From an uncultured Pelagibacteraceae bacterium (GTDB lineage: Bacteria > Pseudomonadota > Alphaproteobacteria > Pelagibacterales > Pelagibacteraceae), in assembly GCA_902567785.1 (NCBI GenBank), contig CACFOR010000001.1, forward strand, positions 1 to 64,000: a stretch of DNA of 64,000 nucleotides, in the 5' to 3' direction. The notes below the pieces were generated by a model. It made no database searches and was not told the DNA's origin. It worked only from the letters and a program-made list of their open reading frames with translations. The position numbers and the translations under genes were made by a program. Shown here piece after piece: positions 1-64,000 of the stretch (positions are counted from its first letter, which is position 1; each line of letters begins with the position of its first letter).

Positions 1-995
1 CCGGATTAGGGGAAAGTTATATAAATAATGAATTTGAAACGAGGGACTTGACCTCCTTAATAGAACTAAGTGCTAGAAATATAAACAGAACTTATAAATT
101 TTCAGGATTCTTCGAACTTTCGTTTTTGAGAAACTTTTTGAATAAAAATATATTTAGTAATACAAAAACAAGAAGTAAAAAAAATATATCTGTACATTAT
201 GATTTGGGAAATGATTTTTTCTCCACCTGGCTTGATAAAACACTAACCTATTCTTGTGGGATATTTAACTCTACAAAGGAAACTTTAGAACAAGCACAAA
301 TTAATAAATACAATAAATTAATAAATATGGTTCAACCACGTAAAGGAGATAGAGTTTTAGAAATAGGGTGTGGATGGGGAGGCTTTGCTGAACATATTGC
401 GAAAAATTATGATATTAAATTAGATTGTATTACTATTTCAAAAAAACAATTTTTATACACAAAGGAAAGAATTAGACGAGAAAAATTAACTCACAAAGTA
501 AATGTTCGGATGATGGATTATAGAGACGTAAAAAATAAGTATGACATTATAGTTTCTATTGAAATGATAGAGGCAGTAGGTGAAAAATATTTGAAAAAAT
601 ATTTTAATATTATAAAAGAAAATTTATCTTCTGGAGGAAGAGCAGCTATTCAAGCCATTATTATAAAGGACGAACTATACAGCAGATATAGAAGAAGAGA
701 AGATTTTATACAAAAACATATTTTTCCAGGTGGTTTTTTGCCTTGTCTAAAATCTTTAAATATATTATCTGAAAAATCGGGTTTAAAGATTGATAGATAT
801 CATTTATATGGTTCTCATTATTCTAATACTTTACAAAAATGGAGAGAAAGTTTTTTAAATTCATGGGATTCTATTTCCAAGCAAGGTTTTAATATAAGTT
901 TTAAAAAGACGTGGAATTTTTACTTTTCTTATTGTGAAGCTGGATTTAATTCTAAAAATATAGATCTAATACAGTTTTCTTTATGCAATAAATAA
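1..995 (+). CDS. cfa: Cyclopropane-fatty-acyl-phospholipid synthase-family methyltransferase (5' end outside window)
   Basis: The reading frame is open from base 3 to the left edge, so the gene starts before the window; about 330 C-terminal residues are present against roughly 380-400 in the family. The visible part begins with the family-typical GLGESYINNEFET stretch. A SAM-binding motif VLEIGCGWGGFAEHIA lies mid-protein and EMIEAVGEKY follows, both characteristic of CFA synthases. These enzymes act at the cytoplasmic membrane, transferring a methyl(ene) group from SAM to unsaturated acyl chains of phospholipids. The DUF3833 lipoprotein and SDR genes next to it recall the CFA/SDR/DUF3833 clusters of other alphaproteobacteria, some of which belong to singlet-oxygen responses. 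A related methyltransferase making furan or branched lipids is equally possible. Confidence 0.88.
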   Translation, partial: GLGESYINNEFETRDLTSLIELSARNINRTYKFSGFFELSFLRNFLNKNIFSNTKTRSKKNISVHYDLGNDFFSTWLDKTLTYSCGIFNSTKETLEQAQINKYNKLINMVQPRKGDRVLEIGCGWGGFAEHIAKNYDIKLDCITISKKQFLYTKERIRREKLTHKVNVRMMDYRDVKNKYDIIVSIEMIEAVGEKYLKKYFNIIKENLSSGGRAAIQAIIIKDELYSRYRRREDFIQKHIFPGGFLPCLKSLNILSEKSGLKIDRYHLYGSHYSNTLQKWRESFLNSWDSISKQGFNISFKKTWNFYFSYCEAGFNSKNIDLIQFSLCNK

Positions 996-1001
996 TTAAA
1001 T

Positions 1002-1529
1002 ATGAAAATTATATTTACTTTATTTATTGCATTTTTATTAACTAATTGCTCAGGTAACAATATGAAGCCAATAGATTTTAAAGACCAAAAGCCAAGACTC
1101 ATTATAGAAGATTATTTATCAGGCAACGTTAAGGCTTGGGGAATTTTACAAAATAGATCAGGTAAAGTAACAAGACAGTTTTCAGCTGACCTAAATGGCA
1201 AGTGGGATGGGAAGGAATTAATTTTAGATGAAAAATTTAATTGGTCTGATGGAGAAGTTCAAACGAGACAATGGAAAATAAATAAAATAGACGATCACAA
1301 TTATGAAGGAACAGCTGCTGATGTAGTAGACAAAGCCAGAGGTTATTCTTATGGACCAGCATTTAAGTTTGAATATGTTTTATTAGTTCCCGTTAAAGGC
1401 AAAGAAATGAAGATTACCTTTGATGATTGGATTTTTAAACAAGATGATAAAGTAGCAATAAATAGAGCTACAATGACAAAGTTTGGAATAAAAGTAGGGG
1501 AATTAACTGTATTGTTTCTTAAAAAGTAA
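1002..1529 (+). CDS. DUF3833-family lipoprotein
   Basis: This 175-residue protein starts with a lipoprotein signal: basic MKI, a hydrophobic stretch, then the lipobox LTNC with Cys16 as the lipidation site. The remainder is a beta-rich soluble domain with repeated Trp/Asp-Gly motifs (NGKWDG, NWSDGE, DDWIFKQ) that I recognise as DUF3833. It starts 6 bp after the methyltransferase stop, so the two are very likely co-transcribed. DUF3833 proteins usually accompany CFA-type methyltransferases; a role in envelope lipid handling is an inference from that pairing. Its 3' end converges on the minus-strand SDR gene with a 2-bp gap. Confidence 0.8.
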   Translation: MKIIFTLFIAFLLTNCSGNNMKPIDFKDQKPRLIIEDYLSGNVKAWGILQNRSGKVTRQFSADLNGKWDGKELILDEKFNWSDGEVQTRQWKINKIDDHNYEGTAADVVDKARGYSYGPAFKFEYVLLVPVKGKEMKITFDDWIFKQDDKVAINRATMTKFGIKVGELTVLFLKK

Positions 1530-1531
1530 AA

Positions 1532-2281
1532 CTAAAATCTTTTTATTCCTTTTCCAACCAACCAAAAAAATAACCAGTTAGGCATAATTTTTAATAGTTT
1601 TACAAACATTGTAAAAGATTTAGGAAAATGTATTTCAAAAGCACTTTTTTTTAACAAACCTATAAAAATTTTTTCAGCAGCATATTCTGGAGATTTTATC
1701 ATAGGCATAGGAAATCTATTTTTATCAGTTAGTGGAGTTTTAATAAATCCTGGACTAATTAGTGATACTTTTACATTTCGTCTTTTAAAATCAAAATATA
1801 GGCTTTCAGCTAAACTTGTTAGAGCAGCTTTAGACGCACAATATCCAGAAGCTGCAGGCAAACCTCTATATCCTGCTACAGATGAAACTATTGCAATATG
1901 ACCACTTTTTTTTTCTCTAAAAAAAGAATTAACCGCCATAATACAGTTTAAAGTTCCAAAAAAATTTGTTTCCATTATTTCTCTAATTTTTTCTGAGCTT
2001 AGTTTTTTTTCTGCTTCAGGATCATGAATACCTGTCGCAAAAACACAAATATCTAAAGTTTCAAATTTTTTTATTACATTTTGAAAAATATTTTTTACTG
2101 ATTTTTCATCTTTTACATCCAAGGGAAAGGAATGTATATTTGTATTATTTTTATTCAAATCGTTAAGCAAGTTTTCTCTTCTAGCAGATGCGGCAACTTG
2201 CCAACCTTCTTTAGAAAATTTTATTGCTAACGCCCTTCCTATCCCACTGCTTGCCCCAGTAATCCATATTTTTTTTGTCAT
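1532..2281 (-). CDS. Short-chain dehydrogenase/reductase
   Basis: A 249-residue classical SDR. It has the N-terminal nucleotide-binding motif TGASSGIGRA (residues about 8-17), an ARR segment after the second strand that suggests NADP(H), a catalytic serine in VSSVAGYRG, and the active-site YCASK. The C-terminus is hydrophobic and basic (LFFWLVGKGIKRF), so membrane association is possible. The substrate cannot be told from sequence. It faces a second SDR gene across a 126-bp divergent intergenic region and converges on the DUF3833 gene, consistent with membership in the lipid-modification cluster. Confidence 0.85.
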   Translation of the reverse strand: MTKKIWITGASSGIGRALAIKFSKEGWQVAASARRENLLNDLNKNNTNIHSFPLDVKDEKSVKNIFQNVIKKFETLDICVFATGIHDPEAEKKLSSEKIREIMETNFFGTLNCIMAVNSFFREKKSGHIAIVSSVAGYRGLPAASGYCASKAALTSLAESLYFDFKRRNVKVSLISPGFIKTPLTDKNRFPMPMIKSPEYAAEKIFIGLLKKSAFEIHFPKSFTMFVKLLKIMPNWLFFWLVGKGIKRF

Positions 2282-2407
2282 GTTTCTAATCTAAACTCTT
2301 TTAAGTAAAATGTAATAGCAAAAGTGCGACAAGATGTGTGTAGAAATAGAAATTATCTAAATTATATATAATTTTTTTGTAATAAATTAATTTGAAAAAC
2401 ATACAAT

Positions 2408-3124
2408 ATGAAGAAAAAATACCTTATTTTTGGGGCAACGGGATCCATTGGATCAAGTCTAGCAAGCCAATTATATGAGGAAAAAAAAGATTGTCATTTA
2501 ATAGGCAGAAATAAAGAAGAAGTTGAAAAATTAGCAAACAAGTTAAATTATAGCTTTTCAATTTCTGACGTATTAAAAATAGATTTTGCAAAAAAATTAT
2601 CTGACGAATTAGTAGATGTAGAAATTTTGGGAATTGCTTATTGCGTAGGATCTATTGACATCAAGCCTTTCAAACTCACAAAAGCTAGTGATTTTGTTTC
2701 AAGCTATGTTTTAAATTTAGTTGGGGTTACAGAAATTATTAGAAATTTTGAAGACAATTTAAAAAGAAACAAAGCATCTGTTGTATTATTTTCTACCGTA
2801 GCTGCCAAAAAAGGTTTTGTTAATCATAGTATTATTTCTTCAGCTAAATCTGGAGTAGAAGGTTTAACAGTAGCTTTAGCTGCCGAATTTGCTCCAAATA
2901 TAAGAGTAAATTGTATAGCTCCAAGTTTAACAAAATCAAAAATGGCAAAAAATTTAATTAAAAATTCAAAGATAGAAGAATCTATTGCAAAATTACATCC
3001 GTTGAAAAGAATAGGAGAGGGTGTAGATGCGGCAAACTTAGCCTATTTTCTTCTATCAAAAAATAGTTCTTGGATAACTGGCCAGATAATTGGAGTTGAT
3101 GGTGGTAGAGCCGCAATAGCTTAA
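2408..3124 (+). CDS. SDR-family protein lacking the catalytic tyrosine
   Basis: A 238-residue Rossmann-fold protein with the GATGSIGSSLA nucleotide-binding motif at residues 8-18 and a typical SDR C-terminus (ITGQIIGVDGG). The active-site segment reads SIISSAKSGVEG: the lysine of YxxxK is present but the position normally held by tyrosine is isoleucine. The preceding serine region (FSTVAAKKGF) is kept. It may be a non-classical reductase, or a binding or structural protein. It is followed 6 bp later by the DUF5872 gene on the same strand. Confidence 0.8.
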   Translation: MKKKYLIFGATGSIGSSLASQLYEEKKDCHLIGRNKEEVEKLANKLNYSFSISDVLKIDFAKKLSDELVDVEILGIAYCVGSIDIKPFKLTKASDFVSSYVLNLVGVTEIIRNFEDNLKRNKASVVLFSTVAAKKGFVNHSIISSAKSGVEGLTVALAAEFAPNIRVNCIAPSLTKSKMAKNLIKNSKIEESIAKLHPLKRIGEGVDAANLAYFLLSKNSSWITGQIIGVDGGRAAIA

Positions 3125-3130
3125 ATATTT

Positions 3131-3547
3131 ATGTACTCAAAAAAACAAATTAGTTTGAAAGCCTGGATAATGCAAAAATGGAGAACTAAATCAGGAAAAA
3201 AATCATCAATAACAGGAGAACGTTATTTGCCAGAAAAAGCTATTAAAGCTCTTTCGTCTTTTGAATATAGGCTAACAACAAAAGCTAAACGTCAAGCTAT
3301 GAAAATAGGTAAACAATTTTCTAAACAACCCAAGTATATAGCTGATAAAGTAAGGCAATATAGAAATGAATGGAAAATAGATAATAAAATTAAACATGGT
3401 AGTTATACTAAGCCGAATTTAAGAAGAAAATTGTTTGAGAAAATTAAAGCTACTAATACACACGGAACCAAAGCTGGTAAATGGTCTGCTAGAAAAGCAC
3501 AGGTATTGGCTAAAAAATATAAAGCTTTAGGAGGAGGATATTATTGA
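3131..3547 (+). CDS. DUF5872-family small basic protein, phage-like
   Basis: A 138-residue, very basic protein rich in Lys and Arg. The C-terminal pattern THGTKAGKWSARKAQVLAKK with a final GGGYY is the signature I associate with DUF5872, a family common in marine phages, algal viruses and some marine bacteria. An N-terminal SLKAWIMQKW segment also matches that family. No enzymatic motif is visible; the charge suggests nucleic-acid binding, but this is inference. Its stop overlaps the ATG of the tspO gene by one base (TGATG), which indicates translational coupling and stable chromosomal residence rather than a recent prophage insertion. Confidence 0.7.
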   Translation: MYSKKQISLKAWIMQKWRTKSGKKSSITGERYLPEKAIKALSSFEYRLTTKAKRQAMKIGKQFSKQPKYIADKVRQYRNEWKIDNKIKHGSYTKPNLRRKLFEKIKATNTHGTKAGKWSARKAQVLAKKYKALGGGYY

Positions 3548-4017
3548 TGTCATTGGTTAAAAAAATTATTTCACTATTAATATTTAACATTCTAGCCTTT
3601 GGAGCTTCTGCTTGGGGAAGCTATGTAACTAATCTATATAAAGAACCTTGGTATTCTTCGATAGTTAAGCCCTCATTTAATCCACCCGAATGGGTTTTTG
3701 CTCCGGTATGGATAACTTTGTATATAGCAATGTCAGTTGCTATTTGGTTAATTTGGATAAATCCACAACGAAAAGAAAAAATTATATATATTTATTTTAT
3801 TCACCTTTTAATAAATGGAAGTTGGAGTATATTTTTTTTCGGACTTCACCTAATACTTGCATCTTTAATACTAATTGGGATTATTATTTTTTTCGTGATT
3901 TGGTTAATAAAATTATATTATCCAATTAACAAGTTTAGTGCTTTTTTAATGCTTCCATACCTTGCGTGGTTAAGTTATGCATTTGTTTTAAATTTCTATA
4001 TTTTTATACTTAACTAA
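3547..4017 (+). CDS. tspO: TspO/MBR-family membrane protein
   Basis: A Trp-rich integral membrane protein of about 156 residues with five predicted membrane segments. Family hallmarks include YKEPWYSS, KPSFNPPEWVFAPVW and a WSIFFFGLH-type segment. TspO proteins bind tetrapyrroles and cholesterol-like ligands in the cytoplasmic or outer membrane and are linked to porphyrin and photo-oxidative stress responses. The ATG at 3547 overlaps the preceding stop codon; a TTG one codon upstream is in frame but less likely. Its place beside CFA-like and SDR genes fits an oxidative or light-stress theme, though that is inference. Confidence 0.88.
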   Translation: MSLVKKIISLLIFNILAFGASAWGSYVTNLYKEPWYSSIVKPSFNPPEWVFAPVWITLYIAMSVAIWLIWINPQRKEKIIYIYFIHLLINGSWSIFFFGLHLILASLILIGIIIFFVIWLIKLYYPINKFSAFLMLPYLAWLSYAFVLNFYIFILN

Positions 4018-4048
4018 GATGTGATATATTTCCTTACAAAAGGGATTT

Positions 4049-5152
4049 ATGGATGACGTAGTTGTTGTTGGTGGGGGGATTATTGGTGCCGCCACAGCTT
4101 ATTTTTTATCAAAAGAAGGTAGGAAAGTAAGAGTTATAGAAAGAGATCCTGCATATAAAAAAGCATCTTTCCCTTTATCTTTAGGTGGTTTTAGAAGACA
4201 ATTTTTTCAAAAAGAAAATATTAACCTGGGTAAATTTGCTTTAGAATTTATTTCTGATATTTCCAATACATTAAAGACAAAAAATAATCCTAATCCAACA
4301 GCCAGCATGGTACCTAATGGTTATTTATTATTATTTGGACCCGAACATGCAGAAGAACAATATGAAGCACTAAAAAATCATAAAGCGTGTAATGCTGGTA
4401 CAAAAAACATTCCCGCAAGTAAATTGAAAGATATTTTTGGCTGGATAAACCCAGAAGGTTTAGAAACAGCGACTTATACCGATAGTAAAATTGAAGGTTG
4501 GATTGATCCTCATATGTTTCACAATGCATTAAAAAATAAAGCTATTGAATTAGGAGCTAAATTTGAAAAAGGAGATGTTAAAAAAATTACCGATATTAAA
4601 GCAAAAACTATTGTGTCTGCAGCCGGATGTTGGACCAAAGAGTTGCTAGATGACATTCCTGTTGCACCACAAAAACATACTGTTTTCAGAGTAAAATGTC
4701 CCAAACATCATCCTGAAATGCCATTAACAGGTGATCTTCCATCAGGAGTTTATTGGAGGCCTGAAGGTAAAGAATATTTAGCAGGATCTCCAAATTCTAA
4801 ATTTGATTGTCCTGACCTAGAACCAGAGTGGGATGATTTTGAAAATCTTGTATGGCCCGCTTTAGCAAACAGAGTTCCAGAGTTTGAGCAATTAAAATTA
4901 ACCGGTGGGTGGGCTGGGTATTATGATTGTAATGTATTAGATAATAACGCAATTGTAGGAAAACATCCTAAATATGAAAATGTATTCTTAGCAACCGGAT
5001 TCACGGGTAGGGGTTTGATGCAATCACCAGGAATTGGTAGAGGATTAACAGAATTAATTACCACTGGAAAATATCAAACTATAGATTTGTCTTGTTTCGG
5101 ATTAGATAGAATTTTTGCAAAAAAGAAAAGAACAGAACCTTACGTTTTATAG
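4049..5152 (+). CDS. DAO-family FAD-dependent oxidoreductase
   Basis: A 367-residue flavoprotein with an N-terminal dinucleotide-binding motif VVVVGGGIIGAATAYFL at residues 4-20, the ERD acidic end of the second beta strand, and the C-terminal FAD motif FLATGFTGRGLMQSPGIGR. This layout is that of the D-amino-acid/sarcosine/glycine oxidase family (pfam DAO); the protein is cytoplasmic, with no signal peptide. A good ribosome-binding site (AAAGGGA) precedes the ATG. The substrate is unknown; N-methyl or secondary amino acids are plausible in this setting. It ends 2 bp before the convergent permease gene. Confidence 0.85.
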   Translation: MDDVVVVGGGIIGAATAYFLSKEGRKVRVIERDPAYKKASFPLSLGGFRRQFFQKENINLGKFALEFISDISNTLKTKNNPNPTASMVPNGYLLLFGPEHAEEQYEALKNHKACNAGTKNIPASKLKDIFGWINPEGLETATYTDSKIEGWIDPHMFHNALKNKAIELGAKFEKGDVKKITDIKAKTIVSAAGCWTKELLDDIPVAPQKHTVFRVKCPKHHPEMPLTGDLPSGVYWRPEGKEYLAGSPNSKFDCPDLEPEWDDFENLVWPALANRVPEFEQLKLTGGWAGYYDCNVLDNNAIVGKHPKYENVFLATGFTGRGLMQSPGIGRGLTELITTGKYQTIDLSCFGLDRIFAKKKRTEPYVL

Positions 5153-5154
5153 AA

Positions 5155-6474
5155 TTATTTTTTTGGAAGAGTAGCATTTAAAATAAATGCTAATAGTCCC
5201 GCTGGAATTAATCCAGTAGTTAACAATAGTTTAAGCTTAATACCAAAATCTGGTATATGAGCAACGAATTCAGGAAAAGCGTACAAACCTATTCCAAAAG
5301 AAAGTGATAAAGCTAAAATTAGAATATTTCTTTGGCTCATTTCAGTTTTTGAAATCAATTTAATTCCTGCTCCTGCAATTAATCCAAACATAATAATAGC
5401 CGCTCCACCGATTACTGAATCTGGCATTGCAGCAATTATTCCACCTAATTTTGGAAACAAACCTAATAAAATTAAAATTACACCAGCTACAGTTCCTACA
5501 TGTCTGCTAATTACTCCGGTAAATGCAACAAGGCCGGCATTTTGTGAATAAGAAGTGTTAGGCATAGCATTAAAAATTGATGCAAAAGCTGTTCCAACTC
5601 CGTCAGCCATTATACCGCCAGAAAGTTCTTTATCAGTAGCTTCTCTGTTTGCTCCACCCATTGTAGTAGCACTAATGTCTCCAATAGTTTCAATTGTTGT
5701 TACAATTGACATAAACAACATTAATATGACAGCACCCCAAACAAAATCTATTCCGTATTGGAAAGGCATTGGTAATGCAAACCAACCAGCAGCTGCTATT
5801 TTTTCAAATCTAACTTCTCCTAGTATAGTAGCCATTACGAAACCAGCTATTATTCCGATTAGAATAGAAGCCGCAGAAACCATACCTTTTCCTCTTAAGT
5901 TACATAGAAGCGCAACTATTAAAACGGTACCAGCTATAAGTAGATGTTCCCAGTTTGCAAAAATTTCTGGTTTATTGTTCATTAACCAAACTCCACCACC
6001 AGCATACTTAAATCCAACTTTGAGAAGACTAATTCCAATCATCAATACAACTATTCCTGTAACTAGTGGAGGGAACATATGTCTAATTGGTTTTAATATT
6101 TTACCAATCCATATTTGAAAAATTCCTCCTATAAATGCTGCAGTAAATATTGCTCCTAATCCAAAAGCTTTAAAGGGCAACATTATTGGAATGAATGCAA
6201 AACTTGTACCTTGAATAATTGGAAGTCTCGAACCTATATTTTTATAGCCTACGGTTTGTATGATTGTTGCTACACCAGCAGCAAACAAGGCCATTTGAAT
6301 TAAAAAAATCTTTTCTGCAGTTGTTACTCCAAATACACCTGCAACAATTAGTGGGACCGTAATGTTTCCAGCAAACATTGCAAACACGTGCTGGATACCT
6401 AAAGGTATAGACTGATTAAGCGGAAGCTTTTTATTTGCTCCACCACTACCTGATTTTCTTCGTGATCTTGCCAT
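5155..6474 (-). CDS. NCS2-family nucleobase (uracil/xanthine) permease
   Basis: A 439-residue polytopic membrane protein with about 12-14 hydrophobic segments. It shows the NCS2 features QHVFAMFAGNITVPLIV near the N-terminus, GTSFAFIPIM, the conserved GDISATTMG region and NAMPNTSYSQNAGLVAFTG. The family imports uracil, xanthine, uric acid or purines with H+ or Na+; substrate specificity cannot be assigned here. The N-terminus is unusually rich in Arg, Lys, Ser and Gly. It lies 74 bp downstream of formate dehydrogenase on the same strand, and the gap holds a TATAAT-like hexamer (minus strand, 6530-6535) that could give it its own promoter. Confidence 0.9.
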   Translation of the reverse strand: MARSRRKSGSGGANKKLPLNQSIPLGIQHVFAMFAGNITVPLIVAGVFGVTTAEKIFLIQMALFAAGVATIIQTVGYKNIGSRLPIIQGTSFAFIPIMLPFKAFGLGAIFTAAFIGGIFQIWIGKILKPIRHMFPPLVTGIVVLMIGISLLKVGFKYAGGGVWLMNNKPEIFANWEHLLIAGTVLIVALLCNLRGKGMVSAASILIGIIAGFVMATILGEVRFEKIAAAGWFALPMPFQYGIDFVWGAVILMLFMSIVTTIETIGDISATTMGGANREATDKELSGGIMADGVGTAFASIFNAMPNTSYSQNAGLVAFTGVISRHVGTVAGVILILLGLFPKLGGIIAAMPDSVIGGAAIIMFGLIAGAGIKLISKTEMSQRNILILALSLSFGIGLYAFPEFVAHIPDFGIKLKLLLTTGLIPAGLLAFILNATLPKK

Positions 6475-6548
6475 TAAATCCCTCTCTAGTTAGAAAGCCT
6501 ATTAAAATAGGGGATACAGGTCAAACGAAATTATACTCTTTTTATAAG

Positions 6549-7748
6549 TTATTTTTTCTTATATTTTGCAGCTTCCTCTGAACCACCAGTTGCAGATCCT
6601 TTACTATAAGAATGAGCTCCCATTCCTGCGAGCTGCCCATCTTTCACAATTAAATATTGATCTCTGATTGGTTTTTTATCAAAAAAGCATTCTAATATTT
6701 CTCTTACTCCATCAGCATACCTTGCTTGCGCAGATAATGATGTTCCAGATGTATGTGGAGTCATTCCATGATTTGGCATACTTCTCCAAACATGATCATT
6801 TGGTGCTGGTTGAGGAAACCATACATCGCCAGCGTACCCACTCAGTTGACCTGATTTTAATGCTGCTGCAATATCATCTTTATTACAAATCTTACCTCTC
6901 GCAGTATTTACGATATAGGCACCTTTTTTCATTTTGTTAATTAAATTTTTATTAAATAAATTTTCAGTTTCAGGATGTAATGGACAATTTATTGTAACTA
7001 CATCACATACTTTAACCATAGACTCAACGGAACTATGAAAAGTTAAATTTAATTCTTTCTCTACACTTTCAGGCAATCTATGTCTGTCAAAATAATGTAG
7101 ATGTACATCGAAAGGTTTCATTTTTCTTAATGCATCTAAACCAATTCTGCCAGCTGCAACCGTACCAATATGCATACCCTCAACATCATAACTTCTCTGA
7201 ACTGCATCTGCGATATTCCAGCCACCTTCATTAACTATTCTATGTTGATTGTGGTAATCTCTTACCAAAGAGACGATCATCATGACAATATGTTCAGCAA
7301 CAGACCTAGAGTTACAAAAAGTAACTTCAACAACGTCTATTTTATTATCCATAGCTGCTTGTAAATCTACGTGGTCTGAACCAATACCCGCAGTTATAGC
7401 CATTTTTAAATTTTTAGCTTTTGCAATTCTTTCTTTTGTTAAATAATAGGGAAAAAATGGTTGAGAAATTACTATATCAGCATCTACAATATGTTTGTCA
7501 GCTTCACAACCTTTGCCATCTTTACTATTTGTAACTATTAATTTATGGCCATTACTCTCTAAAAATTTTCTTAAACCAAGTTCACCTGATACGCATCCTA
7601 GTAATTGTCCAGGAGTAAAGTCTCTTCCTTTCGGAGTAGGCAAACTCATGCCATCAGGATATTTTTCTAATTTTGGTAAATCCGACAACGGATAAGCTTT
7701 TGGCATCCCATTTTTCGGATCATCGTATAATACACAAAGTATCTTCAT
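6549..7748 (-). CDS. fdh: NAD-dependent formate dehydrogenase
   Basis: A 399-residue member of the D-2-hydroxyacid dehydrogenase superfamily that oxidises formate to CO2 with NAD+, cofactor-metal-free and cytoplasmic. Key residues fall at the same numbers as in the well-studied Pseudomonas enzyme: Asn146 (FCN), Asp221-Arg222 (NAD ribose recognition), Arg284 (NTARGK), Gln313 (FPQPAP) and His332 (TPHTSG). The Rossmann motif is GTVAAGRIG, with Ala in place of the usual second Gly, which is also typical of this family. The C-terminus GAHSYSKGSATGGSEEAAK is diagnostic. A strong AAGGGGAG ribosome site precedes the ATG. It supplies NADH and is a terminal step of one-carbon oxidation for genes elsewhere in the window. 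Confidence 0.97.
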   Translation of the reverse strand: MKILCVLYDDPKNGMPKAYPLSDLPKLEKYPDGMSLPTPKGRDFTPGQLLGCVSGELGLRKFLESNGHKLIVTNSKDGKGCEADKHIVDADIVISQPFFPYYLTKERIAKAKNLKMAITAGIGSDHVDLQAAMDNKIDVVEVTFCNSRSVAEHIVMMIVSLVRDYHNQHRIVNEGGWNIADAVQRSYDVEGMHIGTVAAGRIGLDALRKMKPFDVHLHYFDRHRLPESVEKELNLTFHSSVESMVKVCDVVTINCPLHPETENLFNKNLINKMKKGAYIVNTARGKICNKDDIAAALKSGQLSGYAGDVWFPQPAPNDHVWRSMPNHGMTPHTSGTSLSAQARYADGVREILECFFDKKPIRDQYLIVKDGQLAGMGAHSYSKGSATGGSEEAAKYKKK

Positions 7749-7780
7749 ATTCTCCCCTTATTTATTGATAATATTAAATA

Positions 7781-7809
7781 ATCCTAGCACTAATAATATT
7801 TGTTATCAA
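7781..7809 (-). promoter_or_regulatory. Predicted sigma70-type promoter of formate dehydrogenase
   Basis: Reading the minus strand, TTGATA (7804-7809) is followed after 17 bp by TAGGAT (7781-7786), and the spacer ends in TGC, which makes an extended -10 element. The -10 lies about 33 bp upstream of the fdh ATG, so the leader would be short and carry the AAGGGGAG ribosome site. This suggests formate dehydrogenase can be transcribed independently of the upstream HPP gene. Confidence 0.5.
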
Positions 7810-7824
7810 ATCTTTTATAAGTTT

Positions 7825-8289
7825 TTATATCGGATATTTCTTTTTTAAAATCAGACGATTTAAGACAATTCCAAATACTATTATTATTATTGAACCAGTT
7901 ATTATAGGACTTATTAAGTAGTCTATTGAAACACTTCCTATAATTATAATTATAGGATTTCCACCAGCAGGGGGATGGGTAACTTTAAACAAGATCATTA
8001 AACTAACACCTAATCCAACTGCTAAAGGTATAGAAATAAAGGTAGGTATAGCAGTAAAAAATAAAAAAACTATTCCCACTCCGGAGGTTAACAAGTGACC
8101 AAAAAAAATATTTTTTGGTTGAGCAAACGGATTTTCTGGATAGCCATATAAAAGTACCATTGACGAACCAAAAGAAGCTATTAAAAAAACACCGAGTTCT
8201 GTTTTATAAGTTAAAAGAGTAAGTGCACCAATTGTGATTGCAGAAAACAAACCCGCTAGCAATGATTGGGTAAATTCTTTTTTATTCAT
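7825..8289 (-). CDS. HPP-family integral membrane protein
   Basis: A 154-residue protein made almost entirely of hydrophobic segments (about four or five), with the family-naming motif HPPAGGNPI near residue 105 and an internal FGSSMVLLYGYPENPFAQP motif. HPP-domain proteins are poorly characterised; homologues in cyanobacteria and chloroplasts have been linked to nitrite transport. The start overlaps the stop of the upstream IscU-like gene by 4 bp, so the two are translationally coupled. No nitrite-reduction gene is visible nearby, so the substrate is open. Confidence 0.8.
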   Translation of the reverse strand: MNKKEFTQSLLAGLFSAITIGALTLLTYKTELGVFLIASFGSSMVLLYGYPENPFAQPKNIFFGHLLTSGVGIVFLFFTAIPTFISIPLAVGLGVSLMILFKVTHPPAGGNPIIIIIGSVSIDYLISPIITGSIIIIVFGIVLNRLILKKKYPI

Positions 8290-8693
8290 AATTTATAATT
8301 TAGTGCTTTTGCAACAGTTTTAAAAGGTAACAACACACATTCCTTTCTAGAAATATTATTTTTTTTAATTATCTTGTTAAATTCTTTCAATTCTTTATCA
8401 AAAGATTGTAAGTTTTTTTCAAAGATATTTATTGCCTGTTCCGTAAATTTTTTAACCTTTTCAATAGATTTGTTTTTAGCATTTTTAGATAACAAACTCA
8501 CAGAAGCTTGGCAGTATATACAAGATTCACATTCATATTTAAAATCCAAAATTTTATTATGTTCAATAATCAAATAAACTTTCATTTCATCACCACAAAT
8601 TGAATTTTTTAATCTTGAAAAATGAGTGTGATTATCAAGCACACCATGATTCTCAGTATTTGATGCTATTTTAATGATTTCTTTATCTATCAT
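8286..8693 (-). CDS. IscU/NifU-like Fe-S cluster scaffold protein
   Basis: A 135-residue protein with the three-cysteine arrangement of IscU/NifU scaffolds: a Cys in NSICGDEM, a Cys-x2-Cys-type site in CESCIYCQAS and a late Cys in RKECVLLPF followed by KTVAKAL. The Asp after the first Cys-Gly is conserved. Such proteins assemble [2Fe-2S] and [4Fe-4S] clusters and hand them to apo-proteins in the cytoplasm. It is divergently placed from moaC with an 80-bp gap; MoaA, further along, needs [4Fe-4S] clusters. Whether it is the main housekeeping scaffold or a specialised one cannot be decided from this window. Confidence 0.75.
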   Translation of the reverse strand: MIDKEIIKIASNTENHGVLDNHTHFSRLKNSICGDEMKVYLIIEHNKILDFKYECESCIYCQASVSLLSKNAKNKSIEKVKKFTEQAINIFEKNLQSFDKELKEFNKIIKKNNISRKECVLLPFKTVAKALNYKL

Positions 8694-8773
8694 TTAAACT
8701 TTATTGTATTTTCTTTAACATTTATAATTTGTTTCATGAGTGAATACAATATACACGGTGTCATACTTGCGGA

Positions 8774-9313
8774 ATGAAAATGAAAAACAATAAATTAGAA
8801 GCTTCTCTTAATAAATTATTTTCTAACTCAGGGTATAAAATGGTAGATGTCAGCGACAAGAATACTACACACCGAAAAGCTTTGGCAACTGGGGAAATAG
8901 TTTTAAGCCAGGAAGTAATTAAGTTGATCAAAGATAAAAAAATGCCAAAAGGTGATCCTTTATCTATTGCAGAAGTTTCTGGAATAAATGGAGTTAAAAA
9001 AACGAGTGAACTTATTCCTTTATGCCATCCATTGCCTTTAGATCATATATCTTTACACACAGAAATTAATGAGAAGAAAAATTCTATTGTTGTTTACTGT
9101 TTGGTTTCCGCAAATTCTAAAACAGGCGTGGAAATGGAAGCTCTTTCTGGTGTAACTTCAGCGCTACTAGCTATTTATGACCTTTCAAAAATTGTAGAAC
9201 CAAATTTAAAAATTTCTAACACAAAACTTCTTGTTAAATCTGGGGGAAAAAAGGGTTTATGGACAAATCCAGATGGAATACCCGAAAAAATCAAAAATAT
9301 TTTAAAAATTTAA
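8774..9313 (+). CDS. moaC: Cyclic pyranopterin monophosphate synthase
   Basis: A 179-residue MoaC protein, which converts the MoaA product 3',8-cyclo-GTP into cyclic pyranopterin monophosphate in molybdenum cofactor synthesis. Diagnostic stretches are MVDVSDK near residue 23, KKTSELIPLCHPLPLDH and GVEMEALSGV. The family length is about 160 residues; the extra residues are mostly N-terminal, so a later start is possible, though the first in-frame ATG pair fits best. The gap to moeA is one base, so the two genes form the head of a cofactor operon. Confidence 0.95.
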   Translation: MKMKNNKLEASLNKLFSNSGYKMVDVSDKNTTHRKALATGEIVLSQEVIKLIKDKKMPKGDPLSIAEVSGINGVKKTSELIPLCHPLPLDHISLHTEINEKKNSIVVYCLVSANSKTGVEMEALSGVTSALLAIYDLSKIVEPNLKISNTKLLVKSGGKKGLWTNPDGIPEKIKNILKI

Positions 9314-9314
9314 A

Positions 9315-10556
9315 ATGATTACTTACACTAAAGCTTTAAGATTAATTGAAAAAATTTCTATTAATTTAAAAAGTGAAAAAATTTCATCAACTAATTCAAT
9401 TAATCGAATTGCTGCTGAAAATATTTTATCACCTAATAACAATCCTTTGTCCAATAATACTGCATTTGATGGCTTTGCTATACTTTCAAGAGAAACTAAG
9501 GGATTAAGTAAAAAAAAAATTAAAAAGTTTAAAATATTAAAAACAATTGCAGCCGGAGATGATCCTAAAATTAAAAATTATAAAAAGAATTCAGTAGTTG
9601 AAATAATGACTGGTGGTTTAATCCCAAAACATTACGATTCTATATTACCAGTTGAGAGGGCCAAATTTTTTCCTTCAAACAAAAGACCTACTCATTTAAT
9701 GGTAGGGGAAAAAGTTAAAAAATTTTCACACGTGAGGTTAGCAGGAGAAGATTATAAAAAAAGGGATATTGTAATTAAAAAGGGCGAGTTAATAAAACCA
9801 AAACATTTAATGGCTTTTACATCATTAGGCGTTAAAAAAATATTAGTAAAAAAAAAACCAAAAATAATTTTCTTTAGCACTGGTAATGAAATAGTAGATT
9901 ATAAAAAGAAGAATATTCCTGTTTGGAAAGTGAGAAATTCTAACAATAACTATTTTATGGCTTTAGCTAATATTATGAACTTAGAAATTATAAATGGAGG
10001 AACAATTAAAGATAGTAATTCAAATAAATTAAAAAAATCTTTAAGAAAGTTTTTAAAATCAGATATTGATTTATTTGTAACTTCAGGAGCAATTTCTGCG
10101 GGAAAATATGACTTCATACCTAAGCTTATTAGAAATTTTGGGTTTAAAAATTGTTTTAAGGGTGTAGCCATCAAACCAGGAAGACCAATCATGCTATCAA
10201 AACTCAAGAATAAATATTTTTTTGGTCTGCCAGGAAATCCAATTTCTTGCGCAGCAGGATTTCGTTTTTTTATTTATCCCTTGCTACGTAATAGTTTAGG
10301 AATGGCAAAAGAAAAAAAATTTAAAGCTAATTTAATTAACAAATATTCAAAATCAAAGAACATGACCCATTTTGCGCGATGTTTAATAAATGTTAATACT
10401 AAGGGGTTAGGAAAATTGCAGGCTTTGCATGGGCAGCAGTCTCATAGAATTGAGCCATTCGTAAAAGCAAACTGTTGGGGTATTTTTCCTGCGGGTAAAG
10501 AACAATTTAAATCTGGAAAAATTATTGAATATGTAGATTTAATTCCCAATAGTTGA
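9315..10556 (+). CDS. moeA: Molybdopterin molybdotransferase
   Basis: A 413-residue MoeA homologue, which inserts molybdate into adenylylated molybdopterin. Visible motifs include NTAFDGFAI near residue 50, IAAGDDP, EIMTGG, FFSTGNEIV and the catalytic-domain TSGAISAGKYDF, followed by KPGRPIMLSKL and FFGLPGNPISCAAGF. The domain order (MoeA N domain, MPT-binding domain, C domain) is complete. It is strongly Lys-rich, as expected at this base composition. It follows moaC immediately and precedes the sulfite dehydrogenase genes, its likely client. Confidence 0.95.
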   Translation: MITYTKALRLIEKISINLKSEKISSTNSINRIAAENILSPNNNPLSNNTAFDGFAILSRETKGLSKKKIKKFKILKTIAAGDDPKIKNYKKNSVVEIMTGGLIPKHYDSILPVERAKFFPSNKRPTHLMVGEKVKKFSHVRLAGEDYKKRDIVIKKGELIKPKHLMAFTSLGVKKILVKKKPKIIFFSTGNEIVDYKKKNIPVWKVRNSNNNYFMALANIMNLEIINGGTIKDSNSNKLKKSLRKFLKSDIDLFVTSGAISAGKYDFIPKLIRNFGFKNCFKGVAIKPGRPIMLSKLKNKYFFGLPGNPISCAAGFRFFIYPLLRNSLGMAKEKKFKANLINKYSKSKNMTHFARCLINVNTKGLGKLQALHGQQSHRIEPFVKANCWGIFPAGKEQFKSGKIIEYVDLIPNS

Positions 10557-10592
10557 AATTTTTTTTTCAACTAAAAAGTGAAAATCAGTTCG

Positions 10593-10620
10593 TTGATATT
10601 GTTACTCAATAGTTTACAAT
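10593..10620 (+). promoter_or_regulatory. Predicted sigma70-type promoter of the sulfite dehydrogenase genes
   Basis: TTGATA (10593-10598) and TACAAT (10615-10620) are separated by 16 bp, with the -10 about 28 bp before the ATG at 10648. The short leader carries a GGGGGA ribosome site (10639-10644). It would let sorA be expressed more strongly than the cofactor genes moaC and moeA upstream. Confidence 0.5.
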
Positions 10621-10647
10621 AATTCTAAACTACAACTTGGGGGAAAA

Positions 10648-11871
10648 ATGAAAAATAGAAATATAAAAAAAATTGATAGTAGTAAAAGGAATTTTTTAAC
10701 AGGCTCAGTTACTTTGGCCGGAGTGGCTGCCGCAACGTCGGTACTGCCAATTACAATTGTAAACGCTAATCATAGAGATTCTAGCCCAAAAGGTTTGCCA
10801 GATTTTATTAGCTGGAAAGATAGAAATGCTTTAATTGTTCATTCAGATAAAGGAATCGAGACACACAGAAGTGCAATTGGGGAAAGTTTAATAACTCCAA
10901 ATAGAAATATTTACATTAGAAATAATATGCCGACTATGTCCGACACACAAATCGGGGATAGAAATAATTGGAAAGTAAGTATTAAAGGAGTTAAGAATCC
11001 TAAAACTTTTTCTTTAGCACAATTAAAAAAATTAGGCCACACAACAATGGCAACGATATTACAATGCTCAGGAAATGGCAGAGGTTTTTTTGCACATAAA
11101 GTTAGAGGATCTCAATGGAAAACTGGAGCAGCAGCATGTGTTCTTTGGACAGGGGTTCCTATGAAATTGGTGGTAGATGCATGCGGTGGTATTGATAGCG
11201 ATGCAGTTTTTATGACATCAGCAGGTGTTGATCACGAGCCTACAGGTTTAGATCCAAAAAAAGCTAAAGTTGAAAGATCTGTTCCAAAAAAAGTTTATAA
11301 AGATGCAATGTTGGCCTGGGAAATGAATGGAGTTCCTTTGCCTAATGCACATGGTGGCCCTTTAAGAATGGTTACCCCAGGATATTTTGGTATTAACAAT
11401 GTTAAACATCTTGGCCAAGTTGCTTTCACCAAAACTGAATCAACTGTTAAATATATGAAATCAAGTTATCGAATATCTCCAATTGGAAAAAAAGGTTCAC
11501 AATATCCTTCATGTTGGGAAATGCCTGTAAAATCTTGGATAACTAGACCAACAGATGAAACTGGTACAGTTAAAGCAGGAAATGTCCAAATAGTCGGTGT
11601 AGCTATGGGTGGAACTAAAAAAGTTAGAAGTGTTAAAGTTTCAATTGATGGAGGACAAAGCTGGAAGAGAGCGAAATTCGCTGGTCCTGATCTTGGAAAA
11701 TACGCATGGAGACAGTTTGTTCTTGAAGCAAATTTAACACCGGGAAATTACAATCTTGCAAGCAAGGCTTCTGGTGGCGGAAATACTCAACCCGAGCTAA
11801 GAATGGAAAATAGAAGAGGCTACGCTCATAATGGTTGGAAAGATCATAGCGTAAATATTAAAGTCGTATAA
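10648..11871 (+). CDS. sorA: Periplasmic sulfite dehydrogenase, molybdopterin subunit
   Basis: A 407-residue protein of the sulfite oxidase family. After an N-terminal export signal (residues 1 to about 40, SSKRNFLTG followed by an Ala/Val-rich core) comes the Moco domain with the Mo-ligating cysteine in ILQCSGNGRGFF, then the C-terminal Mo-co dimerisation domain (VKVSIDGGQSW, ENRRGYAHNGW). It is expected to oxidise sulfite to sulfate in the periplasm and pass electrons to the cytochrome c encoded next. The Tat-like motif has Lys-Arg instead of Arg-Arg. A role in detoxifying sulfite from sulfonate or DMSP metabolism is inference. Confidence 0.9.
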   Translation: MKNRNIKKIDSSKRNFLTGSVTLAGVAAATSVLPITIVNANHRDSSPKGLPDFISWKDRNALIVHSDKGIETHRSAIGESLITPNRNIYIRNNMPTMSDTQIGDRNNWKVSIKGVKNPKTFSLAQLKKLGHTTMATILQCSGNGRGFFAHKVRGSQWKTGAAACVLWTGVPMKLVVDACGGIDSDAVFMTSAGVDHEPTGLDPKKAKVERSVPKKVYKDAMLAWEMNGVPLPNAHGGPLRMVTPGYFGINNVKHLGQVAFTKTESTVKYMKSSYRISPIGKKGSQYPSCWEMPVKSWITRPTDETGTVKAGNVQIVGVAMGGTKKVRSVKVSIDGGQSWKRAKFAGPDLGKYAWRQFVLEANLTPGNYNLASKASGGGNTQPELRMENRRGYAHNGWKDHSVNIKVV

Positions 11872-11904
11872 AGATTTTAAAATTTAATATATAAAATTTT
11901 TGTA

Positions 11905-12231
11905 ATGAGAATTTTTAAAATTTTTATTGTTATTTTATTATTTTCATTTCCCTTAACAATAAATCTACAAGCAGATTCAGAAAAAATGGCTTTGGGCTTG
12001 GATGTTTATAACAATAAAGCGGCGTGTGGCGCTTGTCATATTTTAAAGGCAGCCGCATCAGAAGGTAATATAGGTCCAAATTTAGATATTTTAAAACCTA
12101 CAGAAGAACAAGTGAAACTTATTGTAACAGAAGGGCTAGGAGTAATGCCAGCATTTGGAGAGGAGGGTATATTAACTTCAGAAGAGATTGATGCTGTTTC
12201 ACATTATGTTTTTACTAGTACAAATAAATAA
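11905..12231 (+). CDS. sorB: Sulfite dehydrogenase cytochrome c subunit
   Basis: A 108-residue protein with a cleavable signal peptide (hydrophobic residues 3-22, LQADS at the cleavage region) and a single haem c site CGACH near residue 45, with a late Met in GVMPAFG as the probable axial ligand. It begins 33 bp after sorA, so it matches the SorB role of accepting electrons from the Mo centre in the periplasm. Small class-I cytochromes diverge quickly, so the assignment rests on position as much as on sequence. Confidence 0.85.
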   Translation: MRIFKIFIVILLFSFPLTINLQADSEKMALGLDVYNNKAACGACHILKAAASEGNIGPNLDILKPTEEQVKLIVTEGLGVMPAFGEEGILTSEEIDAVSHYVFTSTNK

Positions 12232-12276
12232 TTTAAAGTAATTAACAAAACATAATTTTTGTGGTTAACTTAATAT

Positions 12277-13266
12277 ATGTTAGTAGATCCATTTCAACGA
12301 AAAATATCCTACGTAAGAATTTCAGTCACGGATCGTTGCGATTTTAGATGTACTTATTGCATGTCCGAAGAGATGCAGTTTCTTCCGAAAAAGGACCTTT
12401 TGTCTTTAGAGGAATTAGAAAGGTTAAGCAATGCACTTATAGAACTTGGTGTTAAAAAAATAAGAATTACTGGTGGAGAACCTTTAGTTAGAAAAAATAT
12501 ATTACATTTGATTAATGGCGTTGGAAAAAAAATAGGAAAAGGCTTGGAAGAACTTACTGTAACAACAAACGGTTCTCAGCTTGAGCGTTATGCTAAGGAT
12601 TTATTTAAAAATGGTGTTAAAAGAATTAATATTTCATTAGACACATTAGATAAAAATAAATTTAAATTAATTACAAGAACTGGCGATTTTAATAAAGTTA
12701 TTACGGGAATTAATGCCGCAAAAGAAGCAGACATGAAAATTAAGATTAATACTGTAGCTCTCAAGGGTATTAATGATAATGAGATTTTAAATTTAGTTAA
12801 TTGGTGTGGAGAAAATAAATTTGGATTAACATTTATCGAAGTTATGCCAATGGGTGAAATAGGTGAAAAGAGAGCCGATCAATATATGCCATTAACCGAT
12901 GTAAAAAGTTTAATACAAACTAAATATAGTCTTTCTGATGATCCTTTAAAGACCGGAGGTCCTGCAAGATATGTTCACTGTCATGAAACTGATCAAAAAA
13001 TAGGATTTATAACTCCGCACACTCATAATTTTTGCGAAAGTTGCAATCGGGTGAGAATTACATGCACAGGTGAGATGTACATGTGTTTAGGTCAACAAGA
13101 TAAGGCAGATTTAAAGACACCTTTAAGAAAAAGCAAAAATAATGACTTATTAAAAGAAACTATATATGAGGCTATTTCACGAAAACCCAAGGGGCATGAT
13201 TTTGTTATCGAAAGAAAAAAAGATGAAAAATTTGTTCCTAGACATATGAATGTAACTGGTGGGTAA
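12277..13266 (+). CDS. moaA: GTP 3',8-cyclase (radical SAM)
   Basis: A 329-residue MoaA. The radical-SAM cluster motif CDFRCTYC lies near residues 20-27 and the second cluster site is formed by FCESCNRVRITCTGEMYMC near the C-terminus. GGEPL and the SLDTLD segment are also present. It ends in two glycines (VTGG), the MoaA C-terminal GG needed for activity. It performs the first step of molybdenum cofactor synthesis. It heads a tight moaA-moaD-moaE block downstream of sorAB. Confidence 0.96.
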   Translation: MLVDPFQRKISYVRISVTDRCDFRCTYCMSEEMQFLPKKDLLSLEELERLSNALIELGVKKIRITGGEPLVRKNILHLINGVGKKIGKGLEELTVTTNGSQLERYAKDLFKNGVKRINISLDTLDKNKFKLITRTGDFNKVITGINAAKEADMKIKINTVALKGINDNEILNLVNWCGENKFGLTFIEVMPMGEIGEKRADQYMPLTDVKSLIQTKYSLSDDPLKTGGPARYVHCHETDQKIGFITPHTHNFCESCNRVRITCTGEMYMCLGQQDKADLKTPLRKSKNNDLLKETIYEAISRKPKGHDFVIERKKDEKFVPRHMNVTGG

Positions 13267-13274
13267 TATTTTTT

Positions 13275-13541
13275 ATGGAAATTAAAATAAAACTTCACGG
13301 ATCTTCAAAAATGTTAAGTGAAAATGAAACTTTACTTATCGAATTACCTGAAAATTCAAATATAGGCCAACTTCGAAATAGTCTTAAAAAATTAATTAAT
13401 GAAAAGTATTCAAAAAATAATCTAACAAATTTACCAAACTCAGCTGCCTTTTTTAGTGAGAAAAATGAAATTATTAATGATAACTATAAATTAAAAAATA
13501 AAGAATTAATTTCAATCATTCCTCCTATTGGCGGTGGTTAA
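13275..13541 (+). CDS. moaD: Molybdopterin synthase small (sulfur carrier) subunit
   Basis: An 88-residue ubiquitin-like protein ending in PPIGGG, the C-terminal Gly-Gly that is thiocarboxylated and donates sulfur to molybdopterin. The internal IELPENSNIGQL and the late NDNYKLKNKELISIIPP fit MoaD. The stop codon overlaps the moaE start by one base (TAATG), which secures equal expression of the two synthase subunits. No dedicated activating enzyme (MoeB) is in the window. Confidence 0.93.
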   Translation: MEIKIKLHGSSKMLSENETLLIELPENSNIGQLRNSLKKLINEKYSKNNLTNLPNSAAFFSEKNEIINDNYKLKNKELISIIPPIGGG

Positions 13542-13999
13542 TGAGTATTCACACTGCTCTAGTTAAGACAGAAGGGGAAAAAATTTCTGTAGAAAATGCT
13601 AAAAAATTCATCTATTCGGGTGATCATGGAGCAGAATCTATCTTTATCGGGAGAGTAAGAAATGAAAATAGCGGAAAAAAAGTAACAGCTGTAACCTATG
13701 ATGCTCATGATCAAGCTGTAATTAAGTCTTTCAAATTAATCTGCAGTAATGCTAAAAATAAATTTGATAAAAATGCTAAGATTTTTTTAGAACATGCAAA
13801 AGGATATGCTTCAGTAGGTGAAATAAGTATTTTAATAGCAGTTGGATCAGGGCATAGAGATGAAGCATTTAAAATTTGTAGATATATTCTTGAGGAAGTA
13901 AAACACCAGTCCCCAATATGGAAAAAAGAGCATTATTTGGATGGAAAAGAAGAATGGCTACCAGGTCATTCTTTAAGACCAAAGAAAGAAGTTAAATAA
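13541..13999 (+). CDS. moaE: Molybdopterin synthase catalytic subunit
   Basis: A 152-residue MoaE. Family motifs are GAESIFIGRVRNENSGK, AVTYDAHDQAV, VGSGHRDEAF and the lysine-bearing PIWKKEHYLDGKEEW, where the lysines act in sulfur transfer from MoaD to the precursor. It overlaps moaD upstream and a DMT transporter gene downstream by one base each. It closes the set of Moco genes in this window; mogA, moeB and mobA functions must lie elsewhere or be absent. Confidence 0.95.
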   Translation: MSIHTALVKTEGEKISVENAKKFIYSGDHGAESIFIGRVRNENSGKKVTAVTYDAHDQAVIKSFKLICSNAKNKFDKNAKIFLEHAKGYASVGEISILIAVGSGHRDEAFKICRYILEEVKHQSPIWKKEHYLDGKEEWLPGHSLRPKKEVK

Positions 14000-14901
14000 T
14001 GTCAAAGGACAAAACTAATTCTGCAATTTTAATAGTTTTGATAGCTGGAATATTATGGTCATTTGGTGCTTTGGTTGTTAGGTATATTGAAGATGCACGT
14101 TCAGTGCCTTGGCAATATCTTTTTTTTAGAGGGTTAACTATTTTTGTTCTTTTAAATCTTTATCTATTTATTAAAGAAGGTAAATCTTTTATTGAAAATT
14201 ACAAAAAAGTTGATTTATCGGTTGTTATAGGTGGCATGGGTTTTGCTACTGCTTTTATTGGTTTTATTTGGTCAATCACTCATACTTCTGCAGCTGTTAC
14301 CCTTATGATGCTTGCAGCGATGCCATTCATGACAGCAGTACTTGGATATGTTTTTCTTAAAGAAAAAGTTTCTTCAACTACTATGCTTGCAATTATTATT
14401 GCTGCTGCTGGAATTTCTTTTATGGCCTTCAATAGCAGTAAGATAGGAACATTATTTGGTTTATTGCTTGGTCTTTTGTCTTCCTTAGGTTTTTCAATTG
14501 GTTCTGTTAGCTTGAGATGGAATAAAAGAACACCAACTTTTACAACTGTTTCCTTAGCAGGATTGTTTTGTGCAATTATTTCTTTCATTGTGTTAATGAT
14601 TGATGATCAAAGTTTTTTTACTACTTTTAGAAATTCTTCACTCTCGGCATTACATGGAGCTTTAGTATGTTCAGGTTTAATTCTTTATACTATTGGTTCT
14701 AAGAATTTACCTGCTGCAGACCTTACTTTATTATCATTAACAGAAGTTTTAGGAGGTATTTTTTGGGTTTGGCTTCCAATTTTTGGAATTAATGAAATTC
14801 CAACGGCTAATACAATCATAGGAGGTTTTATCATGACCTTCGCAATTCTTTTTTATAGTTTAAATACCAAGAGAAACAGAAGATTTATAGGATTAAACTA
14901 A
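13999..14901 (+). CDS. DMT-superfamily (EamA) transporter
   Basis: A 300-residue inner-membrane protein with about ten hydrophobic segments arranged as two EamA repeats (first from GILWSFGALVVRYI, second from LLSSLGFSIGSVSLRW). A basic tail follows the last helix. EamA proteins export or import small metabolites and substrate cannot be predicted. The start overlaps the moaE stop, so it is probably in the same transcript as moaA-D-E, which might point to sulfite, sulfonate or another sulfur compound; that is only contextual. Confidence 0.88.
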   Translation: MSKDKTNSAILIVLIAGILWSFGALVVRYIEDARSVPWQYLFFRGLTIFVLLNLYLFIKEGKSFIENYKKVDLSVVIGGMGFATAFIGFIWSITHTSAAVTLMMLAAMPFMTAVLGYVFLKEKVSSTTMLAIIIAAAGISFMAFNSSKIGTLFGLLLGLLSSLGFSIGSVSLRWNKRTPTFTTVSLAGLFCAIISFIVLMIDDQSFFTTFRNSSLSALHGALVCSGLILYTIGSKNLPAADLTLLSLTEVLGGIFWVWLPIFGINEIPTANTIIGGFIMTFAILFYSLNTKRNRRFIGLN

Positions 14902-14914
14902 TGTCGCAGCGACA
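14902..14914. repeat. Perfect inverted repeat between EamA and pseudoazurin genes
   Basis: TGTCGC and GCGACA flank a single A immediately after the transporter stop codon. The GC-rich 6-bp arms stand out in an AT-rich genome. It could be a regulator site for the pseudoazurin gene 50 bp downstream; the loop is too short for a good hairpin terminator. Confidence 0.3.
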
Positions 14915-14964
14915 ATCTTAGAGCTTAATTTTTTTTAAAATTATTATTACTTTTAAAAGTAACA

Positions 14965-15390
14965 ATGAAAAAAATAACTTTATTACTTTTTATATTACTT
15001 ATATCACAACCATCTTTTAGCGCAGATCAAACCATAGAAATGCTTAACAAATTAGGCAAGGAACATATGGTTTATTCAGAAAAAATTGTAAATATTGAAG
15101 TTGGTGATACTGTTTTTTGGAAATCAACAACCCCAGGACATAATGTAGAATTTATAAAAGGGGGAGTTCCAGAAGGTGTAGAAAAATTTAAATCTGCAAT
15201 TAGTAAAGACGCTCAATACACATTTGAAATTCCAGGCATATATGCTTACTGGTGTACACCCCACAAAGGCATGGGAATGATAGGTTTTGTTATAGTAAAT
15301 AATAATAAATCTAATTTAGAAGCGATAAAAAAAATAAAATATCTAGGTAAATCAAAAAAAATAGCTGAAGAATTAATAAGTTCTTTATAA
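14965..15390 (+). CDS. Pseudoazurin (blue copper electron carrier)
   Basis: A 141-residue cupredoxin with a signal peptide (residues 1-19, SFSA cleavage region). Type-1 copper ligands are visible: His59 (PGHN), Cys97 and His100 (YWCTPHKG) and Met105 (GMGM), the spacing of pseudoazurins. It shuttles electrons in the periplasm. Its nearness to sorAB recalls Sinorhizobium, where a pseudoazurin gene sits beside the sulfite dehydrogenase gene, so it may be the electron acceptor of the SorAB pair here. The C-terminus is an extra Lys-rich helix, as in other pseudoazurins. Confidence 0.88.
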   Translation: MKKITLLLFILLISQPSFSADQTIEMLNKLGKEHMVYSEKIVNIEVGDTVFWKSTTPGHNVEFIKGGVPEGVEKFKSAISKDAQYTFEIPGIYAYWCTPHKGMGMIGFVIVNNNKSNLEAIKKIKYLGKSKKIAEELISSL

Positions 15391-15394
15391 ATCT

Positions 15395-15622
15395 TTAGCT
15401 TGGGTTTTTTTTTAAAAATTCAATATAATCAATAATTTCTTGAAATTTTTCATCCTCAATATCCTTATAACTTTTTTGAAATTTTGATTTCACACATATT
15501 GCAACATGGGCGTAAGGATTTCTACCTTTAGGATGATTGGGGTGTTCAGGTAATTGTCCTTTTAAATAATCACCAGCTTCCTGTATGATTTTCCAGAGTT
15601 TACTTGCGTTTTCTTTATTCAT
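15395..15622 (-). CDS. Conserved-looking 75-residue protein of unknown function
   Basis: The protein is soluble, mildly charged, with aromatic and Pro-rich patches (LPEHPNHPKGRNPYAHV) and a helical C-terminus; it has one cysteine. I do not recognise a named domain. Its ATG overlaps the TGA of the preceding 41-residue reading frame (ATGA), so it appears to be the last gene of the transporter operon 17951-15395. It converges on the pseudoazurin gene with a 4-bp gap. Confidence 0.65.
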   Translation of the reverse strand: MNKENASKLWKIIQEAGDYLKGQLPEHPNHPKGRNPYAHVAICVKSKFQKSYKDIEDEKFQEIIDYIEFLKKNPS

Positions 15623-15744
15623 GCCTGTCTAAATTTTAACTTTTTTTTTTCTTCTTTTAATTTTCTTTTTTCTTTAAAAGTTAATTTAGGTTTTTTCATT
15701 ACACTGCTATCTTTAAATGATTTTCCACTATATCTTTTTGACAT
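15619..15744 (-). CDS. Lysine-rich 41-residue microprotein
   Basis: From the ATG at 15744 the frame encodes MSKRYSGKSFKDSSVMKKPK followed by LTFKEKRKLKEEKKKLKFRQA, ending at TGA 15619. More than a third of the residues are Lys or Arg. It begins 9 bp after the MFS transporter stop, and its stop overlaps the start of the 75-residue gene by ATGA. That double fit to operon structure is the main support. No Shine-Dalgarno sequence is evident. Binding to RNA, DNA or the ribosome is possible but unproven. Confidence 0.5.
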   Translation of the reverse strand: MSKRYSGKSFKDSSVMKKPKLTFKEKRKLKEEKKKLKFRQA

Positions 15745-15753
15745 TAATTTTAT

Positions 15754-17043
15754 TTATTTTTTATCACTACTAGAAATATCAGCTCCCGTTGTTGGATCAA
15801 GCTCAATACCTAGCGGTGTAATATTCCTTGGTAGAGGAGTAAATGTAGAGTCCGGATTATCTTTGTAAGGTCTTTTAGTTATTCTGAACATACCAAACAA
15901 ACCAATAATAACGTGAAAAATAAATAAGTGAATAAAAAATCCGTTGGTACCATATTTTGTCATAAGCAATGTGCAAAATATTGGCCCCATCATTGCTCCA
16001 ATACCAAATATTATCTGTAATCCAGCTCCCGCAGCTACAAATTTTTCCTTTGGAATGTAGTCATTTATATATGCAAGGGTTAGCGTGAATAACGGCAAGG
16101 CCATTCCAGCATATAAAGTTGCATATATAAAAAACATTATTTTATCGACACCTACGCTTGTTGCTAAATACATATTTTGTAAAGAGGTTCCCGATGCTAA
16201 TATTGCAAGTATGCAAAAAACTGCAGCAGCAAATGTGCAACAAATTATTATCATTCTTCTATCACTTTTGTCAGAGAAAAAACCTATGGGCCATTGAAAT
16301 ATTCCTCCAGCGAAAGATATTAAAAATATTAATAGTGAAATTTCAAAAATTGTAAAATTCATGGTAGCTGCATAAACTGCTGCTAAAGTGAATATAGCTG
16401 AATGAATAAAACCATTGCAAAACATACTAACTGCTGACAAAGGTGAAATTTTGTATAAATTTTTAATACTTAATGATCCTAATTTTTTAAATTTTGGAGC
16501 TTTACGTTTTGTTAAAAGAATTGGGACCAAAGCAAGAGATAATAAAAGTGAAATTAATATAAATGGTTCATACTTTTCTGGGCTGCTAAAATTTAATAAA
16601 AGTGATCCTGAAGACAGAGCAACCAAAGTCAAAAGCATATAAATTGATAATAGTTGACCTCTTGTTCTGTTAGAGGCACGATCATTCAACCAACTTTCCA
16701 TTACAATAAAAATAGCTACTATGCTGTATCCTGTTAAAAATCTACCTATTGTCCACACAATAGGATTAACAAAAATAGCATGAATTAAAATACTTAAAGA
16801 AGCCATAGATGCAAAAGCAGCAAACACTCTTATGTGCCCAACTTTAGAAACCATTGTAGGAATTGTGTTAGCTCCAGCAAAATACCCTACAAAATATCCT
16901 GACATCATCGCCCCTGTTGCAAGAAAATTAAATTCTTCAATTACCGCTCTAACACCAAGCAGATTACCCTGGAAACCATGTGCAATCATAAGTATTCCGT
17001 AACCTGTAAAAAGAGCCCAAGAACTTTTTAATATTTTTCCCAT
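15754..17043 (-). CDS. MFS transporter, YcaD-like
   Basis: A 12-helix major facilitator of about 429 residues. A MESWLND motif after helix 4, AARFLTGYS-type packing (IGRFLTGYSI) and FFSDKSDRR in the central loop mark the family. I chose the ATG at 17043 because the residues before it (a TTG start at 17082 would add 13) are polar and precede the natural first helix. The substrate is unknown. The C-terminal tail is soluble and Pro/Thr-rich. It is the second gene after the DMT transporter on this strand. Confidence 0.87.
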   Translation of the reverse strand: MGKILKSSWALFTGYGILMIAHGFQGNLLGVRAVIEEFNFLATGAMMSGYFVGYFAGANTIPTMVSKVGHIRVFAAFASMASLSILIHAIFVNPIVWTIGRFLTGYSIVAIFIVMESWLNDRASNRTRGQLLSIYMLLTLVALSSGSLLLNFSSPEKYEPFILISLLLSLALVPILLTKRKAPKFKKLGSLSIKNLYKISPLSAVSMFCNGFIHSAIFTLAAVYAATMNFTIFEISLLIFLISFAGGIFQWPIGFFSDKSDRRMIIICCTFAAAVFCILAILASGTSLQNMYLATSVGVDKIMFFIYATLYAGMALPLFTLTLAYINDYIPKEKFVAAGAGLQIIFGIGAMMGPIFCTLLMTKYGTNGFFIHLFIFHVIIGLFGMFRITKRPYKDNPDSTFTPLPRNITPLGIELDPTTGADISSSDKK

Positions 17044-17047
17044 TGAA

Positions 17048-17065
17048 AGAGTGTAATTAAACTCT
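17048..17065. promoter_or_regulatory. 18-bp near-perfect palindrome upstream of the MFS gene
   Basis: AGAGTGTAATTAAACTCT matches its reverse complement at eight of nine arm positions and ends 5 bp before the MFS start codon. Location and symmetry fit an operator for a dimeric regulator or a small hairpin controlling ribosome access. No regulator gene is adjacent. Confidence 0.3.
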
Positions 17066-17093
17066 CCCGAGGTTAATTGCAACTAGATAATTC

Positions 17094-17951
17094 TTATCTT
17101 TTTTTTAAAACAAGAAATGAATGAATCGCAATTGTGATGATTATTATGGCTCCCCCCATTATTGTTTCGATACTGGGCTCTTCTTTAATAACTAACCAAA
17201 CCCAGAGAGGTCCAAAAATAGTTTCGAGCAAAAAGAAAAGATTAACCTCGGCCGCTGTAATATATCTGGGTGCTAAGGTTACACACACAAAAGGGATAGC
17301 GATACAAAATACACACATTAAAGGAATAATAATCAAATCGTTATTTTCTAATGTTATTTGGTCAACAAAAATAAGAGCAAACAATGAAACCACTAATTTA
17401 CCAATCATAGCAGAAGGGAGTAGATTAATTTTTTTAGCAGATCTTATTATAACAGCGTTAGCAGCTAAGCCAGTTGCACAAACTAAACCTAAAAAATTTC
17501 CCAAAAAATCACCAGAATCTACAGCATCATAAAATATATAAATTACAGCTAGCGTTGTTATAATTATAGCTATCCATGTTTTTTGATCAGGGTTTTCTTT
17601 TAAAAAAATAAGACTTATAACTGCAGAAATCATTGGAGCTAAAGCAACCATAACCAATGTGTTTGCAACATTTGTATTTTCAATTGAAACAACAAAAACT
17701 GTACTAGTTATAGCAAACGTGAAGATAAAAGCTACGCCATGCCAACCATTACCTAAAATTTTTTTAAATAAAATGGATTTATAATAAACTGAAAGGCCAA
17801 TTAAAATAGTCAAAAATGGAATGAACCCTCTATAAAAAATTAAATTCCACGAACTAATGTCTGCAAGACGTATTAAAAGAGAGTCTGGTGTAATAAATAA
17901 AATTCCACCGAAAGCTAGAAGCATTCCTTTTTTTTGGTCATTATGTGTCAT
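17094..17951 (-). CDS. DMT-superfamily (EamA) transporter
   Basis: A 285-residue membrane protein with ten predicted helices in two EamA repeats (GGILFITPDSLLIRL at the start, ATGLAANAVIIRSAKK in the middle). PALAPMISAV-like and ETIFGPLWVWL segments are typical of the family. It is the first gene of the minus-strand transporter operon and is divergent from the dimethylglycine-dehydrogenase-like gene at 18085. The substrate is unknown. Confidence 0.88.
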   Translation of the reverse strand: MTHNDQKKGMLLAFGGILFITPDSLLIRLADISSWNLIFYRGFIPFLTILIGLSVYYKSILFKKILGNGWHGVAFIFTFAITSTVFVVSIENTNVANTLVMVALAPMISAVISLIFLKENPDQKTWIAIIITTLAVIYIFYDAVDSGDFLGNFLGLVCATGLAANAVIIRSAKKINLLPSAMIGKLVVSLFALIFVDQITLENNDLIIIPLMCVFCIAIPFVCVTLAPRYITAAEVNLFFLLETIFGPLWVWLVIKEEPSIETIMGGAIIIITIAIHSFLVLKKR

Positions 17952-18019
17952 AATCTTTATTTTTATAAATTTTTAATTTATTTCGAGTAAGGTATCTTGC
18001 TAAATATTTTTTTATGTTT

Positions 18020-18028
18020 TGCTATAAT
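18020..18028 (+). promoter_or_regulatory. Candidate extended -10 promoter element
   Basis: TGCTATAAT lies 57 bp before the start of the large flavoprotein gene at 18085. The extended TG motif may compensate for a weak -35 (TTGCTA lies 20 bp upstream, longer than ideal). I looked for a glycine-riboswitch-like leader in this gap and saw none. Confidence 0.35.
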
Positions 18029-18084
18029 ATCTTATCATCTTGTAGGTTACAAATCATGATATATAATAAAATTTTAGGAAAAAA

Positions 18085-20511
18085 ATGTCAGAAGAAAAAA
18101 TAGTTTCACATGCTAAAGTAGGTATCATTGGTGGTGGCATTATGGGAGTCAGTTTGCTTTACCATTTAGCTAAAGAGGGATGGAAAGATTTAGTTTTGCT
18201 CGAAAAGGGAGAATTGACTTCTGGTTCTACATGGCATGCTGCTGGTCAATGCCCTCAAATGATGGGGAGTTATAATTTAGCTAAAATTCATAAAGAATCT
18301 AACAATCTCTATAAAAAACTTGAAAAAGAAACAGAACAACCCACGGGATTTCATGAATGCGGAAGTTTAAGAATAGCTTACAAAAAAGAAGATTTAGATT
18401 GGTTTAAATATGTAAAAGGAATTTTAGATAATATTGGAGCTCCCTCAGAAATTATTTCAAAAAATGAAATTAGAAAAGTTCATCCTTTCATTAAATTAGA
18501 TGGAATACTTGGTGCATTCCATACACTAGATGATGGACATACCGATCCAACTAGTACAACAAATGCTATGGCTAAAGGTGCAAGAAATTATGGAGCCAAA
18601 ATATATAGAAATAATAGAGTAACAGACATTAAACTACTTTCTTCAGGAGAATGGAAATTAATTACTGAAAAAGGAGATATTATTTGTGAGCACGTTGTAA
18701 ATGCCGCAGGAAGTTATGGTCCAGAAGTTGGAGCAATGGTTGGATTAAAAAATATTCCATCAATTAATATGATTCACCATTATTTAGTTACAGACGAACA
18801 TCCTTCCATTGCAAAATTAGAAAAAGAATTGCCTGTTGTAAGAGATCCTCAGGCCTCAGCTTACTTAAGACAAGAAGGAAAAGGTTTGTTAATTGGACCA
18901 TATGAAAAAAATACAAAATGCTGGGCTTTAAATGGGATGGACTGGAAATTTAATATGGAACTATTGGAGCCTGAACTTGATAGAATTGAAGAACATTTGA
19001 ATATTGGAATGAACAGAATACCTGAGTTTAAAGATGTTGGTATTAAAAAAATTATTTGCGGACCTATTACTCATACACCAGATGATAATTTTCTCGCAGG
19101 ACCAGCGCCAGGTTTAAAAAATTTTTGGATGTTTTGTGGAGCGAGTATTGGAATAGCTCAAGGTGGTGGAGCTGGAAAATATATGGCTCAATGGATGATG
19201 CATGGTGATGCGGATATTAATATGTTGGAATTTGAACCAAGAAGATACATGAGTTGGAGTAATAAGGATTATGCAATTAAAAAATCATCTGATCAGTATA
19301 GAAGAATGTATTTTACTCCCTTACCAAACGAAAGCATTGAAATTGGGAGGCCTATGAAAATAACACCTATATATAATAAATTAAAAGAATCAGGAGCCGT
19401 ATATTTGGATTCTTACGGTTGGGAAAAACCAAGCTGGTTTGGGAAAAAAGGAATAAAAGAGGAATACAGTTTTAAAAGAACAAATGCTTTTAGGTATGTT
19501 CAGAAAGAATGCGAAGGTGTTCAAAATAATGTTGGGGTATTAGATTTAAGTACCTTTGCAAAATATGAAATTTCTGGAAAAGATAGCGAATCTTTCTTAG
19601 ATCGTTTATGCGCAAACAAAATTCCAAAAAAAGATGGAAGTATAGTTCTTACTCATATGCTAAATGAAAAAGGTCGTATACAAAGCGAATTAACAATTAC
19701 TAGACTTCCAAATAATACTTTTTATGTACTTTCTTCTACTGCTTCAGAAATAAGAGATTTGGATTGGTTTAATCATCATAAAAAAGAAAATATAAATATA
19801 AAAAATGTTACCCAAGATTATGGTGTGCTTGTTCTAGCAGGACCAAATTCTAGAAAAGTGCTCTCTCAATTAACTTCTCAAAATTTACACAACAATGATT
19901 TTCCTTGGCTTAAAGGTAAAGAAATATTAATTAATAAAATTCCAGTTAGAGCCCTAAGGGTAAATTATGTTGGCGAATTAGGATGGGAACTTCATCATCC
20001 CATGAACCAAATGGAATCATTATATGATGCTATTTATGAAGCAGGTAAAAAAGAAAAAATAATTAATTTTGGAACATATGCTGTAAATTCATTAAGAATG
20101 GAAAAAGCATATAGAGGTTGGGGAAGTGAACTTACTGGCGAAATAAGTTTGGTAGAAGCTGGGATGGATCGTTTCTTTAATTTAAATAAAAAAAATAATT
20201 TTATTGGAGCAAAAGTTCTTCAAGATAAAATTCAATCTGGAGTTGATATAAAAATAGTTTATTTGGAAGTTGATGTTGATGATGCTGACGCTAGAGGCAA
20301 CGAACCAGTTTATTGTAATGGTAAAGTAGTAGGAGTAGTTACTTCAGGTGGTTATGGTTTTAGATCTAAAAAAAGTCTAGCATTTGCTTACGTAAAATCT
20401 GACTTTGTCGAAGCTCCAGGCCTAGAAATTGAAATTCAAGGTAAAAAAAGAAAAGCTAAAATACTCCATAAAGTTGTTTATGACCCTGAAAATAAAAAAT
20501 TAACAGCCTAA
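18085..20511 (+). CDS. Dimethylglycine/sarcosine dehydrogenase-like flavoprotein
   Basis: An 808-residue cytoplasmic enzyme with the DMGDH/SarDH domain order: DAO FAD domain (GIIGGGIMGVSLLYHLA near residue 14), FAO_M central domain, and a C-terminal GcvT-like folate domain from about residue 420 onward. The WHAAG motif near residue 52 carries the His that covalently binds FAD in the family. It should demethylate dimethylglycine or sarcosine and hand the methylene group to tetrahydrofolate. After WHAAG the sequence QCPQMMGSYN differs from its paralogue at 22656, suggesting different substrates. Confidence 0.88.
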   Translation: MSEEKIVSHAKVGIIGGGIMGVSLLYHLAKEGWKDLVLLEKGELTSGSTWHAAGQCPQMMGSYNLAKIHKESNNLYKKLEKETEQPTGFHECGSLRIAYKKEDLDWFKYVKGILDNIGAPSEIISKNEIRKVHPFIKLDGILGAFHTLDDGHTDPTSTTNAMAKGARNYGAKIYRNNRVTDIKLLSSGEWKLITEKGDIICEHVVNAAGSYGPEVGAMVGLKNIPSINMIHHYLVTDEHPSIAKLEKELPVVRDPQASAYLRQEGKGLLIGPYEKNTKCWALNGMDWKFNMELLEPELDRIEEHLNIGMNRIPEFKDVGIKKIICGPITHTPDDNFLAGPAPGLKNFWMFCGASIGIAQGGGAGKYMAQWMMHGDADINMLEFEPRRYMSWSNKDYAIKKSSDQYRRMYFTPLPNESIEIGRPMKITPIYNKLKESGAVYLDSYGWEKPSWFGKKGIKEEYSFKRTNAFRYVQKECEGVQNNVGVLDLSTFAKYEISGKDSESFLDRLCANKIPKKDGSIVLTHMLNEKGRIQSELTITRLPNNTFYVLSSTASEIRDLDWFNHHKKENINIKNVTQDYGVLVLAGPNSRKVLSQLTSQNLHNNDFPWLKGKEILINKIPVRALRVNYVGELGWELHHPMNQMESLYDAIYEAGKKEKIINFGTYAVNSLRMEKAYRGWGSELTGEISLVEAGMDRFFNLNKKNNFIGAKVLQDKIQSGVDIKIVYLEVDVDDADARGNEPVYCNGKVVGVVTSGGYGFRSKKSLAFAYVKSDFVEAPGLEIEIQGKKRKAKILHKVVYDPENKKLTA

Positions 20512-20572
20512 ACGAATCCATCTAGACAATTAAAATGAAATAAAGCATGATCCAAATTTTTAGAGGAGATTC

Positions 20573-21763
20573 ATGGCAACAAGAACAAATTCACCTCCAA
20601 AACCACATTTAGGTTTTGGTACAAGAATTAGAAAGTCGCCATTTTTTGAATCTACTTTGGCATGGGGTTGCAAAGAGTACACAACATATAATCATATGTA
20701 CTTTCCAGTTTATTATAATACTCCAGAAGAAGATTTTTGGAGTTTAGTTAATGATGTTACGCTTTGGGATGTATCTGTAGAACGTCAAGTGGAAATCAAG
20801 GGACCCGATGCAACAAAATTTACGCAGTTATTAACTCCAAGAAATTTATCAAATTGCGCAGTTAATCAATGCAAATATGTTTTAAATACGAATTATGAAG
20901 GCGGTATTCTAAGCGACCCGATACTATTAAGATTAGCAGAAGATCATTGGTGGTATTCAATTTCAGATAGCGATCTTTTACTTTGGGCCATGGGTGTTGC
21001 CGGTAAAGATAAATATGATATTGAATTAAGAGAACCAGACGTATCTCCATTACAAGTTCAAGGACCAAAATCAAGAGCATTAATGAACGATTTATTTGGA
21101 TCGTGGATTAATGACCTAAAATATTATTGGTGTAAACAAACAGATTTAAATGGAATACCCGTGGTTATTTCAAGAACTGGATGGAGTGGAGAAATTGGAT
21201 ATGAAGTTTATCTTAGAGATGGAAAACGTGGAGCAGAATTATATGAAAAGATCATGGCTGCCGGAAAACAATATAAAATAGCCCCAACTGGTCCATCACA
21301 AATTAGAAGAGTTGAAGCTGGAATCTTTTCATATTTTCAAGATATGAGAGTTACAGATAACCCATTTGAAATTGGAATGGATAGATTGGTTGATCTGGAT
21401 ATGGAAGCTGATTTTGTTGGAAAGGAAGCACTTAAAAAAATTAAAAAAGAAGGTATTAAAAGGAAATTAGTTGGGATAGAAATTTTAGGAGATCCAATAA
21501 GTAAAGTTGTTCCCCCTCAATATACACCTGGCTATTTTGTGCCTGATCATTGGCCAGTATTTGATGATAAAAAAGAAATTGGCTATGTTACATCTAAATG
21601 TTTTTCTCCAAGACTTAAGAAAAATATTGGGTATGCTTTCATTCCTATTGAATATGGAAAAAATGATACTCAGTTTGAAATAAGATCACCTTATGCAAAT
21701 TTAAAAGCAAAAGTGGTACCATTACCTTTCTTTGATCCCAAGAAAAAAATTCCGATAAAATAA
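20573..21763 (+). CDS. GcvT-family aminomethyltransferase, DmdA-like
   Basis: A 396-residue protein of GCV_T and GCV_T-C domains, cytoplasmic and folate-binding by family. Features such as YTTYNHMYFPV, DVSVERQVEIKGPDA, DVSPLQVQGPKSRALM and SRTGWSGEIGYEVY resemble the DMSP demethylase DmdA and its close relatives more than classical glycine-cleavage T protein. No gcvH or gcvP is adjacent. It has an AGAGGAG ribosome site and sits between two methyl-amine dehydrogenase-like genes, so it may take methyl groups from a betaine or sulfonium compound. Actual DMSP activity cannot be asserted without phylogeny. Confidence 0.8.
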   Translation: MATRTNSPPKPHLGFGTRIRKSPFFESTLAWGCKEYTTYNHMYFPVYYNTPEEDFWSLVNDVTLWDVSVERQVEIKGPDATKFTQLLTPRNLSNCAVNQCKYVLNTNYEGGILSDPILLRLAEDHWWYSISDSDLLLWAMGVAGKDKYDIELREPDVSPLQVQGPKSRALMNDLFGSWINDLKYYWCKQTDLNGIPVVISRTGWSGEIGYEVYLRDGKRGAELYEKIMAAGKQYKIAPTGPSQIRRVEAGIFSYFQDMRVTDNPFEIGMDRLVDLDMEADFVGKEALKKIKKEGIKRKLVGIEILGDPISKVVPPQYTPGYFVPDHWPVFDDKKEIGYVTSKCFSPRLKKNIGYAFIPIEYGKNDTQFEIRSPYANLKAKVVPLPFFDPKKKIPIK

Positions 21764-21798
21764 TTTATGCATGTAAATCAAATCTGTGGGAATCACGG

Positions 21799-22659
21799 AT
21801 GAAACCTCGTGATATTCTACTGGCATTGTGTGCACCATTACTTTTAGGTTTTGGTTTTGCTATTGCAAAACCAGCAATGCAACAATTTCCACCTTTTTTA
21901 TTAATGGGGTTAAGGTTTACTATAGCAGCGTTAATTTTAGTTTGGTGGGTTCCCATTCCAAAAAAACTTCTTAAAGATTTATTTATAGTTTCACTTATTG
22001 GAGGAACATTAACATATGGCTTGGTTTATACGGGTTTAAATAGTGTTGATGCATCATCTTCAATTCTTCTAGTACATACAGAAGTACCCTTCGGCGTTAT
22101 AATTGCTTATTTCTTATTTAAAGAAAAACCAGGATTAAAAAATATTTTAGGTATTGTTGTTGCTTTCATAGGTCTTTTCATTTTACTAGGAGCACCAAAC
22201 CTTGAAGGTAAATTAATTGGAGTCATATTATTGCTTACCGGAGCATTTGCTTGGTCACTAGGAATGGTTATGGCTAAACCAATTAGTAAAAAAATAGGTG
22301 GACTTGCGGTCACAGCTTGGGTTTGTCTATTTTCTGGACCTATGCTCTTATTAGGTTCTTTCATTTTTGACGGAAATACAATTAATCATCTTTCGTCTGC
22401 AGATCTACAAGGATGGTTGATAGTTGGTTTTCTAGGACTTATCATGCAACCAATAGCATATGGAACTTGGTATCAAGTAATGAGCCGTAATCCTGTTCAT
22501 AAAGTAATGCCTCTCATGCTTCTTCTGCCATTAACAGGATTATCAACTGCCATTTTTTTACTTGGGGAAGATCCTTCAGCTGAAGTTTTTCTTGGTGGTG
22601 CTATTATATTGTTTGGAATTGCTATGATATTATTTGAAAAAAAAAATAAAAAAAAATGA
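21799..22659 (+). CDS. DMT-superfamily (EamA) transporter
   Basis: A 286-residue membrane protein with ten helices in two EamA repeats ([16 protein letters not shown] early, [18 protein letters not shown] in the second half). It ends in a Lys/Asn tail. The stop overlaps the ATG of the next flavoprotein (ATGA), so the two are coupled; it may move a substrate or product of methylated glycine catabolism, but the family does not allow a specific call. Confidence 0.88.
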
Positions 22660-25106
22660 ATAAATCCATACCCAAAAGTACAAAAGCTATCGTTATCGGT
22701 GGCGGCGTTGCTGGTTGCTCTACTGCTTATCATTTAGCAAAATTTGGATGGAAAGATGTTATTTTACTTGAAAGAGATCAGCTTACATCGGGTACAACTT
22801 GGCACGCAGCTGGATTGGTAAGTCAATTAGGACCTACGGCTGCTGTCACCAAAATAAGAAAATATACAACAGACTTATATAAAGAATTAGAAAAAAAAAT
22901 AGATTTTTCAGCAGGATTAAAATTAAATGGAGCTTTGTCCATAGCAACAACCAAAGGAAGATGGCAAGAACTACAAAGACAAGCAACTACAGCAAAATTG
23001 TTCGATGTTCATGTAGAAGTATTAAATATTGATCAAATAAAAAAAATTTATCCAATAATAAATGAAAAGGATATTTTGGGTGGTATTTTTATGCCTGGTG
23101 ATGGACAAGCTGATCCAATTGGGGTAACTAATTTATTGGCGAAAGCGGCAAAAGAATTAGGTGTTAAAATATTTGAAAAAAGTCCTGTTGAAAAAATTTT
23201 AGTTAAGAACGGAAGAGTATCTGGAGTTAAAGTCAACAATCAATTAATTGAATGTGAATATTTAGTTTTAGCAACTGGAATGTGGTCAAGACAAATAGGA
23301 GAAGAGATTGGTGTAAGTATACCTTTATATCCCGCAGAACATTTTTATATAATTACTGAACCAATTAAAGATTTGCCCAAAAAATTAGCTGTATTAAGAG
23401 ATTTTGATGATAGATTATATTTAAAAGAAGATGCAGGCAAATTACTAGTTGGGATTTTCGAGGGTAAATCAATACCAGCTTTTGAAAAAACAAATAAAGT
23501 TCCTAATAATTTTTCATTTGGTGAGTTTCCTGAAAATTTTGATCATTTTGAACCTTATTTAGAAGCGTCATTTAAACGAGTACCACTTTTAGAAAAAGCT
23601 GGTGTCAGAAAATTTTTTGCAGGACCAGAATCTTTTACACCAGATACAAATACACTTTTAGGAGAAGTTCCAGAAATTAAAAATTTTTTTGTCTGTTGTG
23701 GATTTAATAGCATTGGAATTGGAAGTGGAGGGGGAGCTGGAAAAGTAACTGCCGAATGGATGATGAATGGCCATATCAACGAAGATTTATTTATATATGA
23801 TATAAAAAGATTTCAAAAATTTCATTCAGAGATTAATTTTATTAAAGAAAGAATAACAGAGACTCTAGGTGATTTATATGGAATGCATTGGCCGTATAAA
23901 CAACACAAAACATCCAGAAATAAAAAATTATTTCCATATCACGACGAGCTAAAAAAAGCTGGAGCTTGCTTTGGAGCATCATCAGGTTATGAAAGACCGC
24001 TTTGGTTTGCTTTGAATGGTGAAAATCCAGAACTTAAATATAGTTATAATTACCAAAATTGGTATCCATCAGTAGAATTTGAAACAAAAAATGCGAGAAA
24101 AAATGTTGGTTTATTCGATTTAACTGCTTTTTCTAAATACGATTTAAAAGGAGGAAAAACTTATAGTGAATTGCAAAGAATTTGTACTGCTAATATTAAA
24201 AATGAAATTGGAAAAACATCTTATACTCAAATGTTAAATGAAGACGGTGGAATAGAAACAGATTTGACAGTTGTGTGTATGGGTAAAAATTATTTTAGGA
24301 TTGTTACTTCTGCAGCAAACAGAGAACATGATAAGTTTCATATATTAAAATATTTATCAAAAGAAGTAGAATTTAAAGATGTTACAGACGATGTTGCTTG
24401 CCTTGGAGTGTTTGGTCCTAAAAGCAGAAGTTTAATGTCAAAATTGTCAAATGATGATTTTTCAAATGAAAATTTTAAATTTGGCTCAAGTAAAGAAATT
24501 AAAATTAATAATAAAAAAATATGGGCACAGAGACTATCTTACGTAGGTGAACTAGGTTTTGAGCTTTATATAAAAATGAATGAAGCAAAAGAAATATATA
24601 ATTTAATTGTAGATAATGGAAAAGAGTTTAATCTTTCTCATTGCGGAATGTTTGCTATGGATACAATGAGAATGGAGAAAGGATATATGCACTGGGGACA
24701 TGATATGTCGCCTGAAGAAAATCAATATGAGGCAGGCTTGAAATTTGCAGTAAGTTTCAAAAAAAATATTGATTTTGTTGGAAAAAAAGCAATTGAACAA
24801 ATTAAAAATAAAAAAATAAAAAAAATGATGGTAATGTTGGCTTTAAAAAATAGTGAACCAGGAGCTCCATTGCTTCTTCATGATGAACCTATATATTGCG
24901 AAGATAAAATTGTTGGAAGAACTACCTCTGGAAACTATTCATTTAACTATAAGAAAAATATGTCATTTGGCTATATAAATTTGATTTTACCAATAGAAGA
25001 ATTAGCTAAGAAAACTTTCTTTATTGAAGTTGAAAAAAAGAAACATGAAGCATTTTTACAAATAGAAGCACTTCACGATCCAAAAAATGAAATAATAAAA
25101 AGTTAA
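22656..25106 (+). CDS. Dimethylglycine/sarcosine dehydrogenase-like flavoprotein
   Basis: An 816-residue paralogue of the 18085 gene with the same order: FAD-binding motif [16 protein letters not shown] near residue 13, [11 protein letters not shown] with the covalent-FAD His, FAO_M region, and a C-terminal GCV_T folate domain (about 430-816, with [12 protein letters not shown] and [18 protein letters not shown]). The LVSQLG context after WHAAG is closer to classical DMGDH/SarDH than the paralogue. It is coupled to the upstream transporter and 2 bp from the phosphatase-like gene downstream. Confidence 0.88.
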
Positions 25107-25108
25107 AT

Positions 25109-25915
25109 ATGAATAAAATTCAAAAAAAAGATAAAATAAATTATTATAATTTTTTAAATTCACTTCCAAAAAAAATAAACAGATTATATTTTGGCAAGCT
25201 AAAAGGAAAATTTAAAATAAACAATAAATCTAAAAAAAAAAATGGTTTTGATCCAGTAACGAATATTGACAAGGAGTTTGAGCTCTTTTTAAGAAGAGAA
25301 ATTTCAAAAAAATTTCCAGATGATGGAATAATCGGAGAAGAATTAAAAATTAAAAAAAGTAAAAGTGGTTTTACATGGGTAATAGACCCAATAGATGGAA
25401 CCAGATCATTTATAATAGGAAGTCCTACCTGGAGTAATTTAATAAGCGTTAGTTACAAAAATGTCCCAACTTTTGGTTTAGTGAATTTTCCTATGCTTAA
25501 AAAATATTACATCACAGGAAAAAGCAAGGTCAGCTATCTAGTGGAAGATAATAAATTTATAAAACTTAAAGTAGTAAAATCAAATTCACTTAAAAATTCA
25601 AAGATCGCAGGAAATTTTTTCGGATGGCTATCAGTAAATGAACAAAAAAAAGTTTCAAAATTAACAAAATTAATGAGATATCCATGTTCGGATGCTTTAA
25701 GTTATTGTCAGCTATCCGAAGGAAAATTGAATGCTGTTTTGCAATGCTATAATAAAATTTGGGATATACATCCTATGATATCTATTATTAGAAATTCAGG
25801 AGGATATATATCTACTTGGAAAAATAAAGACCCGAAGTTTGGAGGTAATATAGTGGCAAGCTCAAGCCTTCAATTACATAATAAAATTATAAAAATGCTT
25901 AAGCCAGTTGCATAA
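25109..25915 (+). CDS. Inositol-monophosphatase-family phosphatase
   Basis: A 268-residue protein of the Mg2+-dependent IMPase fold. Metal-binding motifs are GEE (about residue 75), DPIDGTRSF (about 94) and the late IWDIHPMISII where the third Asp sits. Members hydrolyse inositol phosphates, histidinol phosphate (HisN type) or adenosine 3',5'-bisphosphate. The GTRSF variant and the terminal PKFGG segment are often seen in HisN-like proteins, so histidinol-phosphatase is a reasonable alternative. The N-terminus is very Lys/Asn-rich. It starts 2 bp after the flavoprotein stop. Confidence 0.82.
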   Translation: MNKIQKKDKINYYNFLNSLPKKINRLYFGKLKGKFKINNKSKKKNGFDPVTNIDKEFELFLRREISKKFPDDGIIGEELKIKKSKSGFTWVIDPIDGTRSFIIGSPTWSNLISVSYKNVPTFGLVNFPMLKKYYITGKSKVSYLVEDNKFIKLKVVKSNSLKNSKIAGNFFGWLSVNEQKKVSKLTKLMRYPCSDALSYCQLSEGKLNAVLQCYNKIWDIHPMISIIRNSGGYISTWKNKDPKFGGNIVASSSLQLHNKIIKMLKPVA

Positions 25916-25942
25916 TATTAAATGCAAAATATAATCTATTAA

Positions 25943-26413
25943 ATGAATATAAATTTAAAAACAGAAAAAGTAATAAAAGAATGGACCGATTATAACGGTC
26001 ACCTAAATGTAGCTTTCTATGTGCATATATTTGATATTGCTGCAGATGTGATGTTAGATGGTTTTAATATGGGAGGTATATCTGCAAAAAAAAATAAAAA
26101 AACTACTTTTGTAGCGGAGATGCATACAATCTATAACCAAGAAGTTAGATTAGATGAAGAAGTTGAGACACAAGTAACATATATTGATCATGATAAAAAA
26201 AGAATCCATTATAGACTTTCTATGTTTCACAAAACAAAGAAATATCTTGCTGCAACAAATGAAGTATTGTCATTATATGTTGATCTTAATACAAGAAAAG
26301 TTACCGAGTTTGATCCAGATAGATTAGTTCTTATGGATGATTTTATAAAAAAATATTCATCTAAGTTTAATTCAGAAAAATTATTTTTCTTAAATAAATT
26401 AAAAAAAGTTTAA
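25943..26413 (+). CDS. Hotdog-fold acyl-CoA thioesterase
   Basis: A 156-residue 4HBT-type thioesterase. The signature EWTDYNGHLNVAFYVHIFD near the N-terminus holds the catalytic Asp, and FVAEMHTIYNQEVRLDEEV forms the central helix and strand. Close relatives occur in carnitine and betainyl-CoA gene sets, where they release glycine betaine from its CoA ester. In this methylated-glycine neighbourhood that activity is plausible, but general acyl-CoA thioesterase is the safe call. Confidence 0.8.
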   Translation: MNINLKTEKVIKEWTDYNGHLNVAFYVHIFDIAADVMLDGFNMGGISAKKNKKTTFVAEMHTIYNQEVRLDEEVETQVTYIDHDKKRIHYRLSMFHKTKKYLAATNEVLSLYVDLNTRKVTEFDPDRLVLMDDFIKKYSSKFNSEKLFFLNKLKKV

Positions 26414-26427
26414 ATGTTTGAAAATTA

Positions 26428-26709
26428 ATGAGTAAAGATATTAAAGAAAAAGATAAAGTAGTATCTCCTTGCATAAGCATTTGTAAAACAGATCCAAGGA
26501 CTGGATTTTGCTATGGTTGTGGAAGAACAGATGAAGAGAAAATGATTTGGAAAGAAGAAAAAACCTCAATTTTATGGAAGAAGGAAAACTTAAATTTACT
26601 CATGAAAAGAATGTCTGGTTGGCAACTAGAAACTTTTAAAGAATCCTACTCAAACAAAAAAAAGACTGGGTTGTCTCTATTTAAGCAAAACTCAGCAAAA
26701 GATAATTAA
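26428..26709 (+). CDS. DUF1289-family protein
   Basis: A 93-residue protein with the DUF1289 cysteine pattern: SPCISICKTD, then GFCYGCGRTDEE, giving four Cys that could bind zinc or an Fe-S cluster, followed by a Trp-rich helix (ILWKKENLNLLMKRM). The function of the family is unknown. It is the last gene of the plus-strand run that began at 18085 and converges on the small membrane protein gene at 26741. Confidence 0.83.
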   Translation: MSKDIKEKDKVVSPCISICKTDPRTGFCYGCGRTDEEKMIWKEEKTSILWKKENLNLLMKRMSGWQLETFKESYSNKKKTGLSLFKQNSAKDN

Positions 26710-26740
26710 ACTGAAAATCTTAAGAATTAAAATTTAAAAA

Positions 26741-26977
26741 CTATTTTAATAATTTTCTATAAGTAAATATTACAGCAAATACTATTATTAAAGCAGCTAT
26801 TCCAGATTCTCCAAGGCTGTTCAGTAATGCAACTAAATTTTTTGTAACTTGCGAACCTAAAAAAGCTACATCTGGACCAAATAGTATTTCAGCAAGAACC
26901 GAAACTCCTAATAAAAGAACGCCAAGCTCTATAAATTGTCTCAAATAATTTCTTATTTTTGTAATCCATGCATTCAT
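26741..26977 (-). CDS. Small membrane protein (78 residues), paralogue of the 27101 gene
   Basis: Two predicted membrane segments: one at about residues 15-33 (IELGVLLLGVSVLAEILFG) and one at about 56-72 (IAALIIVFAVIFTY), with a basic terminus at each end. It has a good AAAGGAG ribosome site. Its layout and the motifs FLGSQVTKNLVALLNSLGES and G-rich second helix match the 71-residue protein upstream (VSGIADNIVGLVQSLGDAG), so the pair probably arose by duplication. The function is unknown; holin-like or channel-like oligomers are conceivable. Confidence 0.7.
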   Translation of the reverse strand: MNAWITKIRNYLRQFIELGVLLLGVSVLAEILFGPDVAFLGSQVTKNLVALLNSLGESGIAALIIVFAVIFTYRKLLK

Positions 26978-27009
26978 AAATACTCCTTTAATTTCCTTAT
27001 TTAAACTTC

Positions 27010-27041
27010 CTATCCTAGCCCAAAACTCCGGGCTAGGATAG
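27010..27041. terminator. Strong 12-bp hairpin between the paired microprotein genes
   Basis: CTATCCTAGCCC (27010-27021) pairs perfectly with GGGCTAGGATAG (27030-27041) around an 8-base loop. On the plus strand a T-run follows a few bases later (from 27047); on the minus strand, where both flanking genes are read, only a weaker TTTAAA follows. It could terminate or attenuate transcription between the two small genes, stop plus-strand read-through, or stabilise the 3' end of the 27101 gene mRNA. Confidence 0.6.
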
Positions 27042-27054
27042 TCAGGTTTTTAAA

Positions 27055-27090
27055 CGTTAGTTAATTATTATTAAGAGGGAAAAACTAACG
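27055..27090 (-). terminator. Second hairpin downstream of the 71-residue gene
   Basis: CGTTAGTT (27055-27062) pairs with AACTAACG (27083-27090) with a 20-base AT-rich loop. On the minus strand it lies 10 bp after the stop codon of the 71-residue gene and is followed by TTTAAAAA. It is weaker than the neighbouring 12-bp hairpin; the two together form a tandem structure at the transcript end. Confidence 0.4.
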
Positions 27091-27100
27091 GGATAAAAAT

Positions 27101-27316
27101 CTATTTATAAAAACCTAAAATTATAATAGCTGCTATTAAGCCGACTATTCCTGCATCACCTAGTGATTGCACTAGTCCAACTATATTATCAGCTATTCCA
27201 CTTACGAATGGAACGTTTCCACCCAAAAGCGAAACAACGATACCTAAGCCAAGTAGTGATATAACTACATGTGTTAGGCTTCTTACTGTTCCTGAGAATC
27301 CTGCAAGCATTTTCAT
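27101..27316 (-). CDS. Small membrane protein (71 residues)
   Basis: Start chosen at the ATG 27316 because a strong GGGAGG site lies 8 bp upstream (minus strand); a GTG at 27325 would place the ribosome site inside the start. The product is hydrophobic with a helix at about 15-34 (VVISLLGLGIVVSLLGG) and another at about 55-71 (IVGLIAAIIILGFY), Gly-rich and nearly uncharged between them. It resembles the 26741 product in length, order of motifs and the SLGD/SLGE turn. Strong ribosome site, upstream palindrome and 3' hairpins suggest high, regulated expression. No function recognised. Confidence 0.7.
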   Translation of the reverse strand: MKMLAGFSGTVRSLTHVVISLLGLGIVVSLLGGNVPFVSGIADNIVGLVQSLGDAGIVGLIAAIIILGFYK

Positions 27317-27337
27317 ACTTAACACCTCCCTAAAGTT

Positions 27338-27353
27338 ACTTGTTTAAACAAGT
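27338..27353. promoter_or_regulatory. Perfect 16-bp palindrome upstream of the 71-residue gene
   Basis: ACTTGTTTAAACAAGT is exactly self-complementary and lies 22 bp upstream of the ATG at 27316, just before the ribosome site. A second shorter palindrome CTATCGATAG (27367-27376) follows. They sit in the longest gene-free stretch of the window (27317-27533, about 217 bp), which otherwise shows only AT-rich promoter-like sequence and no tRNA-like fold. An operator is the likeliest explanation. Confidence 0.4.
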
Positions 27354-27533
27354 GCTACCGAATCAACTATCGATAGCGTATGGGTCTTATTATCATACTA
27401 TATATAGATATCTAGGCAATTTTCATACAAAAAAGTGAGCAAAATAGGGGTTTTCTTAACTTTTCCACAGTAATATCTGACTATGGAATGGTAAATATAT
27501 AAAGAGTAAAGGATTAAGAGGACAGGTCAGTTA

Positions 27534-27851
27534 ATGAAAATTTACTTAATTTATTCGACATTTAAGAATTTTAAAGAGGCCAAAAGCATAGGCGGTGCTT
27601 TAGTTAAAAATAAGCTCGCGGCTTGCACTAATATTATTCCAACAATCTATTCGACTTATGTTTGGAAAAAGAAAACTATGGTGGATAAAGAATGCTCAAT
27701 GATTATAAAAACAACTGAATCAAAAGTAAAAAAAGCGATAAAATTTATTGTAAAAAAACATAGCTACGATTGCCCTGCAGTTACTGCTTTCCCAATTAAA
27801 TTTTCCCATAAAGATTTTAAAGACTGGATTATAGAAGAGACAAAAAGTTAG
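27534..27851 (+). CDS. cutA: CutA1-family divalent cation tolerance protein
   Basis: A 105-residue protein of the trimeric CutA fold, cytoplasmic, with IGGALVKNKLAACTNIIP near residue 20, the conserved STYVWKKK segment and HSYDCPAVTAFPI near residue 80. CutA1 is widespread and binds copper and other divalent ions, though its physiological role is unsettled. Length matches the family. It is followed 2 bp later by the YjbQ gene. Confidence 0.9.
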   Translation: MKIYLIYSTFKNFKEAKSIGGALVKNKLAACTNIIPTIYSTYVWKKKTMVDKECSMIIKTTESKVKKAIKFIVKKHSYDCPAVTAFPIKFSHKDFKDWIIEETKS

Positions 27852-27853
27852 TT

Positions 27854-28273
27854 ATGAAACAGATTTTTTCTGAAATTATTATGGAAACAAAAGGACAAGG
27901 ATTGTATAATTTTACAAACAAAACATTAAATTGGTTAAATAAACAAAAAATTAAAGATGGAATTTTGAATATTAATATATTACACACCAGTGCATCATTG
28001 GTAATACAAGAAAATGCAGACCCTGATGTTTTAATTGATTTAAAAAATTTCTTCGATAAATTGGCACCAATGGATAACAAACTTTATAAACATACTGTCG
28101 AAGGAAAAGACGATATGCCTGCACATATTAAATCTGCACTTACAAACAATCATTTAACTTTAAGTATAAAAAACAAAAAATTATTACTTGGAACATGGCA
28201 AGCATTGTACTTATTTGAGCACCGTTTAGAAAATCATACTAGAATTTTATCTCATCATTTGATTGGAAATTAG
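27854..28273 (+). CDS. YjbQ/UPF0047-family protein
   Basis: A 139-residue member of the YjbQ family, sometimes described as having secondary thiamine-phosphate synthase activity. Family motifs are LHTSASLVIQENADPDV, YKHTVEGKDDMPAHIKSAL and LLLGTWQALYLFEHR, with conserved His residues. It is cytoplasmic. It is tightly spaced between cutA and the aldehyde dehydrogenase gene (2-bp gaps), so the three form one operon. Confidence 0.88.
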   Translation: MKQIFSEIIMETKGQGLYNFTNKTLNWLNKQKIKDGILNINILHTSASLVIQENADPDVLIDLKNFFDKLAPMDNKLYKHTVEGKDDMPAHIKSALTNNHLTLSIKNKKLLLGTWQALYLFEHRLENHTRILSHHLIGN

Positions 28274-28275
28274 AA

Positions 28276-29718
28276 ATGTATAACAAATTTGGTCAATTTA
28301 TAGATGGAAAATGGCAACCCTCAAGTGATAAGGGTACTTATGATGTCATTAATCCTGCAACTGAGGAACTTATAGGTAAAGCTTCAAAAGCTACTCCTGC
28401 TGATGTAGAGAAAGCTTTAAAGTCTGCTGAAAAAGGGTTTAAAATTTGGAAAAAAACTTCACCATGGGAAAGGTCAAATTTAATAAAAAATATTTCAGAT
28501 TTAATTAGAAAAAAAAATAAAGATTTAGCTAAGTGGCTTACTTTAGAAGTAGGAAAACCTTTTAAAGAAGGATTGGGGGAAGTAGGTAGTGCCGCTGATA
28601 TTTTCGAATGGAATGCAGAAGAAACAAAAAGAATTTATGGACAAACTGTAGAAAGTAGATTCGAAAATACAAGAGTCCATGTGTATTATCAACCAGTTGG
28701 AGTTGTGGCAGCAATGGTGCCGTGGAATTTTCCAGTTATTTTAGCTGCAAGAAAAATTTCTACTGCATTAGCTGCGGGATGTTCAGTTATTTGTAAACCA
28801 GATATAATTACACCAGGTTGTGTAATGGAATTGGTTGATATTATAAAAGAAGCAGGTATTCCTTCTGGTGTGGTTAATCTTTTGTCAGGAGATCCGGCTT
28901 CTGTATCTTCTCAATTAATTTCTTCTAACATTGTAAAAAAAGTTTCCATCACTGGTTCCACAAGAGTAGGTAAACTTATTCTAAAACAAGCAGCTGAAAA
29001 AGTTCAAAGAGTTACAATGGAGCTAAGCGGTCATGCTCCATTCATAGTTTTTGAAGATGTAGATATAAAAAAAGTTGCAGATATGGCTATTGCGGCAAAA
29101 TTTAGAAATAATGGGCAGGTTTGTATATCTCCAAGCAGGTTTTATATTCATGAAAAGAAAAAGGAGGAGTTTACAAAATTATTTGTTGAAAAGACAAAAA
29201 AATTAAAAATTGGTAATGGTTTAGATGAAAGTGTCCAATTAGGCCCGATGACTACAAAAAAAAGACTAGATGAAGTTGAGGAACTTGTTGAAAAAACAAA
29301 ACAAGAGGGAGCACAAATACTTTGTGGAGGAAAAAGACCTTCGGGTTTTAATAAAGGGTATTTTTACGAACCTACTGTTTTTGACAATATAAAAGATAAT
29401 TTTACAATTATGAAACAGGAACCGTTTGGACCTTTAGTTCCAATCACTACATTTAAAGATTATGATGAAGTAATAAAAAGAGCCAACAATCATGAATTAG
29501 GTCTTGCTAGTTATATATACACAAATTCACTTGAGAAGGCACAAAAGGCATCTGAATTGATGGAAACAGGAGTGGTTGCTGTAAATACATCTATTGTGGC
29601 GGTAGCCGAAGCTCCTTTTGGAGGAATAAAACAAACAGGTTATGGTAGAGAAGGCGGATCGATGGGAATTAAGGATTACTTAAATATTAAATACACCCAT
29701 CTCGGATTAGATGTATAG
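28276..29718 (+). CDS. NAD(P)-dependent aldehyde dehydrogenase
   Basis: A 480-residue ALDH with complete catalytic apparatus: the nucleotide motif SITGSTRVGK near residue 225, the general-base Glu in TMELSGHAPFIVF, and the nucleophile Cys in NNGQVCISPSRFY. EPFGPLVPI and the terminal GREGGSMGIKDYL are typical of the succinate-semialdehyde-dehydrogenase-like branch. The preferred aldehyde is unknown; an intermediate of amine or betaine breakdown would suit the location. It converges on the gmaS-like gene with a one-base gap and no terminator between. Confidence 0.9.
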   Translation: MYNKFGQFIDGKWQPSSDKGTYDVINPATEELIGKASKATPADVEKALKSAEKGFKIWKKTSPWERSNLIKNISDLIRKKNKDLAKWLTLEVGKPFKEGLGEVGSAADIFEWNAEETKRIYGQTVESRFENTRVHVYYQPVGVVAAMVPWNFPVILAARKISTALAAGCSVICKPDIITPGCVMELVDIIKEAGIPSGVVNLLSGDPASVSSQLISSNIVKKVSITGSTRVGKLILKQAAEKVQRVTMELSGHAPFIVFEDVDIKKVADMAIAAKFRNNGQVCISPSRFYIHEKKKEEFTKLFVEKTKKLKIGNGLDESVQLGPMTTKKRLDEVEELVEKTKQEGAQILCGGKRPSGFNKGYFYEPTVFDNIKDNFTIMKQEPFGPLVPITTFKDYDEVIKRANNHELGLASYIYTNSLEKAQKASELMETGVVAVNTSIVAVAEAPFGGIKQTGYGREGGSMGIKDYLNIKYTHLGLDV

Positions 29719-29719
29719 A

Positions 29720-31045
29720 TTAACAATCTAAAGTATTAATCTTTTCCCATTCTGTTATCGGTTCTTTTTTTGAAAAAGTTTCTTTTGAATTAAAATCCTT
29801 TAATTCATTTTCTTTTAATTTTAAATAACTTGTAATATTTTTTTCTCCAAATGTAGAGATTAAGACTTCATTATTGCTTAGGTGTTCCAAGGCATTTTCC
29901 AAGTTGGTGGGAAGCTTTTTTAAATTTGGATAATTATCTCCATCAGTATACATATTTATATGTAATGGTTGACCTGGGTCACGTTTTTTTTCTATTCCAT
30001 CTATTCCTGCAGCTATAACTCCAGCTTGAAGAAGGTATGGATTAGCTGACCCGTCCATTAACCTTAGTTCAAAACGACCTGGATCGGGGATTCTAATCAT
30101 ATGAGTTCTATTATTGCCAGTATAAGAAATTTTGCTCGGTGACCAACTTGCTCCAGAAGTTGGTGCGGGAGCATCTATTCTTCTATAACTATTAATTGTA
30201 GGATTAAAAAAAGCACTCAATGCTTCCGCTGAGTGCAAAATTCCTCCCAAATAATTATAAGCTAATCGTGTAAGACCTAACTTATCACCTTTGTCTAAAA
30301 ATAAATTTTTTTTACCATCCCAAAGAGATATGTGTGCATGACAACCGTTTCCTGTCAAATTTTCAAAAGGTTTTGGCATAAAGGTTGCTCTTAAACCATG
30401 TTTTTCAGCAATTGTTTTAACCATAAATTTAAAAAATACATGACGGTCAGCAGTTGTAAGACTATCTGCGTAGTTCCAATTCATTTCAAATTGCCCATTA
30501 GCATCTTCATGATCATTTTGATAAGGACTCCAACCAAGGCTTAACATGGAATTACAAATTTCTTTTATTAAATCATATTGTCTCATAAGGGCAGACTGAT
30601 CATAACAAGGTTTTGGTTGTCTATCTCTACTATCTGCTATAGCTGTACCTTCCGGATTAATTAAAAAATATTCACATTCAACACCTGATTTCAAAGTCAT
30701 ATTATTATTAGACAATTTTTTAATTTGTTTTTTCAGCATTATCCTAGGAGAAGCATCAACAGGTTTACCATTCATCCATAAATCAGAGGCTAACCAACCA
30801 ACTTCCTTTTGCCAAGGTAGTTGAATTAGACTATCTGGATCTGGAATTGCAAACATATCTGCGTCAGCCGGAGTCATATCAAGCCACGTGGCAAATCCCG
30901 CAAATCCCGCCCCATTTTTTTGCATATCTTTGATGGCTTCAGCAGGTACTAATTTTGACCTCAAAACCCCAAAAAAATCTACAAAACTAATTAAAAAATA
31001 TTTAATTTTTTTTTGTTTTGCTATTTTTGATAAATCTTTTGCCAT
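29720..31045 (-). CDS. gmaS: Type III glutamine-synthetase-like ligase, probable gamma-glutamylmethylamide synthetase
   Basis: A 441-residue member of the glutamine synthetase superfamily. Its N-terminus (YFLISFVDFFGVLRSKLVPA, KNGAGFAGFATWLDMTP) is that of the type III ligase group to which the gamma-glutamylmethylamide synthetases (GMAS) of marine methylotrophs belong. Catalytic motifs are NDHEDANGQFEMNW, GNGCHAHISLW and the ATP/Glu site NRTHMIRIPDPGRFELR. It would join methylamine to glutamate at the expense of ATP, the entry to the N-methylglutamate pathway. Neighbouring Amt, tdm and tmm genes support this. True ammonia-assimilating activity is the alternative. Confidence 0.75.
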   Translation of the reverse strand: MAKDLSKIAKQKKIKYFLISFVDFFGVLRSKLVPAEAIKDMQKNGAGFAGFATWLDMTPADADMFAIPDPDSLIQLPWQKEVGWLASDLWMNGKPVDASPRIMLKKQIKKLSNNNMTLKSGVECEYFLINPEGTAIADSRDRQPKPCYDQSALMRQYDLIKEICNSMLSLGWSPYQNDHEDANGQFEMNWNYADSLTTADRHVFFKFMVKTIAEKHGLRATFMPKPFENLTGNGCHAHISLWDGKKNLFLDKGDKLGLTRLAYNYLGGILHSAEALSAFFNPTINSYRRIDAPAPTSGASWSPSKISYTGNNRTHMIRIPDPGRFELRLMDGSANPYLLQAGVIAAGIDGIEKKRDPGQPLHINMYTDGDNYPNLKKLPTNLENALEHLSNNEVLISTFGEKNITSYLKLKENELKDFNSKETFSKKEPITEWEKINTLDC

Positions 31046-31057
31046 AAAATTAATTAT

Positions 31058-31201
31058 TTATAATATTAAATCTTTATACAGGATTAATAAAACTAAAATA
31101 ATAAGAAATATAGCTATAAAAAGTCCATATTTAGCTTTTGGCCAAGCAAGTCTAGCCATTTTAGATGGAACTTTATTTTTATTATTATTGTTTTCTTCCA
31201 T
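31058..31201 (-). CDS. 47-residue single-pass membrane microprotein
   Basis: From ATG 31201 to TAA 31058 the frame encodes an Asn/Lys-rich head (MEENNNNKNK), a basic linker with SKMARLAWPKAKYG, and one 17-residue hydrophobic helix (LFIAIFLIILVLLILY) before a short tail. The positive-inside pattern predicts the N-terminus in the cytoplasm. It lies just after the amt operon terminator and 12 bp before the gmaS-like start, so it would be the first gene of that transcript. No Shine-Dalgarno sequence is seen. No known family recognised. Confidence 0.5.
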   Translation of the reverse strand: MEENNNNKNKVPSKMARLAWPKAKYGLFIAIFLIILVLLILYKDLIL

Positions 31202-31218
31202 ATTTTTAGAAATTTAAT

Positions 31219-31249
31219 AAAAAAAAGGGCGCTAAGCAAGTTAGCGCCC
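31219..31249 (-). terminator. Rho-independent terminator of the amt operon
   Basis: On the minus strand GGGCGCTAA pairs with TTAGCGCCC (plus-strand 31227-31235 and 31241-31249) around a 5-base loop and is followed by eight T residues (31219-31226). It lies 20 bp after the stop of the 80-residue gene and separates the amt unit from the gmaS-like unit, showing that they are transcribed separately. Confidence 0.9.
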
Positions 31250-31269
31250 AAATTTTTTAATATTTTATA

Positions 31270-31512
31270 TTACCACTCGGTAATATTCTTTTTATAGTCG
31301 TTTGTTCCAGGTCTTCTTCTAGCTAACTTTTGCTGTTCTTCAGATTCTCCAGTAGCTGTACCAACATGCCACCAAAGCCAAAAAACTACCGCAACCGTTA
31401 ACCACATCCACTCCTGGCCAACCGCAGGATAAATGTCAGCGACTTGTATTCCTTCAGTAGCTGCATCCACATCTGTTGTTAGATGTTTTATCCAATCTGT
31501 TACTTGTGCCAT
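31270..31512 (-). CDS. 80-residue membrane protein paired with the ammonium transporter
   Basis: The protein has an acidic N-terminal half (DWIKHLTTDVDAATEGIQVA), one Trp-rich membrane segment at about residues 33-50 (EWMWLTVAVVFWLWWHVG) and a polar, basic tail (KLARRRPGTNDYKK). I do not recognise the family. It begins 25 bp after amt and ends before a strong terminator, so it is co-transcribed with amt only. An accessory or regulatory subunit of Amt is an attractive idea because SAR11 lacks the usual GlnK partner, but there is no direct evidence. Confidence 0.65.
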   Translation of the reverse strand: MAQVTDWIKHLTTDVDAATEGIQVADIYPAVGQEWMWLTVAVVFWLWWHVGTATGESEEQQKLARRRPGTNDYKKNITEW

Positions 31513-31537
31513 AATTTATTCCTCCCTATCTACCTGT

Positions 31538-32926
31538 TTAACCGACTGCTCTTTCATCTTTTCTAGCCGATTCCATTATATTGTAGTCTAGTCCTGCTAG
31601 TTCTACTTCTCGCGGTATACGTAATTTACCCGCCCCATGAAGTATTTTAGCAAGGATGTATCCTGGTAAGAAACCAAGAACACCGAACATTATTATAGCT
31701 CCGATAAACATTCCAAGAGGATTGATTGGTGCATAATCTGTACCAACCCACATTGATCCTACACTGTATCCAGATGAAGGATATCCCCATAAAACGAAAC
31801 CGCATACAATAAGTCCGACAACACCAGCATAACCATGTACAGCTACTGCACCTACTGCATCATCTATTTTGAATCTACGTTCAACCCAGTAATGCATTTT
31901 GTAAGCAATATATGTACCAAGTGCAGCAATCATCATTGCTTGCAGTGGATGATATAAATCATTTCCTGCAGACGCTGTGATAATTCCTGCTAGTCCACCA
32001 GAGTAAGTCCAGAACGGATCTCCTTTAGAAACCCAATAACCAGCTAACAATCCTCCTGATAGTGACATCAAGAAGTTAAATGTAATACCACTCAGTGTTG
32101 TTGGTGTTACATAAATACTTGTTGCGGTAAAGAAAGTTACTCCTTCCATTCCATATTCTGGCCCTAGATCGAATATAGGTATATTACATGCAGCGTAGAA
32201 TCCCCAGAAGCCTGTATAAATTAAAAACAGACCTATTGCTACGAACCAAGGATTTCTTGGTCCAATATTTCTTGGTTCTCCACTAGATGAAAATTTTCCT
32301 ATACGCGGTCCTAAAACAGCCAAAACTCCTAATGCAAATCCTCCTGCTATGGCATGAATTACTCCCGATGCGTATGCGTCGTGATAACCTAGTAATTTAA
32401 GCATCCAACCATCAAAATGCCATCCCCAAGCAGCATCAATTGTCCAAAATACAGATCCAATTGCAATAGCTAAAATACCAAATGCAAAAGTTGTAATTCT
32501 TTCAATAATTGCGCCAGAAACGATTGATGCGGCAGTCCAAGAAAATAAAAGGAACGCAGCCCAAAATACTCCACTAATGTGGTCACCTAAATTAACCGCC
32601 ATTAAATTGCTAGTAGGTACGTACCATGATGCACTAAACAAACTGTCGTCTGTAATTAATGCTGCGCTTTCGTTCATAATTGAAGGCGCTAATCCTGGTC
32701 CTGTTGGAAATGCCCAATAAATCCACCAACCAAAGAAAAACCAAGTTACTGTTACCAGTGGTATCAGCATTGTGTTTTTCATTAGAGTATGTTGGTGATG
32801 TTTGTAACGTGATGCTCCAACTTCATACATACAAAATCCTACGTGAATCAAAAACATAAGTACTACAGTGATCCAATAGTAAAATTCTGTGAATATGGTA
32901 GTTAAAGCTCCCAATCCATCAGTCAT
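31538..32926 (-). CDS. amt: Amt-family ammonium (or methylammonium) transporter
   Basis: A 462-residue membrane protein with about 11 helices. The substrate path residues are recognisable: Asp and His in YHDAYASGVIHAIAGG and the second His in AVAVHGYAGVVGL, the twin-His arrangement of AmtB. The first helix is not preceded by a typical cleaved signal. The family takes up NH4+; methylammonium is a common surrogate, and the position beside gmaS, mgs-type and tdm genes makes methylamine uptake plausible. No glnK gene is adjacent. A strong AGGGAGG ribosome site precedes the ATG. Confidence 0.9.
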   Translation of the reverse strand: MTDGLGALTTIFTEFYYWITVVLMFLIHVGFCMYEVGASRYKHHQHTLMKNTMLIPLVTVTWFFFGWWIYWAFPTGPGLAPSIMNESAALITDDSLFSASWYVPTSNLMAVNLGDHISGVFWAAFLLFSWTAASIVSGAIIERITTFAFGILAIAIGSVFWTIDAAWGWHFDGWMLKLLGYHDAYASGVIHAIAGGFALGVLAVLGPRIGKFSSSGEPRNIGPRNPWFVAIGLFLIYTGFWGFYAACNIPIFDLGPEYGMEGVTFFTATSIYVTPTTLSGITFNFLMSLSGGLLAGYWVSKGDPFWTYSGGLAGIITASAGNDLYHPLQAMMIAALGTYIAYKMHYWVERRFKIDDAVGAVAVHGYAGVVGLIVCGFVLWGYPSSGYSVGSMWVGTDYAPINPLGMFIGAIIMFGVLGFLPGYILAKILHGAGKLRIPREVELAGLDYNIMESARKDERAVG

Positions 32927-32949
32927 ATTTTTTCCTCCCTCTTAATAAA

Positions 32950-32977
32950 ACTATAAATATTCTATGTTGTGCGACAA
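32950..32977 (-). promoter_or_regulatory. Predicted promoter and inverted repeat upstream of amt
   Basis: On the minus strand TTGTCG (32972-32977) and TATAGT (32950-32955) are 16 bp apart and lie 24-51 bp before the amt start. The -35 overlaps the symmetric element TTGT-N3-ACAA (plus 32967-32977) and a wider GTTGTGC/GTACAAC repeat (32966-32987). A factor bound there would block or replace -35 recognition, so the site is a candidate nitrogen-response operator. Confidence 0.45.
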
Positions 32978-33049
32978 GTAGTACAACAATCCAGAAGTGT
33001 TGCGTAAGAAGGTTTATTGAATTTTAAACAACCTAAGATTGTATTATTA

Positions 33050-33445
33050 TTAGAATTTTTTATAAGCTTTTTTTAAGTCCACCAGCGGATGGTTTGGTGA
33101 CATTTGAAATTTAATTAATAATTCCCTAGCAATCATATCTCTATCTTGCTGGCTATTAGGCAATTTAATTTTTTTAGGTATGGTAACCCATCCATTTGCG
33201 TTTCTGCAAAAAACAGCTGGGCGACCTTCTTCATAACCCATGTGAACATCTTCTAACCAATTTAAGTCATCCCAACCCATGTGCTCAATATACTTTTTAA
33301 GAAAAGGAGTTACTTTTTTATAATCTGGTAATAAATTTACATCATATCGATAACCTATATGTTGGCCTATCATTTTTTCTCTACTACTCTCTTTTTCTTT
33401 GGATTTAGATATTTTTTTTATTTTCTTATTTTTTTTCTTAGTCAT
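33050..33445 (-). CDS. Uncharacterised 131-residue protein following the mgsC/glxD-type gene
   Basis: A soluble protein with a strongly basic Lys/Ser-rich N-terminus (first 22 residues, no hydrophobic core) and a folded part with aromatic and acidic residues (YKKVTPFLKKYIEHMGWDD, EEGRPAVFCRNANGW). I do not recognise a named domain. It starts 8 bp after the FMN-binding synthase gene and so belongs to that operon. Its constant company with the synthase genes, if confirmed in other genomes, would suggest an assembly or regulatory role. Confidence 0.65.
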   Translation of the reverse strand: MTKKKNKKIKKISKSKEKESSREKMIGQHIGYRYDVNLLPDYKKVTPFLKKYIEHMGWDDLNWLEDVHMGYEEGRPAVFCRNANGWVTIPKKIKLPNSQQDRDMIARELLIKFQMSPNHPLVDLKKAYKKF

Positions 33446-33453
33446 ATTTTTTA

Positions 33454-34827
33454 TTAAATTTTATGGAAATCATCCACTCCAACAGTATGATTTGTTCCTG
33501 TTAACGGAACTTTAGCTAATGCTGAAGCTTCCATTGTTAAAGCAGCCAAATCTTCAGGTTCTAAAGAATGAACATTCGTTTTACCACAAGCACGAGCCAG
33601 CAATTGCAATTCTAAAGCCATTGTATGTAAGTAATTATAAACTCTTAATGCTGCATCATCAGGATTTAATCTTTTTCTTAATTTAGGATTTTGTGTTGCT
33701 ACACCAACCGGACAACGTCCTGTATGACAGTGATAACAATGCCCAGCTTTTACTCCCATTTCTTTTTCAAAATCAACTCCTGGGATTTCTTTATTACAAT
33801 TTAGTGCTATCATTGAGCCAGTCCCAATAGCAACGGCATCTGCCCCTAGTGCTAAAGCTTTTGCAAGATCAGCACCATCTCTAACTCCACCAGCATAAAT
33901 TAATGTTACCTTTCCAGTTTGCCCAACATCATCCAGTGCTCTACGTGCCTCACGTATTGCAGCTATACCTGGAATACCAGTATTTGCTGCAGCGATATGA
34001 GGTCCTGCACCAGTGGATCCTTCCATACCATCCAAATAAATTGAATCAGGATCACATTTTGCTGCCATACGAACATCGTCATAAACTTTAGCCGCTCCTA
34101 ATTTTAATTGTATTGGAACCTGATTATTAGTTAATTCTCTTAATTCTTGTACTTTTAAAGCAAGATCATCTGGTCCTAACCAATCAGGGTGTCTAGCCGG
34201 AGAACGTTGATCAATTCCAGATGGAAGAGAACGCATCTCAGCTACTTGGTCAGTAACTTTTTGACCCATTAAGTGACCACCCATTCCCACTTTTTGACCT
34301 TGGCCTATAAAAACTTCTATTCCGTCCGCTAATTGCGCATGGTGAGGATTAAATCCATATCGTGATTGTATACATTGGTAAAACCATTTTTCGGAATATC
34401 TTCTTTCATCTGGGATCATGCCACCTTCGCCTGAACATGTGGCACTTCCAGCCATAGTAGCCCCTCTAGCTAATGCAGTTTTAGCTTCATAAGAAAGAGC
34501 ACCAAAACTCATTCCTGTTATATAAACAGGGATATCTAATTCAATTGGATTTTTGCAACGCGGACCAATAATTGTTTTAGTTTCACATTTTTCTCTGTAA
34601 CCTTCGATAACAAATCTTGTAAGAGTACCTGGCAAAAATACTAAGTCATCAAATGTTGGTATTTTTCGCATTAAAGCCATACCACGCATTCTGTAACGAC
34701 CTAGTTGAGCTTTTATATGTATGTCGTCAATTACCTCAGGTGTAAAAATTGAATTTTGCCCTAATAAACTTTTATTTCTTCCCTTGGTAACTTTGAGACT
34801 CTCATTATTTTTTTTCTTTTTAGCCAT
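33454..34827 (-). CDS. mgsC: FMN-binding glutamate-synthase-like subunit (N-methylglutamate synthase type)
   Basis: A 457-residue TIM-barrel protein of the glutamate synthase central/FMN domain. Landmarks are PVYITGMSFGALSYEAK, SGEGGMIPDERRYS, the FMN-binding DGMEGSTGAGPHIA and IYAGGVRDGADLAKALALGADAVAIGTG, and the Fe-S cluster cysteines in CYHCHTGRCPVGVATQNP. With the two preceding genes it makes a three-protein version of glutamate synthase, as in MgsABC and the GlxBCD proteins. The predicted reaction moves methylamine or amide nitrogen to make N-methylglutamate. Exact substrate is inferred from the tdm/tmm context. Confidence 0.85.
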   Translation of the reverse strand: MAKKKKNNESLKVTKGRNKSLLGQNSIFTPEVIDDIHIKAQLGRYRMRGMALMRKIPTFDDLVFLPGTLTRFVIEGYREKCETKTIIGPRCKNPIELDIPVYITGMSFGALSYEAKTALARGATMAGSATCSGEGGMIPDERRYSEKWFYQCIQSRYGFNPHHAQLADGIEVFIGQGQKVGMGGHLMGQKVTDQVAEMRSLPSGIDQRSPARHPDWLGPDDLALKVQELRELTNNQVPIQLKLGAAKVYDDVRMAAKCDPDSIYLDGMEGSTGAGPHIAAANTGIPGIAAIREARRALDDVGQTGKVTLIYAGGVRDGADLAKALALGADAVAIGTGSMIALNCNKEIPGVDFEKEMGVKAGHCYHCHTGRCPVGVATQNPKLRKRLNPDDAALRVYNYLHTMALELQLLARACGKTNVHSLEPEDLAALTMEASALAKVPLTGTNHTVGVDDFHKI

Positions 34828-34828
34828 T

Positions 34829-35671
34829 TTAAATTGCTCCTTTTTTTTCTGAAGGTTCTAAAGCGTCATAATTCCAAAGTTTTTTACCCGCTACAACTTT
34901 AGTCATTCTAGTTACATCAAAATCAGATCCAATTTCAGCAACCTTAAGTTTTCTTCGTAACCAAAATATATCATCAGAGCTAAGTTTAGATTTTACAGCA
35001 TCACTTCCTAATGACTTAATTTTTCCACCAACAAAAATTGTTCCATCGTACATGGAGTCACCTAAATTTATACCTACATCTCCAAGAATAATTATTCTTC
35101 CTCTTTGCATCATAAAACCTGTGAATGCACCAGCATCTCCGCCCACTATGATAGTTCCACCCTTCATGTCTATTCCTGTTCTTGCCCCAACACTACCTTT
35201 ACAAATCAAATCACCACCTCGAATAGCAGCTCCAAAACAAGATCCAGCATTTTTTTCAATCATGACTTTTCCTGCCATCATATTTTCTGCACAAGACCAG
35301 CCAACTCTGCCAGTTATTCTTACTACAGGCCCATCAATGGAACCCACTCCAAAATATCCCAGAGATCCTTCAAAAATTAAATTTAATTTATTTAAAATAC
35401 CTACACCCAAGCTATGTTTACCCTGGGGATTTTTAACGACAACAGTTCCATATCCTTCTTTCATTAAAGCATTAAGTTTGTCATTAAGTTTTGCACACGT
35501 TAAATTTTTTGCATCGATTTCAGTTCTTTTGTTAAAATCAACATCGTAAGCACCATAATAGAAAAAATTTTCAGCTTCTTCAGGATTAAAAAAAACTTGT
35601 TGTGTTCTTCCCGTCAGAACTTCCTTGTGAAGACCCATTGATTGTGATTTAGAATTTTTTAAATTTGCCAT
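34829..35671 (-). CDS. mgsB: GXGXG-domain glutamate-synthase-like subunit
   Basis: A 280-residue right-handed beta-helix protein corresponding to the C-terminal GXGXG domain of glutamate synthase. Repeating Gly pairs are clear in GSVGARTGIDMKGGTIIVGG, FTGFMMQRGRIIILGDVG and NLGDSMYDGTIFVGG. It has no catalytic residues of its own and holds the amidotransferase and FMN subunits in place. The start overlaps the upstream amidotransferase gene by 13 bp and the end is one base from the FMN subunit gene, so all three are made together. Confidence 0.85.
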   Translation of the reverse strand: MANLKNSKSQSMGLHKEVLTGRTQQVFFNPEEAENFFYYGAYDVDFNKRTEIDAKNLTCAKLNDKLNALMKEGYGTVVVKNPQGKHSLGVGILNKLNLIFEGSLGYFGVGSIDGPVVRITGRVGWSCAENMMAGKVMIEKNAGSCFGAAIRGGDLICKGSVGARTGIDMKGGTIIVGGDAGAFTGFMMQRGRIIILGDVGINLGDSMYDGTIFVGGKIKSLGSDAVKSKLSSDDIFWLRRKLKVAEIGSDFDVTRMTKVVAGKKLWNYDALEPSEKKGAI

Positions 35672-36603
35672 ACTTTCACTTCTCCATCGTAAGGATCATA
35701 AGTATCAATTTCTTGCGGTAGCAAGGTTCTAATTGCTATCTCTTCTGAACCCATAGCTACCAGATCATCAGATTCATACAATACCATTGGTTTTGCAGCC
35801 ATTGTATCTTTTGCCATACCTAAAGAATCTTTTGTCGCAACAAGGTAAGTAAAAACTCCATCTAACTCTTTTAAAGAGTCTTTCATTCCATCTTTTAGCG
35901 CCACGCCTCTTCTCATTTTTTCCGCTAGATACACAGCAATAAGTTCTGAATCACATTCAGACATAAAACGCATTCCTTTATTTTCAAGCGCTCTTCTATT
36001 GTTCCAATAGTTTGTTAATTGTCCATTGTGGACTACAGAAACATCACTGAAAGGATAACCCCAAAAAGGGTGAGCTGAACGTATATCTACTCCAGATTCA
36101 GTAGCCATTCTTGAGTGCCCGATTGCATGAGTTCCTTTAATTTTATCTAATCCATATTGTTTAGAAACAACGCTAGCATCTCCGATATCTTTTACTAACT
36201 CTAAACTTTTTCCAAGAGATAGTATTTCTGTCATTTCCACGCTCTCTATTCTTTTAGAAAATTCCATTAAATCTTTGTTATATTTAATGCAATATCTAAA
36301 TGAGTATGGCGTTAACTGTGCATCGTTAACTATACTTCCCCCGAGATCTCTAATATGTTTATCTACTTGTTTTCTTCTTTCGTCGTAAACTGATTTATCT
36401 TCATTAACGGCAGAACTTCCTTCAGCAACGTTTTCTCCAACTTTGAAACGCATTATATAATCGCCTTGATTATTGCCTTGTCCATATAATGCAAATCCTG
36501 TTGAATCGGGCCCTCTATGTTTGAGAGCCTGCAACATATCTTGCAACTCTTTGCCAATATTTACAGTTTTCCCTTTATGAATTAATCCTGCTATTCCACA
36601 CAT
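35659..36603 (-). CDS. mgsA: Class-II glutamine amidotransferase subunit (MgsA/GlxB type)
   Basis: A 314-residue Ntn-type amidotransferase beginning MCGIAGLIHKG; removal of Met exposes catalytic Cys2. Further motifs are LKHRGPDSTGFALYG, HSRMATESGVDIRSAHPFWG and SVVHNGQLTNYW, as in PurF and glutamate synthase. It should hydrolyse the amide of glutamine or gamma-glutamylmethylamide and pass the released amine to the FMN subunit. A 20-bp gap separates it from the upstream glutamine-synthetase-like gene. Confidence 0.85.
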   Translation of the reverse strand: MCGIAGLIHKGKTVNIGKELQDMLQALKHRGPDSTGFALYGQGNNQGDYIMRFKVGENVAEGSSAVNEDKSVYDERRKQVDKHIRDLGGSIVNDAQLTPYSFRYCIKYNKDLMEFSKRIESVEMTEILSLGKSLELVKDIGDASVVSKQYGLDKIKGTHAIGHSRMATESGVDIRSAHPFWGYPFSDVSVVHNGQLTNYWNNRRALENKGMRFMSECDSELIAVYLAEKMRRGVALKDGMKDSLKELDGVFTYLVATKDSLGMAKDTMAAKPMVLYESDDLVAMGSEEIAIRTLLPQEIDTYDPYDGEVKVWQI

Positions 36604-36623
36604 AATTTACTTTCTTTTTATGA

Positions 36624-38093
36624 CTATGGTAAACAATCCAAATAGGTATCAAGATCCCACTGAGTAGTAGCGCCTAAGAATTTTTCCCATTCATCATTTT
36701 TATACCAATGAAAAACTTTGTACATTTCATCAGGCATCGCTGATTTAATCACTTCATCTTCAGACAGTCTGTCTAAAGCTTCTCCCAAACTTAATGGTAG
36801 TTTTTTGACATCTTTACCAGCTTTTTTAGCTTCATAAATATTTCTAGACTCAGGTTTCCCTGGATCTAATTTATCTGTAATTCCGTGATCAAAGGCTTTT
36901 AATAAACTTGCTCCCATTAAATATGGGTTATGCATTGAGTCTACCGATCTATATTCAAATCTTCCTGGAGCAGACACTCTAAGACCGCAAGTTCTGTTTT
37001 GATATCCCCAGTCAGCATATACAGGAGCCCAAAAACCTTGATCCCATAATCTTCTATAAGAATTTACTGTAGAAGAACCAATCGCTGTCAGTGCAGGTAA
37101 ATGTTTCATTACTCCTGCTATTGACAATAAACCAATCTTACCTGGTAACTGCATATCTTTTGTATCTGGCATAAATGTATTTGTTCCACCAGAAACATAA
37201 GTAAAGACATCATCAACACCTGGAAGTGATTTATGACCGAGTTTGTTTACTGAATCTTTTCCACCTTTCCATAAAGACATATTAGTGTGACAGCCGCTTG
37301 CAGAAACACCCATAAAAGGTTTAGTCATGAAGCAAGCGATCAAACCATGTTCTCTTGCAACTTGCGCACAGATTTGTCTATACGTTGATAGTCTATCAGC
37401 ATTTCTTAAGACATCATCATAAGTCCAGTTTAATTCTAATTGTCCCGGAGCATCTTCATGATCTCCTTGAATCATATCTAATCCCATAGCATTAGAATAT
37501 TCTATTACTTTCATAAAAACGGGTCTCAAGGATTCAAATTGGTCGATATGATAGCAATATGGTTTTGAAAAACCTTGTCCAGTTGGAGTGCCATCTTGAT
37601 TTTTAGTTAACCACATCATTTCTGGTTCAGTTCCTATTCTAAGCTGCATTCCATGTTTTTTCTTAAATTCATCATGAAAAATTCTTAAATTTCCTCTGCA
37701 GTCAGACGTTAAATGGCCACCTGGATTTTCTCTTTCTTCTCTATTTCTAAAACATGTACAATAAACTCTTCCAACTCTTTTATCCCAAGGTAATTGAACA
37801 AAAGTTTCTGGGTCTGGAATACCTACTAATTCTTTCGCTTCTGGGCCGTACCCAATATAATTTTTATGACGATCAGTAAATAAGTTTGCAGTAGCTCCAT
37901 AAACTAACTGAAAACCTTTTTCTGCTGTTCTTTCCCAGTGTGCTGCCGGTATACCTTTACCAACCACTCTTCCTGTAACAGATATAAATTGAAAAAATAT
38001 ATATGTTATTCCCAATTCATCAATTTTTTCCCTAACTTTTTTGACTAGCTTATCTCGCCCTGGTTTTGAAACGTGTTTTTCTAGATCTGTCAT
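36624..38093 (-). CDS. Glutamine-synthetase-family ligase (second, divergent copy)
   Basis: A 489-residue member of the glutamine synthetase superfamily, longer than the 29720 protein and only distantly alike. Motifs include GTEPEMMWL, QGDHEDAPGQLELNW, SASGCHTNMSLW and NRTCGLRVSAPGRFEYR, so the active site looks intact. It leads the mgsABC/glxBCD-type operon (20-bp gap), preceded by a GGGGGAG ribosome site. It may ligate an amine other than ammonia to glutamate, feeding the synthase that follows. GMAS activity here, with a different role for the 29720 gene, cannot be excluded. Confidence 0.8.
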   Translation of the reverse strand: MTDLEKHVSKPGRDKLVKKVREKIDELGITYIFFQFISVTGRVVGKGIPAAHWERTAEKGFQLVYGATANLFTDRHKNYIGYGPEAKELVGIPDPETFVQLPWDKRVGRVYCTCFRNREERENPGGHLTSDCRGNLRIFHDEFKKKHGMQLRIGTEPEMMWLTKNQDGTPTGQGFSKPYCYHIDQFESLRPVFMKVIEYSNAMGLDMIQGDHEDAPGQLELNWTYDDVLRNADRLSTYRQICAQVAREHGLIACFMTKPFMGVSASGCHTNMSLWKGGKDSVNKLGHKSLPGVDDVFTYVSGGTNTFMPDTKDMQLPGKIGLLSIAGVMKHLPALTAIGSSTVNSYRRLWDQGFWAPVYADWGYQNRTCGLRVSAPGRFEYRSVDSMHNPYLMGASLLKAFDHGITDKLDPGKPESRNIYEAKKAGKDVKKLPLSLGEALDRLSEDEVIKSAMPDEMYKVFHWYKNDEWEKFLGATTQWDLDTYLDCLP

Positions 38094-38182
38094 AAATCAA
38101 TCTCCCCCAAAGATTAATAAATTGAAATTAAATTTCTTAAAATTAGAAATATGTTAGCCGAAAAGTAAATACTCGTCCAGAT

Positions 38183-39526
38183 TTAGCTCCATGGAAATGG
38201 GCTACTAGATACAGGGTGCAACTCACCTTTCGCGTATCGATTGAATCTGAAAGGTTTAAGTAGACTGTTTTCTTTTCCAAGCAGCTCATCAGAAACAAGA
38301 TCTCCAACTCCTATCATTTTATATCCGTGGTTGGAATCTGCAATAAAATATACGTTTTCACAAAATTTATCAAAAATAGGGAATGAGTCTGGAGTAAAAC
38401 ATCCTAGTCCCCCAGAAGGACCTTTGTGATAAACTTTTATTTTTCCTTTAAATCTTTTTTGACAATGAGCTAGAGCAGAACACCACATATGAGCAAACTC
38501 CGGTGTCGTTTGATATTCTGGCGAAGCAGGTCCATAAGGATCAACTTTTACTTCATCAACAGGTCTAATTATTTTATAAGGAGCAGATCCACCTTGAATT
38601 CCTTTGAAGCTAAAATCTGGCTTGTAATATATTCCCCACATTTTGTCAGTTATTAAAGAGCCATCAACGTCAGAATATAAATGAGCGTCACTATCTACAT
38701 GAATTACAGGAGGCATTTTACCATCATCAGTTTTTTGCATATTCGGATCAACACCCAAAACACCTTCAGTCAACATCCAATATATCCACATTGGATAATC
38801 CTTATGAATTTTACCTTTTTCATCTTTGATTGATATTTTTTTAGGAAGTTCAAGCATATCCCAAAATCTTTTTACCCAAGGGCCAGCTCCGACAATTACT
38901 TGTTCACAATCGATTGTTCCTTTTGAAGTAACTACTCCAGTTACAGCTTTACTATTACTTCCTCTTTTAAAACCTGTAACTTCAGTCCCAGTTATAACTC
39001 TAACACCAAAACTTTCTGCTTTATTTGCTAAACCATAAATAGATGCAGTATTGTTTGCATACCCACCTCTTTTTTCGTGGAGTACTGAAGTAATTCCTTT
39101 TGCTTGCCAGTCATGAAACATATTTTTCATATATTTCATTGAGTCTTCTTTTCCTTCTATAAATTCAGATTCGTATCCAATAGTTTTCTGCTGATCATAA
39201 ATACTTGCCACGTCTTTATGCATGCTCTCTGGACTTATTTGCATGTAACCAACTGGATGATAGCTAAAATTTTTGGGGTCACTTTCCCACACTTTAACAC
39301 TATGCATCATTAATTCTCTCATGGCAGGCTGAAAATAATTATTTCTAACTACACCACAAGCAACCCCACTTGCTCCAGAGGCTATTCCACCTTTATCTAA
39401 AACAACAATATCGTTGTTAGAACCATTGCCATTTTTTTTTATTTTTTCTGCTAAATGCCAAGCTGTGCTTAATCCATGAATTCCAGCTCCAATAACTACA
39501 AATCTTGCTTTTTTTGGAAATGCCAT
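38183..39526 (-). CDS. DAO-family FAD oxidoreductase, sarcosine-oxidase-beta-like
   Basis: A 447-residue flavoprotein with FAD motif VVIGAGIHGLSTAWHLA at residues 10-26, the ASGASGVACGVVRNNYFQPA segment typical of sarcosine oxidase beta-type proteins, and a C-terminal PDSFPIFDKF and SNHGYKMIGVGDLV region. No signal peptide. Its ATG directly follows the tdm stop codon (no gap), so the two are co-translated. The natural substrate may be a methylated amine derivative such as N-methylglutamate or a Tdm product, which is inference from position. Confidence 0.85.
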   Translation of the reverse strand: MAFPKKARFVVIGAGIHGLSTAWHLAEKIKKNGNGSNNDIVVLDKGGIASGASGVACGVVRNNYFQPAMRELMMHSVKVWESDPKNFSYHPVGYMQISPESMHKDVASIYDQQKTIGYESEFIEGKEDSMKYMKNMFHDWQAKGITSVLHEKRGGYANNTASIYGLANKAESFGVRVITGTEVTGFKRGSNSKAVTGVVTSKGTIDCEQVIVGAGPWVKRFWDMLELPKKISIKDEKGKIHKDYPMWIYWMLTEGVLGVDPNMQKTDDGKMPPVIHVDSDAHLYSDVDGSLITDKMWGIYYKPDFSFKGIQGGSAPYKIIRPVDEVKVDPYGPASPEYQTTPEFAHMWCSALAHCQKRFKGKIKVYHKGPSGGLGCFTPDSFPIFDKFCENVYFIADSNHGYKMIGVGDLVSDELLGKENSLLKPFRFNRYAKGELHPVSSSPFPWS

Positions 39527-41872
39527 TTAAGCCTTTACCCTAGTTTTGTCAGGATCATAGAAGGGAAACCTAACAACTTTTGCTTTAATTCTTTTTTGAT
39601 GACCATCAATTTTACCTACTTCTACTTCTGTACCCATTTCAGAATATTTAACATCCATTCTGCAAAGTGCAATATTCTTATTTAGCACAGGAGATATCAT
39701 GCCGCTAGTTATTATACCAACTTGAGCTCTTCCTACGTGCACACAGTCACCATTAATAGCCTGTTCTTTTCCTATTAATTCAAGACCTACTAATTTTTTT
39801 TGAGGAGAAGCTTTCCTTTTTATTAAAGCTTCTTTTCCAACAAAATCATCTTCTTTAGTTTTTAAAGCGACAGAAAAACCAATACCAGCTTCAAACGGAT
39901 CAGTTTGATCACTAAATTCAAAACCACCAAAAATTAATCCCGCTTCAATTCTAACCATATCTAAAGCTTCAAGCCCCATTGGAGATATACCAAGATCTTT
40001 CCCACAATCCCAAACTTTATCCCAAACTTCAGGAGCATCTTTTGGATGGCACCATACTTCAAATCCTAGCTCACCAGTATATCCGGTTCTAGATACCATT
40101 ATCGGAGTTCCTAAATCATCACCAATTCTTCCAATGGTGAATCTAAACCATTGAAGTTCTTTTATTGTTGGTTGAACAGGTGGAGTCCAAACAAATTTCT
40201 CAAGAATTTTTCTACTATTTGGTCCTTGAACAGAAATATTATGAATTTGATCTGTCGAAGATTTTACCCAAGCTTTGTAATTTTTTTTCTTTGCTAACTC
40301 TCTTAACCATTCCCCGCCATATTCTTGACCACCAATCCATCTAAACATTTCTTTACCCATACGATAAATTGTTCCGTCATCTACCATACCTCCATGTTCA
40401 TAACACATAGCAGCATAGCTCACTTGTCCAATTGAAAGTTTTTTAACATTTCTTGTAAGAGCATATTGCATTAAACTTTCAGAATCTGGCCCAACTATTT
40501 CAAATTTTCTTAATGGAGATAAGTCAATTGCAATAGCTTTTTCCCTACAAGCGGTATATTCTTTAATGGTTCCATAATTTGTATAATTATTAGCTAACCA
40601 ATAACCATTATAGTCAATAAAATTCCTAGTAAGTTTGGAAGTTTTTTTGTGAAATCCAGTTTCTTTGGTTAATTTTGGCTCTGAATCTGTTTTCATTCTG
40701 AATGCTACCGCTTTTGAAAATTCTTTTTTCTTATCATAAACTCTAACAAAAATATCAGTTGGATCCCAGCCATTACAATCATCAATATCACTTGGGCACG
40801 CAGTAGTTCCACAAGTTAAGTCTTTTAATGCACGAAATAATACATAGTCTCCGGGTCTAGCCCAAGATTCACCACCAATCACAGCATTTTGTGCATTTGC
40901 GATAGTATTAAAAAAAAGATTTATAGCAGGCCAGCCTTTTCTTTTTTCAATCTCATATTTTTCTAAAGCCGCATTTAAATTATCTGAGCAGTTTGCATGA
41001 CCAAAATATCCTGCATCTGCATAATATTTTGAGGTACATGCTAGATTAAATGTATCATGTCTTCCTACGGTATCTCTTACTACTTCAAGCATTGGTTCTT
41101 GGTCTCTGTCAAAAAATTTTGAAAACAAACCAGGAGCAGGGTAGAGGGCCCCCATAAATGTTCTTGTGGTTAATGGATCTAATTCTCGTTCGATCCCCTT
41201 TTCTAATTTTGCAGTATCAAAAGCTAAAAAATCTGAACACTGTCTTCCAAATGGATTTATAATCTGAATATAATCTCCTTTTTTAACTTGGTATTCGATG
41301 GCCGTACTGTGTTTAATAAGTATTTCATTAATTGGATCCACAAGAGGCTCTGGAATATTTGGCTTATCTTTATATTTATTTGGTTTTGAACGTTCAATCA
41401 TTAAAAGCAAATCTGTTGGAGGATTTTGTTCTTCTATTTTCATAGCGTTGCCAGGAGCAGAAAATACACAGGTACATTTATCTTTAGAAACTAAATTTAC
41501 TTTTTCTCCTGCTTCAGAATCTTCACTAAATAAAACAGATGCTTTTGCTTTTCCTACATTTAAATTTTTTTTCTTTAAAGCGTTCGCTGCTTGAAAAGCG
41601 CTTTCACTTTTATCAGATAAAATTTTTTTTATATTTTTTGGATCGTGTTTTTCTTTAAGTCCTAGTAAACTACAGTCAGCTTTTCCATCTTTATTGAAAA
41701 CAATTATTTCACATTTTTGTTTTCCTTCGGTATCAGTTATTTGAATTTTGTCATTAGGATCTAGAGTAATTACAGAAAGCCCGCCACCTTTAATTAAGTA
41801 TCTTTCAACTCCTGGTGGTAGCGATCTCAATCCAGGATCTTTAATATCCATGCTAGTGAAATTTTTATCCAT
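39527..41872 (-). CDS. tdm: Trimethylamine N-oxide demethylase
   Basis: A 781-residue two-domain protein: an N-terminal DUF1989-type metal-binding region (residues to about 370, with KKGDYIQIINPFGRQCSDF, AGYFGHANCSDN and GTTACPSDIDDCNGWDP) and a C-terminal GcvT-like folate domain (LSIGQVSYAAMCYEHGG, SRTGYTGELGFEV). This architecture and length match characterised Tdm, which converts TMAO to dimethylamine and formaldehyde, the latter possibly caught on tetrahydrofolate. I took ATG 41872 over an upstream in-frame TTG. It lies between tmoX (divergent) and the flavoprotein gene. Confidence 0.92.
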   Translation of the reverse strand: MDKNFTSMDIKDPGLRSLPPGVERYLIKGGGLSVITLDPNDKIQITDTEGKQKCEIIVFNKDGKADCSLLGLKEKHDPKNIKKILSDKSESAFQAANALKKKNLNVGKAKASVLFSEDSEAGEKVNLVSKDKCTCVFSAPGNAMKIEEQNPPTDLLLMIERSKPNKYKDKPNIPEPLVDPINEILIKHSTAIEYQVKKGDYIQIINPFGRQCSDFLAFDTAKLEKGIERELDPLTTRTFMGALYPAPGLFSKFFDRDQEPMLEVVRDTVGRHDTFNLACTSKYYADAGYFGHANCSDNLNAALEKYEIEKRKGWPAINLFFNTIANAQNAVIGGESWARPGDYVLFRALKDLTCGTTACPSDIDDCNGWDPTDIFVRVYDKKKEFSKAVAFRMKTDSEPKLTKETGFHKKTSKLTRNFIDYNGYWLANNYTNYGTIKEYTACREKAIAIDLSPLRKFEIVGPDSESLMQYALTRNVKKLSIGQVSYAAMCYEHGGMVDDGTIYRMGKEMFRWIGGQEYGGEWLRELAKKKNYKAWVKSSTDQIHNISVQGPNSRKILEKFVWTPPVQPTIKELQWFRFTIGRIGDDLGTPIMVSRTGYTGELGFEVWCHPKDAPEVWDKVWDCGKDLGISPMGLEALDMVRIEAGLIFGGFEFSDQTDPFEAGIGFSVALKTKEDDFVGKEALIKRKASPQKKLVGLELIGKEQAINGDCVHVGRAQVGIITSGMISPVLNKNIALCRMDVKYSEMGTEVEVGKIDGHQKRIKAKVVRFPFYDPDKTRVKA

Positions 41873-41982
41873 ATATAGCAAGATTATATCAATACGCAAT
41901 TTCTACGCAATGTTCATTGACTCATCATGACCCAAACCATACAATTTTCTTATATAATATTAATATTATTATGGGGGAAAAT

Positions 41983-42921
41983 ATGAAAAAACTAATATCT
42001 CTTCTATCTGCAATAGTAATTTCTTTTGTTAGTTTCACAGGAATTGCTCTTTCAGCGGATAGTAAGAAACCCATTGTAATCCCGACACACAATTGGTCAA
42101 GCCAAGTTGTTATGGCTTACGTGATTGGTGGAATTTTTGAAGATATGGGAAACAATGTAGAATATGTCCCAGCTGACTCGCAAGCTGTTTACGAGTCAAT
42201 TCGTATTGGCGATGTAACTATATCGCACGAAGTTTGGGAATCTGCTTTTGGTAAATCATTTACTACAGCACTTGATAAAGGTGGTTTACTTGATTGGGGA
42301 GATCACGAAGCAAGAACTCTCGAAGATATGGGATATCCAAACTGGGTTGCTAAATTATGCCCAGGTCTTCCAGATTGGAATGCTTTAAAGAACAAAGATT
42401 GTGCTAAGAATTTTGTAACACCTGACTCAGGTGGAAAAGGACGAATGTTAGAAGGTCCGCAAACTTGGCACGGAGATTTAATTCCTCAAAGAATTGAAGC
42501 TTTAGGTCTAGGAGATCTTTGGACAGTTAAATTTGCTGGAAGTGCAGATGCGCTTTGGGCAGAATTAGCAGCAGCTAAAAAAGAAGGAAGAGGAACTATA
42601 ATATTCAACTGGACACCAAACTTTACAGATGGTGCTGGTTTTACATTTATAGACTTCCCTCCTTACACTGCTGGTTGTAGACCAGAAGATGGTGGAGACG
42701 GAAAATGCGGTTCACCAGATGGTTATTTGAAAAAGGCTGTAAATGCAGACTTTCCAAAAACTCATCCAAAAGCTGCAGCTATGTTCAAGAAGCTTTCATT
42801 TTCAACAGGTCAAATTGGTGCAATGGCAGCTTTAGTTGACATTGACAAAATGACTCACGAAGATGCAGCTAAAAAATGGCTAAAAGACAACAAAAAAGTT
42901 TGGAAAAAGTTTACAAAATAA
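41983..42921 (+). CDS. tmoX: TMAO ABC transporter, substrate-binding protein
   Basis: A 312-residue periplasmic OpuAC-type binding protein. The ATG at 41983 has a GGGGGA ribosome site and starts a clear signal peptide (MKKLISLLSAIVISF through ALSA). The mature part is Trp/aromatic-rich (THNWSSQV, EVWESAFGK, IIFNWTPNF), as needed for a cation-pi box holding a trimethylated nitrogen. It is divergent from tdm and upstream of the ATPase and permease genes. SAR11 members of this family bind several osmolytes, so glycine betaine or choline may also be ligands. Confidence 0.9.
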   Translation: MKKLISLLSAIVISFVSFTGIALSADSKKPIVIPTHNWSSQVVMAYVIGGIFEDMGNNVEYVPADSQAVYESIRIGDVTISHEVWESAFGKSFTTALDKGGLLDWGDHEARTLEDMGYPNWVAKLCPGLPDWNALKNKDCAKNFVTPDSGGKGRMLEGPQTWHGDLIPQRIEALGLGDLWTVKFAGSADALWAELAAAKKEGRGTIIFNWTPNFTDGAGFTFIDFPPYTAGCRPEDGGDGKCGSPDGYLKKAVNADFPKTHPKAAAMFKKLSFSTGQIGAMAALVDIDKMTHEDAAKKWLKDNKKVWKKFTK

Positions 42922-42948
42922 ACATTAGTAAAACTTAAGCTTTTGATA

Positions 42949-42985
42949 ATCTCTCCCGATATTATGTCGGGAGAGATTTTTTTTT
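42949..42985 (+). terminator. Rho-independent terminator after tmoX
   Basis: ATCTCTCCCGA (42949-42959) pairs perfectly with TCGGGAGAGAT (42967-42977) around a 7-base loop, and nine T residues follow. It lies 28 bp after the tmoX stop. It would let the binding protein be made in excess over the ATPase and permease, a usual arrangement for ABC importers. Confidence 0.93.
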
Positions 42986-43010
42986 ATATAATTTCGTGTA
43001 AAATGGAACA

Positions 43011-43385
43011 ATGAAAAAATATATATTTTATATAATTTTAGGTTTTTTAATTACGACTTCAGCATCAGCTCGAAAGACAGGTTGTGAAGGAAATTGTGTA
43101 GATGGTTTTGGTAAATGGACTTATACAGACAAAACAACTTATGAAGGGAATTGGGTTGGCACAAAAAAAAATGGACAAGGAACTGAAATTTGGCCCAATG
43201 GATATATTTATAAGGGAGAATTTAAAAATAGTGAGTGGAGTGGAAAAGGAATTTTAACTTTTCCAGATGGTTCAACTTACGAAGGAGAATGGGCCAATGG
43301 TTTCATGAATGGTGAAGGAAAGTTTACTTGGTCTGATGGAAAAGAGATATCAGGCACTTGGGTAAATGGAAAATTAAAGGAATAA
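43011..43385 (+). CDS. Exported MORN-repeat protein
   Basis: A 124-residue protein with an N-terminal signal (MKKYIFYIILGFLITTSASA) and four MORN-type repeats built on the pattern Y-x-G-x-W/F plus NG-x-G-x-G-x-(F/W), for example TTYEGNWVGTKKNGQGTEIW and STYEGEWANGFMNGEGKFTW. Two Cys follow the signal. MORN repeats mediate protein or lipid contacts. It is inserted between tmoX and the rest of the transporter genes, after the terminator; its link with TMAO uptake is unknown. Confidence 0.8.
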   Translation: MKKYIFYIILGFLITTSASARKTGCEGNCVDGFGKWTYTDKTTYEGNWVGTKKNGQGTEIWPNGYIYKGEFKNSEWSGKGILTFPDGSTYEGEWANGFMNGEGKFTWSDGKEISGTWVNGKLKE

Positions 43386-43391
43386 TCTAAA

Positions 43392-43943
43392 ATGTTGCAA
43401 GGAAGCAATTTAAACAAATTAAAAAAGTTACCCGAACCAGTTAAAAAATTTGGTGGTCTTGTTACTATAACATTTGTCGTAATTTTATCTTTTGCTATTT
43501 TAAATATTTTTTGGGGTGGAGGTGAAGAATTAATTGAAAAAATGAAAAAAGAAGAGGAGAGAATTGCAGAAGCAAAAAAACTAAGTGAACTGATTTCGAG
43601 CCTTCCATCAGGAGTTCTGGTATCCTTTGAAGGAACTGATGATCATAGATTGTCCGAAGAACAATACGAAGTAGTTTGCAACGCAACAAAAATTGTATCT
43701 CAACGTTCTGTTATGGGAGCTAATTTAATAAATTTTAAAGCTCATAAAATATATACTATCAACGGTAATAAAATTGATGAAACATTTGTTAAATGGGACA
43801 AAGAGAAGAATAAATGTTTTGCTGGTTTTGTTGTAAGCGGAAATAATGTTGGAGTAAATGAAACTATTACTGTTAGCGGAGAGGCTTTAAGTTTTTTTAA
43901 CACTGGAATTGATACAAGGGTTTATTTTATTAAAAATTTTTAA
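43392..43943 (+). CDS. Uncharacterised membrane-anchored 183-residue protein
   Basis: One predicted membrane helix (about residues 24-45, LVTITFVVILSFAILNIFWG) is followed by a charged, probably coiled-coil stretch (ELIEKMKKEEERIAEAKK) and a beta-rich C-terminal domain with two cysteines (residues about 91 and 140). No family recognised. The domain is probably periplasmic. It follows the MORN gene by 6 bp and precedes the transporter ATPase gene by 62 bp, so the MORN/183-residue pair looks like a small unit set within the transporter locus. Confidence 0.65.
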   Translation: MLQGSNLNKLKKLPEPVKKFGGLVTITFVVILSFAILNIFWGGGEELIEKMKKEEERIAEAKKLSELISSLPSGVLVSFEGTDDHRLSEEQYEVVCNATKIVSQRSVMGANLINFKAHKIYTINGNKIDETFVKWDKEKNKCFAGFVVSGNNVGVNETITVSGEALSFFNTGIDTRVYFIKNF

Positions 43944-44005
43944 GGAGGCAAAACAATAAATAGCGTGTATATTTATTTATATTTCGTATAACTTGTTAAA
44001 AGATT

Positions 44006-45037
44006 ATGACTGATGCGGTAATTAAGTGCGATTCTGTATATAAAATTTTTGGGGCAAATGCCAAAAAGATGCTCCAAGAAGCAAATGGAAATGTAGACGC
44101 AAAAGCATTCCAGAAAATGGGATGCATTGTAGGTGTGAACAATGCTTCTTTTGAAGTTTCAAAAGGAGAAATGTTAGTTGTAATGGGATTATCTGGTTCA
44201 GGAAAATCTACATTATTAAGATGTATTTCTAGATTAACAGACGCTACAGATGGAAAAATTTATATAGAAGGTCAAGATTTACTCTCATTAAAAAACAAAG
44301 AACTAATTGAACTTAGAAGAAATAAAATGGGGATGGTCTTTCAAAGTTTTGCTTTACTCCCACATAAAACAGTTTTGGAAAATATTGCTTTTCCACTTCA
44401 AATTAAAGGCATTAAAACTGAAGATAGTATTAAAAAAGCTATGGATATGGTTAAACTTGTTGGTCTTGAGGGAAGAGAAAATTATTTTCCAAGAGAACTT
44501 TCTGGTGGGCAACAACAAAGAGTAGGTATCGCTCGATCACTGGCTGTTGAACCTGATATTTGGTTTCTAGACGAACCTTTTTCCGCACTAGACCCATTAA
44601 TTAGAAAAGAAATGCAAGATGAATTTTTAAGACTTCAAGAAAAATTAAAAAAAACAATCATGTTTATTACTCATGATTTTGATGAAGCACTAAAACTTGC
44701 TGATCGTATCGCAATTATGAAAGATGGAATAATTGAGCAGTTAGATACTCCAGCCAAAATTGTTTTAAATCCAGCAACAGAATATGTAAAAAAATTTACT
44801 GAAGAAGTACCTAGAGAAAAAGTTTTAAAAATAGAAGATGTAATGGAAAAACCAAATAAAGAAAATTTAAGTGATTTAAAAGTTTCAAAAGACGAGATAA
44901 TCGAAAATGTTGCTGAAAAGATTTTAACTCAAGAAAAATCAGTAGCTGTAACTGATGAAAACAATAAAATTGTTGGAACGGTTCGTCCTTCAAAAATAAT
45001 TCATACTGTTTTTGGTGGAAGAAAAAATAATGGTTAA
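44006..45037 (+). CDS. tmoV: TMAO/betaine ABC transporter, ATP-binding protein
   Basis: A 343-residue ProV-type ATPase: Walker A GLSGSGKST, Q-loop FQSFALLPH, signature LSGGQQQRVGIARSLA, Walker B WFLDEPF and switch His in FITHDFDEAL. A C-terminal extension ends in one CBS-like unit (EKSVAVTDENNKIVGTV), a module that senses ionic strength or nucleotides in related betaine transporters. It precedes the permease gene by 3 bp. Which methylated solute is carried depends on tmoX. Confidence 0.93.
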   Translation: MTDAVIKCDSVYKIFGANAKKMLQEANGNVDAKAFQKMGCIVGVNNASFEVSKGEMLVVMGLSGSGKSTLLRCISRLTDATDGKIYIEGQDLLSLKNKELIELRRNKMGMVFQSFALLPHKTVLENIAFPLQIKGIKTEDSIKKAMDMVKLVGLEGRENYFPRELSGGQQQRVGIARSLAVEPDIWFLDEPFSALDPLIRKEMQDEFLRLQEKLKKTIMFITHDFDEALKLADRIAIMKDGIIEQLDTPAKIVLNPATEYVKKFTEEVPREKVLKIEDVMEKPNKENLSDLKVSKDEIIENVAEKILTQEKSVAVTDENNKIVGTVRPSKIIHTVFGGRKNNG

Positions 45038-45040
45038 AAT

Positions 45041-47194
45041 ATGGAATTATTAAAAAAATATCCAAAATTATTTCAATGGTTATTTTTGTTAATTGTATTT
45101 TTTGCTTTATGTTTTTCAATAGATGTTCCGGAAACCTACAAATTTATAAGAGGTCAAGCGGAATTCATTAAAGACCCAAATCAAAGTACTTACACACTAT
45201 TTGGCAAAGAGGTAAGATATTATGCATTTGATGTCTTGTGGAGACTACCTCCTTTACTTGGATGGTTACCTATTTGGGTAAATGACTCTTTGTTTTTCTT
45301 ATTGAATGAATGGATGCCAATGGAGTTTTGGAATGAGGATACTCAAGAATTCAAAACTCGACCTTTAGTACTACAAATAACAAGAAATATCACTGCATTT
45401 ATGACATTTCTAATTGAATTGATTAGAGAAATTTTATTAGGTGGGGTTAAGACAGTTGTTGCATTTAGCAGTTGGGATTGGATAGATAAAAATCCATGGG
45501 CTGAACTGCCAGGTTTACCTTGGACAATCGTCACAGCGGGTGCGGTAATATTAGGTTACAAACTGAGTGGCAAGGGTCTAGCTATATTTGCTGGCTTAGT
45601 CATGATTTATATTTCTGTATTTGGTCAATGGAAACCTTCAATGCAAACACTCTCTTTTATATTAGTAGCGGCACCACTTTCTTTCATATTTGGTTTGACT
45701 TTAGGTGTTATGGCTTACAAGAGTAAACGTGTTGAGAAAGCTTTATATCCTATACTCCTAGTGATGCAGACCATGCCCCAATATGCCGTTCTAGTTCCTG
45801 CAATGGTTCTGTTTGGTATTGGAGATCATGCTGCAGTTATTATAACAATGGTTGTTGCGATTCCGCCGATGATCTTATTAACTTTGTTAGGGCTTAGAGC
45901 AGTATCTTCTGAAGTTATTGAAGCTGGCAAAATGAGTGGATGTAATAATTGGCAATTAATGACCAAAGTATTAATTCCAACTGCACGAAGAGACATTTTA
46001 ATTGGAGTGAACCAGGTCATAATGGTGTGTTTCTCCATGGCGGTTATTGCAGCTTTTATAGGTGCTAAAGGATTAGGATGGAATTTATTGTTAGCCTTAA
46101 ATCAATTGAATATTGGATTAGCATTAGAAGCTGGTTTGTGTATTAGCATGATAGCGATCTTGTTAGATAAAATGTCTTTGGCTTGGGCAAATAAACAAGA
46201 AGATTATTTTGGCAACCTGACGTTTTTTCAGCGTTATAAAAATACATTATTTTTTGCTGGAGCAGTATTGATTGGAGCGATACTTGCTTACGCTGGATCT
46301 TTTTTGTTTAAAGATAGTTTTAATTATTTTTCTGAGATTCCACATAATAAAGGTATATCATTTGCAGATTTCTGGAATAAAGGTGTTGACTGGATTTGGG
46401 ATACATTCTTTCAAACTTTAAAAATATTTAATACTTGGTTAATAACAGAAGTTCTTCAACCAATGAGAGCCTTGTATCTAAGAATGCCAGCGGTTGCTAC
46501 TGTAGTATTAGTTGTTGGAGCCGGTTATATAATTGGTGGAATTCGTTCAGCTTTGGTAACAGCTGGATTAGTATTATTTATAGCACTAAGTCCATGGTGG
46601 GATAGAGCATTAGTCACAACATACATGGCAACTTTTGGTGTTATTGCATCTTGCACAATTGGATTAACTGTTGGAACTTTATGTCAACAAAATCAATATA
46701 CTACAAAATTTATGTTAGCAGTTTGTGATATTTTTCAAACATTTCCTTCATTTGTATATTTAATTCCAGTAATGATGCTTTTTGGAATCACTGATACATC
46801 AGTATTAATTGCGGTAATTGTTTATGCAACTATACCTGCTACAAGGTACACTATTGAGGGATTAAGAAGTGTTCCAACAGCGTTGCATGATGCAGCCTCA
46901 ATGTCTGGTGTAACGAAATTACAAAGATTAATAAATATAGAATTTCCAATAGCGTTTCCTCACATGATGCTTGGTGTAAATCAAACAATAGTATTTGCTC
47001 TGTTTATGGTAATAATTGGGGCATTTATTGGAACAGAAGATTTAGGACAATATATTCTAAAAGCTTTATCTGATAAAGCAGGTGGAGGTAAAGGATTAAT
47101 ACTTGGTATTTGTGTCGCTTTCATAGCTCTGATATTTGATAATTTAATTAGAACTTGGGTTCAAAAAAGAAAAAAACATCTTGGTATAGATTAA
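45041..47194 (+). CDS. tmoW: TMAO/betaine ABC transporter, fused permease
   Basis: A 717-residue inner-membrane protein holding two BPD_transp_1 permease domains in tandem (about 195-390 and 500-705). Each has the EAA-type loop contacting the ATPase: EAGKMSGCNNWQLMTKVLIP in the first and DAASMSGVTKLQRLINIEFP in the second. Fused double permeases of this size are usual for TmoW. A long periplasmic segment lies between the N-terminal helix and the first domain. Confidence 0.92.
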   Translation: MELLKKYPKLFQWLFLLIVFFALCFSIDVPETYKFIRGQAEFIKDPNQSTYTLFGKEVRYYAFDVLWRLPPLLGWLPIWVNDSLFFLLNEWMPMEFWNEDTQEFKTRPLVLQITRNITAFMTFLIELIREILLGGVKTVVAFSSWDWIDKNPWAELPGLPWTIVTAGAVILGYKLSGKGLAIFAGLVMIYISVFGQWKPSMQTLSFILVAAPLSFIFGLTLGVMAYKSKRVEKALYPILLVMQTMPQYAVLVPAMVLFGIGDHAAVIITMVVAIPPMILLTLLGLRAVSSEVIEAGKMSGCNNWQLMTKVLIPTARRDILIGVNQVIMVCFSMAVIAAFIGAKGLGWNLLLALNQLNIGLALEAGLCISMIAILLDKMSLAWANKQEDYFGNLTFFQRYKNTLFFAGAVLIGAILAYAGSFLFKDSFNYFSEIPHNKGISFADFWNKGVDWIWDTFFQTLKIFNTWLITEVLQPMRALYLRMPAVATVVLVVGAGYIIGGIRSALVTAGLVLFIALSPWWDRALVTTYMATFGVIASCTIGLTVGTLCQQNQYTTKFMLAVCDIFQTFPSFVYLIPVMMLFGITDTSVLIAVIVYATIPATRYTIEGLRSVPTALHDAASMSGVTKLQRLINIEFPIAFPHMMLGVNQTIVFALFMVIIGAFIGTEDLGQYILKALSDKAGGGKGLILGICVAFIALIFDNLIRTWVQKRKKHLGID

Positions 47195-47216
47195 AATTAA
47201 AAATTGATTGGTAAAT

Positions 47217-47375
47217 ATGAATACTAAAATTATAAATATTACTGGATGGGTTTTATTTTTGATCTCTGCTATTGGTTTTATTATATCTAGTGTTGGAAAT
47301 TTTTGGGCTATGTTTGGTAGCCTTTTCTTTTTGGCCGGCTGTATAGTTTTTTTGATACCTTATTTTTTTGACTGA
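47217..47375 (+). CDS. 52-residue membrane microprotein after tmoW
   Basis: ATG 47217 to TGA 47375 encodes a nearly all-hydrophobic protein with two helices (WVLFLISAIGFIISSVG and MFGSLFFLAGCIVFLIPYFF) separated by a short NFWA turn and preceded by MNTKIIN. It starts 22 bp after tmoW, so it would end that transcript, and its last 16 bp overlap the 3' end of the convergent tmm gene. No family is recognised with confidence. It could be a stabilising subunit of the transporter. Confidence 0.55.
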   Translation: MNTKIINITGWVLFLISAIGFIISSVGNFWAMFGSLFFLAGCIVFLIPYFFD

Positions 47376-48700
47376 TTTAAAAAAGTTTTTGAAGAGTCAT
47401 CCATTGCGGAAGCCCATGGCGTATGGTGAATTGGTGCAACAGACCCAGTCACAGGAGATGAAAAAGATTTATTCCTATAAGTCATGATATCCTCTACTTT
47501 ATGATGTTCCCATTCTTTAAAATGTTTTCTAATTAATTCAAAATCAATTTTTGGATAATCAGACAAACCATGAAGTTCTTTAGTATATTCAGTTTGAAAG
47601 TCTATCATTTGATCAGGATTTTCTAATTTTTCTTCCATAGCAACCCATTTATCTATATCTTTTTTGATTTCTGTACTGCTTGGAATTTTAATTTTACCCA
47701 TTATTACATCTCTTGCATACCAAGCCTGGCAATCAAACATGTTAAAAGTATGAAATTGATCCTGCATACCTAAGTACAACAATTTATGATTATTTTCCCA
47801 AACCACACCTTTATATAATTTTGGTGGATATAATCTGTTTCTAGTTTTTAGTTTAAGGTCTTCAGTTAAAAAAGGGAAATGATGAAGATAGCCTGAACAT
47901 AAAATTATTGCATCAGCTTCTTGTTTGTGACCATCTTTAAAGATTGCTTTATTTCCTTCTAACCTGTCTAAATAATGGACTTCTTTCATTCCTTTGGGCC
48001 ATTTAAAACCCATTGGGTTGTTTCTATAACCTATAGTCACACTTTTTGCTCCATATTTATTACATTGAAGAGCAACATCTTCGGCTGAATAACTGCTTCC
48101 TAAAACAATAACATTTTTACCTCTGAATTCTTCTGCGTCTCTAAAATCATGTGAATGTAATATTCTTCCTGGAAAAGATTTCATTCCCGGATATTCTGGG
48201 ATAAATGGAACAGAGAAATGTCCTGTAGATACAACTACATAATCAAAAGTATCTTTTGAAAATTTGTCATTTTTTTTATCATGTGAAGTTACTTCAAAAT
48301 TTTTTCCATTATAAGTTACATTCATAACAGTTGTATTAAACCTTACTTTGTTTTTAAGATTCCCTTTTTTTACTCTACCAATTATATAATCATATAAAAC
48401 TTCTCTCGGCGGAAATGATGGAATTGGGTGTCCAAAATGCTCATCAAACGAATAATCAGCAAATTCTAAACATTCTTTAGGACCATTTGACCAAAGATAT
48501 CTATACATGCTGTTAGGAACAGGGTCTCCATATTGATCAGATCCAGTTCTCCAATTGTAGTTCCACAATCCTCCCCAATCTTCTTGTTTTTCAAAACAAA
48601 CTATTTGAGGTATTTTTTCTCCTTTTTTTTCAGCTTGTTCAAAAGATCTTAACATTGAAAGACCACACGGACCCGTTCCAATAATTGCTACTTTTGTCAT
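47360..48700 (-). CDS. tmm: Trimethylamine monooxygenase (flavin-containing)
   Basis: A 446-residue bacterial FMO. It has FAD motif GTGPCGLSML at residues 7-16, the FMO signature FPGRILHSHDF, the NADPH-binding GSSYSAEDVA and a C-terminal ATGY-like CSGYLHHFPFL. These match characterised Tmm proteins of SAR11 and Roseobacter, which oxidise trimethylamine to TMAO with NADPH and O2 in the cytoplasm. It stands convergent to the TMAO transporter operon and near tdm, which consumes the product. Confidence 0.95.
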   Translation of the reverse strand: MTKVAIIGTGPCGLSMLRSFEQAEKKGEKIPQIVCFEKQEDWGGLWNYNWRTGSDQYGDPVPNSMYRYLWSNGPKECLEFADYSFDEHFGHPIPSFPPREVLYDYIIGRVKKGNLKNKVRFNTTVMNVTYNGKNFEVTSHDKKNDKFSKDTFDYVVVSTGHFSVPFIPEYPGMKSFPGRILHSHDFRDAEEFRGKNVIVLGSSYSAEDVALQCNKYGAKSVTIGYRNNPMGFKWPKGMKEVHYLDRLEGNKAIFKDGHKQEADAIILCSGYLHHFPFLTEDLKLKTRNRLYPPKLYKGVVWENNHKLLYLGMQDQFHTFNMFDCQAWYARDVIMGKIKIPSSTEIKKDIDKWVAMEEKLENPDQMIDFQTEYTKELHGLSDYPKIDFELIRKHFKEWEHHKVEDIMTYRNKSFSSPVTGSVAPIHHTPWASAMDDSSKTFLNQSKK

Positions 48701-48712
48701 TGAACTTTCTCC

Positions 48713-48726
48713 ATCTATAAATAGAT
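48713..48726. promoter_or_regulatory. Palindrome upstream of tmm
   Basis: ATCTATAAATAGAT (6-bp arms, AA centre) lies 12 bp upstream of the tmm start, next to its GGAG ribosome site (minus strand). A TATAAA hexamer for a promoter lies just upstream. It may be an operator for tmm induction, but short AT-only palindromes are frequent here. Confidence 0.25.
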
Positions 48727-48778
48727 TTATAAGTGTATTTTACTAATAAAAAAGCAAAAATTGAAGTAGTATTTTATT

Positions 48779-49939
48779 ATGAAAATTAATTGGAATTATC
48801 CAACCACAGTATGGTTTGGTGAGGGGAGGATTAAGGATCTCCATATTGCTTGTAGAACCTTAAAAATTAAAAAACCATTATTTGTAACAGATCAAGATTT
48901 AGTGAAAACTGATTTAGTAAAAAATATAATTAACGATCCTAATTTGAAAAATTTCTCAGTGAATATATTCTCAAATATAAAAGGAAATCCGGTTGGTTCT
49001 AATGTTGATGAAGGTGTAAAAGTTTTTAAAAATGGAAATCATGATGGTGTTATTGCTTTTGGAGGTGGCAGCGGATTGGATGTTGGAAAAGCAATTGCTT
49101 TTATGTCAGCACAAAGTAAACCAATTTGGGATTTTGAAGATATTGGTGATAATTGGACTAAAGCAAATAACGAAGGTATTGCTCCAATTATTGCTGTACC
49201 AACAACTGCTGGAACAGGTTCAGAAGCAGGGAGAGCATCATTAATTACAAACGAAGAAAATCAAACAAAAAAAATTATTTTTCATCCAAAATTTTTACCA
49301 TCAATAGTTATTTTAGATCCATGTTTAACAGTTAATCTTCCACAAAAAATAACAGCCGCAACAGGCATGGATGCTTTAGCTCATAACTTAGAAGCCTATT
49401 GTGCATCTGGATATCATCCTATGGCTGACGGGATAGCTCTAGAAGGAATGAGTTTAATAAAAAAATGGTTATTTATAGCAGTTAAAGAAGGAAATAATCT
49501 TAAGGCTAGATCAAATATGCTGGTTGCGGCAACTATGGGATCGACCGCGTTCCAAAAGGGGTTAGGAGCTATTCATTCATTAAGTCATCCTGTTAATTCT
49601 GTCTATAATATTCACCACGGTTTATCCAATGCAATATTTATGCCTTATGTACTTACCTTTAATAAAAAAGAGATAGAAAAAAAAATAATTAAATTAAGTG
49701 AATATCTAGAACTTAAAGAAAAAAGCTTCGATTGTTTCTTAAAATGGATTCTAGATTTAAGAAAAGATTTAAATATACCACACAAACTATCAGAGGTAGC
49801 TAATATTAAAGAAAGTGAAATTGATAAATTATCCCAAATGGCTCTTAACGATCCATCAACACCAGGAAATCCCAAAAAACTTACTTTGAAAGATATGAAA
49901 ATGCTTTACAAATATAGTTTAGAAGGAAAATTGTTTTAA
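48779..49939 (+). CDS. Iron-containing alcohol dehydrogenase
   Basis: A 386-residue group III (Fe-ADH) dehydrogenase. The NAD motif FGGGSGLDVGKAIA is near residue 97, PTTAGTGSEAG follows, and metal ligands are expected in MDALAHNLEAY and the His pair of AIHSLSHPVNSVYNIHHGLSNA. The family reduces or oxidises short alcohols and aldehydes, including methanol, and also some hydroxy acids. A link with formaldehyde or methyl metabolism would suit the location but is not shown. The 3' end overlaps the convergent peroxiredoxin gene by 4 bp. Confidence 0.88.
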   Translation: MKINWNYPTTVWFGEGRIKDLHIACRTLKIKKPLFVTDQDLVKTDLVKNIINDPNLKNFSVNIFSNIKGNPVGSNVDEGVKVFKNGNHDGVIAFGGGSGLDVGKAIAFMSAQSKPIWDFEDIGDNWTKANNEGIAPIIAVPTTAGTGSEAGRASLITNEENQTKKIIFHPKFLPSIVILDPCLTVNLPQKITAATGMDALAHNLEAYCASGYHPMADGIALEGMSLIKKWLFIAVKEGNNLKARSNMLVAATMGSTAFQKGLGAIHSLSHPVNSVYNIHHGLSNAIFMPYVLTFNKKEIEKKIIKLSEYLELKEKSFDCFLKWILDLRKDLNIPHKLSEVANIKESEIDKLSQMALNDPSTPGNPKKLTLKDMKMLYKYSLEGKLF

Positions 49940-50397
49940 ATTTTCTTAAGTTCTGAAAAAACTTCGTTGGCATGATCTTTTACTCTAACATTTGACCAAA
50001 TTTTAAGAATTTTTCCTTTTGAGTTAATTAATAAAGTAGTTCTTACAATTCCCATGAATTTCTTTCCTAAGAAAGATTTTTTACCCCATACACCATATTT
50101 TTTAATTACCGAAAGTTTTTCATCTGATAGTAAATCAAATTTAATTTTATATTTTTTTTTAAATTTTAAGTGGCTTGTAATACTATCTTTAGAAATTCCA
50201 TAGACACAGGCTTTATTTCTAGAAATTAAACTATTTAGTTTACTGAAATCTTTCGCTTCAAGCGTACATCCAGGCGTATCGTCTTTAGGATAAAAATATA
50301 ATATTGTATTTTTTTTGATTTTATTTAATTCAAATATAGATCTTCCAGTAGAAGGTAGCTTAAAATTAGGCGCTTTTTTATTAACTTTTAATTTCAT
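49936..50397 (-). CDS. bcp: Thioredoxin-dependent peroxiredoxin
   Basis: A 153-residue PrxQ/BCP-type peroxidase with the active-site PKDDTPGCTLEAKDF holding the peroxidatic Cys. A resolving Cys five residues later, seen in many PrxQ proteins, is absent; the only other Cys is in KACVYGIS. It reduces hydroperoxides in the cytoplasm. It directly abuts the upstream amidotransferase gene (stop and start adjacent), so they are one transcript. Confidence 0.88.
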   Translation of the reverse strand: MKLKVNKKAPNFKLPSTGRSIFELNKIKKNTILYFYPKDDTPGCTLEAKDFSKLNSLISRNKACVYGISKDSITSHLKFKKKYKIKFDLLSDEKLSVIKKYGVWGKKSFLGKKFMGIVRTTLLINSKGKILKIWSNVRVKDHANEVFSELKKI

Positions 50398-51096
50398 TTA
50401 AATTATTTTTTTAAAATTTTCGTAAATTGTTTTAGCACTATTATTAAAAGTTTTTAAATTTTCTTCCACATCATTTTTAAATTTTTGAAGTGCATTTTGT
50501 CCCAGCGTATTTTCTAAAGCAGATTTATATTCGGGAACACATGCCCATTGAGGTACAGTCTCATTTGTTTGTTCAACATGAAACTGTAATCCAAAAGCCT
50601 TATCAAAAGAAAAAGCTTGTACTTTGCACTCAGGAGAGCTTGCTAATAAGTTTGCATTGCCAGGTAAATCGTGTGCTTCATAAGAATGCCATTGCAAAAC
50701 TTTTAAATCTTTATTTAGACCTTTAAATAAAGATTTATCATCTGTAACAGAAACTTTTAAAACACCAATTTCTGGTGTTTTCATTTTTCTTACTTTACCG
50801 CCTACAGCTTCACTAAGAAGTTGTGCACCAAGACATAAACCTAAATAAGGTTTTTTATTTACACAAACAAATTTATGAATTGCTTCTTTTTCAACTTTTA
50901 ACCAAGGATAAGTTTCTTCTTGCCAGGTATCCATTGGACCTCCCATTACTATCATTGCATCATAGGGGTCCAAATTGGGTATTTTTTCATTTTCATCTAA
51001 TTCTACTGTATCTATTTTAACATTGTCTTCCTTCATAAATTTAAGGAAAATACCCGGATGTTCAATATCAATATGTTGTAGAACCAAAAATTTCAT
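50398..51096 (-). CDS. Class-I glutamine-amidotransferase-like protein
   Basis: A 232-residue stand-alone GATase1 domain. The nucleophile Cys is in LGLCLGAQLLSEA and the His-x-Glu pair in FGLQFHVEQT, with MGGPMDTWQEE as oxyanion loop. Such free-standing enzymes hydrolyse gamma-glutamyl amides or serve an unknown synthetase. In this neighbourhood cleavage of gamma-glutamyl-amines is conceivable. The start codon is directly back to back with that of the next gene on the plus strand (CATATG). Confidence 0.82.
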   Translation of the reverse strand: MKFLVLQHIDIEHPGIFLKFMKEDNVKIDTVELDENEKIPNLDPYDAMIVMGGPMDTWQEETYPWLKVEKEAIHKFVCVNKKPYLGLCLGAQLLSEAVGGKVRKMKTPEIGVLKVSVTDDKSLFKGLNKDLKVLQWHSYEAHDLPGNANLLASSPECKVQAFSFDKAFGLQFHVEQTNETVPQWACVPEYKSALENTLGQNALQKFKNDVEENLKTFNNSAKTIYENFKKII

Positions 51097-51888
51097 ATGA
51101 ATAAATTAAAACTATTAATTGTTGAAGGCAATACAAAAGAAGAAAATGTAAATTTTAATAATGCTGGTTGTGTACCACAATCACAAAATTTTAAAAAACA
51201 TCTTCAAAAAATAGAACCTAATAGCGAAATAGATATTGTTGAGCCTATAGATAACAATTCTATTTCAAAAATTATTTCATCATTAAAAAAATATGATGGT
51301 GTAGTTTTAACCGGAAGCACTTTACGCTTAAACGAAGATATAAGAGAGGTAAAAAAACATATAGAATTTGCAAGAATGTGCTTTAAGCATGAAAAAAAAA
51401 TATTCGGTGCTTGTTGGGGTTTACAAGTAACTGTTATGGCTGCTGGTGGTAAATGTAGAGTAGCTCCAAAAGGACCACACATTGGTATAGCGCAAAATAT
51501 AGAACTAACAGAAGAAGGTAAAAAACATAAAATATATTCTAGTAAACCAAAAAAATTTACTACACCAGCTTTTAATTATGATGAAGTAGAAATACCACCA
51601 AAAAATTCAACTTTACTTGCGAGCGATAAAATAAATAAATTTCAAGGACTTCATTTTTATGTAGGAAAATCAGAAATATGGGGATTACAATATCATCCTG
51701 AGATACCCTATGATTATATGATTAAACTAATAAAACATAGATCAAAAGGTATGTTAGAAAAAAATGTTTTTAAAAATCAAGATGAAATCAACGATCATGT
51801 TAATACAATAGAAAAAGCTAAATTAGATTTAAGTGATGATGAAAGAACAATCGAATTAAAAAATTGGATTACTTATTTAAAAAATTAA
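51097..51888 (+). CDS. Class-I glutamine-amidotransferase-like protein
   Basis: A 263-residue GATase1 protein, distinct from its divergent neighbour. The active-site Cys is in FGACWGLQVTVMA and the partner residues in WGLQYHPEIPYDYM. VVLTGSTLRLNEDIREV replaces the usual oxyanion loop. The C-terminal 60 residues are an added helical region. It begins at the ATG of a CATATG shared with the 50398 gene and is followed 2 bp later by adenine deaminase. Substrate unknown; gamma-glutamyl compounds are likely from the fold. Confidence 0.8.
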   Translation: MNKLKLLIVEGNTKEENVNFNNAGCVPQSQNFKKHLQKIEPNSEIDIVEPIDNNSISKIISSLKKYDGVVLTGSTLRLNEDIREVKKHIEFARMCFKHEKKIFGACWGLQVTVMAAGGKCRVAPKGPHIGIAQNIELTEEGKKHKIYSSKPKKFTTPAFNYDEVEIPPKNSTLLASDKINKFQGLHFYVGKSEIWGLQYHPEIPYDYMIKLIKHRSKGMLEKNVFKNQDEINDHVNTIEKAKLDLSDDERTIELKNWITYLKN

Positions 51889-51890
51889 AA

Positions 51891-52883
51891 ATGAATAAAA
51901 TTACTGAATTTATCAAAAAATCGCCCAAAGCAGAATTGCATTTACATATTGAAGGAACTCTTGAACCCAGCCTTCTATTTAGGTTAGCTAAAGAAAATAA
52001 CATTCAAATTCCTTTTTCAAGCATTAATGAAATAAAGGCTGCTTACAACTTCAAAGATCTCGAATCTTTTTTAAAAATTTTTTATCAAGGATCGAGAGTC
52101 TTATTGAGAGAGCAAGATTTTTTTGATCTTACATGGGCTTACTTATTAAAGTGTAAAGAAGAAAATGTAGTTCATACTGAAATTTTTTTTGATCCACAAA
52201 CTCATGTTAATAGAGGAGTCGATTTCAATTTGGTTATAAATGGTATTTATAAAGCGCTTAAAAAAGCAAACAAAGAATTCGGCTTAACATTTGGTGTCAT
52301 TATGTGTTTTCTACGTCATCTTGATGAGAGATCTGCATTTAAAATGTTAGATCATGCTTTGGAGCATAAAGATAAAATTATAGGAGTAGGTCTCGATTCC
52401 TCCGAAATTGGCCATCCCCCAAAAAAATTTGAAGGAGTATTTAAAAAAGCAATAGATCATGGTTTTTTAACCGTGGCTCATGCTGGAGAGGAAGGTCCAC
52501 CTGAATATATTTGGGAGGCTTTAAATTTTCTTAAAGTGAGGAGAATTGATCATGGTGTACAATGTCTTAATGATAGAAAATTAGTTCAGAAATTAAGAAA
52601 TGATCAAATTCCTCTTACTGTCTGTCCCCTTTCAAATGTGAAACTCTGTGTATTTAATAACCTTAATCAACATAATTTAAAAAAGATGTTAAAAGAAAAA
52701 TTGATGGTAATGGTAAATTCTGACGATCCAGCTTATTTTGGAGGTTATGTTAACAAGAATTTGATTGAAAGTCAGATTGCCCTAAATTTTTCTATGGATG
52801 AAGTAAAAACTTTAATGATAAATTCATTTAAATCATCTTTCTTAAAAGAAGAAGAAAAAAAAGAGTGGATCAAAAAATTTTAA
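51891..52883 (+). CDS. Adenine deaminase (adenosine-deaminase-like family)
   Basis: A 330-residue amidohydrolase with zinc and catalytic motifs KAELHLHIEGTLEP, VAHAGEEGPPEY, IDHGVQCL and NSDDPAYFGGYVNKN. The FGGY form after SDDPA and the LDSSEIGHPP segment are those of the adenine deaminase branch, rather than true adenosine deaminases. It makes hypoxanthine and ammonia in the cytoplasm. I placed the start at ATG 51891, right after the previous stop; an upstream in-frame start would overlap that gene by 25 bp. Confidence 0.88.
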   Translation: MNKITEFIKKSPKAELHLHIEGTLEPSLLFRLAKENNIQIPFSSINEIKAAYNFKDLESFLKIFYQGSRVLLREQDFFDLTWAYLLKCKEENVVHTEIFFDPQTHVNRGVDFNLVINGIYKALKKANKEFGLTFGVIMCFLRHLDERSAFKMLDHALEHKDKIIGVGLDSSEIGHPPKKFEGVFKKAIDHGFLTVAHAGEEGPPEYIWEALNFLKVRRIDHGVQCLNDRKLVQKLRNDQIPLTVCPLSNVKLCVFNNLNQHNLKKMLKEKLMVMVNSDDPAYFGGYVNKNLIESQIALNFSMDEVKTLMINSFKSSFLKEEEKKEWIKKF

Positions 52884-52890
52884 TTTAAAA

Positions 52891-54576
52891 TTAAAACAAA
52901 CCCTCTATTTCCCCTTTTTTATTTAATTTAATTGAATCAGCAGCGGGGATTCTTGGAAGACCAGGCATAGTCATGATTGAACCACAAATTACTACAACAA
53001 ATCCAGCTCCACTCGATAATCTGATTTCTCTAATCGGCAGAGTATGACCCGAAGGTGCTCCTTTTAATTTTGCGTCAGTCGAAAAACTGTATTGTGTTTT
53101 TGCTATACAAACTGGAAATTTACCAAATCCTGATTTTTCAATTATATTTACTTGATCCTTAACTTTATCATCATACTCTATACCACTTGCTCCATAAATT
53201 TCTTTTGCAATAGTTTCTACTTTTTTTAAAATTGAGATTTCGTCTTTATATATATATTTAAAATTTTCTTTGTTATTTTTTTTACAAGCATCAACAACAT
53301 TTTTAGCTAGATCCTCAGTTCCTTTTCCACCATCAGACCAATGAGTACAAAGACTTACTTTTACTCCGAGTCTTGAACAATGATCTTGGATTAAACTAAC
53401 TTCTTTATCGGTATCTGTAATAAAATGATTAATAGCAACAACCAATTCCAAGCCAAATTTTTTGACATTTTCAATGTGCTTATCTAAGTTTGGAAGTCCT
53501 TTTTTAAGAGCGTCTAAATTTTCTTTTTTTAAATCGTCTTTTTCGACGCCTCCATGCATCTTTAAAGCTCTTATAGTAGCTACTATTACAACGCAGTTGG
53601 GTTGAATTCCCGCTTTTCTACATTTTATATCTAAAAATTTTTCGGCACCAAGATCCGCACCAAAACCTGCTTCGGTAACAACATAATCAGATAGTTTTAA
53701 AGCAGTTTTTGTTGCAATTATTGAATTACATCCATGCGCAATATTAGCAAACGGACCACCATGAATTATAGCCGGATTATTTTCTAATGTTTGAGTAACA
53801 TTTGGTCTTATTGCCTCTTTAAGCAATACGGTCATAGGACCTTGGGCATTTAGATCTTTTGCATATATAGCTTTTTTATCTTTGGTATAAGCAATTGTAA
53901 TGTTAGCTATCTTATTTTCTAAATCTTCAAGATTATTTGATAAACAAAAGATTGCCATAACTTCTGAAGCTACTGTGATATCAAAACCATCATTTCTTGG
54001 TATATTATTTTTTAGTTTACCAAGATTAATTTTAATCGATCTTAATGCACGGTCATTTAAATCTACAACACGTTTCCAAAGAATATTTTCTGGATCTATA
54101 TTTAATTTATTTCCCCAATAAATATGATTATCTATTAAAGCTGAAAGCAAATTGTGAGCCGAAGTTATTGCATGAAAATCCCCAGTAAAGTGTAAATTTA
54201 TTTGTTCCATAGGAACTACTTGAGCGTAACCACCGCCAGCTGCACCACCTTTCATTCCAAAAGATGGACCTAAACTTGGTTCTCTTAGACAAACTATTGA
54301 TTTTTTTCCAATTTTATTTAAACCATCACTTAGGCCAACAGATGTTGTTGTTTTTCCTTCTCCAGCGGGCGTTGGTGTAATAGCTGTGACTAAAATTAAG
54401 TTGCTTTTTTTTTCTTTTAATTTATCGATATATTCAAAATTTAATTTTGCTATGTGTCTACCCATTGGGCTAAAAGAAACAGGATCGTCGGGAACATTAA
54501 TTTTTGAAAGAATCTTAGCAATAGGCTCCATTTTAGCCGCTCTTGCAATTTCTATATCAGATTTTACCCCACTCAT
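52891..54576 (-). CDS. fhs: Formate-tetrahydrofolate ligase
   Basis: A 561-residue FTHFS that joins formate to tetrahydrofolate with ATP. The P-loop-like [14 protein letters not shown] is near residue 70, followed by [20 protein letters not shown] and the folate site FADIAHG-type [17 protein letters not shown] chose ATG 54576, five bases after TAGGAG; a GTG two codons earlier is less likely. With formate dehydrogenase at 6549 it forms a fork deciding whether C1 units are burned or used in biosynthesis. It is divergent from the four-subunit oxidase operon. Confidence 0.96.
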
Positions 54577-54673
54577 TGGCACTCCTATATATAAAAAAGA
54601 GCACTATGTATACATTATTTGAAGCATTTTTTACAAATAGAAAAATTTTGATTGGTCATATAAGCTTAGCTCT

Positions 54674-55930
54674 ATGCAAAAGTATTCTATACTCAGCTTA
54701 ATAAAGAATGCCTTTAGCAACCATCAAAATTGGGAGGTTGCTTGGAAAGATCCAGAGCCCAAAAAAGAATATGATGTTGTGATTGTAGGAGGCGGAGGCC
54801 ATGGTCTTGCTACAGCATATTATTTAGCCAAAGAACACAAAATTACAAACATTGCAATTTTAGAAAAAGGATGGATTGGAGGCGGTAATGTTGGAAGAAA
54901 TACAACAATACTCAGATCAAATTATATGTGGGATGCAAATGGTCTTTTCTACGAATATGGTATGAAGCTTTGGGAAAATTTATCTCAGGAACTAAATTAT
55001 AACGTGATGTATTCTCCTCGAGGGATAATTAATCTTGCTCATTCAGATGCTCAATTGAATGTATATGCTCGTCGAGGAAATTCGATGAGACTAAACGGAA
55101 TCGATGCATTAATGTTAGGTAGAGAAGAGTTGAAAAAAAAGATTCCTTTCGCAGATTTTTCTGCTTCAGCAAGATTTCCAATTTTTGGTGGTTTAATGCA
55201 ACCACGCGGTGGTACAGCACGGCATGATGCGGTTGCCTGGGGCTATGCTAGACAAGCAGATTCAATGGGAGTGGATATTATTCAACATTGTGAAGTTACA
55301 GGTTTTGATGTTCAGAATGGGAAAATAGAAGGTGTCCAAACTTCTAGAGGAAATATAAAAACAAAAAAAATTGGATTGTGTGTTGCAGGAAGTACATCTT
55401 TATTAGCAGAAAAATTAAATATGAAATTACCTATTGAAGCACATGTTTTGCAAGCTTGTGTTTCAGAACCAGTTAAACCTTTTTTAGATCACGTTGTAAC
55501 ATTTGGTGCTGGACATTTTTATTGTAGTCAGTCTGACAAAGGAGAAATGGTTATGGGTGGAGATTTAGATGGTTATAATAGTTATGCTCAAAGAGGAAAC
55601 TTGCCAACTATACAACACGTATTATCAGAGGGAGTTGCTATGTTTCCAAATTTAAGTCGGTTAAAAATGTTAAGAACATGGGGAGGGATTATGGATATGT
55701 CTATGGATGGATCTCCAGTAATCGACAAAAGTCATATTGAAGGACTTTATTTAAATTTTGGCTGGTGTTATGGAGGATTTAAAGCAACCCCTGTTTCCGG
55801 ATGGACTTTTGCACATACTATAGCACAAGACCGACCTCATAAATTAAATGAAAAATTTACTTTAAATAGATTTAATACTGGTCATCTCATTGATGAAAAA
55901 GGTGTGGGCACTAAAACTTGGATAGGATAA
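54674..55930 (+). CDS. soxB: Heterotetrameric sarcosine oxidase / N-methylglutamate dehydrogenase, beta subunit
   Basis: A 418-residue FAD/FMN flavoprotein. FAD motif VIVGGGGHGLATAYYLA near residue 36, the diagnostic GGGNVGRNTTILRSNY and the covalent-FMN His in GTARHDAVAWGYARQ identify the sarcosine oxidase beta family (SoxB or MgdA). It carries the amine-oxidising site. It is the first gene of the B-D-A-G operon, divergent from fhs. Whether sarcosine or N-methylglutamate is the substrate cannot be read off; gmaS and mgs-type genes in the window favour the latter. Confidence 0.9.
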   Translation: MQKYSILSLIKNAFSNHQNWEVAWKDPEPKKEYDVVIVGGGGHGLATAYYLAKEHKITNIAILEKGWIGGGNVGRNTTILRSNYMWDANGLFYEYGMKLWENLSQELNYNVMYSPRGIINLAHSDAQLNVYARRGNSMRLNGIDALMLGREELKKKIPFADFSASARFPIFGGLMQPRGGTARHDAVAWGYARQADSMGVDIIQHCEVTGFDVQNGKIEGVQTSRGNIKTKKIGLCVAGSTSLLAEKLNMKLPIEAHVLQACVSEPVKPFLDHVVTFGAGHFYCSQSDKGEMVMGGDLDGYNSYAQRGNLPTIQHVLSEGVAMFPNLSRLKMLRTWGGIMDMSMDGSPVIDKSHIEGLYLNFGWCYGGFKATPVSGWTFAHTIAQDRPHKLNEKFTLNRFNTGHLIDEKGVGTKTWIG

Positions 55931-55931
55931 A

Positions 55932-56198
55932 ATGTTAGAAATTAAATGTCCGTATTGTGGAAAAAGATCGCAAAACGAATTTTCCTACGGAGGAGATGCA
56001 AGCGTAAAAAGACCTGAGCTAGGAAAAGAAATTTCAGATAAGGATTGGGATGATTTTATTTATAATAGAAAAAACCCTCGAGGAAAACACTCCGAATTTT
56101 GGCATCATATAGCAGGATGCAGACAGTGGTTTAAGGTATTAAGAAGCACGGCAACTCACGAAATTTTTAAAACTGCTAAAATAGATGAGGAATTATAA
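55932..56198 (+). CDS. soxD: Sarcosine oxidase / N-methylglutamate dehydrogenase, delta subunit
   Basis: An 88-residue zinc-binding subunit. The N-terminus KCPYCGKRSQNEFSYGGDA gives the Cys pair, and WHHIAGCRQWFKVLRST near the C-terminus supplies the remaining ligands and contact helix. It is cytoplasmic and has only been seen as a structural part of these complexes. It lies one base after soxB and 3 bp before soxA. Confidence 0.92.
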   Translation: MLEIKCPYCGKRSQNEFSYGGDASVKRPELGKEISDKDWDDFIYNRKNPRGKHSEFWHHIAGCRQWFKVLRSTATHEIFKTAKIDEEL

Positions 56199-56201
56199 TA
56201 T

Positions 56202-59198
56202 ATGTCTCAAAATTTTAGATTGGATAAAGGTGGATACATAAATAGAAATAAAAAAATTTCATTTAAATTCAATGGAAAAAAATATTTTGGTTACCAAGGT
56301 GATACGTTAGCATCTGCTTTATTAGCAAACGGTGTACACTTAATTGGAAGAAGCTTTAAGTACCATAGGCCAAGAGGCTTTTTGGGAGTTAGCGTTGAAG
56401 AACCAAATGGTCAAGTTCAATTATATAGTGGAGCTACAACGGAACCCAATGCAGTTGCAACTACCGTTGAACTTGTAGAAGGATTAGTTGCAAAAAGTCA
56501 AAATTGTTTTCCATCAGTTTCTTTTGATTTTGGAGCAATAAATAATCTTTTACACAAATTTTTTCCAGCGGGTTTTTATTACAAAACATTTATGTGGCCA
56601 AAAAGTTTTTGGTATAAAATTTATGAGCCTATCATTAGAAAAGCAGCAGGCTTAGGTATAGCTCCCCTAAAACCAGATCCTGATAGATATGAACATAAAT
56701 TTGAATATTGCGATATTTTGGTTGTTGGTTCAGGACCCTCTGGTTTAGCTAGTGCTCTCGCTGCAGCAAAAAATGGAGCAAGTGTTATTTTAGCTGAAGA
56801 TAAACCAAGATTTGGTGGGAGTTTATTAACAGACGAGGTAACTATAGGAAATAAAAAAGGAAAAGACTGGGCAGATGAAACTATTATGGAATTAAAATCT
56901 ATGCCTAATGTAATTGTGAAGAATAGATCTCAAGTTTTTGGATATTACGATCATAACATGATGGTAATGATTGAAAGAACAAAAGATCATATTGAGAATC
57001 CAGATAAATTTACACCGAGACAAAAACTTTGGTATATCAGAGCTAAAGAAGTTGTTGTTTCAACAGGATCAATAGAAAGACCTTTGGTTTTTGGAAATAA
57101 TGATAGACCAGGAATCATTTTGGCTTCAGCAGCCAAGGAGTACATGAAAGTTTACGGGACACTCGTAGGAAAAAAACCAATAATTTTTACCAACAATGAC
57201 AGTGGATATGATACTGCTATAATTTTTAAAAAGAATGGAATAGATCCATTAGTTTTAGATGTAAGACTAAAATCTGAAAGTTCAGTTGTTAAAGAGGCTA
57301 AAGATTTAGGTATTAAAATTAGATTTTCATACGGTGTTGTTAACGCCGAAGGTTATAAAAAAGTAAATTCTGCATTAATTGGAAAATTAAATACAGAAAA
57401 AACTGGATATGAAAATTTAGAAAAAGTTAGCTGTGATTGTATATGCGTTTCAGGAAATTGGACTCCGACAGTTCATCTTTCATCTCAATCGGGAAATAAA
57501 TTAAAATTTAATGAAAAAGTTAATGCTTTTGTACCAAATCAACCAAAGCAAAATGAAAGCACCATTGGATCTGCAAATGGTTCATTTACTCTAAAAAAAT
57601 CATTAGAAGAAGGATTTGACAAAGGTTTTAATTTGTCAAAAAAAATAACTGGTAAAGATTCAAAAATTTCAACACCCACATCTAATGAAAAAAATTATGA
57701 ACAACAAGATAAGTTTTGGTGTATGCCCCTTCCAAAAAATAAAAGCTATAAGAGATGTGTTGATTTTCAAAATGATGTTTATGTCACCGATATAGAATTA
57801 GCTATAAGAGAAGGTTTTCGATCTATTGAACATGTAAAAAGATATACAACATTGGGTATGGCTACGGACCAAGGAAGAACAAGCAATCTAAACGGTTTGC
57901 AATTAGTTTCTAATATTGAAAAAAAAATAATTCCTGAAGTAGGACACACCACTTTTAGACCACCTTACACACCTGTTACAATAGGAGCAATAGTAGGCAG
58001 GGAAGTGGGTAAACATTATCGGCCTACAAGAAAATCACCAATACATGCTTGGCACGAAAAAAATAATGCTGTTTTTGTAGACGCTGGTCTTTGGTTAAGA
58101 CCTCGTTATTACAAACAGGGCAATGAAAATTTAATAGAAGCAGCAAAGCGTGAAGCTAGTAATGTAAGAGGTAATATAGGAGTTTGTGATGTTACCTCTC
58201 TTGGAAAAATAGATATAAAAGGTAAAGATTCTGCAGAATTTTTAAACAGAGTATATACAAATGCATGGATGAAGCTGCCCGTGGGTAAAGCAAGATATGG
58301 TGTGATGCTACGAGAAGATGGAATTGTTTTTGATGACGGAACAACAACCAGAATATCAGAAAATCATTTTCACATGACTACAACAACAGCTCAAGCAGTT
58401 AATGTTTTGAGTCATTTAGAGTATTACTTGCAAGTAGTTTGGCCTGATTTAGATGTAAATGTTTTGTCTACAACAGAACAATGGGCTGGCGCAGCGTTAG
58501 CTGGACCTAATTCTAGAAATTTATTAGAAAAACTTTTTCCTAACATGGATGTTTCTAATGAATCAATCCCATTCATGGGATTCAAAGAGGGAGATTTATC
58601 TGGAGTACCAGCAAGAATCTTTAGGATTTCTTTCTCAGGTGAATTAGCTTACGAGATAAATGTAGAGTCAGGTTACGGTATGTTTATGTGGGAAAAAATA
58701 ATGGAACAGGGAAAAGAAATGAATATTGAACCATATGGTACTGAAGCTCTTTCAACTTTAAGAATAGAGATGGGCCATGTAGCAGGTTCAGAAATTGATG
58801 GAAGAGTAATTCCTTCAGATCTTTCGTTAGATGGAATGTTGAGTAAGAAAAAAGATTTTATTGGAAAAAGATCTTTAAACAGAAAAGCTTTTATTGAACC
58901 CGAGAGAGAAAAAATTGTTGGTGTTGTGCCATTAGATAAAAAAACAATGATTCCGGAAGGTTCTCATTTAGTAGCTGATAGTAATGCTTCTTTACCAAAT
59001 CCAAAACTCGGACATATCTCTGCATCTTGTTGGAGCGTTGAATATAACAATCCTTTTTCTCTTGCAATTCTTATCAATGGTAAAAAGAGAAAAGGTGAAA
59101 AGCTATATGCACTTTCTCCATTAAAAAATAAGGTTATTCCTGTAGAAATAGTATCTTCACATTATGTTGATCCAAAAGGAGAAAGAGTACGATCATGA
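56202..59198 (+). CDS. soxA: Sarcosine oxidase / N-methylglutamate dehydrogenase, alpha subunit
   Basis: A 998-residue protein with the full alpha-subunit order: an N-terminal ferredoxin-like fold (FNGKKYFGYQGDTLASALLA) lacking a cluster, a pyridine-nucleotide-disulfide-type domain (DILVVGSGPSGLASALAAA near residue 172), and a C-terminal GcvT domain (from about 600; GKARYGVMLREDGIVFDDG, GTEALSTLRIEMGH). It binds NAD and tetrahydrofolate and converts the removed methyl group to methylene-THF. It overlaps soxG by 4 bp (ATGA). Confidence 0.93.
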   Translation: MSQNFRLDKGGYINRNKKISFKFNGKKYFGYQGDTLASALLANGVHLIGRSFKYHRPRGFLGVSVEEPNGQVQLYSGATTEPNAVATTVELVEGLVAKSQNCFPSVSFDFGAINNLLHKFFPAGFYYKTFMWPKSFWYKIYEPIIRKAAGLGIAPLKPDPDRYEHKFEYCDILVVGSGPSGLASALAAAKNGASVILAEDKPRFGGSLLTDEVTIGNKKGKDWADETIMELKSMPNVIVKNRSQVFGYYDHNMMVMIERTKDHIENPDKFTPRQKLWYIRAKEVVVSTGSIERPLVFGNNDRPGIILASAAKEYMKVYGTLVGKKPIIFTNNDSGYDTAIIFKKNGIDPLVLDVRLKSESSVVKEAKDLGIKIRFSYGVVNAEGYKKVNSALIGKLNTEKTGYENLEKVSCDCICVSGNWTPTVHLSSQSGNKLKFNEKVNAFVPNQPKQNESTIGSANGSFTLKKSLEEGFDKGFNLSKKITGKDSKISTPTSNEKNYEQQDKFWCMPLPKNKSYKRCVDFQNDVYVTDIELAIREGFRSIEHVKRYTTLGMATDQGRTSNLNGLQLVSNIEKKIIPEVGHTTFRPPYTPVTIGAIVGREVGKHYRPTRKSPIHAWHEKNNAVFVDAGLWLRPRYYKQGNENLIEAAKREASNVRGNIGVCDVTSLGKIDIKGKDSAEFLNRVYTNAWMKLPVGKARYGVMLREDGIVFDDGTTTRISENHFHMTTTTAQAVNVLSHLEYYLQVVWPDLDVNVLSTTEQWAGAALAGPNSRNLLEKLFPNMDVSNESIPFMGFKEGDLSGVPARIFRISFSGELAYEINVESGYGMFMWEKIMEQGKEMNIEPYGTEALSTLRIEMGHVAGSEIDGRVIPSDLSLDGMLSKKKDFIGKRSLNRKAFIEPEREKIVGVVPLDKKTMIPEGSHLVADSNASLPNPKLGHISASCWSVEYNNPFSLAILINGKKRKGEKLYALSPLKNKVIPVEIVSSHYVDPKGERVRS

Positions 59199-59782
59199 CA
59201 GCTATTACGCCACTAGAATTTATTCATAAAAAGGGAATTTTTGGAGATCATCATAAAAAAAATGAGGTTGATTTATTAAGGTTTTCAGAAGTTAAAAATT
59301 TGACAATAATTCAACTTGTTCAATATAAAAAGTCCAAAATTAGTATTAATGATATTAAAATTGAAAATTTAGAAATTCCTATACAAAGTTCTAATGTAAA
59401 ATCAAATAAGGAAACGAGGATTTTATGGAGTGCACCAAGAACTTGGTTAATTCTGTCTAGTAAAGAAAATATAATAAAAACAATTAAAAAAAACTGTGAC
59501 GAAGCAGAATTTGCTATTACAGATATATCTCATTCTAGAGCTATAATACAAATCCAAGGCAACCAGGCAAAAGAAGTTTTAAAGAAAGGAAGTCCAATAA
59601 ATTTTAATGAATTTGATGTTAATAAGTGTGTTAGTACAACATTTCATGGAATAACAATAATAATTGATTCAATTTCTAGTCATCCTGAAACTTTTAATCT
59701 TTTAGTTTTAAGAAGTTTTGGAGAATCTTTTTATCATCATATTACTGATGCTGCTCTTGAATTTGGTTATGTTGGAGTTTAA
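59195..59782 (+). CDS. soxG: Sarcosine oxidase / N-methylglutamate dehydrogenase, gamma subunit
   Basis: A 195-residue protein of the SoxG family, a folate-domain-like structural subunit with no obvious catalytic residues. Supporting stretches are TRILWSAPRTWLILSS, ITDISHSRAIIQIQG and the C-terminal RSFGESFYHHITDAALEFGY. It overlaps the soxA stop and completes the operon. It converges on the GFA gene with one base between, leaving no room for a terminator. Confidence 0.88.
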   Translation: MTAITPLEFIHKKGIFGDHHKKNEVDLLRFSEVKNLTIIQLVQYKKSKISINDIKIENLEIPIQSSNVKSNKETRILWSAPRTWLILSSKENIIKTIKKNCDEAEFAITDISHSRAIIQIQGNQAKEVLKKGSPINFNEFDVNKCVSTTFHGITIIIDSISSHPETFNLLVLRSFGESFYHHITDAALEFGYVGV

Positions 59783-59783
59783 A

Positions 59784-60140
59784 TTATAATTTTTCTCCAT
59801 CATAAACAGGAACATTTTTAAATTTAAATATATCAATATTATCTAAACATGCTACGTTGAATTCATAGTTTTCAGGATTTGTATATGATTTATGATGTGT
59901 ATATATTCCACATATAGAGCAAAAAAAATGTTCGGCTTTATTTTTGCCAAATTTATAAAGTTTTAATTTTTTGGATCCTTTTATTATTTTTAAATTATTT
60001 AACTTTATTTTAGCCATAATCGAACCACGCCTTTTGCATAGAGAGCAATTACACCTAACCAACTCTTCAAGGTCATTATGTAATTTTAATTCAATTTGAA
60101 TTTCTTTGCAGTGACAGGTTAAAGTTTCTATTTTGCTCAT
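59784..60140 (-). CDS. GFA/CENP-V-family zinc protein
   Basis: A 118-residue protein with the GFA cysteine sets: CHCKEIQIEL at the N-terminus, CNCSLCKRRGSIMAK, and CSICGIYTHHKS. These bind two zinc ions. The founding member was reported to speed glutathione adduct formation with formaldehyde, but most relatives are untested. It is the last gene of the Rieske-EgtD-2OG operon, 12 bp after the oxygenase, where formaldehyde from oxidative demethylation could appear. Start set at ATG 60140; a GTG three codons upstream is possible. Confidence 0.85.
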   Translation of the reverse strand: MSKIETLTCHCKEIQIELKLHNDLEELVRCNCSLCKRRGSIMAKIKLNNLKIIKGSKKLKLYKFGKNKAEHFFCSICGIYTHHKSYTNPENYEFNVACLDNIDIFKFKNVPVYDGEKL

Positions 60141-60152
60141 TTTGTTCACGAT

Positions 60153-61004
60153 TTAATCAGCCAAACCATCCGAACGTTTAATGTTTCTTTCATGATGTAT
60201 GGGTAATACTTTTCCATATATAGCTCTTGAATGCTCTGGTGTATTTACTCTCCAAGGATCTAAAACATAAGCTGGTATTGCAAGATATCTTGAACGATTC
60301 CCTTCTATTTTTGTAACACGATGCAGAGTAAAGCGTCCTTTAAAGATTTGCAGGTCTCCTGGCTCTAATTTTAATTGTTGAACTCTTTTGCGGTTTCCAT
60401 CTAATACTTTTTTTACTTCATCAAAATTTTCATTACCTGGTTCACGTATATTAGGACAGTATTCAAATATTCCCCCTTTGTCAGGCTTTTGTAACATTAT
60501 ACTTAATGTAAATTCACAACTATCAAAGTGCCAAGGAAGAATACCATCTGGTTTCATAATATTATAAGCATGGCAAGCCAAAGGATCAGCCCATCGATAA
60601 ATTGGAGATATTCCTACGCAAGCAGATACGAACTTTAAAAGTTCCTCCTGTTCATAAAGAAATTTCATTTCTGAGTTTTTTTCAAAAAGATCCGAATTTA
60701 AATAACCATTATACCGTTTAGAAAATATTCGCTTCGGATGATCTTTTTCAAAAGATTTTTCTTCTTTAGAGTTTAAATAAGGATTAATACTCTCTTTAGA
60801 CATATAAACTTCATCAATTTGTTGTTCCAACTCTGTATTCATTATTTTTAAAGATTTAGGTAAAATGAAATTTGGAATAGTAGAGCAACTAAACTGATCT
60901 AATTCATTTTTGCATTTTTTTACTAATTCTTTTGTAATAGTAGAATTTAAATCTTGTATTGGGTATCTCGTAAGATTAATTATAGTTTCTAATCTATTAT
61001 TCAT
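60153..61004 (-). CDS. Fe(II)/2-oxoglutarate-dependent oxygenase, BesD/HalD-like
   Basis: A 283-residue double-stranded beta-helix oxygenase. The iron facial triad is complete: His159 and Asp161 (PWHFDSCEF) and His228 (TLHRVTKIEG), with Arg238 or Arg240 for 2-oxoglutarate. The surrounding pattern (HFDSCEFTLSIMLQ, GGIFEY, PGDLQIFKGR) resembles the BesD/HalD family acting on free amino acids, but the Asp means hydroxylation, not halogenation, is expected. Start placed at ATG 61004, 14 bp after the egtD-like stop; a longer frame would overlap that gene. The substrate is probably an amino acid or its betaine (inference). Confidence 0.8.
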   Translation of the reverse strand: MNNRLETIINLTRYPIQDLNSTITKELVKKCKNELDQFSCSTIPNFILPKSLKIMNTELEQQIDEVYMSKESINPYLNSKEEKSFEKDHPKRIFSKRYNGYLNSDLFEKNSEMKFLYEQEELLKFVSACVGISPIYRWADPLACHAYNIMKPDGILPWHFDSCEFTLSIMLQKPDKGGIFEYCPNIREPGNENFDEVKKVLDGNRKRVQQLKLEPGDLQIFKGRFTLHRVTKIEGNRSRYLAIPAYVLDPWRVNTPEHSRAIYGKVLPIHHERNIKRSDGLAD

Positions 61005-61018
61005 TTTTTTAAAGTTTA

Positions 61019-61924
61019 CTATGCCTGTAGTAAAAAAACAGCGTAATATTTTTTTCTGTCTTTCCAATGTTTTTTTACACGCCAACCAGAAGATTTAGCT
61101 AATTTATTAAACTTAGAAATTGTGAATTTATTAGATATTTCAGCTTGAATTTTTTCATCTTTCTTAAAATAAAATTTTTTTTTGTTAATAAAAAAGTTTT
61201 GATATTTTTTAGATACAATGAAGTTTTCCATAGAACTTTTTTTCTTATTAAAGGTAGCTATATATTTAAAGTCTTTTACTTTAAGCTTTGTTTTAACTTT
61301 CTTGTTAATTATATTGATTAAATTAAGATTGAATTTTGCAGTAAAGTTACCTTTGTCATTGTAAGCGTTTTTAAGTATTTTAACATTTTTAATTAAGTCA
61401 ACGCCAACAAATATAAAACTTTTTTTACCTAAGGTTTTTTTTGCATTTTTAAGAAATTTTTTTTCTTCTCCATTATAAAAATTTCCAATTGATGAACCTA
61501 AAAAAAAACCAACTTTAGTTTTGGATATATTTTTTGGTAATTTTATATATTTTATATAATCACAATAAGTAGGAAGTATTCTTAACTTGGGAAAATATTC
61601 AGATAATTTTTTTGATGATTTATTAATAAAATCAAAAGAAATATCTAATGGCACATAAAATTTTACCTGATCATTTAATAAAATACTGATTTTTTCTGTT
61701 GATCCGCTTCCAAATTCAACAAAAGTTAAATTATCTTCAAAAATTTTATTTAATTCATTGCTAATTTTTTTTAAAATTTCTTTTTCAACTCGAGTAACAT
61801 AATATTCTTTTGTCTTTGTAATCTTCTCAAAATACCTACTTCCTTGCAGATCATAATGAAACTTTGATGGAATAATTTTTCTTTTTTTGGCAAAATTTTT
61901 TTCCAAAACCTTGTCTAGTTGCAT
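61019..61924 (-). CDS. egtD: EgtD-type L-histidine N-alpha-methyltransferase
   Basis: A 301-residue SAM methyltransferase of the EgtD family. Evidence: EYYVTRVEKEIL at about 40-51, the SAM motif FVEFGSGSTEK at 68-78, Asn148 in SSIGNFY, and residues equivalent to the Met/Glu histidine pocket of mycobacterial EgtD (Met232 in SSMENFIVS, Glu262 and Ser264 in QAEISNKFT). It should trimethylate histidine to hercynine (histidine betaine) in the cytoplasm. No EgtB sulfoxide synthase is present, so ordinary ergothioneine synthesis is not supported here. It lies 3 bp after the Rieske gene. Confidence 0.88.
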   Translation of the reverse strand: MQLDKVLEKNFAKKRKIIPSKFHYDLQGSRYFEKITKTKEYYVTRVEKEILKKISNELNKIFEDNLTFVEFGSGSTEKISILLNDQVKFYVPLDISFDFINKSSKKLSEYFPKLRILPTYCDYIKYIKLPKNISKTKVGFFLGSSIGNFYNGEEKKFLKNAKKTLGKKSFIFVGVDLIKNVKILKNAYNDKGNFTAKFNLNLINIINKKVKTKLKVKDFKYIATFNKKKSSMENFIVSKKYQNFFINKKKFYFKKDEKIQAEISNKFTISKFNKLAKSSGWRVKKHWKDRKKYYAVFLLQA

Positions 61925-61927
61925 AGT

Positions 61928-63124
61928 TTATTTTAAATTTTTGGCCACCCATTTATGAAAATGATGAGTGGGATTATCCATAACAGGTGAAAAATTACCT
62001 CCATTATATGCAGGTGAATTTCTTCCTTTTTGCATACCTTCAATTATATTTAAATCTTCTTTTTGAACAATTTGCCAAAGTTTTAAATTTTGCTTTCTAA
62101 GATTTTTAAACTTTTTTGAAAAAGCTGCTTCATTACCAACATAATATATCTCCATGTGTTCTATAGTTAATTCATGATTAATTGGTTCTAACCAAAAAGC
62201 GTAATAATGATCTTTGTGAATAGCTAGCATTACATTTGGAAAAAGAGAAATATATTCTGCAATATTATTTTTTTCTCTTGGCCAGTTAGGGAAAGATGGA
62301 AGCTTATTTTTACCTTTTAAACGTGGATTGTAAACAGTAGTTCCTTGACCCGAGAATCTGTTTGGCAGACCTTGGATATGATAATGATCACTAATTTTTG
62401 AATAAGAATTTAATCCTGGATGTACCCATGGCAAATGATAACTCTCACAATAATTTTCAATTGCAAACTTCCAATTACATTTTACTTTCAATTGGAAGTA
62501 ACCAAAATCTTTTGAGTGCCTGATTAATTTCTGGTCTTTTTCTGGCCAGAATTTTGACCAACGATCTTTTAAAGGTTTGATATATTTGTCAAATGTGATT
62601 TCATTGTTAGAAATATTAACCATAATTAAATCTAGCCAAATATAAGAGCGAACTTCTTTAAGATTATTTAATGACTTATTAAAATTTTTTAATTCATGCT
62701 TGTTCATTCCTCCTAGATGTGGGGTGGATACAAGTTTACCATCCAGATTATATGACCATGAATGGTAGGGACATCGTAATACATTTTTTAACTTACATTT
62801 TTTTTGTAGAATTTTATAGCCTCTATGACTACAAACATTGTGATATACTTTAATTTTATTTTTATTAGTTCTTAATAAAATTAATGGTATCCCAAGTAGA
62901 TCAAAAGGTTTTACATCACCAGGGTTAGGTATGGAACTTGCCACACCAACCACCACCCATTTTTCTTCAAATATTTTTTTTCTTTCTATTTTTGTATATT
63001 CTTGATTGTTGTAACATTCATTAGGCAAGCCATGAGCTTTTTCAATTGATTTATTTACAATATCTAGCTTTTTTTTGTCTATTATTTTATAAATATTTTG
63101 ATGGCCGTTAAGCTTATACTTCAT
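61928..63124 (-). CDS. Rieske non-haem iron oxygenase, alpha subunit
   Basis: A 398-residue ring-hydroxylating-type oxygenase. Rieske [2Fe-2S] ligands are Cys98, His100, Cys118 and His121; the mononuclear iron site has His230 and His235 (YHLPWVH) with Asp357 as probable third ligand. The bridging position three residues before His230 is Glu227 rather than Asp, as reported for the carnitine oxygenase CntA. Relatives act on quaternary ammonium compounds (carnitine, glycine betaine, stachydrine). No reductase gene is adjacent. It heads the operon with egtD, suggesting action on a betaine such as hercynine. Confidence 0.88.
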   Translation of the reverse strand: MKYKLNGHQNIYKIIDKKKLDIVNKSIEKAHGLPNECYNNQEYTKIERKKIFEEKWVVVGVASSIPNPGDVKPFDLLGIPLILLRTNKNKIKVYHNVCSHRGYKILQKKCKLKNVLRCPYHSWSYNLDGKLVSTPHLGGMNKHELKNFNKSLNNLKEVRSYIWLDLIMVNISNNEITFDKYIKPLKDRWSKFWPEKDQKLIRHSKDFGYFQLKVKCNWKFAIENYCESYHLPWVHPGLNSYSKISDHYHIQGLPNRFSGQGTTVYNPRLKGKNKLPSFPNWPREKNNIAEYISLFPNVMLAIHKDHYYAFWLEPINHELTIEHMEIYYVGNEAAFSKKFKNLRKQNLKLWQIVQKEDLNIIEGMQKGRNSPAYNGGNFSPVMDNPTHHFHKWVAKNLK

Positions 63125-63148
63125 ACAAAAATCCTAACATTTTTGTAT
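63123..63148 (-). promoter_or_regulatory. Hairpin covering the Rieske start codon region
   Basis: ATACAAAAAT (63123-63132) and ATTTTTGTAT (63139-63148) are perfect 10-bp inverted copies with a 6-base loop. On the minus strand the loop holds GTTAGG, the probable ribosome site, and the stem runs into the ATG. The structure could sequester the start in RNA or be an operator in DNA. Confidence 0.45.
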
Positions 63149-63199
63149 AATTAGGCAATACATTACTCACCAAAAGAAAATTAATAAACTACGTTAAGC

Positions 63200-64000
63200 T
63201 TAGGCTTTGTCCTGATAGTCCTTTTGATGATTTGGAATATTTTTTCCTGTCCCAAACAACATATGATTAGTCATGTCTTCCCTGTATTTACTAGATGGCA
63301 CTGTTAATCCAACAGCTTCTGCTACTTGTCTAATTAACATTGGATTTGCTAAACAACATACCCCAAGATAATTTATACCAAGTTCAAAAGCTTCCTTTGC
63401 AAATTTACCAATCTCATATCTATTGCATTGCATAGGATCTAGGGCTGTAGGGAATGCCGTCTTGTAAGGACTATGGCATGTACAACCGTTATTATCTGGC
63501 AAATTAAAAAACGTAGGATGTTCTTCTGTAGTTCTTAGGTTAATAGGTAAGGCCGCTACATGACACTTTAAAGCTTTTCTTATTTCTTTTATATAAGGCA
63601 TCATTGTAGCTGGACCTCTAAAACAGTTCATTCCTACTACATCTCCTCCGCGTTGTTCTAGTTCTTTACAAGTATCTACTATTGAAACACCATCTCTCAT
63701 TATGTTTTGAGCCATGGGTGCAATAGTAATAACACATGGCAGACCAGTTTTTTTCATGACTTTTAAAGCTGTGTAAGCTTCTTCAGCGTAATAAAAAGTC
63801 TCTCCGATCAACATATCCGCTCCCTCATCAACAGCCCAACCAACCATTTCTGAAAACATTTTTTCAACTTCTTTATTTTTTGTTTTATCTTTATCATTCC
63901 AAATATTTGAATTAGAAATGTTTCCAGCCATAAGATTGGGTTCTTTTCCAATTGGATTATCTGCAACTTTTTTAGCAATTTTTAAAGCTGCTCTGTTAAG
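63200..64000 (-). CDS. bhmT: Betaine-homocysteine methyltransferase (5' end outside window)
   Basis: The frame is open to the right edge, so the N-terminal part is missing; about 267 C-terminal residues are visible. Zinc-binding cysteines occur in VVGMNCFRGPATM and GVCCLANP, as in homocysteine S-methyltransferases. GETFYYAEEAYTALKV and CVITIAPMAQ fit the barrel. It should move a methyl group from glycine betaine to homocysteine, giving methionine and dimethylglycine for the flavoproteins at 18085-25106. In SAR11 this gene can be controlled by a SAM-V riboswitch, but the leader lies outside the window. The Rieske operon follows after 75 bp on the same strand. Confidence 0.87.
   Translation of the reverse strand, partial: LNRAALKIAKKVADNPIGKEPNLMAGNISNSNIWNDKDKTKNKEVEKMFSEMVGWAVDEGADMLIGETFYYAEEAYTALKVMKKTGLPCVITIAPMAQNIMRDGVSIVDTCKELEQRGGDVVGMNCFRGPATMMPYIKEIRKALKCHVAALPINLRTTEEHPTFFNLPDNNGCTCHSPYKTAFPTALDPMQCNRYEIGKFAKEAFELGINYLGVCCLANPMLIRQVAEAVGLTVPSSKYREDMTNHMLFGTGKNIPNHQKDYQDKA

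Follow-up and report, generated by a model that had tools for sequence, protein, structure and literature searches.

Intercistronic stem-loops combined with differential decay have been described for operons including pufBALMX (available text of PMC5927463), and puf operon hairpins are also covered in the accessible part of PMC7509114. Candidate structured RNAs of 'Cand. Pelagibacter ubique' are conserved in SAR11 intergenic regions (PMC2704228); a term search of that paper's accessible text found none of the motifs tied to a small membrane-protein pair. Here we describe a SAR11 operon of two small putative membrane-protein genes, A and B, in which, as in puf-type operons, a conserved RNA stem-loop lies between the cistrons.

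The operon is located in a 64 kb stretch of DNA (the window, i.e., the whole stretch that was analysed) from source genome G000 (819,593 bases, 13 contigs, 62.9% complete). Its gene content and AT-richness, and a genome size of about 1.2 Mb in its order, point to SAR11 (Pelagibacterales). We refer to the SAR11 family of the window as f1 and to its sister SAR11 family as f2. The locus has the following features:

26741..26977, minus strand: gene B, 78-residue paralogue of A
26983..26989, minus strand: Shine-Dalgarno sequence AAAGGAG of gene B, outside H2 (from sequence)
27010..27041, minus strand: strong intercistronic hairpin H2 between A and B, perfect 12-bp stem 27010-27021/27030-27041
27055..27090, minus strand: weak intergenic hairpin H1 with C-rich UCCCUC loop (covariation in the genus)
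27101..27316, minus strand: gene A, 71-residue putative helical-hairpin membrane protein, ATG at 27316
27325..27330, minus strand: strong Shine-Dalgarno sequence GGGAGG of gene A (from sequence; retained in 17 genus leaders)
27338..27353, minus strand: P2, 16-bp palindrome, possible 6-bp RNA hairpin or DNA site (conserved in the genus)
27354..27377, minus strand: leader hairpin P1, 8 bp, near-invariant UGAUUCG on the 3' side (covariation)
27392..27419, minus strand: promoter-like TTGCCT-16-TATGAT (weak; at chance frequency)

The hairpins, the palindromes, the GGGAGG site and the two membrane proteins listed in the initial annotation are all present in the sequence. The gene-free stretch upstream of A (27326-27533, 208 bp) is, as had been claimed, the longest in the window, with a runner-up of 133 bp. 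Gene A has an alternative GTG start 9 nt upstream of its ATG that would give 74 residues. Promoter-like sites were found three times, compared with 3.9 expected. In the window (27534-28273) CutA adjoins the pair. Six congeners (L314, L316, L317, L322, L324 and L325) have a YjbQ-like gene near the pair, and CutA was found in L325 only.

Homology and predicted fold of A and B

A and B matched each other both in sequence (E 2.3e-5) and in profile-profile comparison (probability 97.4, E 1.2e-11, 68 columns). The common layout that had been noticed for the two proteins is thus borne out as homology, and by these matches A and B are paralogues in one two-TM membrane family. AlphaFold models had a pLDDT of 89.5 for B (helices 2–33, 44–58 and 60–77) and 86.2 for A (helices 2–30, 39–54 and 57–70), with pTM values of only 0.57 and 0.51 for the two models. 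In both predictions a long helix at the N-terminus is followed, after a short loop, by an amphipathic helix and then by the membrane helix of the C-terminus.

We aligned 84 family members from cells and viral contigs. Columns conserved to at least 95% were, in B numbering and by majority letter, G34, F39, L55, G56, G59, G62 and L63, and position 30 was Q or E in 83% of members. The C-terminus was net positive in 79 and the N-terminus in 58 of the 84 members, and the loop had zero or negative net charge in 78. Positive charge marks the cytoplasmic side of membrane proteins (positive-inside rule), so this pattern would place both termini in the cytoplasm. An N-in/C-in membrane hairpin is therefore the best reading of the charges for A and B, and these hairpins are probably oligomeric. 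In seven congeners dN/dS was 0.021/0.413 (about 0.05) for A and 0.080/0.93 (about 0.09) for B, i.e., purifying selection acts on both.

Profile searches gave no Pfam, NCBIfam or PHROG match for A and B. When all 84 members were compared with protein-family libraries, matches were scattered and weak and none was significant; the best were to TrbL (E 0.00047, 4 members) and PRK13852 (E 0.00049, 9 members), followed by phrog_3087 (best E 0.001, 9 of 84 members). Among the holin families no profile was matched significantly, Phage_holin_2_3 being touched by a single member (best E 0.045). Neither the family profile searched against PDB sequences (best E 0.29) nor the B model searched with Foldseek against PDB and BFVD yielded a match. 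We found no description of the family in open-licence PubMed Central papers, and it is apparently undescribed.

RNA structure of the leader and the intergenic region

Perfect stems of at least 12 bp with loops of 3–10 nt occur three times in 64 kb, compared with 0.15 per shuffle, which upholds the initial description of the 12-bp hairpin as strong. A second perfect 12-bp GC-rich hairpin of the window (42948-42978) is flanked by a substrate-binding-protein-like ORF, which ends at 42921, and by a 124-residue ORF at 43011. In SAR11, all 40 of 40 A/B pairs have a hairpin between the genes (z −3.3 to −9.0), and the stem is uninterrupted over at least 11 bp in 39 of them. Included in the 40 is L003, for which the ungapped finder gave 7 bp owing to a bulge and which folds into a long interrupted stem. 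The set omits L013 and L028, where the fetched stretch held no complete second gene; L333 and L339, in which a second gene was not found, were likewise left out of the intergenic counts.

The stem arms occur in 17 distinct sequences, which pair to 100% with their own partners versus 61% across arm types. Within the genus (16 intergenic sequences), 98.4% of H2 cells are paired, with compensatory changes at 8 of 12 pairs; for H1 the values are 94.6–100% and a double change at 2 of 8 pairs, and kinship among the sequences inflates such covariation counts. The intergenic covariation score (0.260 versus 0.159) was reached by none of 500 shuffles, and the same held for the score of the leader. Sliding either structure along the alignment abolished covariation. 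Judged by its pairing, H2 is an RNA element with lineage-specific sequence. Rfam had no match at the operon and two sub-threshold matches elsewhere in 24000-33500. The H1 loop carries a C-rich, anti-Shine-Dalgarno-like motif (e.g., UCCCUC, CCUCCC). No more than 55 nt from the A stop codon, such a motif was seen in 26 of 32 f1 loci (L307-L338), whose sequences are related to one another, compared with 8% of composition shuffles.

In the leader, P1 was paired in 99.3% of cells in 17 congeners, with both-side changes at 3 of 8 pairs. It encloses a 10-bp palindrome (27367-27376) that is not conserved as a palindrome; this second short palindrome, initially taken as operator-like, is instead part of a covarying RNA hairpin. 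A leader covariance model found one match per genome, at the A/B operon, in 17 of 23 congeners, and in a few f1 genera beyond this one it likewise hit the A/B pair (best E 5.1e-6). We rejected the idea that the leader motif regulates several genes, since a second strong copy was not found and the next match had an E of 0.176.

P2 was paired in 92.2% of cells in the same 17 leaders, without double changes. Perfect palindromes of at least 16 bp occur eight times in the window (2.0 per shuffle), so P2 is statistically ordinary as a raw feature, and its designation as an unusual operator had to be dropped. One further palindrome, at 7936-7957, is perfect over 22 bp. We consider it quite improbable that the palindromes are DNA operators binding a repressor dimer, with the hairpins incidental: P2 is largely conserved in the congeners without compensatory change, as this would demand, but it is one among many of its length or longer, and P1 and H2 vary in sequence yet keep their pairing, unlike a DNA site. 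Of the dense regulation initially proposed, the conserved RNA structure in P1 and H2 thus stands, and the operator reading is not supported. H2 might otherwise be a plain transcription terminator for A, with B expressed from its own promoter. One f1 lineage (L004/L313) indeed has a U7 tail, and H2 of the window was called terminator-like on the plus strand. However, it was called on that strand only, and since the coding strand has no U-tract in most lineages, termination is not the general rule. Moreover, A and B are only 50–123 nt apart, a spacing mostly filled by the hairpin in f2. A plain terminator is therefore improbable.

Occurrence in bacteria and in viral contigs

Profile searches found the A/B pair in 39 of 53 f2 genomes (11 of the 12 near-complete ones) and in 34 of 297 f1 genomes (4 of 127 near-complete ones), where it is concentrated in the genus of the window (17 of 23 genomes). 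The initial annotation had named a lack of homologues in related genomes as a reason to abandon its proposal, and the counts for the genus and for f2 remove this objection. With A as query, 49 of 197 genomes drawn from the order matched at E <= 0.1; for seven of them a single match with E 0.01 to 0.1 is probably due to chance. In a class sample 42 of 385 genomes matched, two of them weakly (E 0.003–0.005), and in a phylum-wide draw of 398 genomes G000 itself was the sole match. Titled genomes held at least 136 relatives. Among the matches listed, 80 loci came by record title from Alphaproteobacteria, Planctomycetota, Nitrospinota, Nitrospirota, Gammaproteobacteria and others; as most of them are MAGs, an isolated odd phylum may reflect a binning error.

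SAR11 A and SAR11 B form separate clades (support 99/98 and 100/100) in a tree built on only 78 columns and with 31 of its 98 inner branches open, and each clade contains both f1 and f2. The duplication hence predates the f1/f2 split, and the pair would have been lost, or never assembled, in most of f1. The A/B pair is old in SAR11, and its mRNA has covarying hairpins in two places, the leader and the A-B intergenic region. Outside SAR11, only 5 of 20 pairs reached an intergenic z at or below −2.5, and in tandem pairs of the Reyranella/Rhodospirillales type the intergenic region is short and unstructured. The intercistronic hairpin is therefore not required for the family. Conserved neighbour genes that cross lineages were not found in the cellular loci.

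Relatives were also present in viral contigs: four with A as query, and 5, 205 and at least 445 in other searches, these sets overlapping. We analysed 168 viral loci, among which a few contigs recur (e.g., L032/L040 and L034/L044) and at least one locus, L228, looks cellular or prophage-like by its neighbours. Two copies were found in none of these, compared with 17 of the 80 titled-genome loci among the matches listed. Hallmark genes place family members in a true phage context in several lineages. In L032 the family gene is flanked by a gp21-type protease (phrog_207, E 4.5e-57) and by a scaffold-like ORF that comes ahead of gp23; in L059 and L258/L266 it is followed by a terminase-like gene and then a portal gene; and in L237 it is near gp32. 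A member of a ribonucleotide-reductase cluster is found up to three genes upstream in 69 of 168 loci (43 adjacent, 25 in second and 1 in third place), and a terminase cluster member is the next gene downstream in 27 and the second in one. These neighbour clusters were profile-tested through representatives only, for terminase with one member of each of two clusters (Pfam). In 15 viral loci a further gene cluster neighbours the family member (12 at −1, 3 at −2); its L269 member, with a DUF1353 protein alongside, matched GTA_holin_3TM weakly (E 3.7e-4, under the cut-off), and its L258 member had no holin match. Two viral contigs carry glutamine synthetase and periplasmic-binding-protein (PstS-like) genes near the family member (L216:1973-3007, L248:5448-6308).

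A tblastn search of A, P0001 and P0002 against named phage records gave no match with the low-complexity filter on; as this filter may hide hydrophobic queries, the result does not establish absence from named phages. Inspected by eye as translations, three small ORFs near gp21-gp22 in a Flavobacterium phage are not family members. In P-SSM4 and Cr30 the gp21-gp22 interval contains no annotated gene.

Two explanations start from the phage copies. They might be auxiliary or host-takeover genes of bacterial origin, i.e., a repeatedly acquired microprotein that shapes membranes or modulates transporters. In the tree the copies are scattered over several places between cellular sequences, and they adjoin genes for ribonucleotide reductase, ThyX, glutamine synthetase and PstS-like and, by eye, Hsp20-like proteins. 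Against this stand the limited tree support, the terminase neighbourhood in 28 loci, which fits a late gene, and the missing partner gene across cellular lineages; we regard this origin as unlikely. Alternatively, the family might be holin-like pores, used by phages in lysis or its timing and domesticated in bacteria as a pore/antipore pair with a ratio fixed by the RNA hairpin. By hydropathy and in the models, A and B have the small size and the one to three TM helices of holins, and two-TM size with a paired paralogue suits holin/antiholin logic. The terminase-like gene downstream and the holin-like neighbour cluster make a lysis role possible. However, with a holin-like gene next to it, the family member need not be a holin itself, and that cluster matched in one representative and not in the other. 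Also, contact with a holin model was limited to one of the 84 members, and the largest phage group lies near ribonucleotide reductase, others near ThyX/gp32 or in gp21-gp22. A holin-like family is thus unlikely.

Proposed working of the operon and comparison with known systems

We consider it rather probable that A and B form a two-gene operon of inner-membrane paralogues in which the leader and the intercistronic stem-loop set the output of A relative to B, and that both proteins co-assemble. The 263 of 297 f1 genomes without the pair count against this proposal. The conserved mRNA hairpins probably set the amount of each protein. The leader hairpin and the strong ribosome site would provide a stable, well-translated message, and the C-rich H1 loop could pair with this site. 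The intercistronic stem-loop would then set the A:B ratio, most likely with A in excess, either because it shields the A segment at its 3' end, because transcription partly terminates there in some lineages, or because it couples translation of the two genes. In f2 the hairpin begins 5 to 12 nt past the A stop codon and could be opened by the terminating ribosome, and translational coupling is hence equally possible there. In the membrane, A as bulk subunit and B as minor partner would assemble through their glycine-rich second helices into a pore or scaffold. Whether holin-like pore or other, a function for A/B is something we can only infer. A common pore or membrane-gating module shared by free-living bacteria and several unrelated lineages of marine phage, used as a single copy by phages for lysis or takeover and in bacteria such as SAR11 as a tandem pair of RNA-fixed ratio with one paralogue restraining the other, appears decidedly unlikely.

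The main new point is the protein family itself. Viral contigs carry it by the hundred, genome titles place it in several bacterial phyla, and the libraries searched do not contain it, which marks a blind spot of marine genomics. Its SAR11 version combines conserved RNA hairpins with two tiny genes in a streamlined genome. With this pair one can cleanly test how RNA sets the stoichiometry of small membrane proteins, and ask what a single copy brings to phages.

Pairs of the TatA/TatB type consist of two small membrane paralogues present in unequal amounts, with a topology that differs from that of A/B; the family libraries, and Foldseek with the B model, gave no sequence or fold match linking them to A/B. 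Like phage holins (GTA_holin_3TM, Phage_holin_2_3), A and B are tiny membrane proteins, and some phage copies adjoin holin-like and terminase genes. Unlike holins, the family combines an amphipathic helix with two membrane helices, and a chromosomal tandem pair is conserved in bacteria. The proteins of the Rhodobacter puf operon (pufBA/pufLMX) belong to a family unrelated to A/B. The likeness between the two operons rests on RNA structure: in both, small membrane-protein genes are separated by a strong stem-loop between the cistrons.
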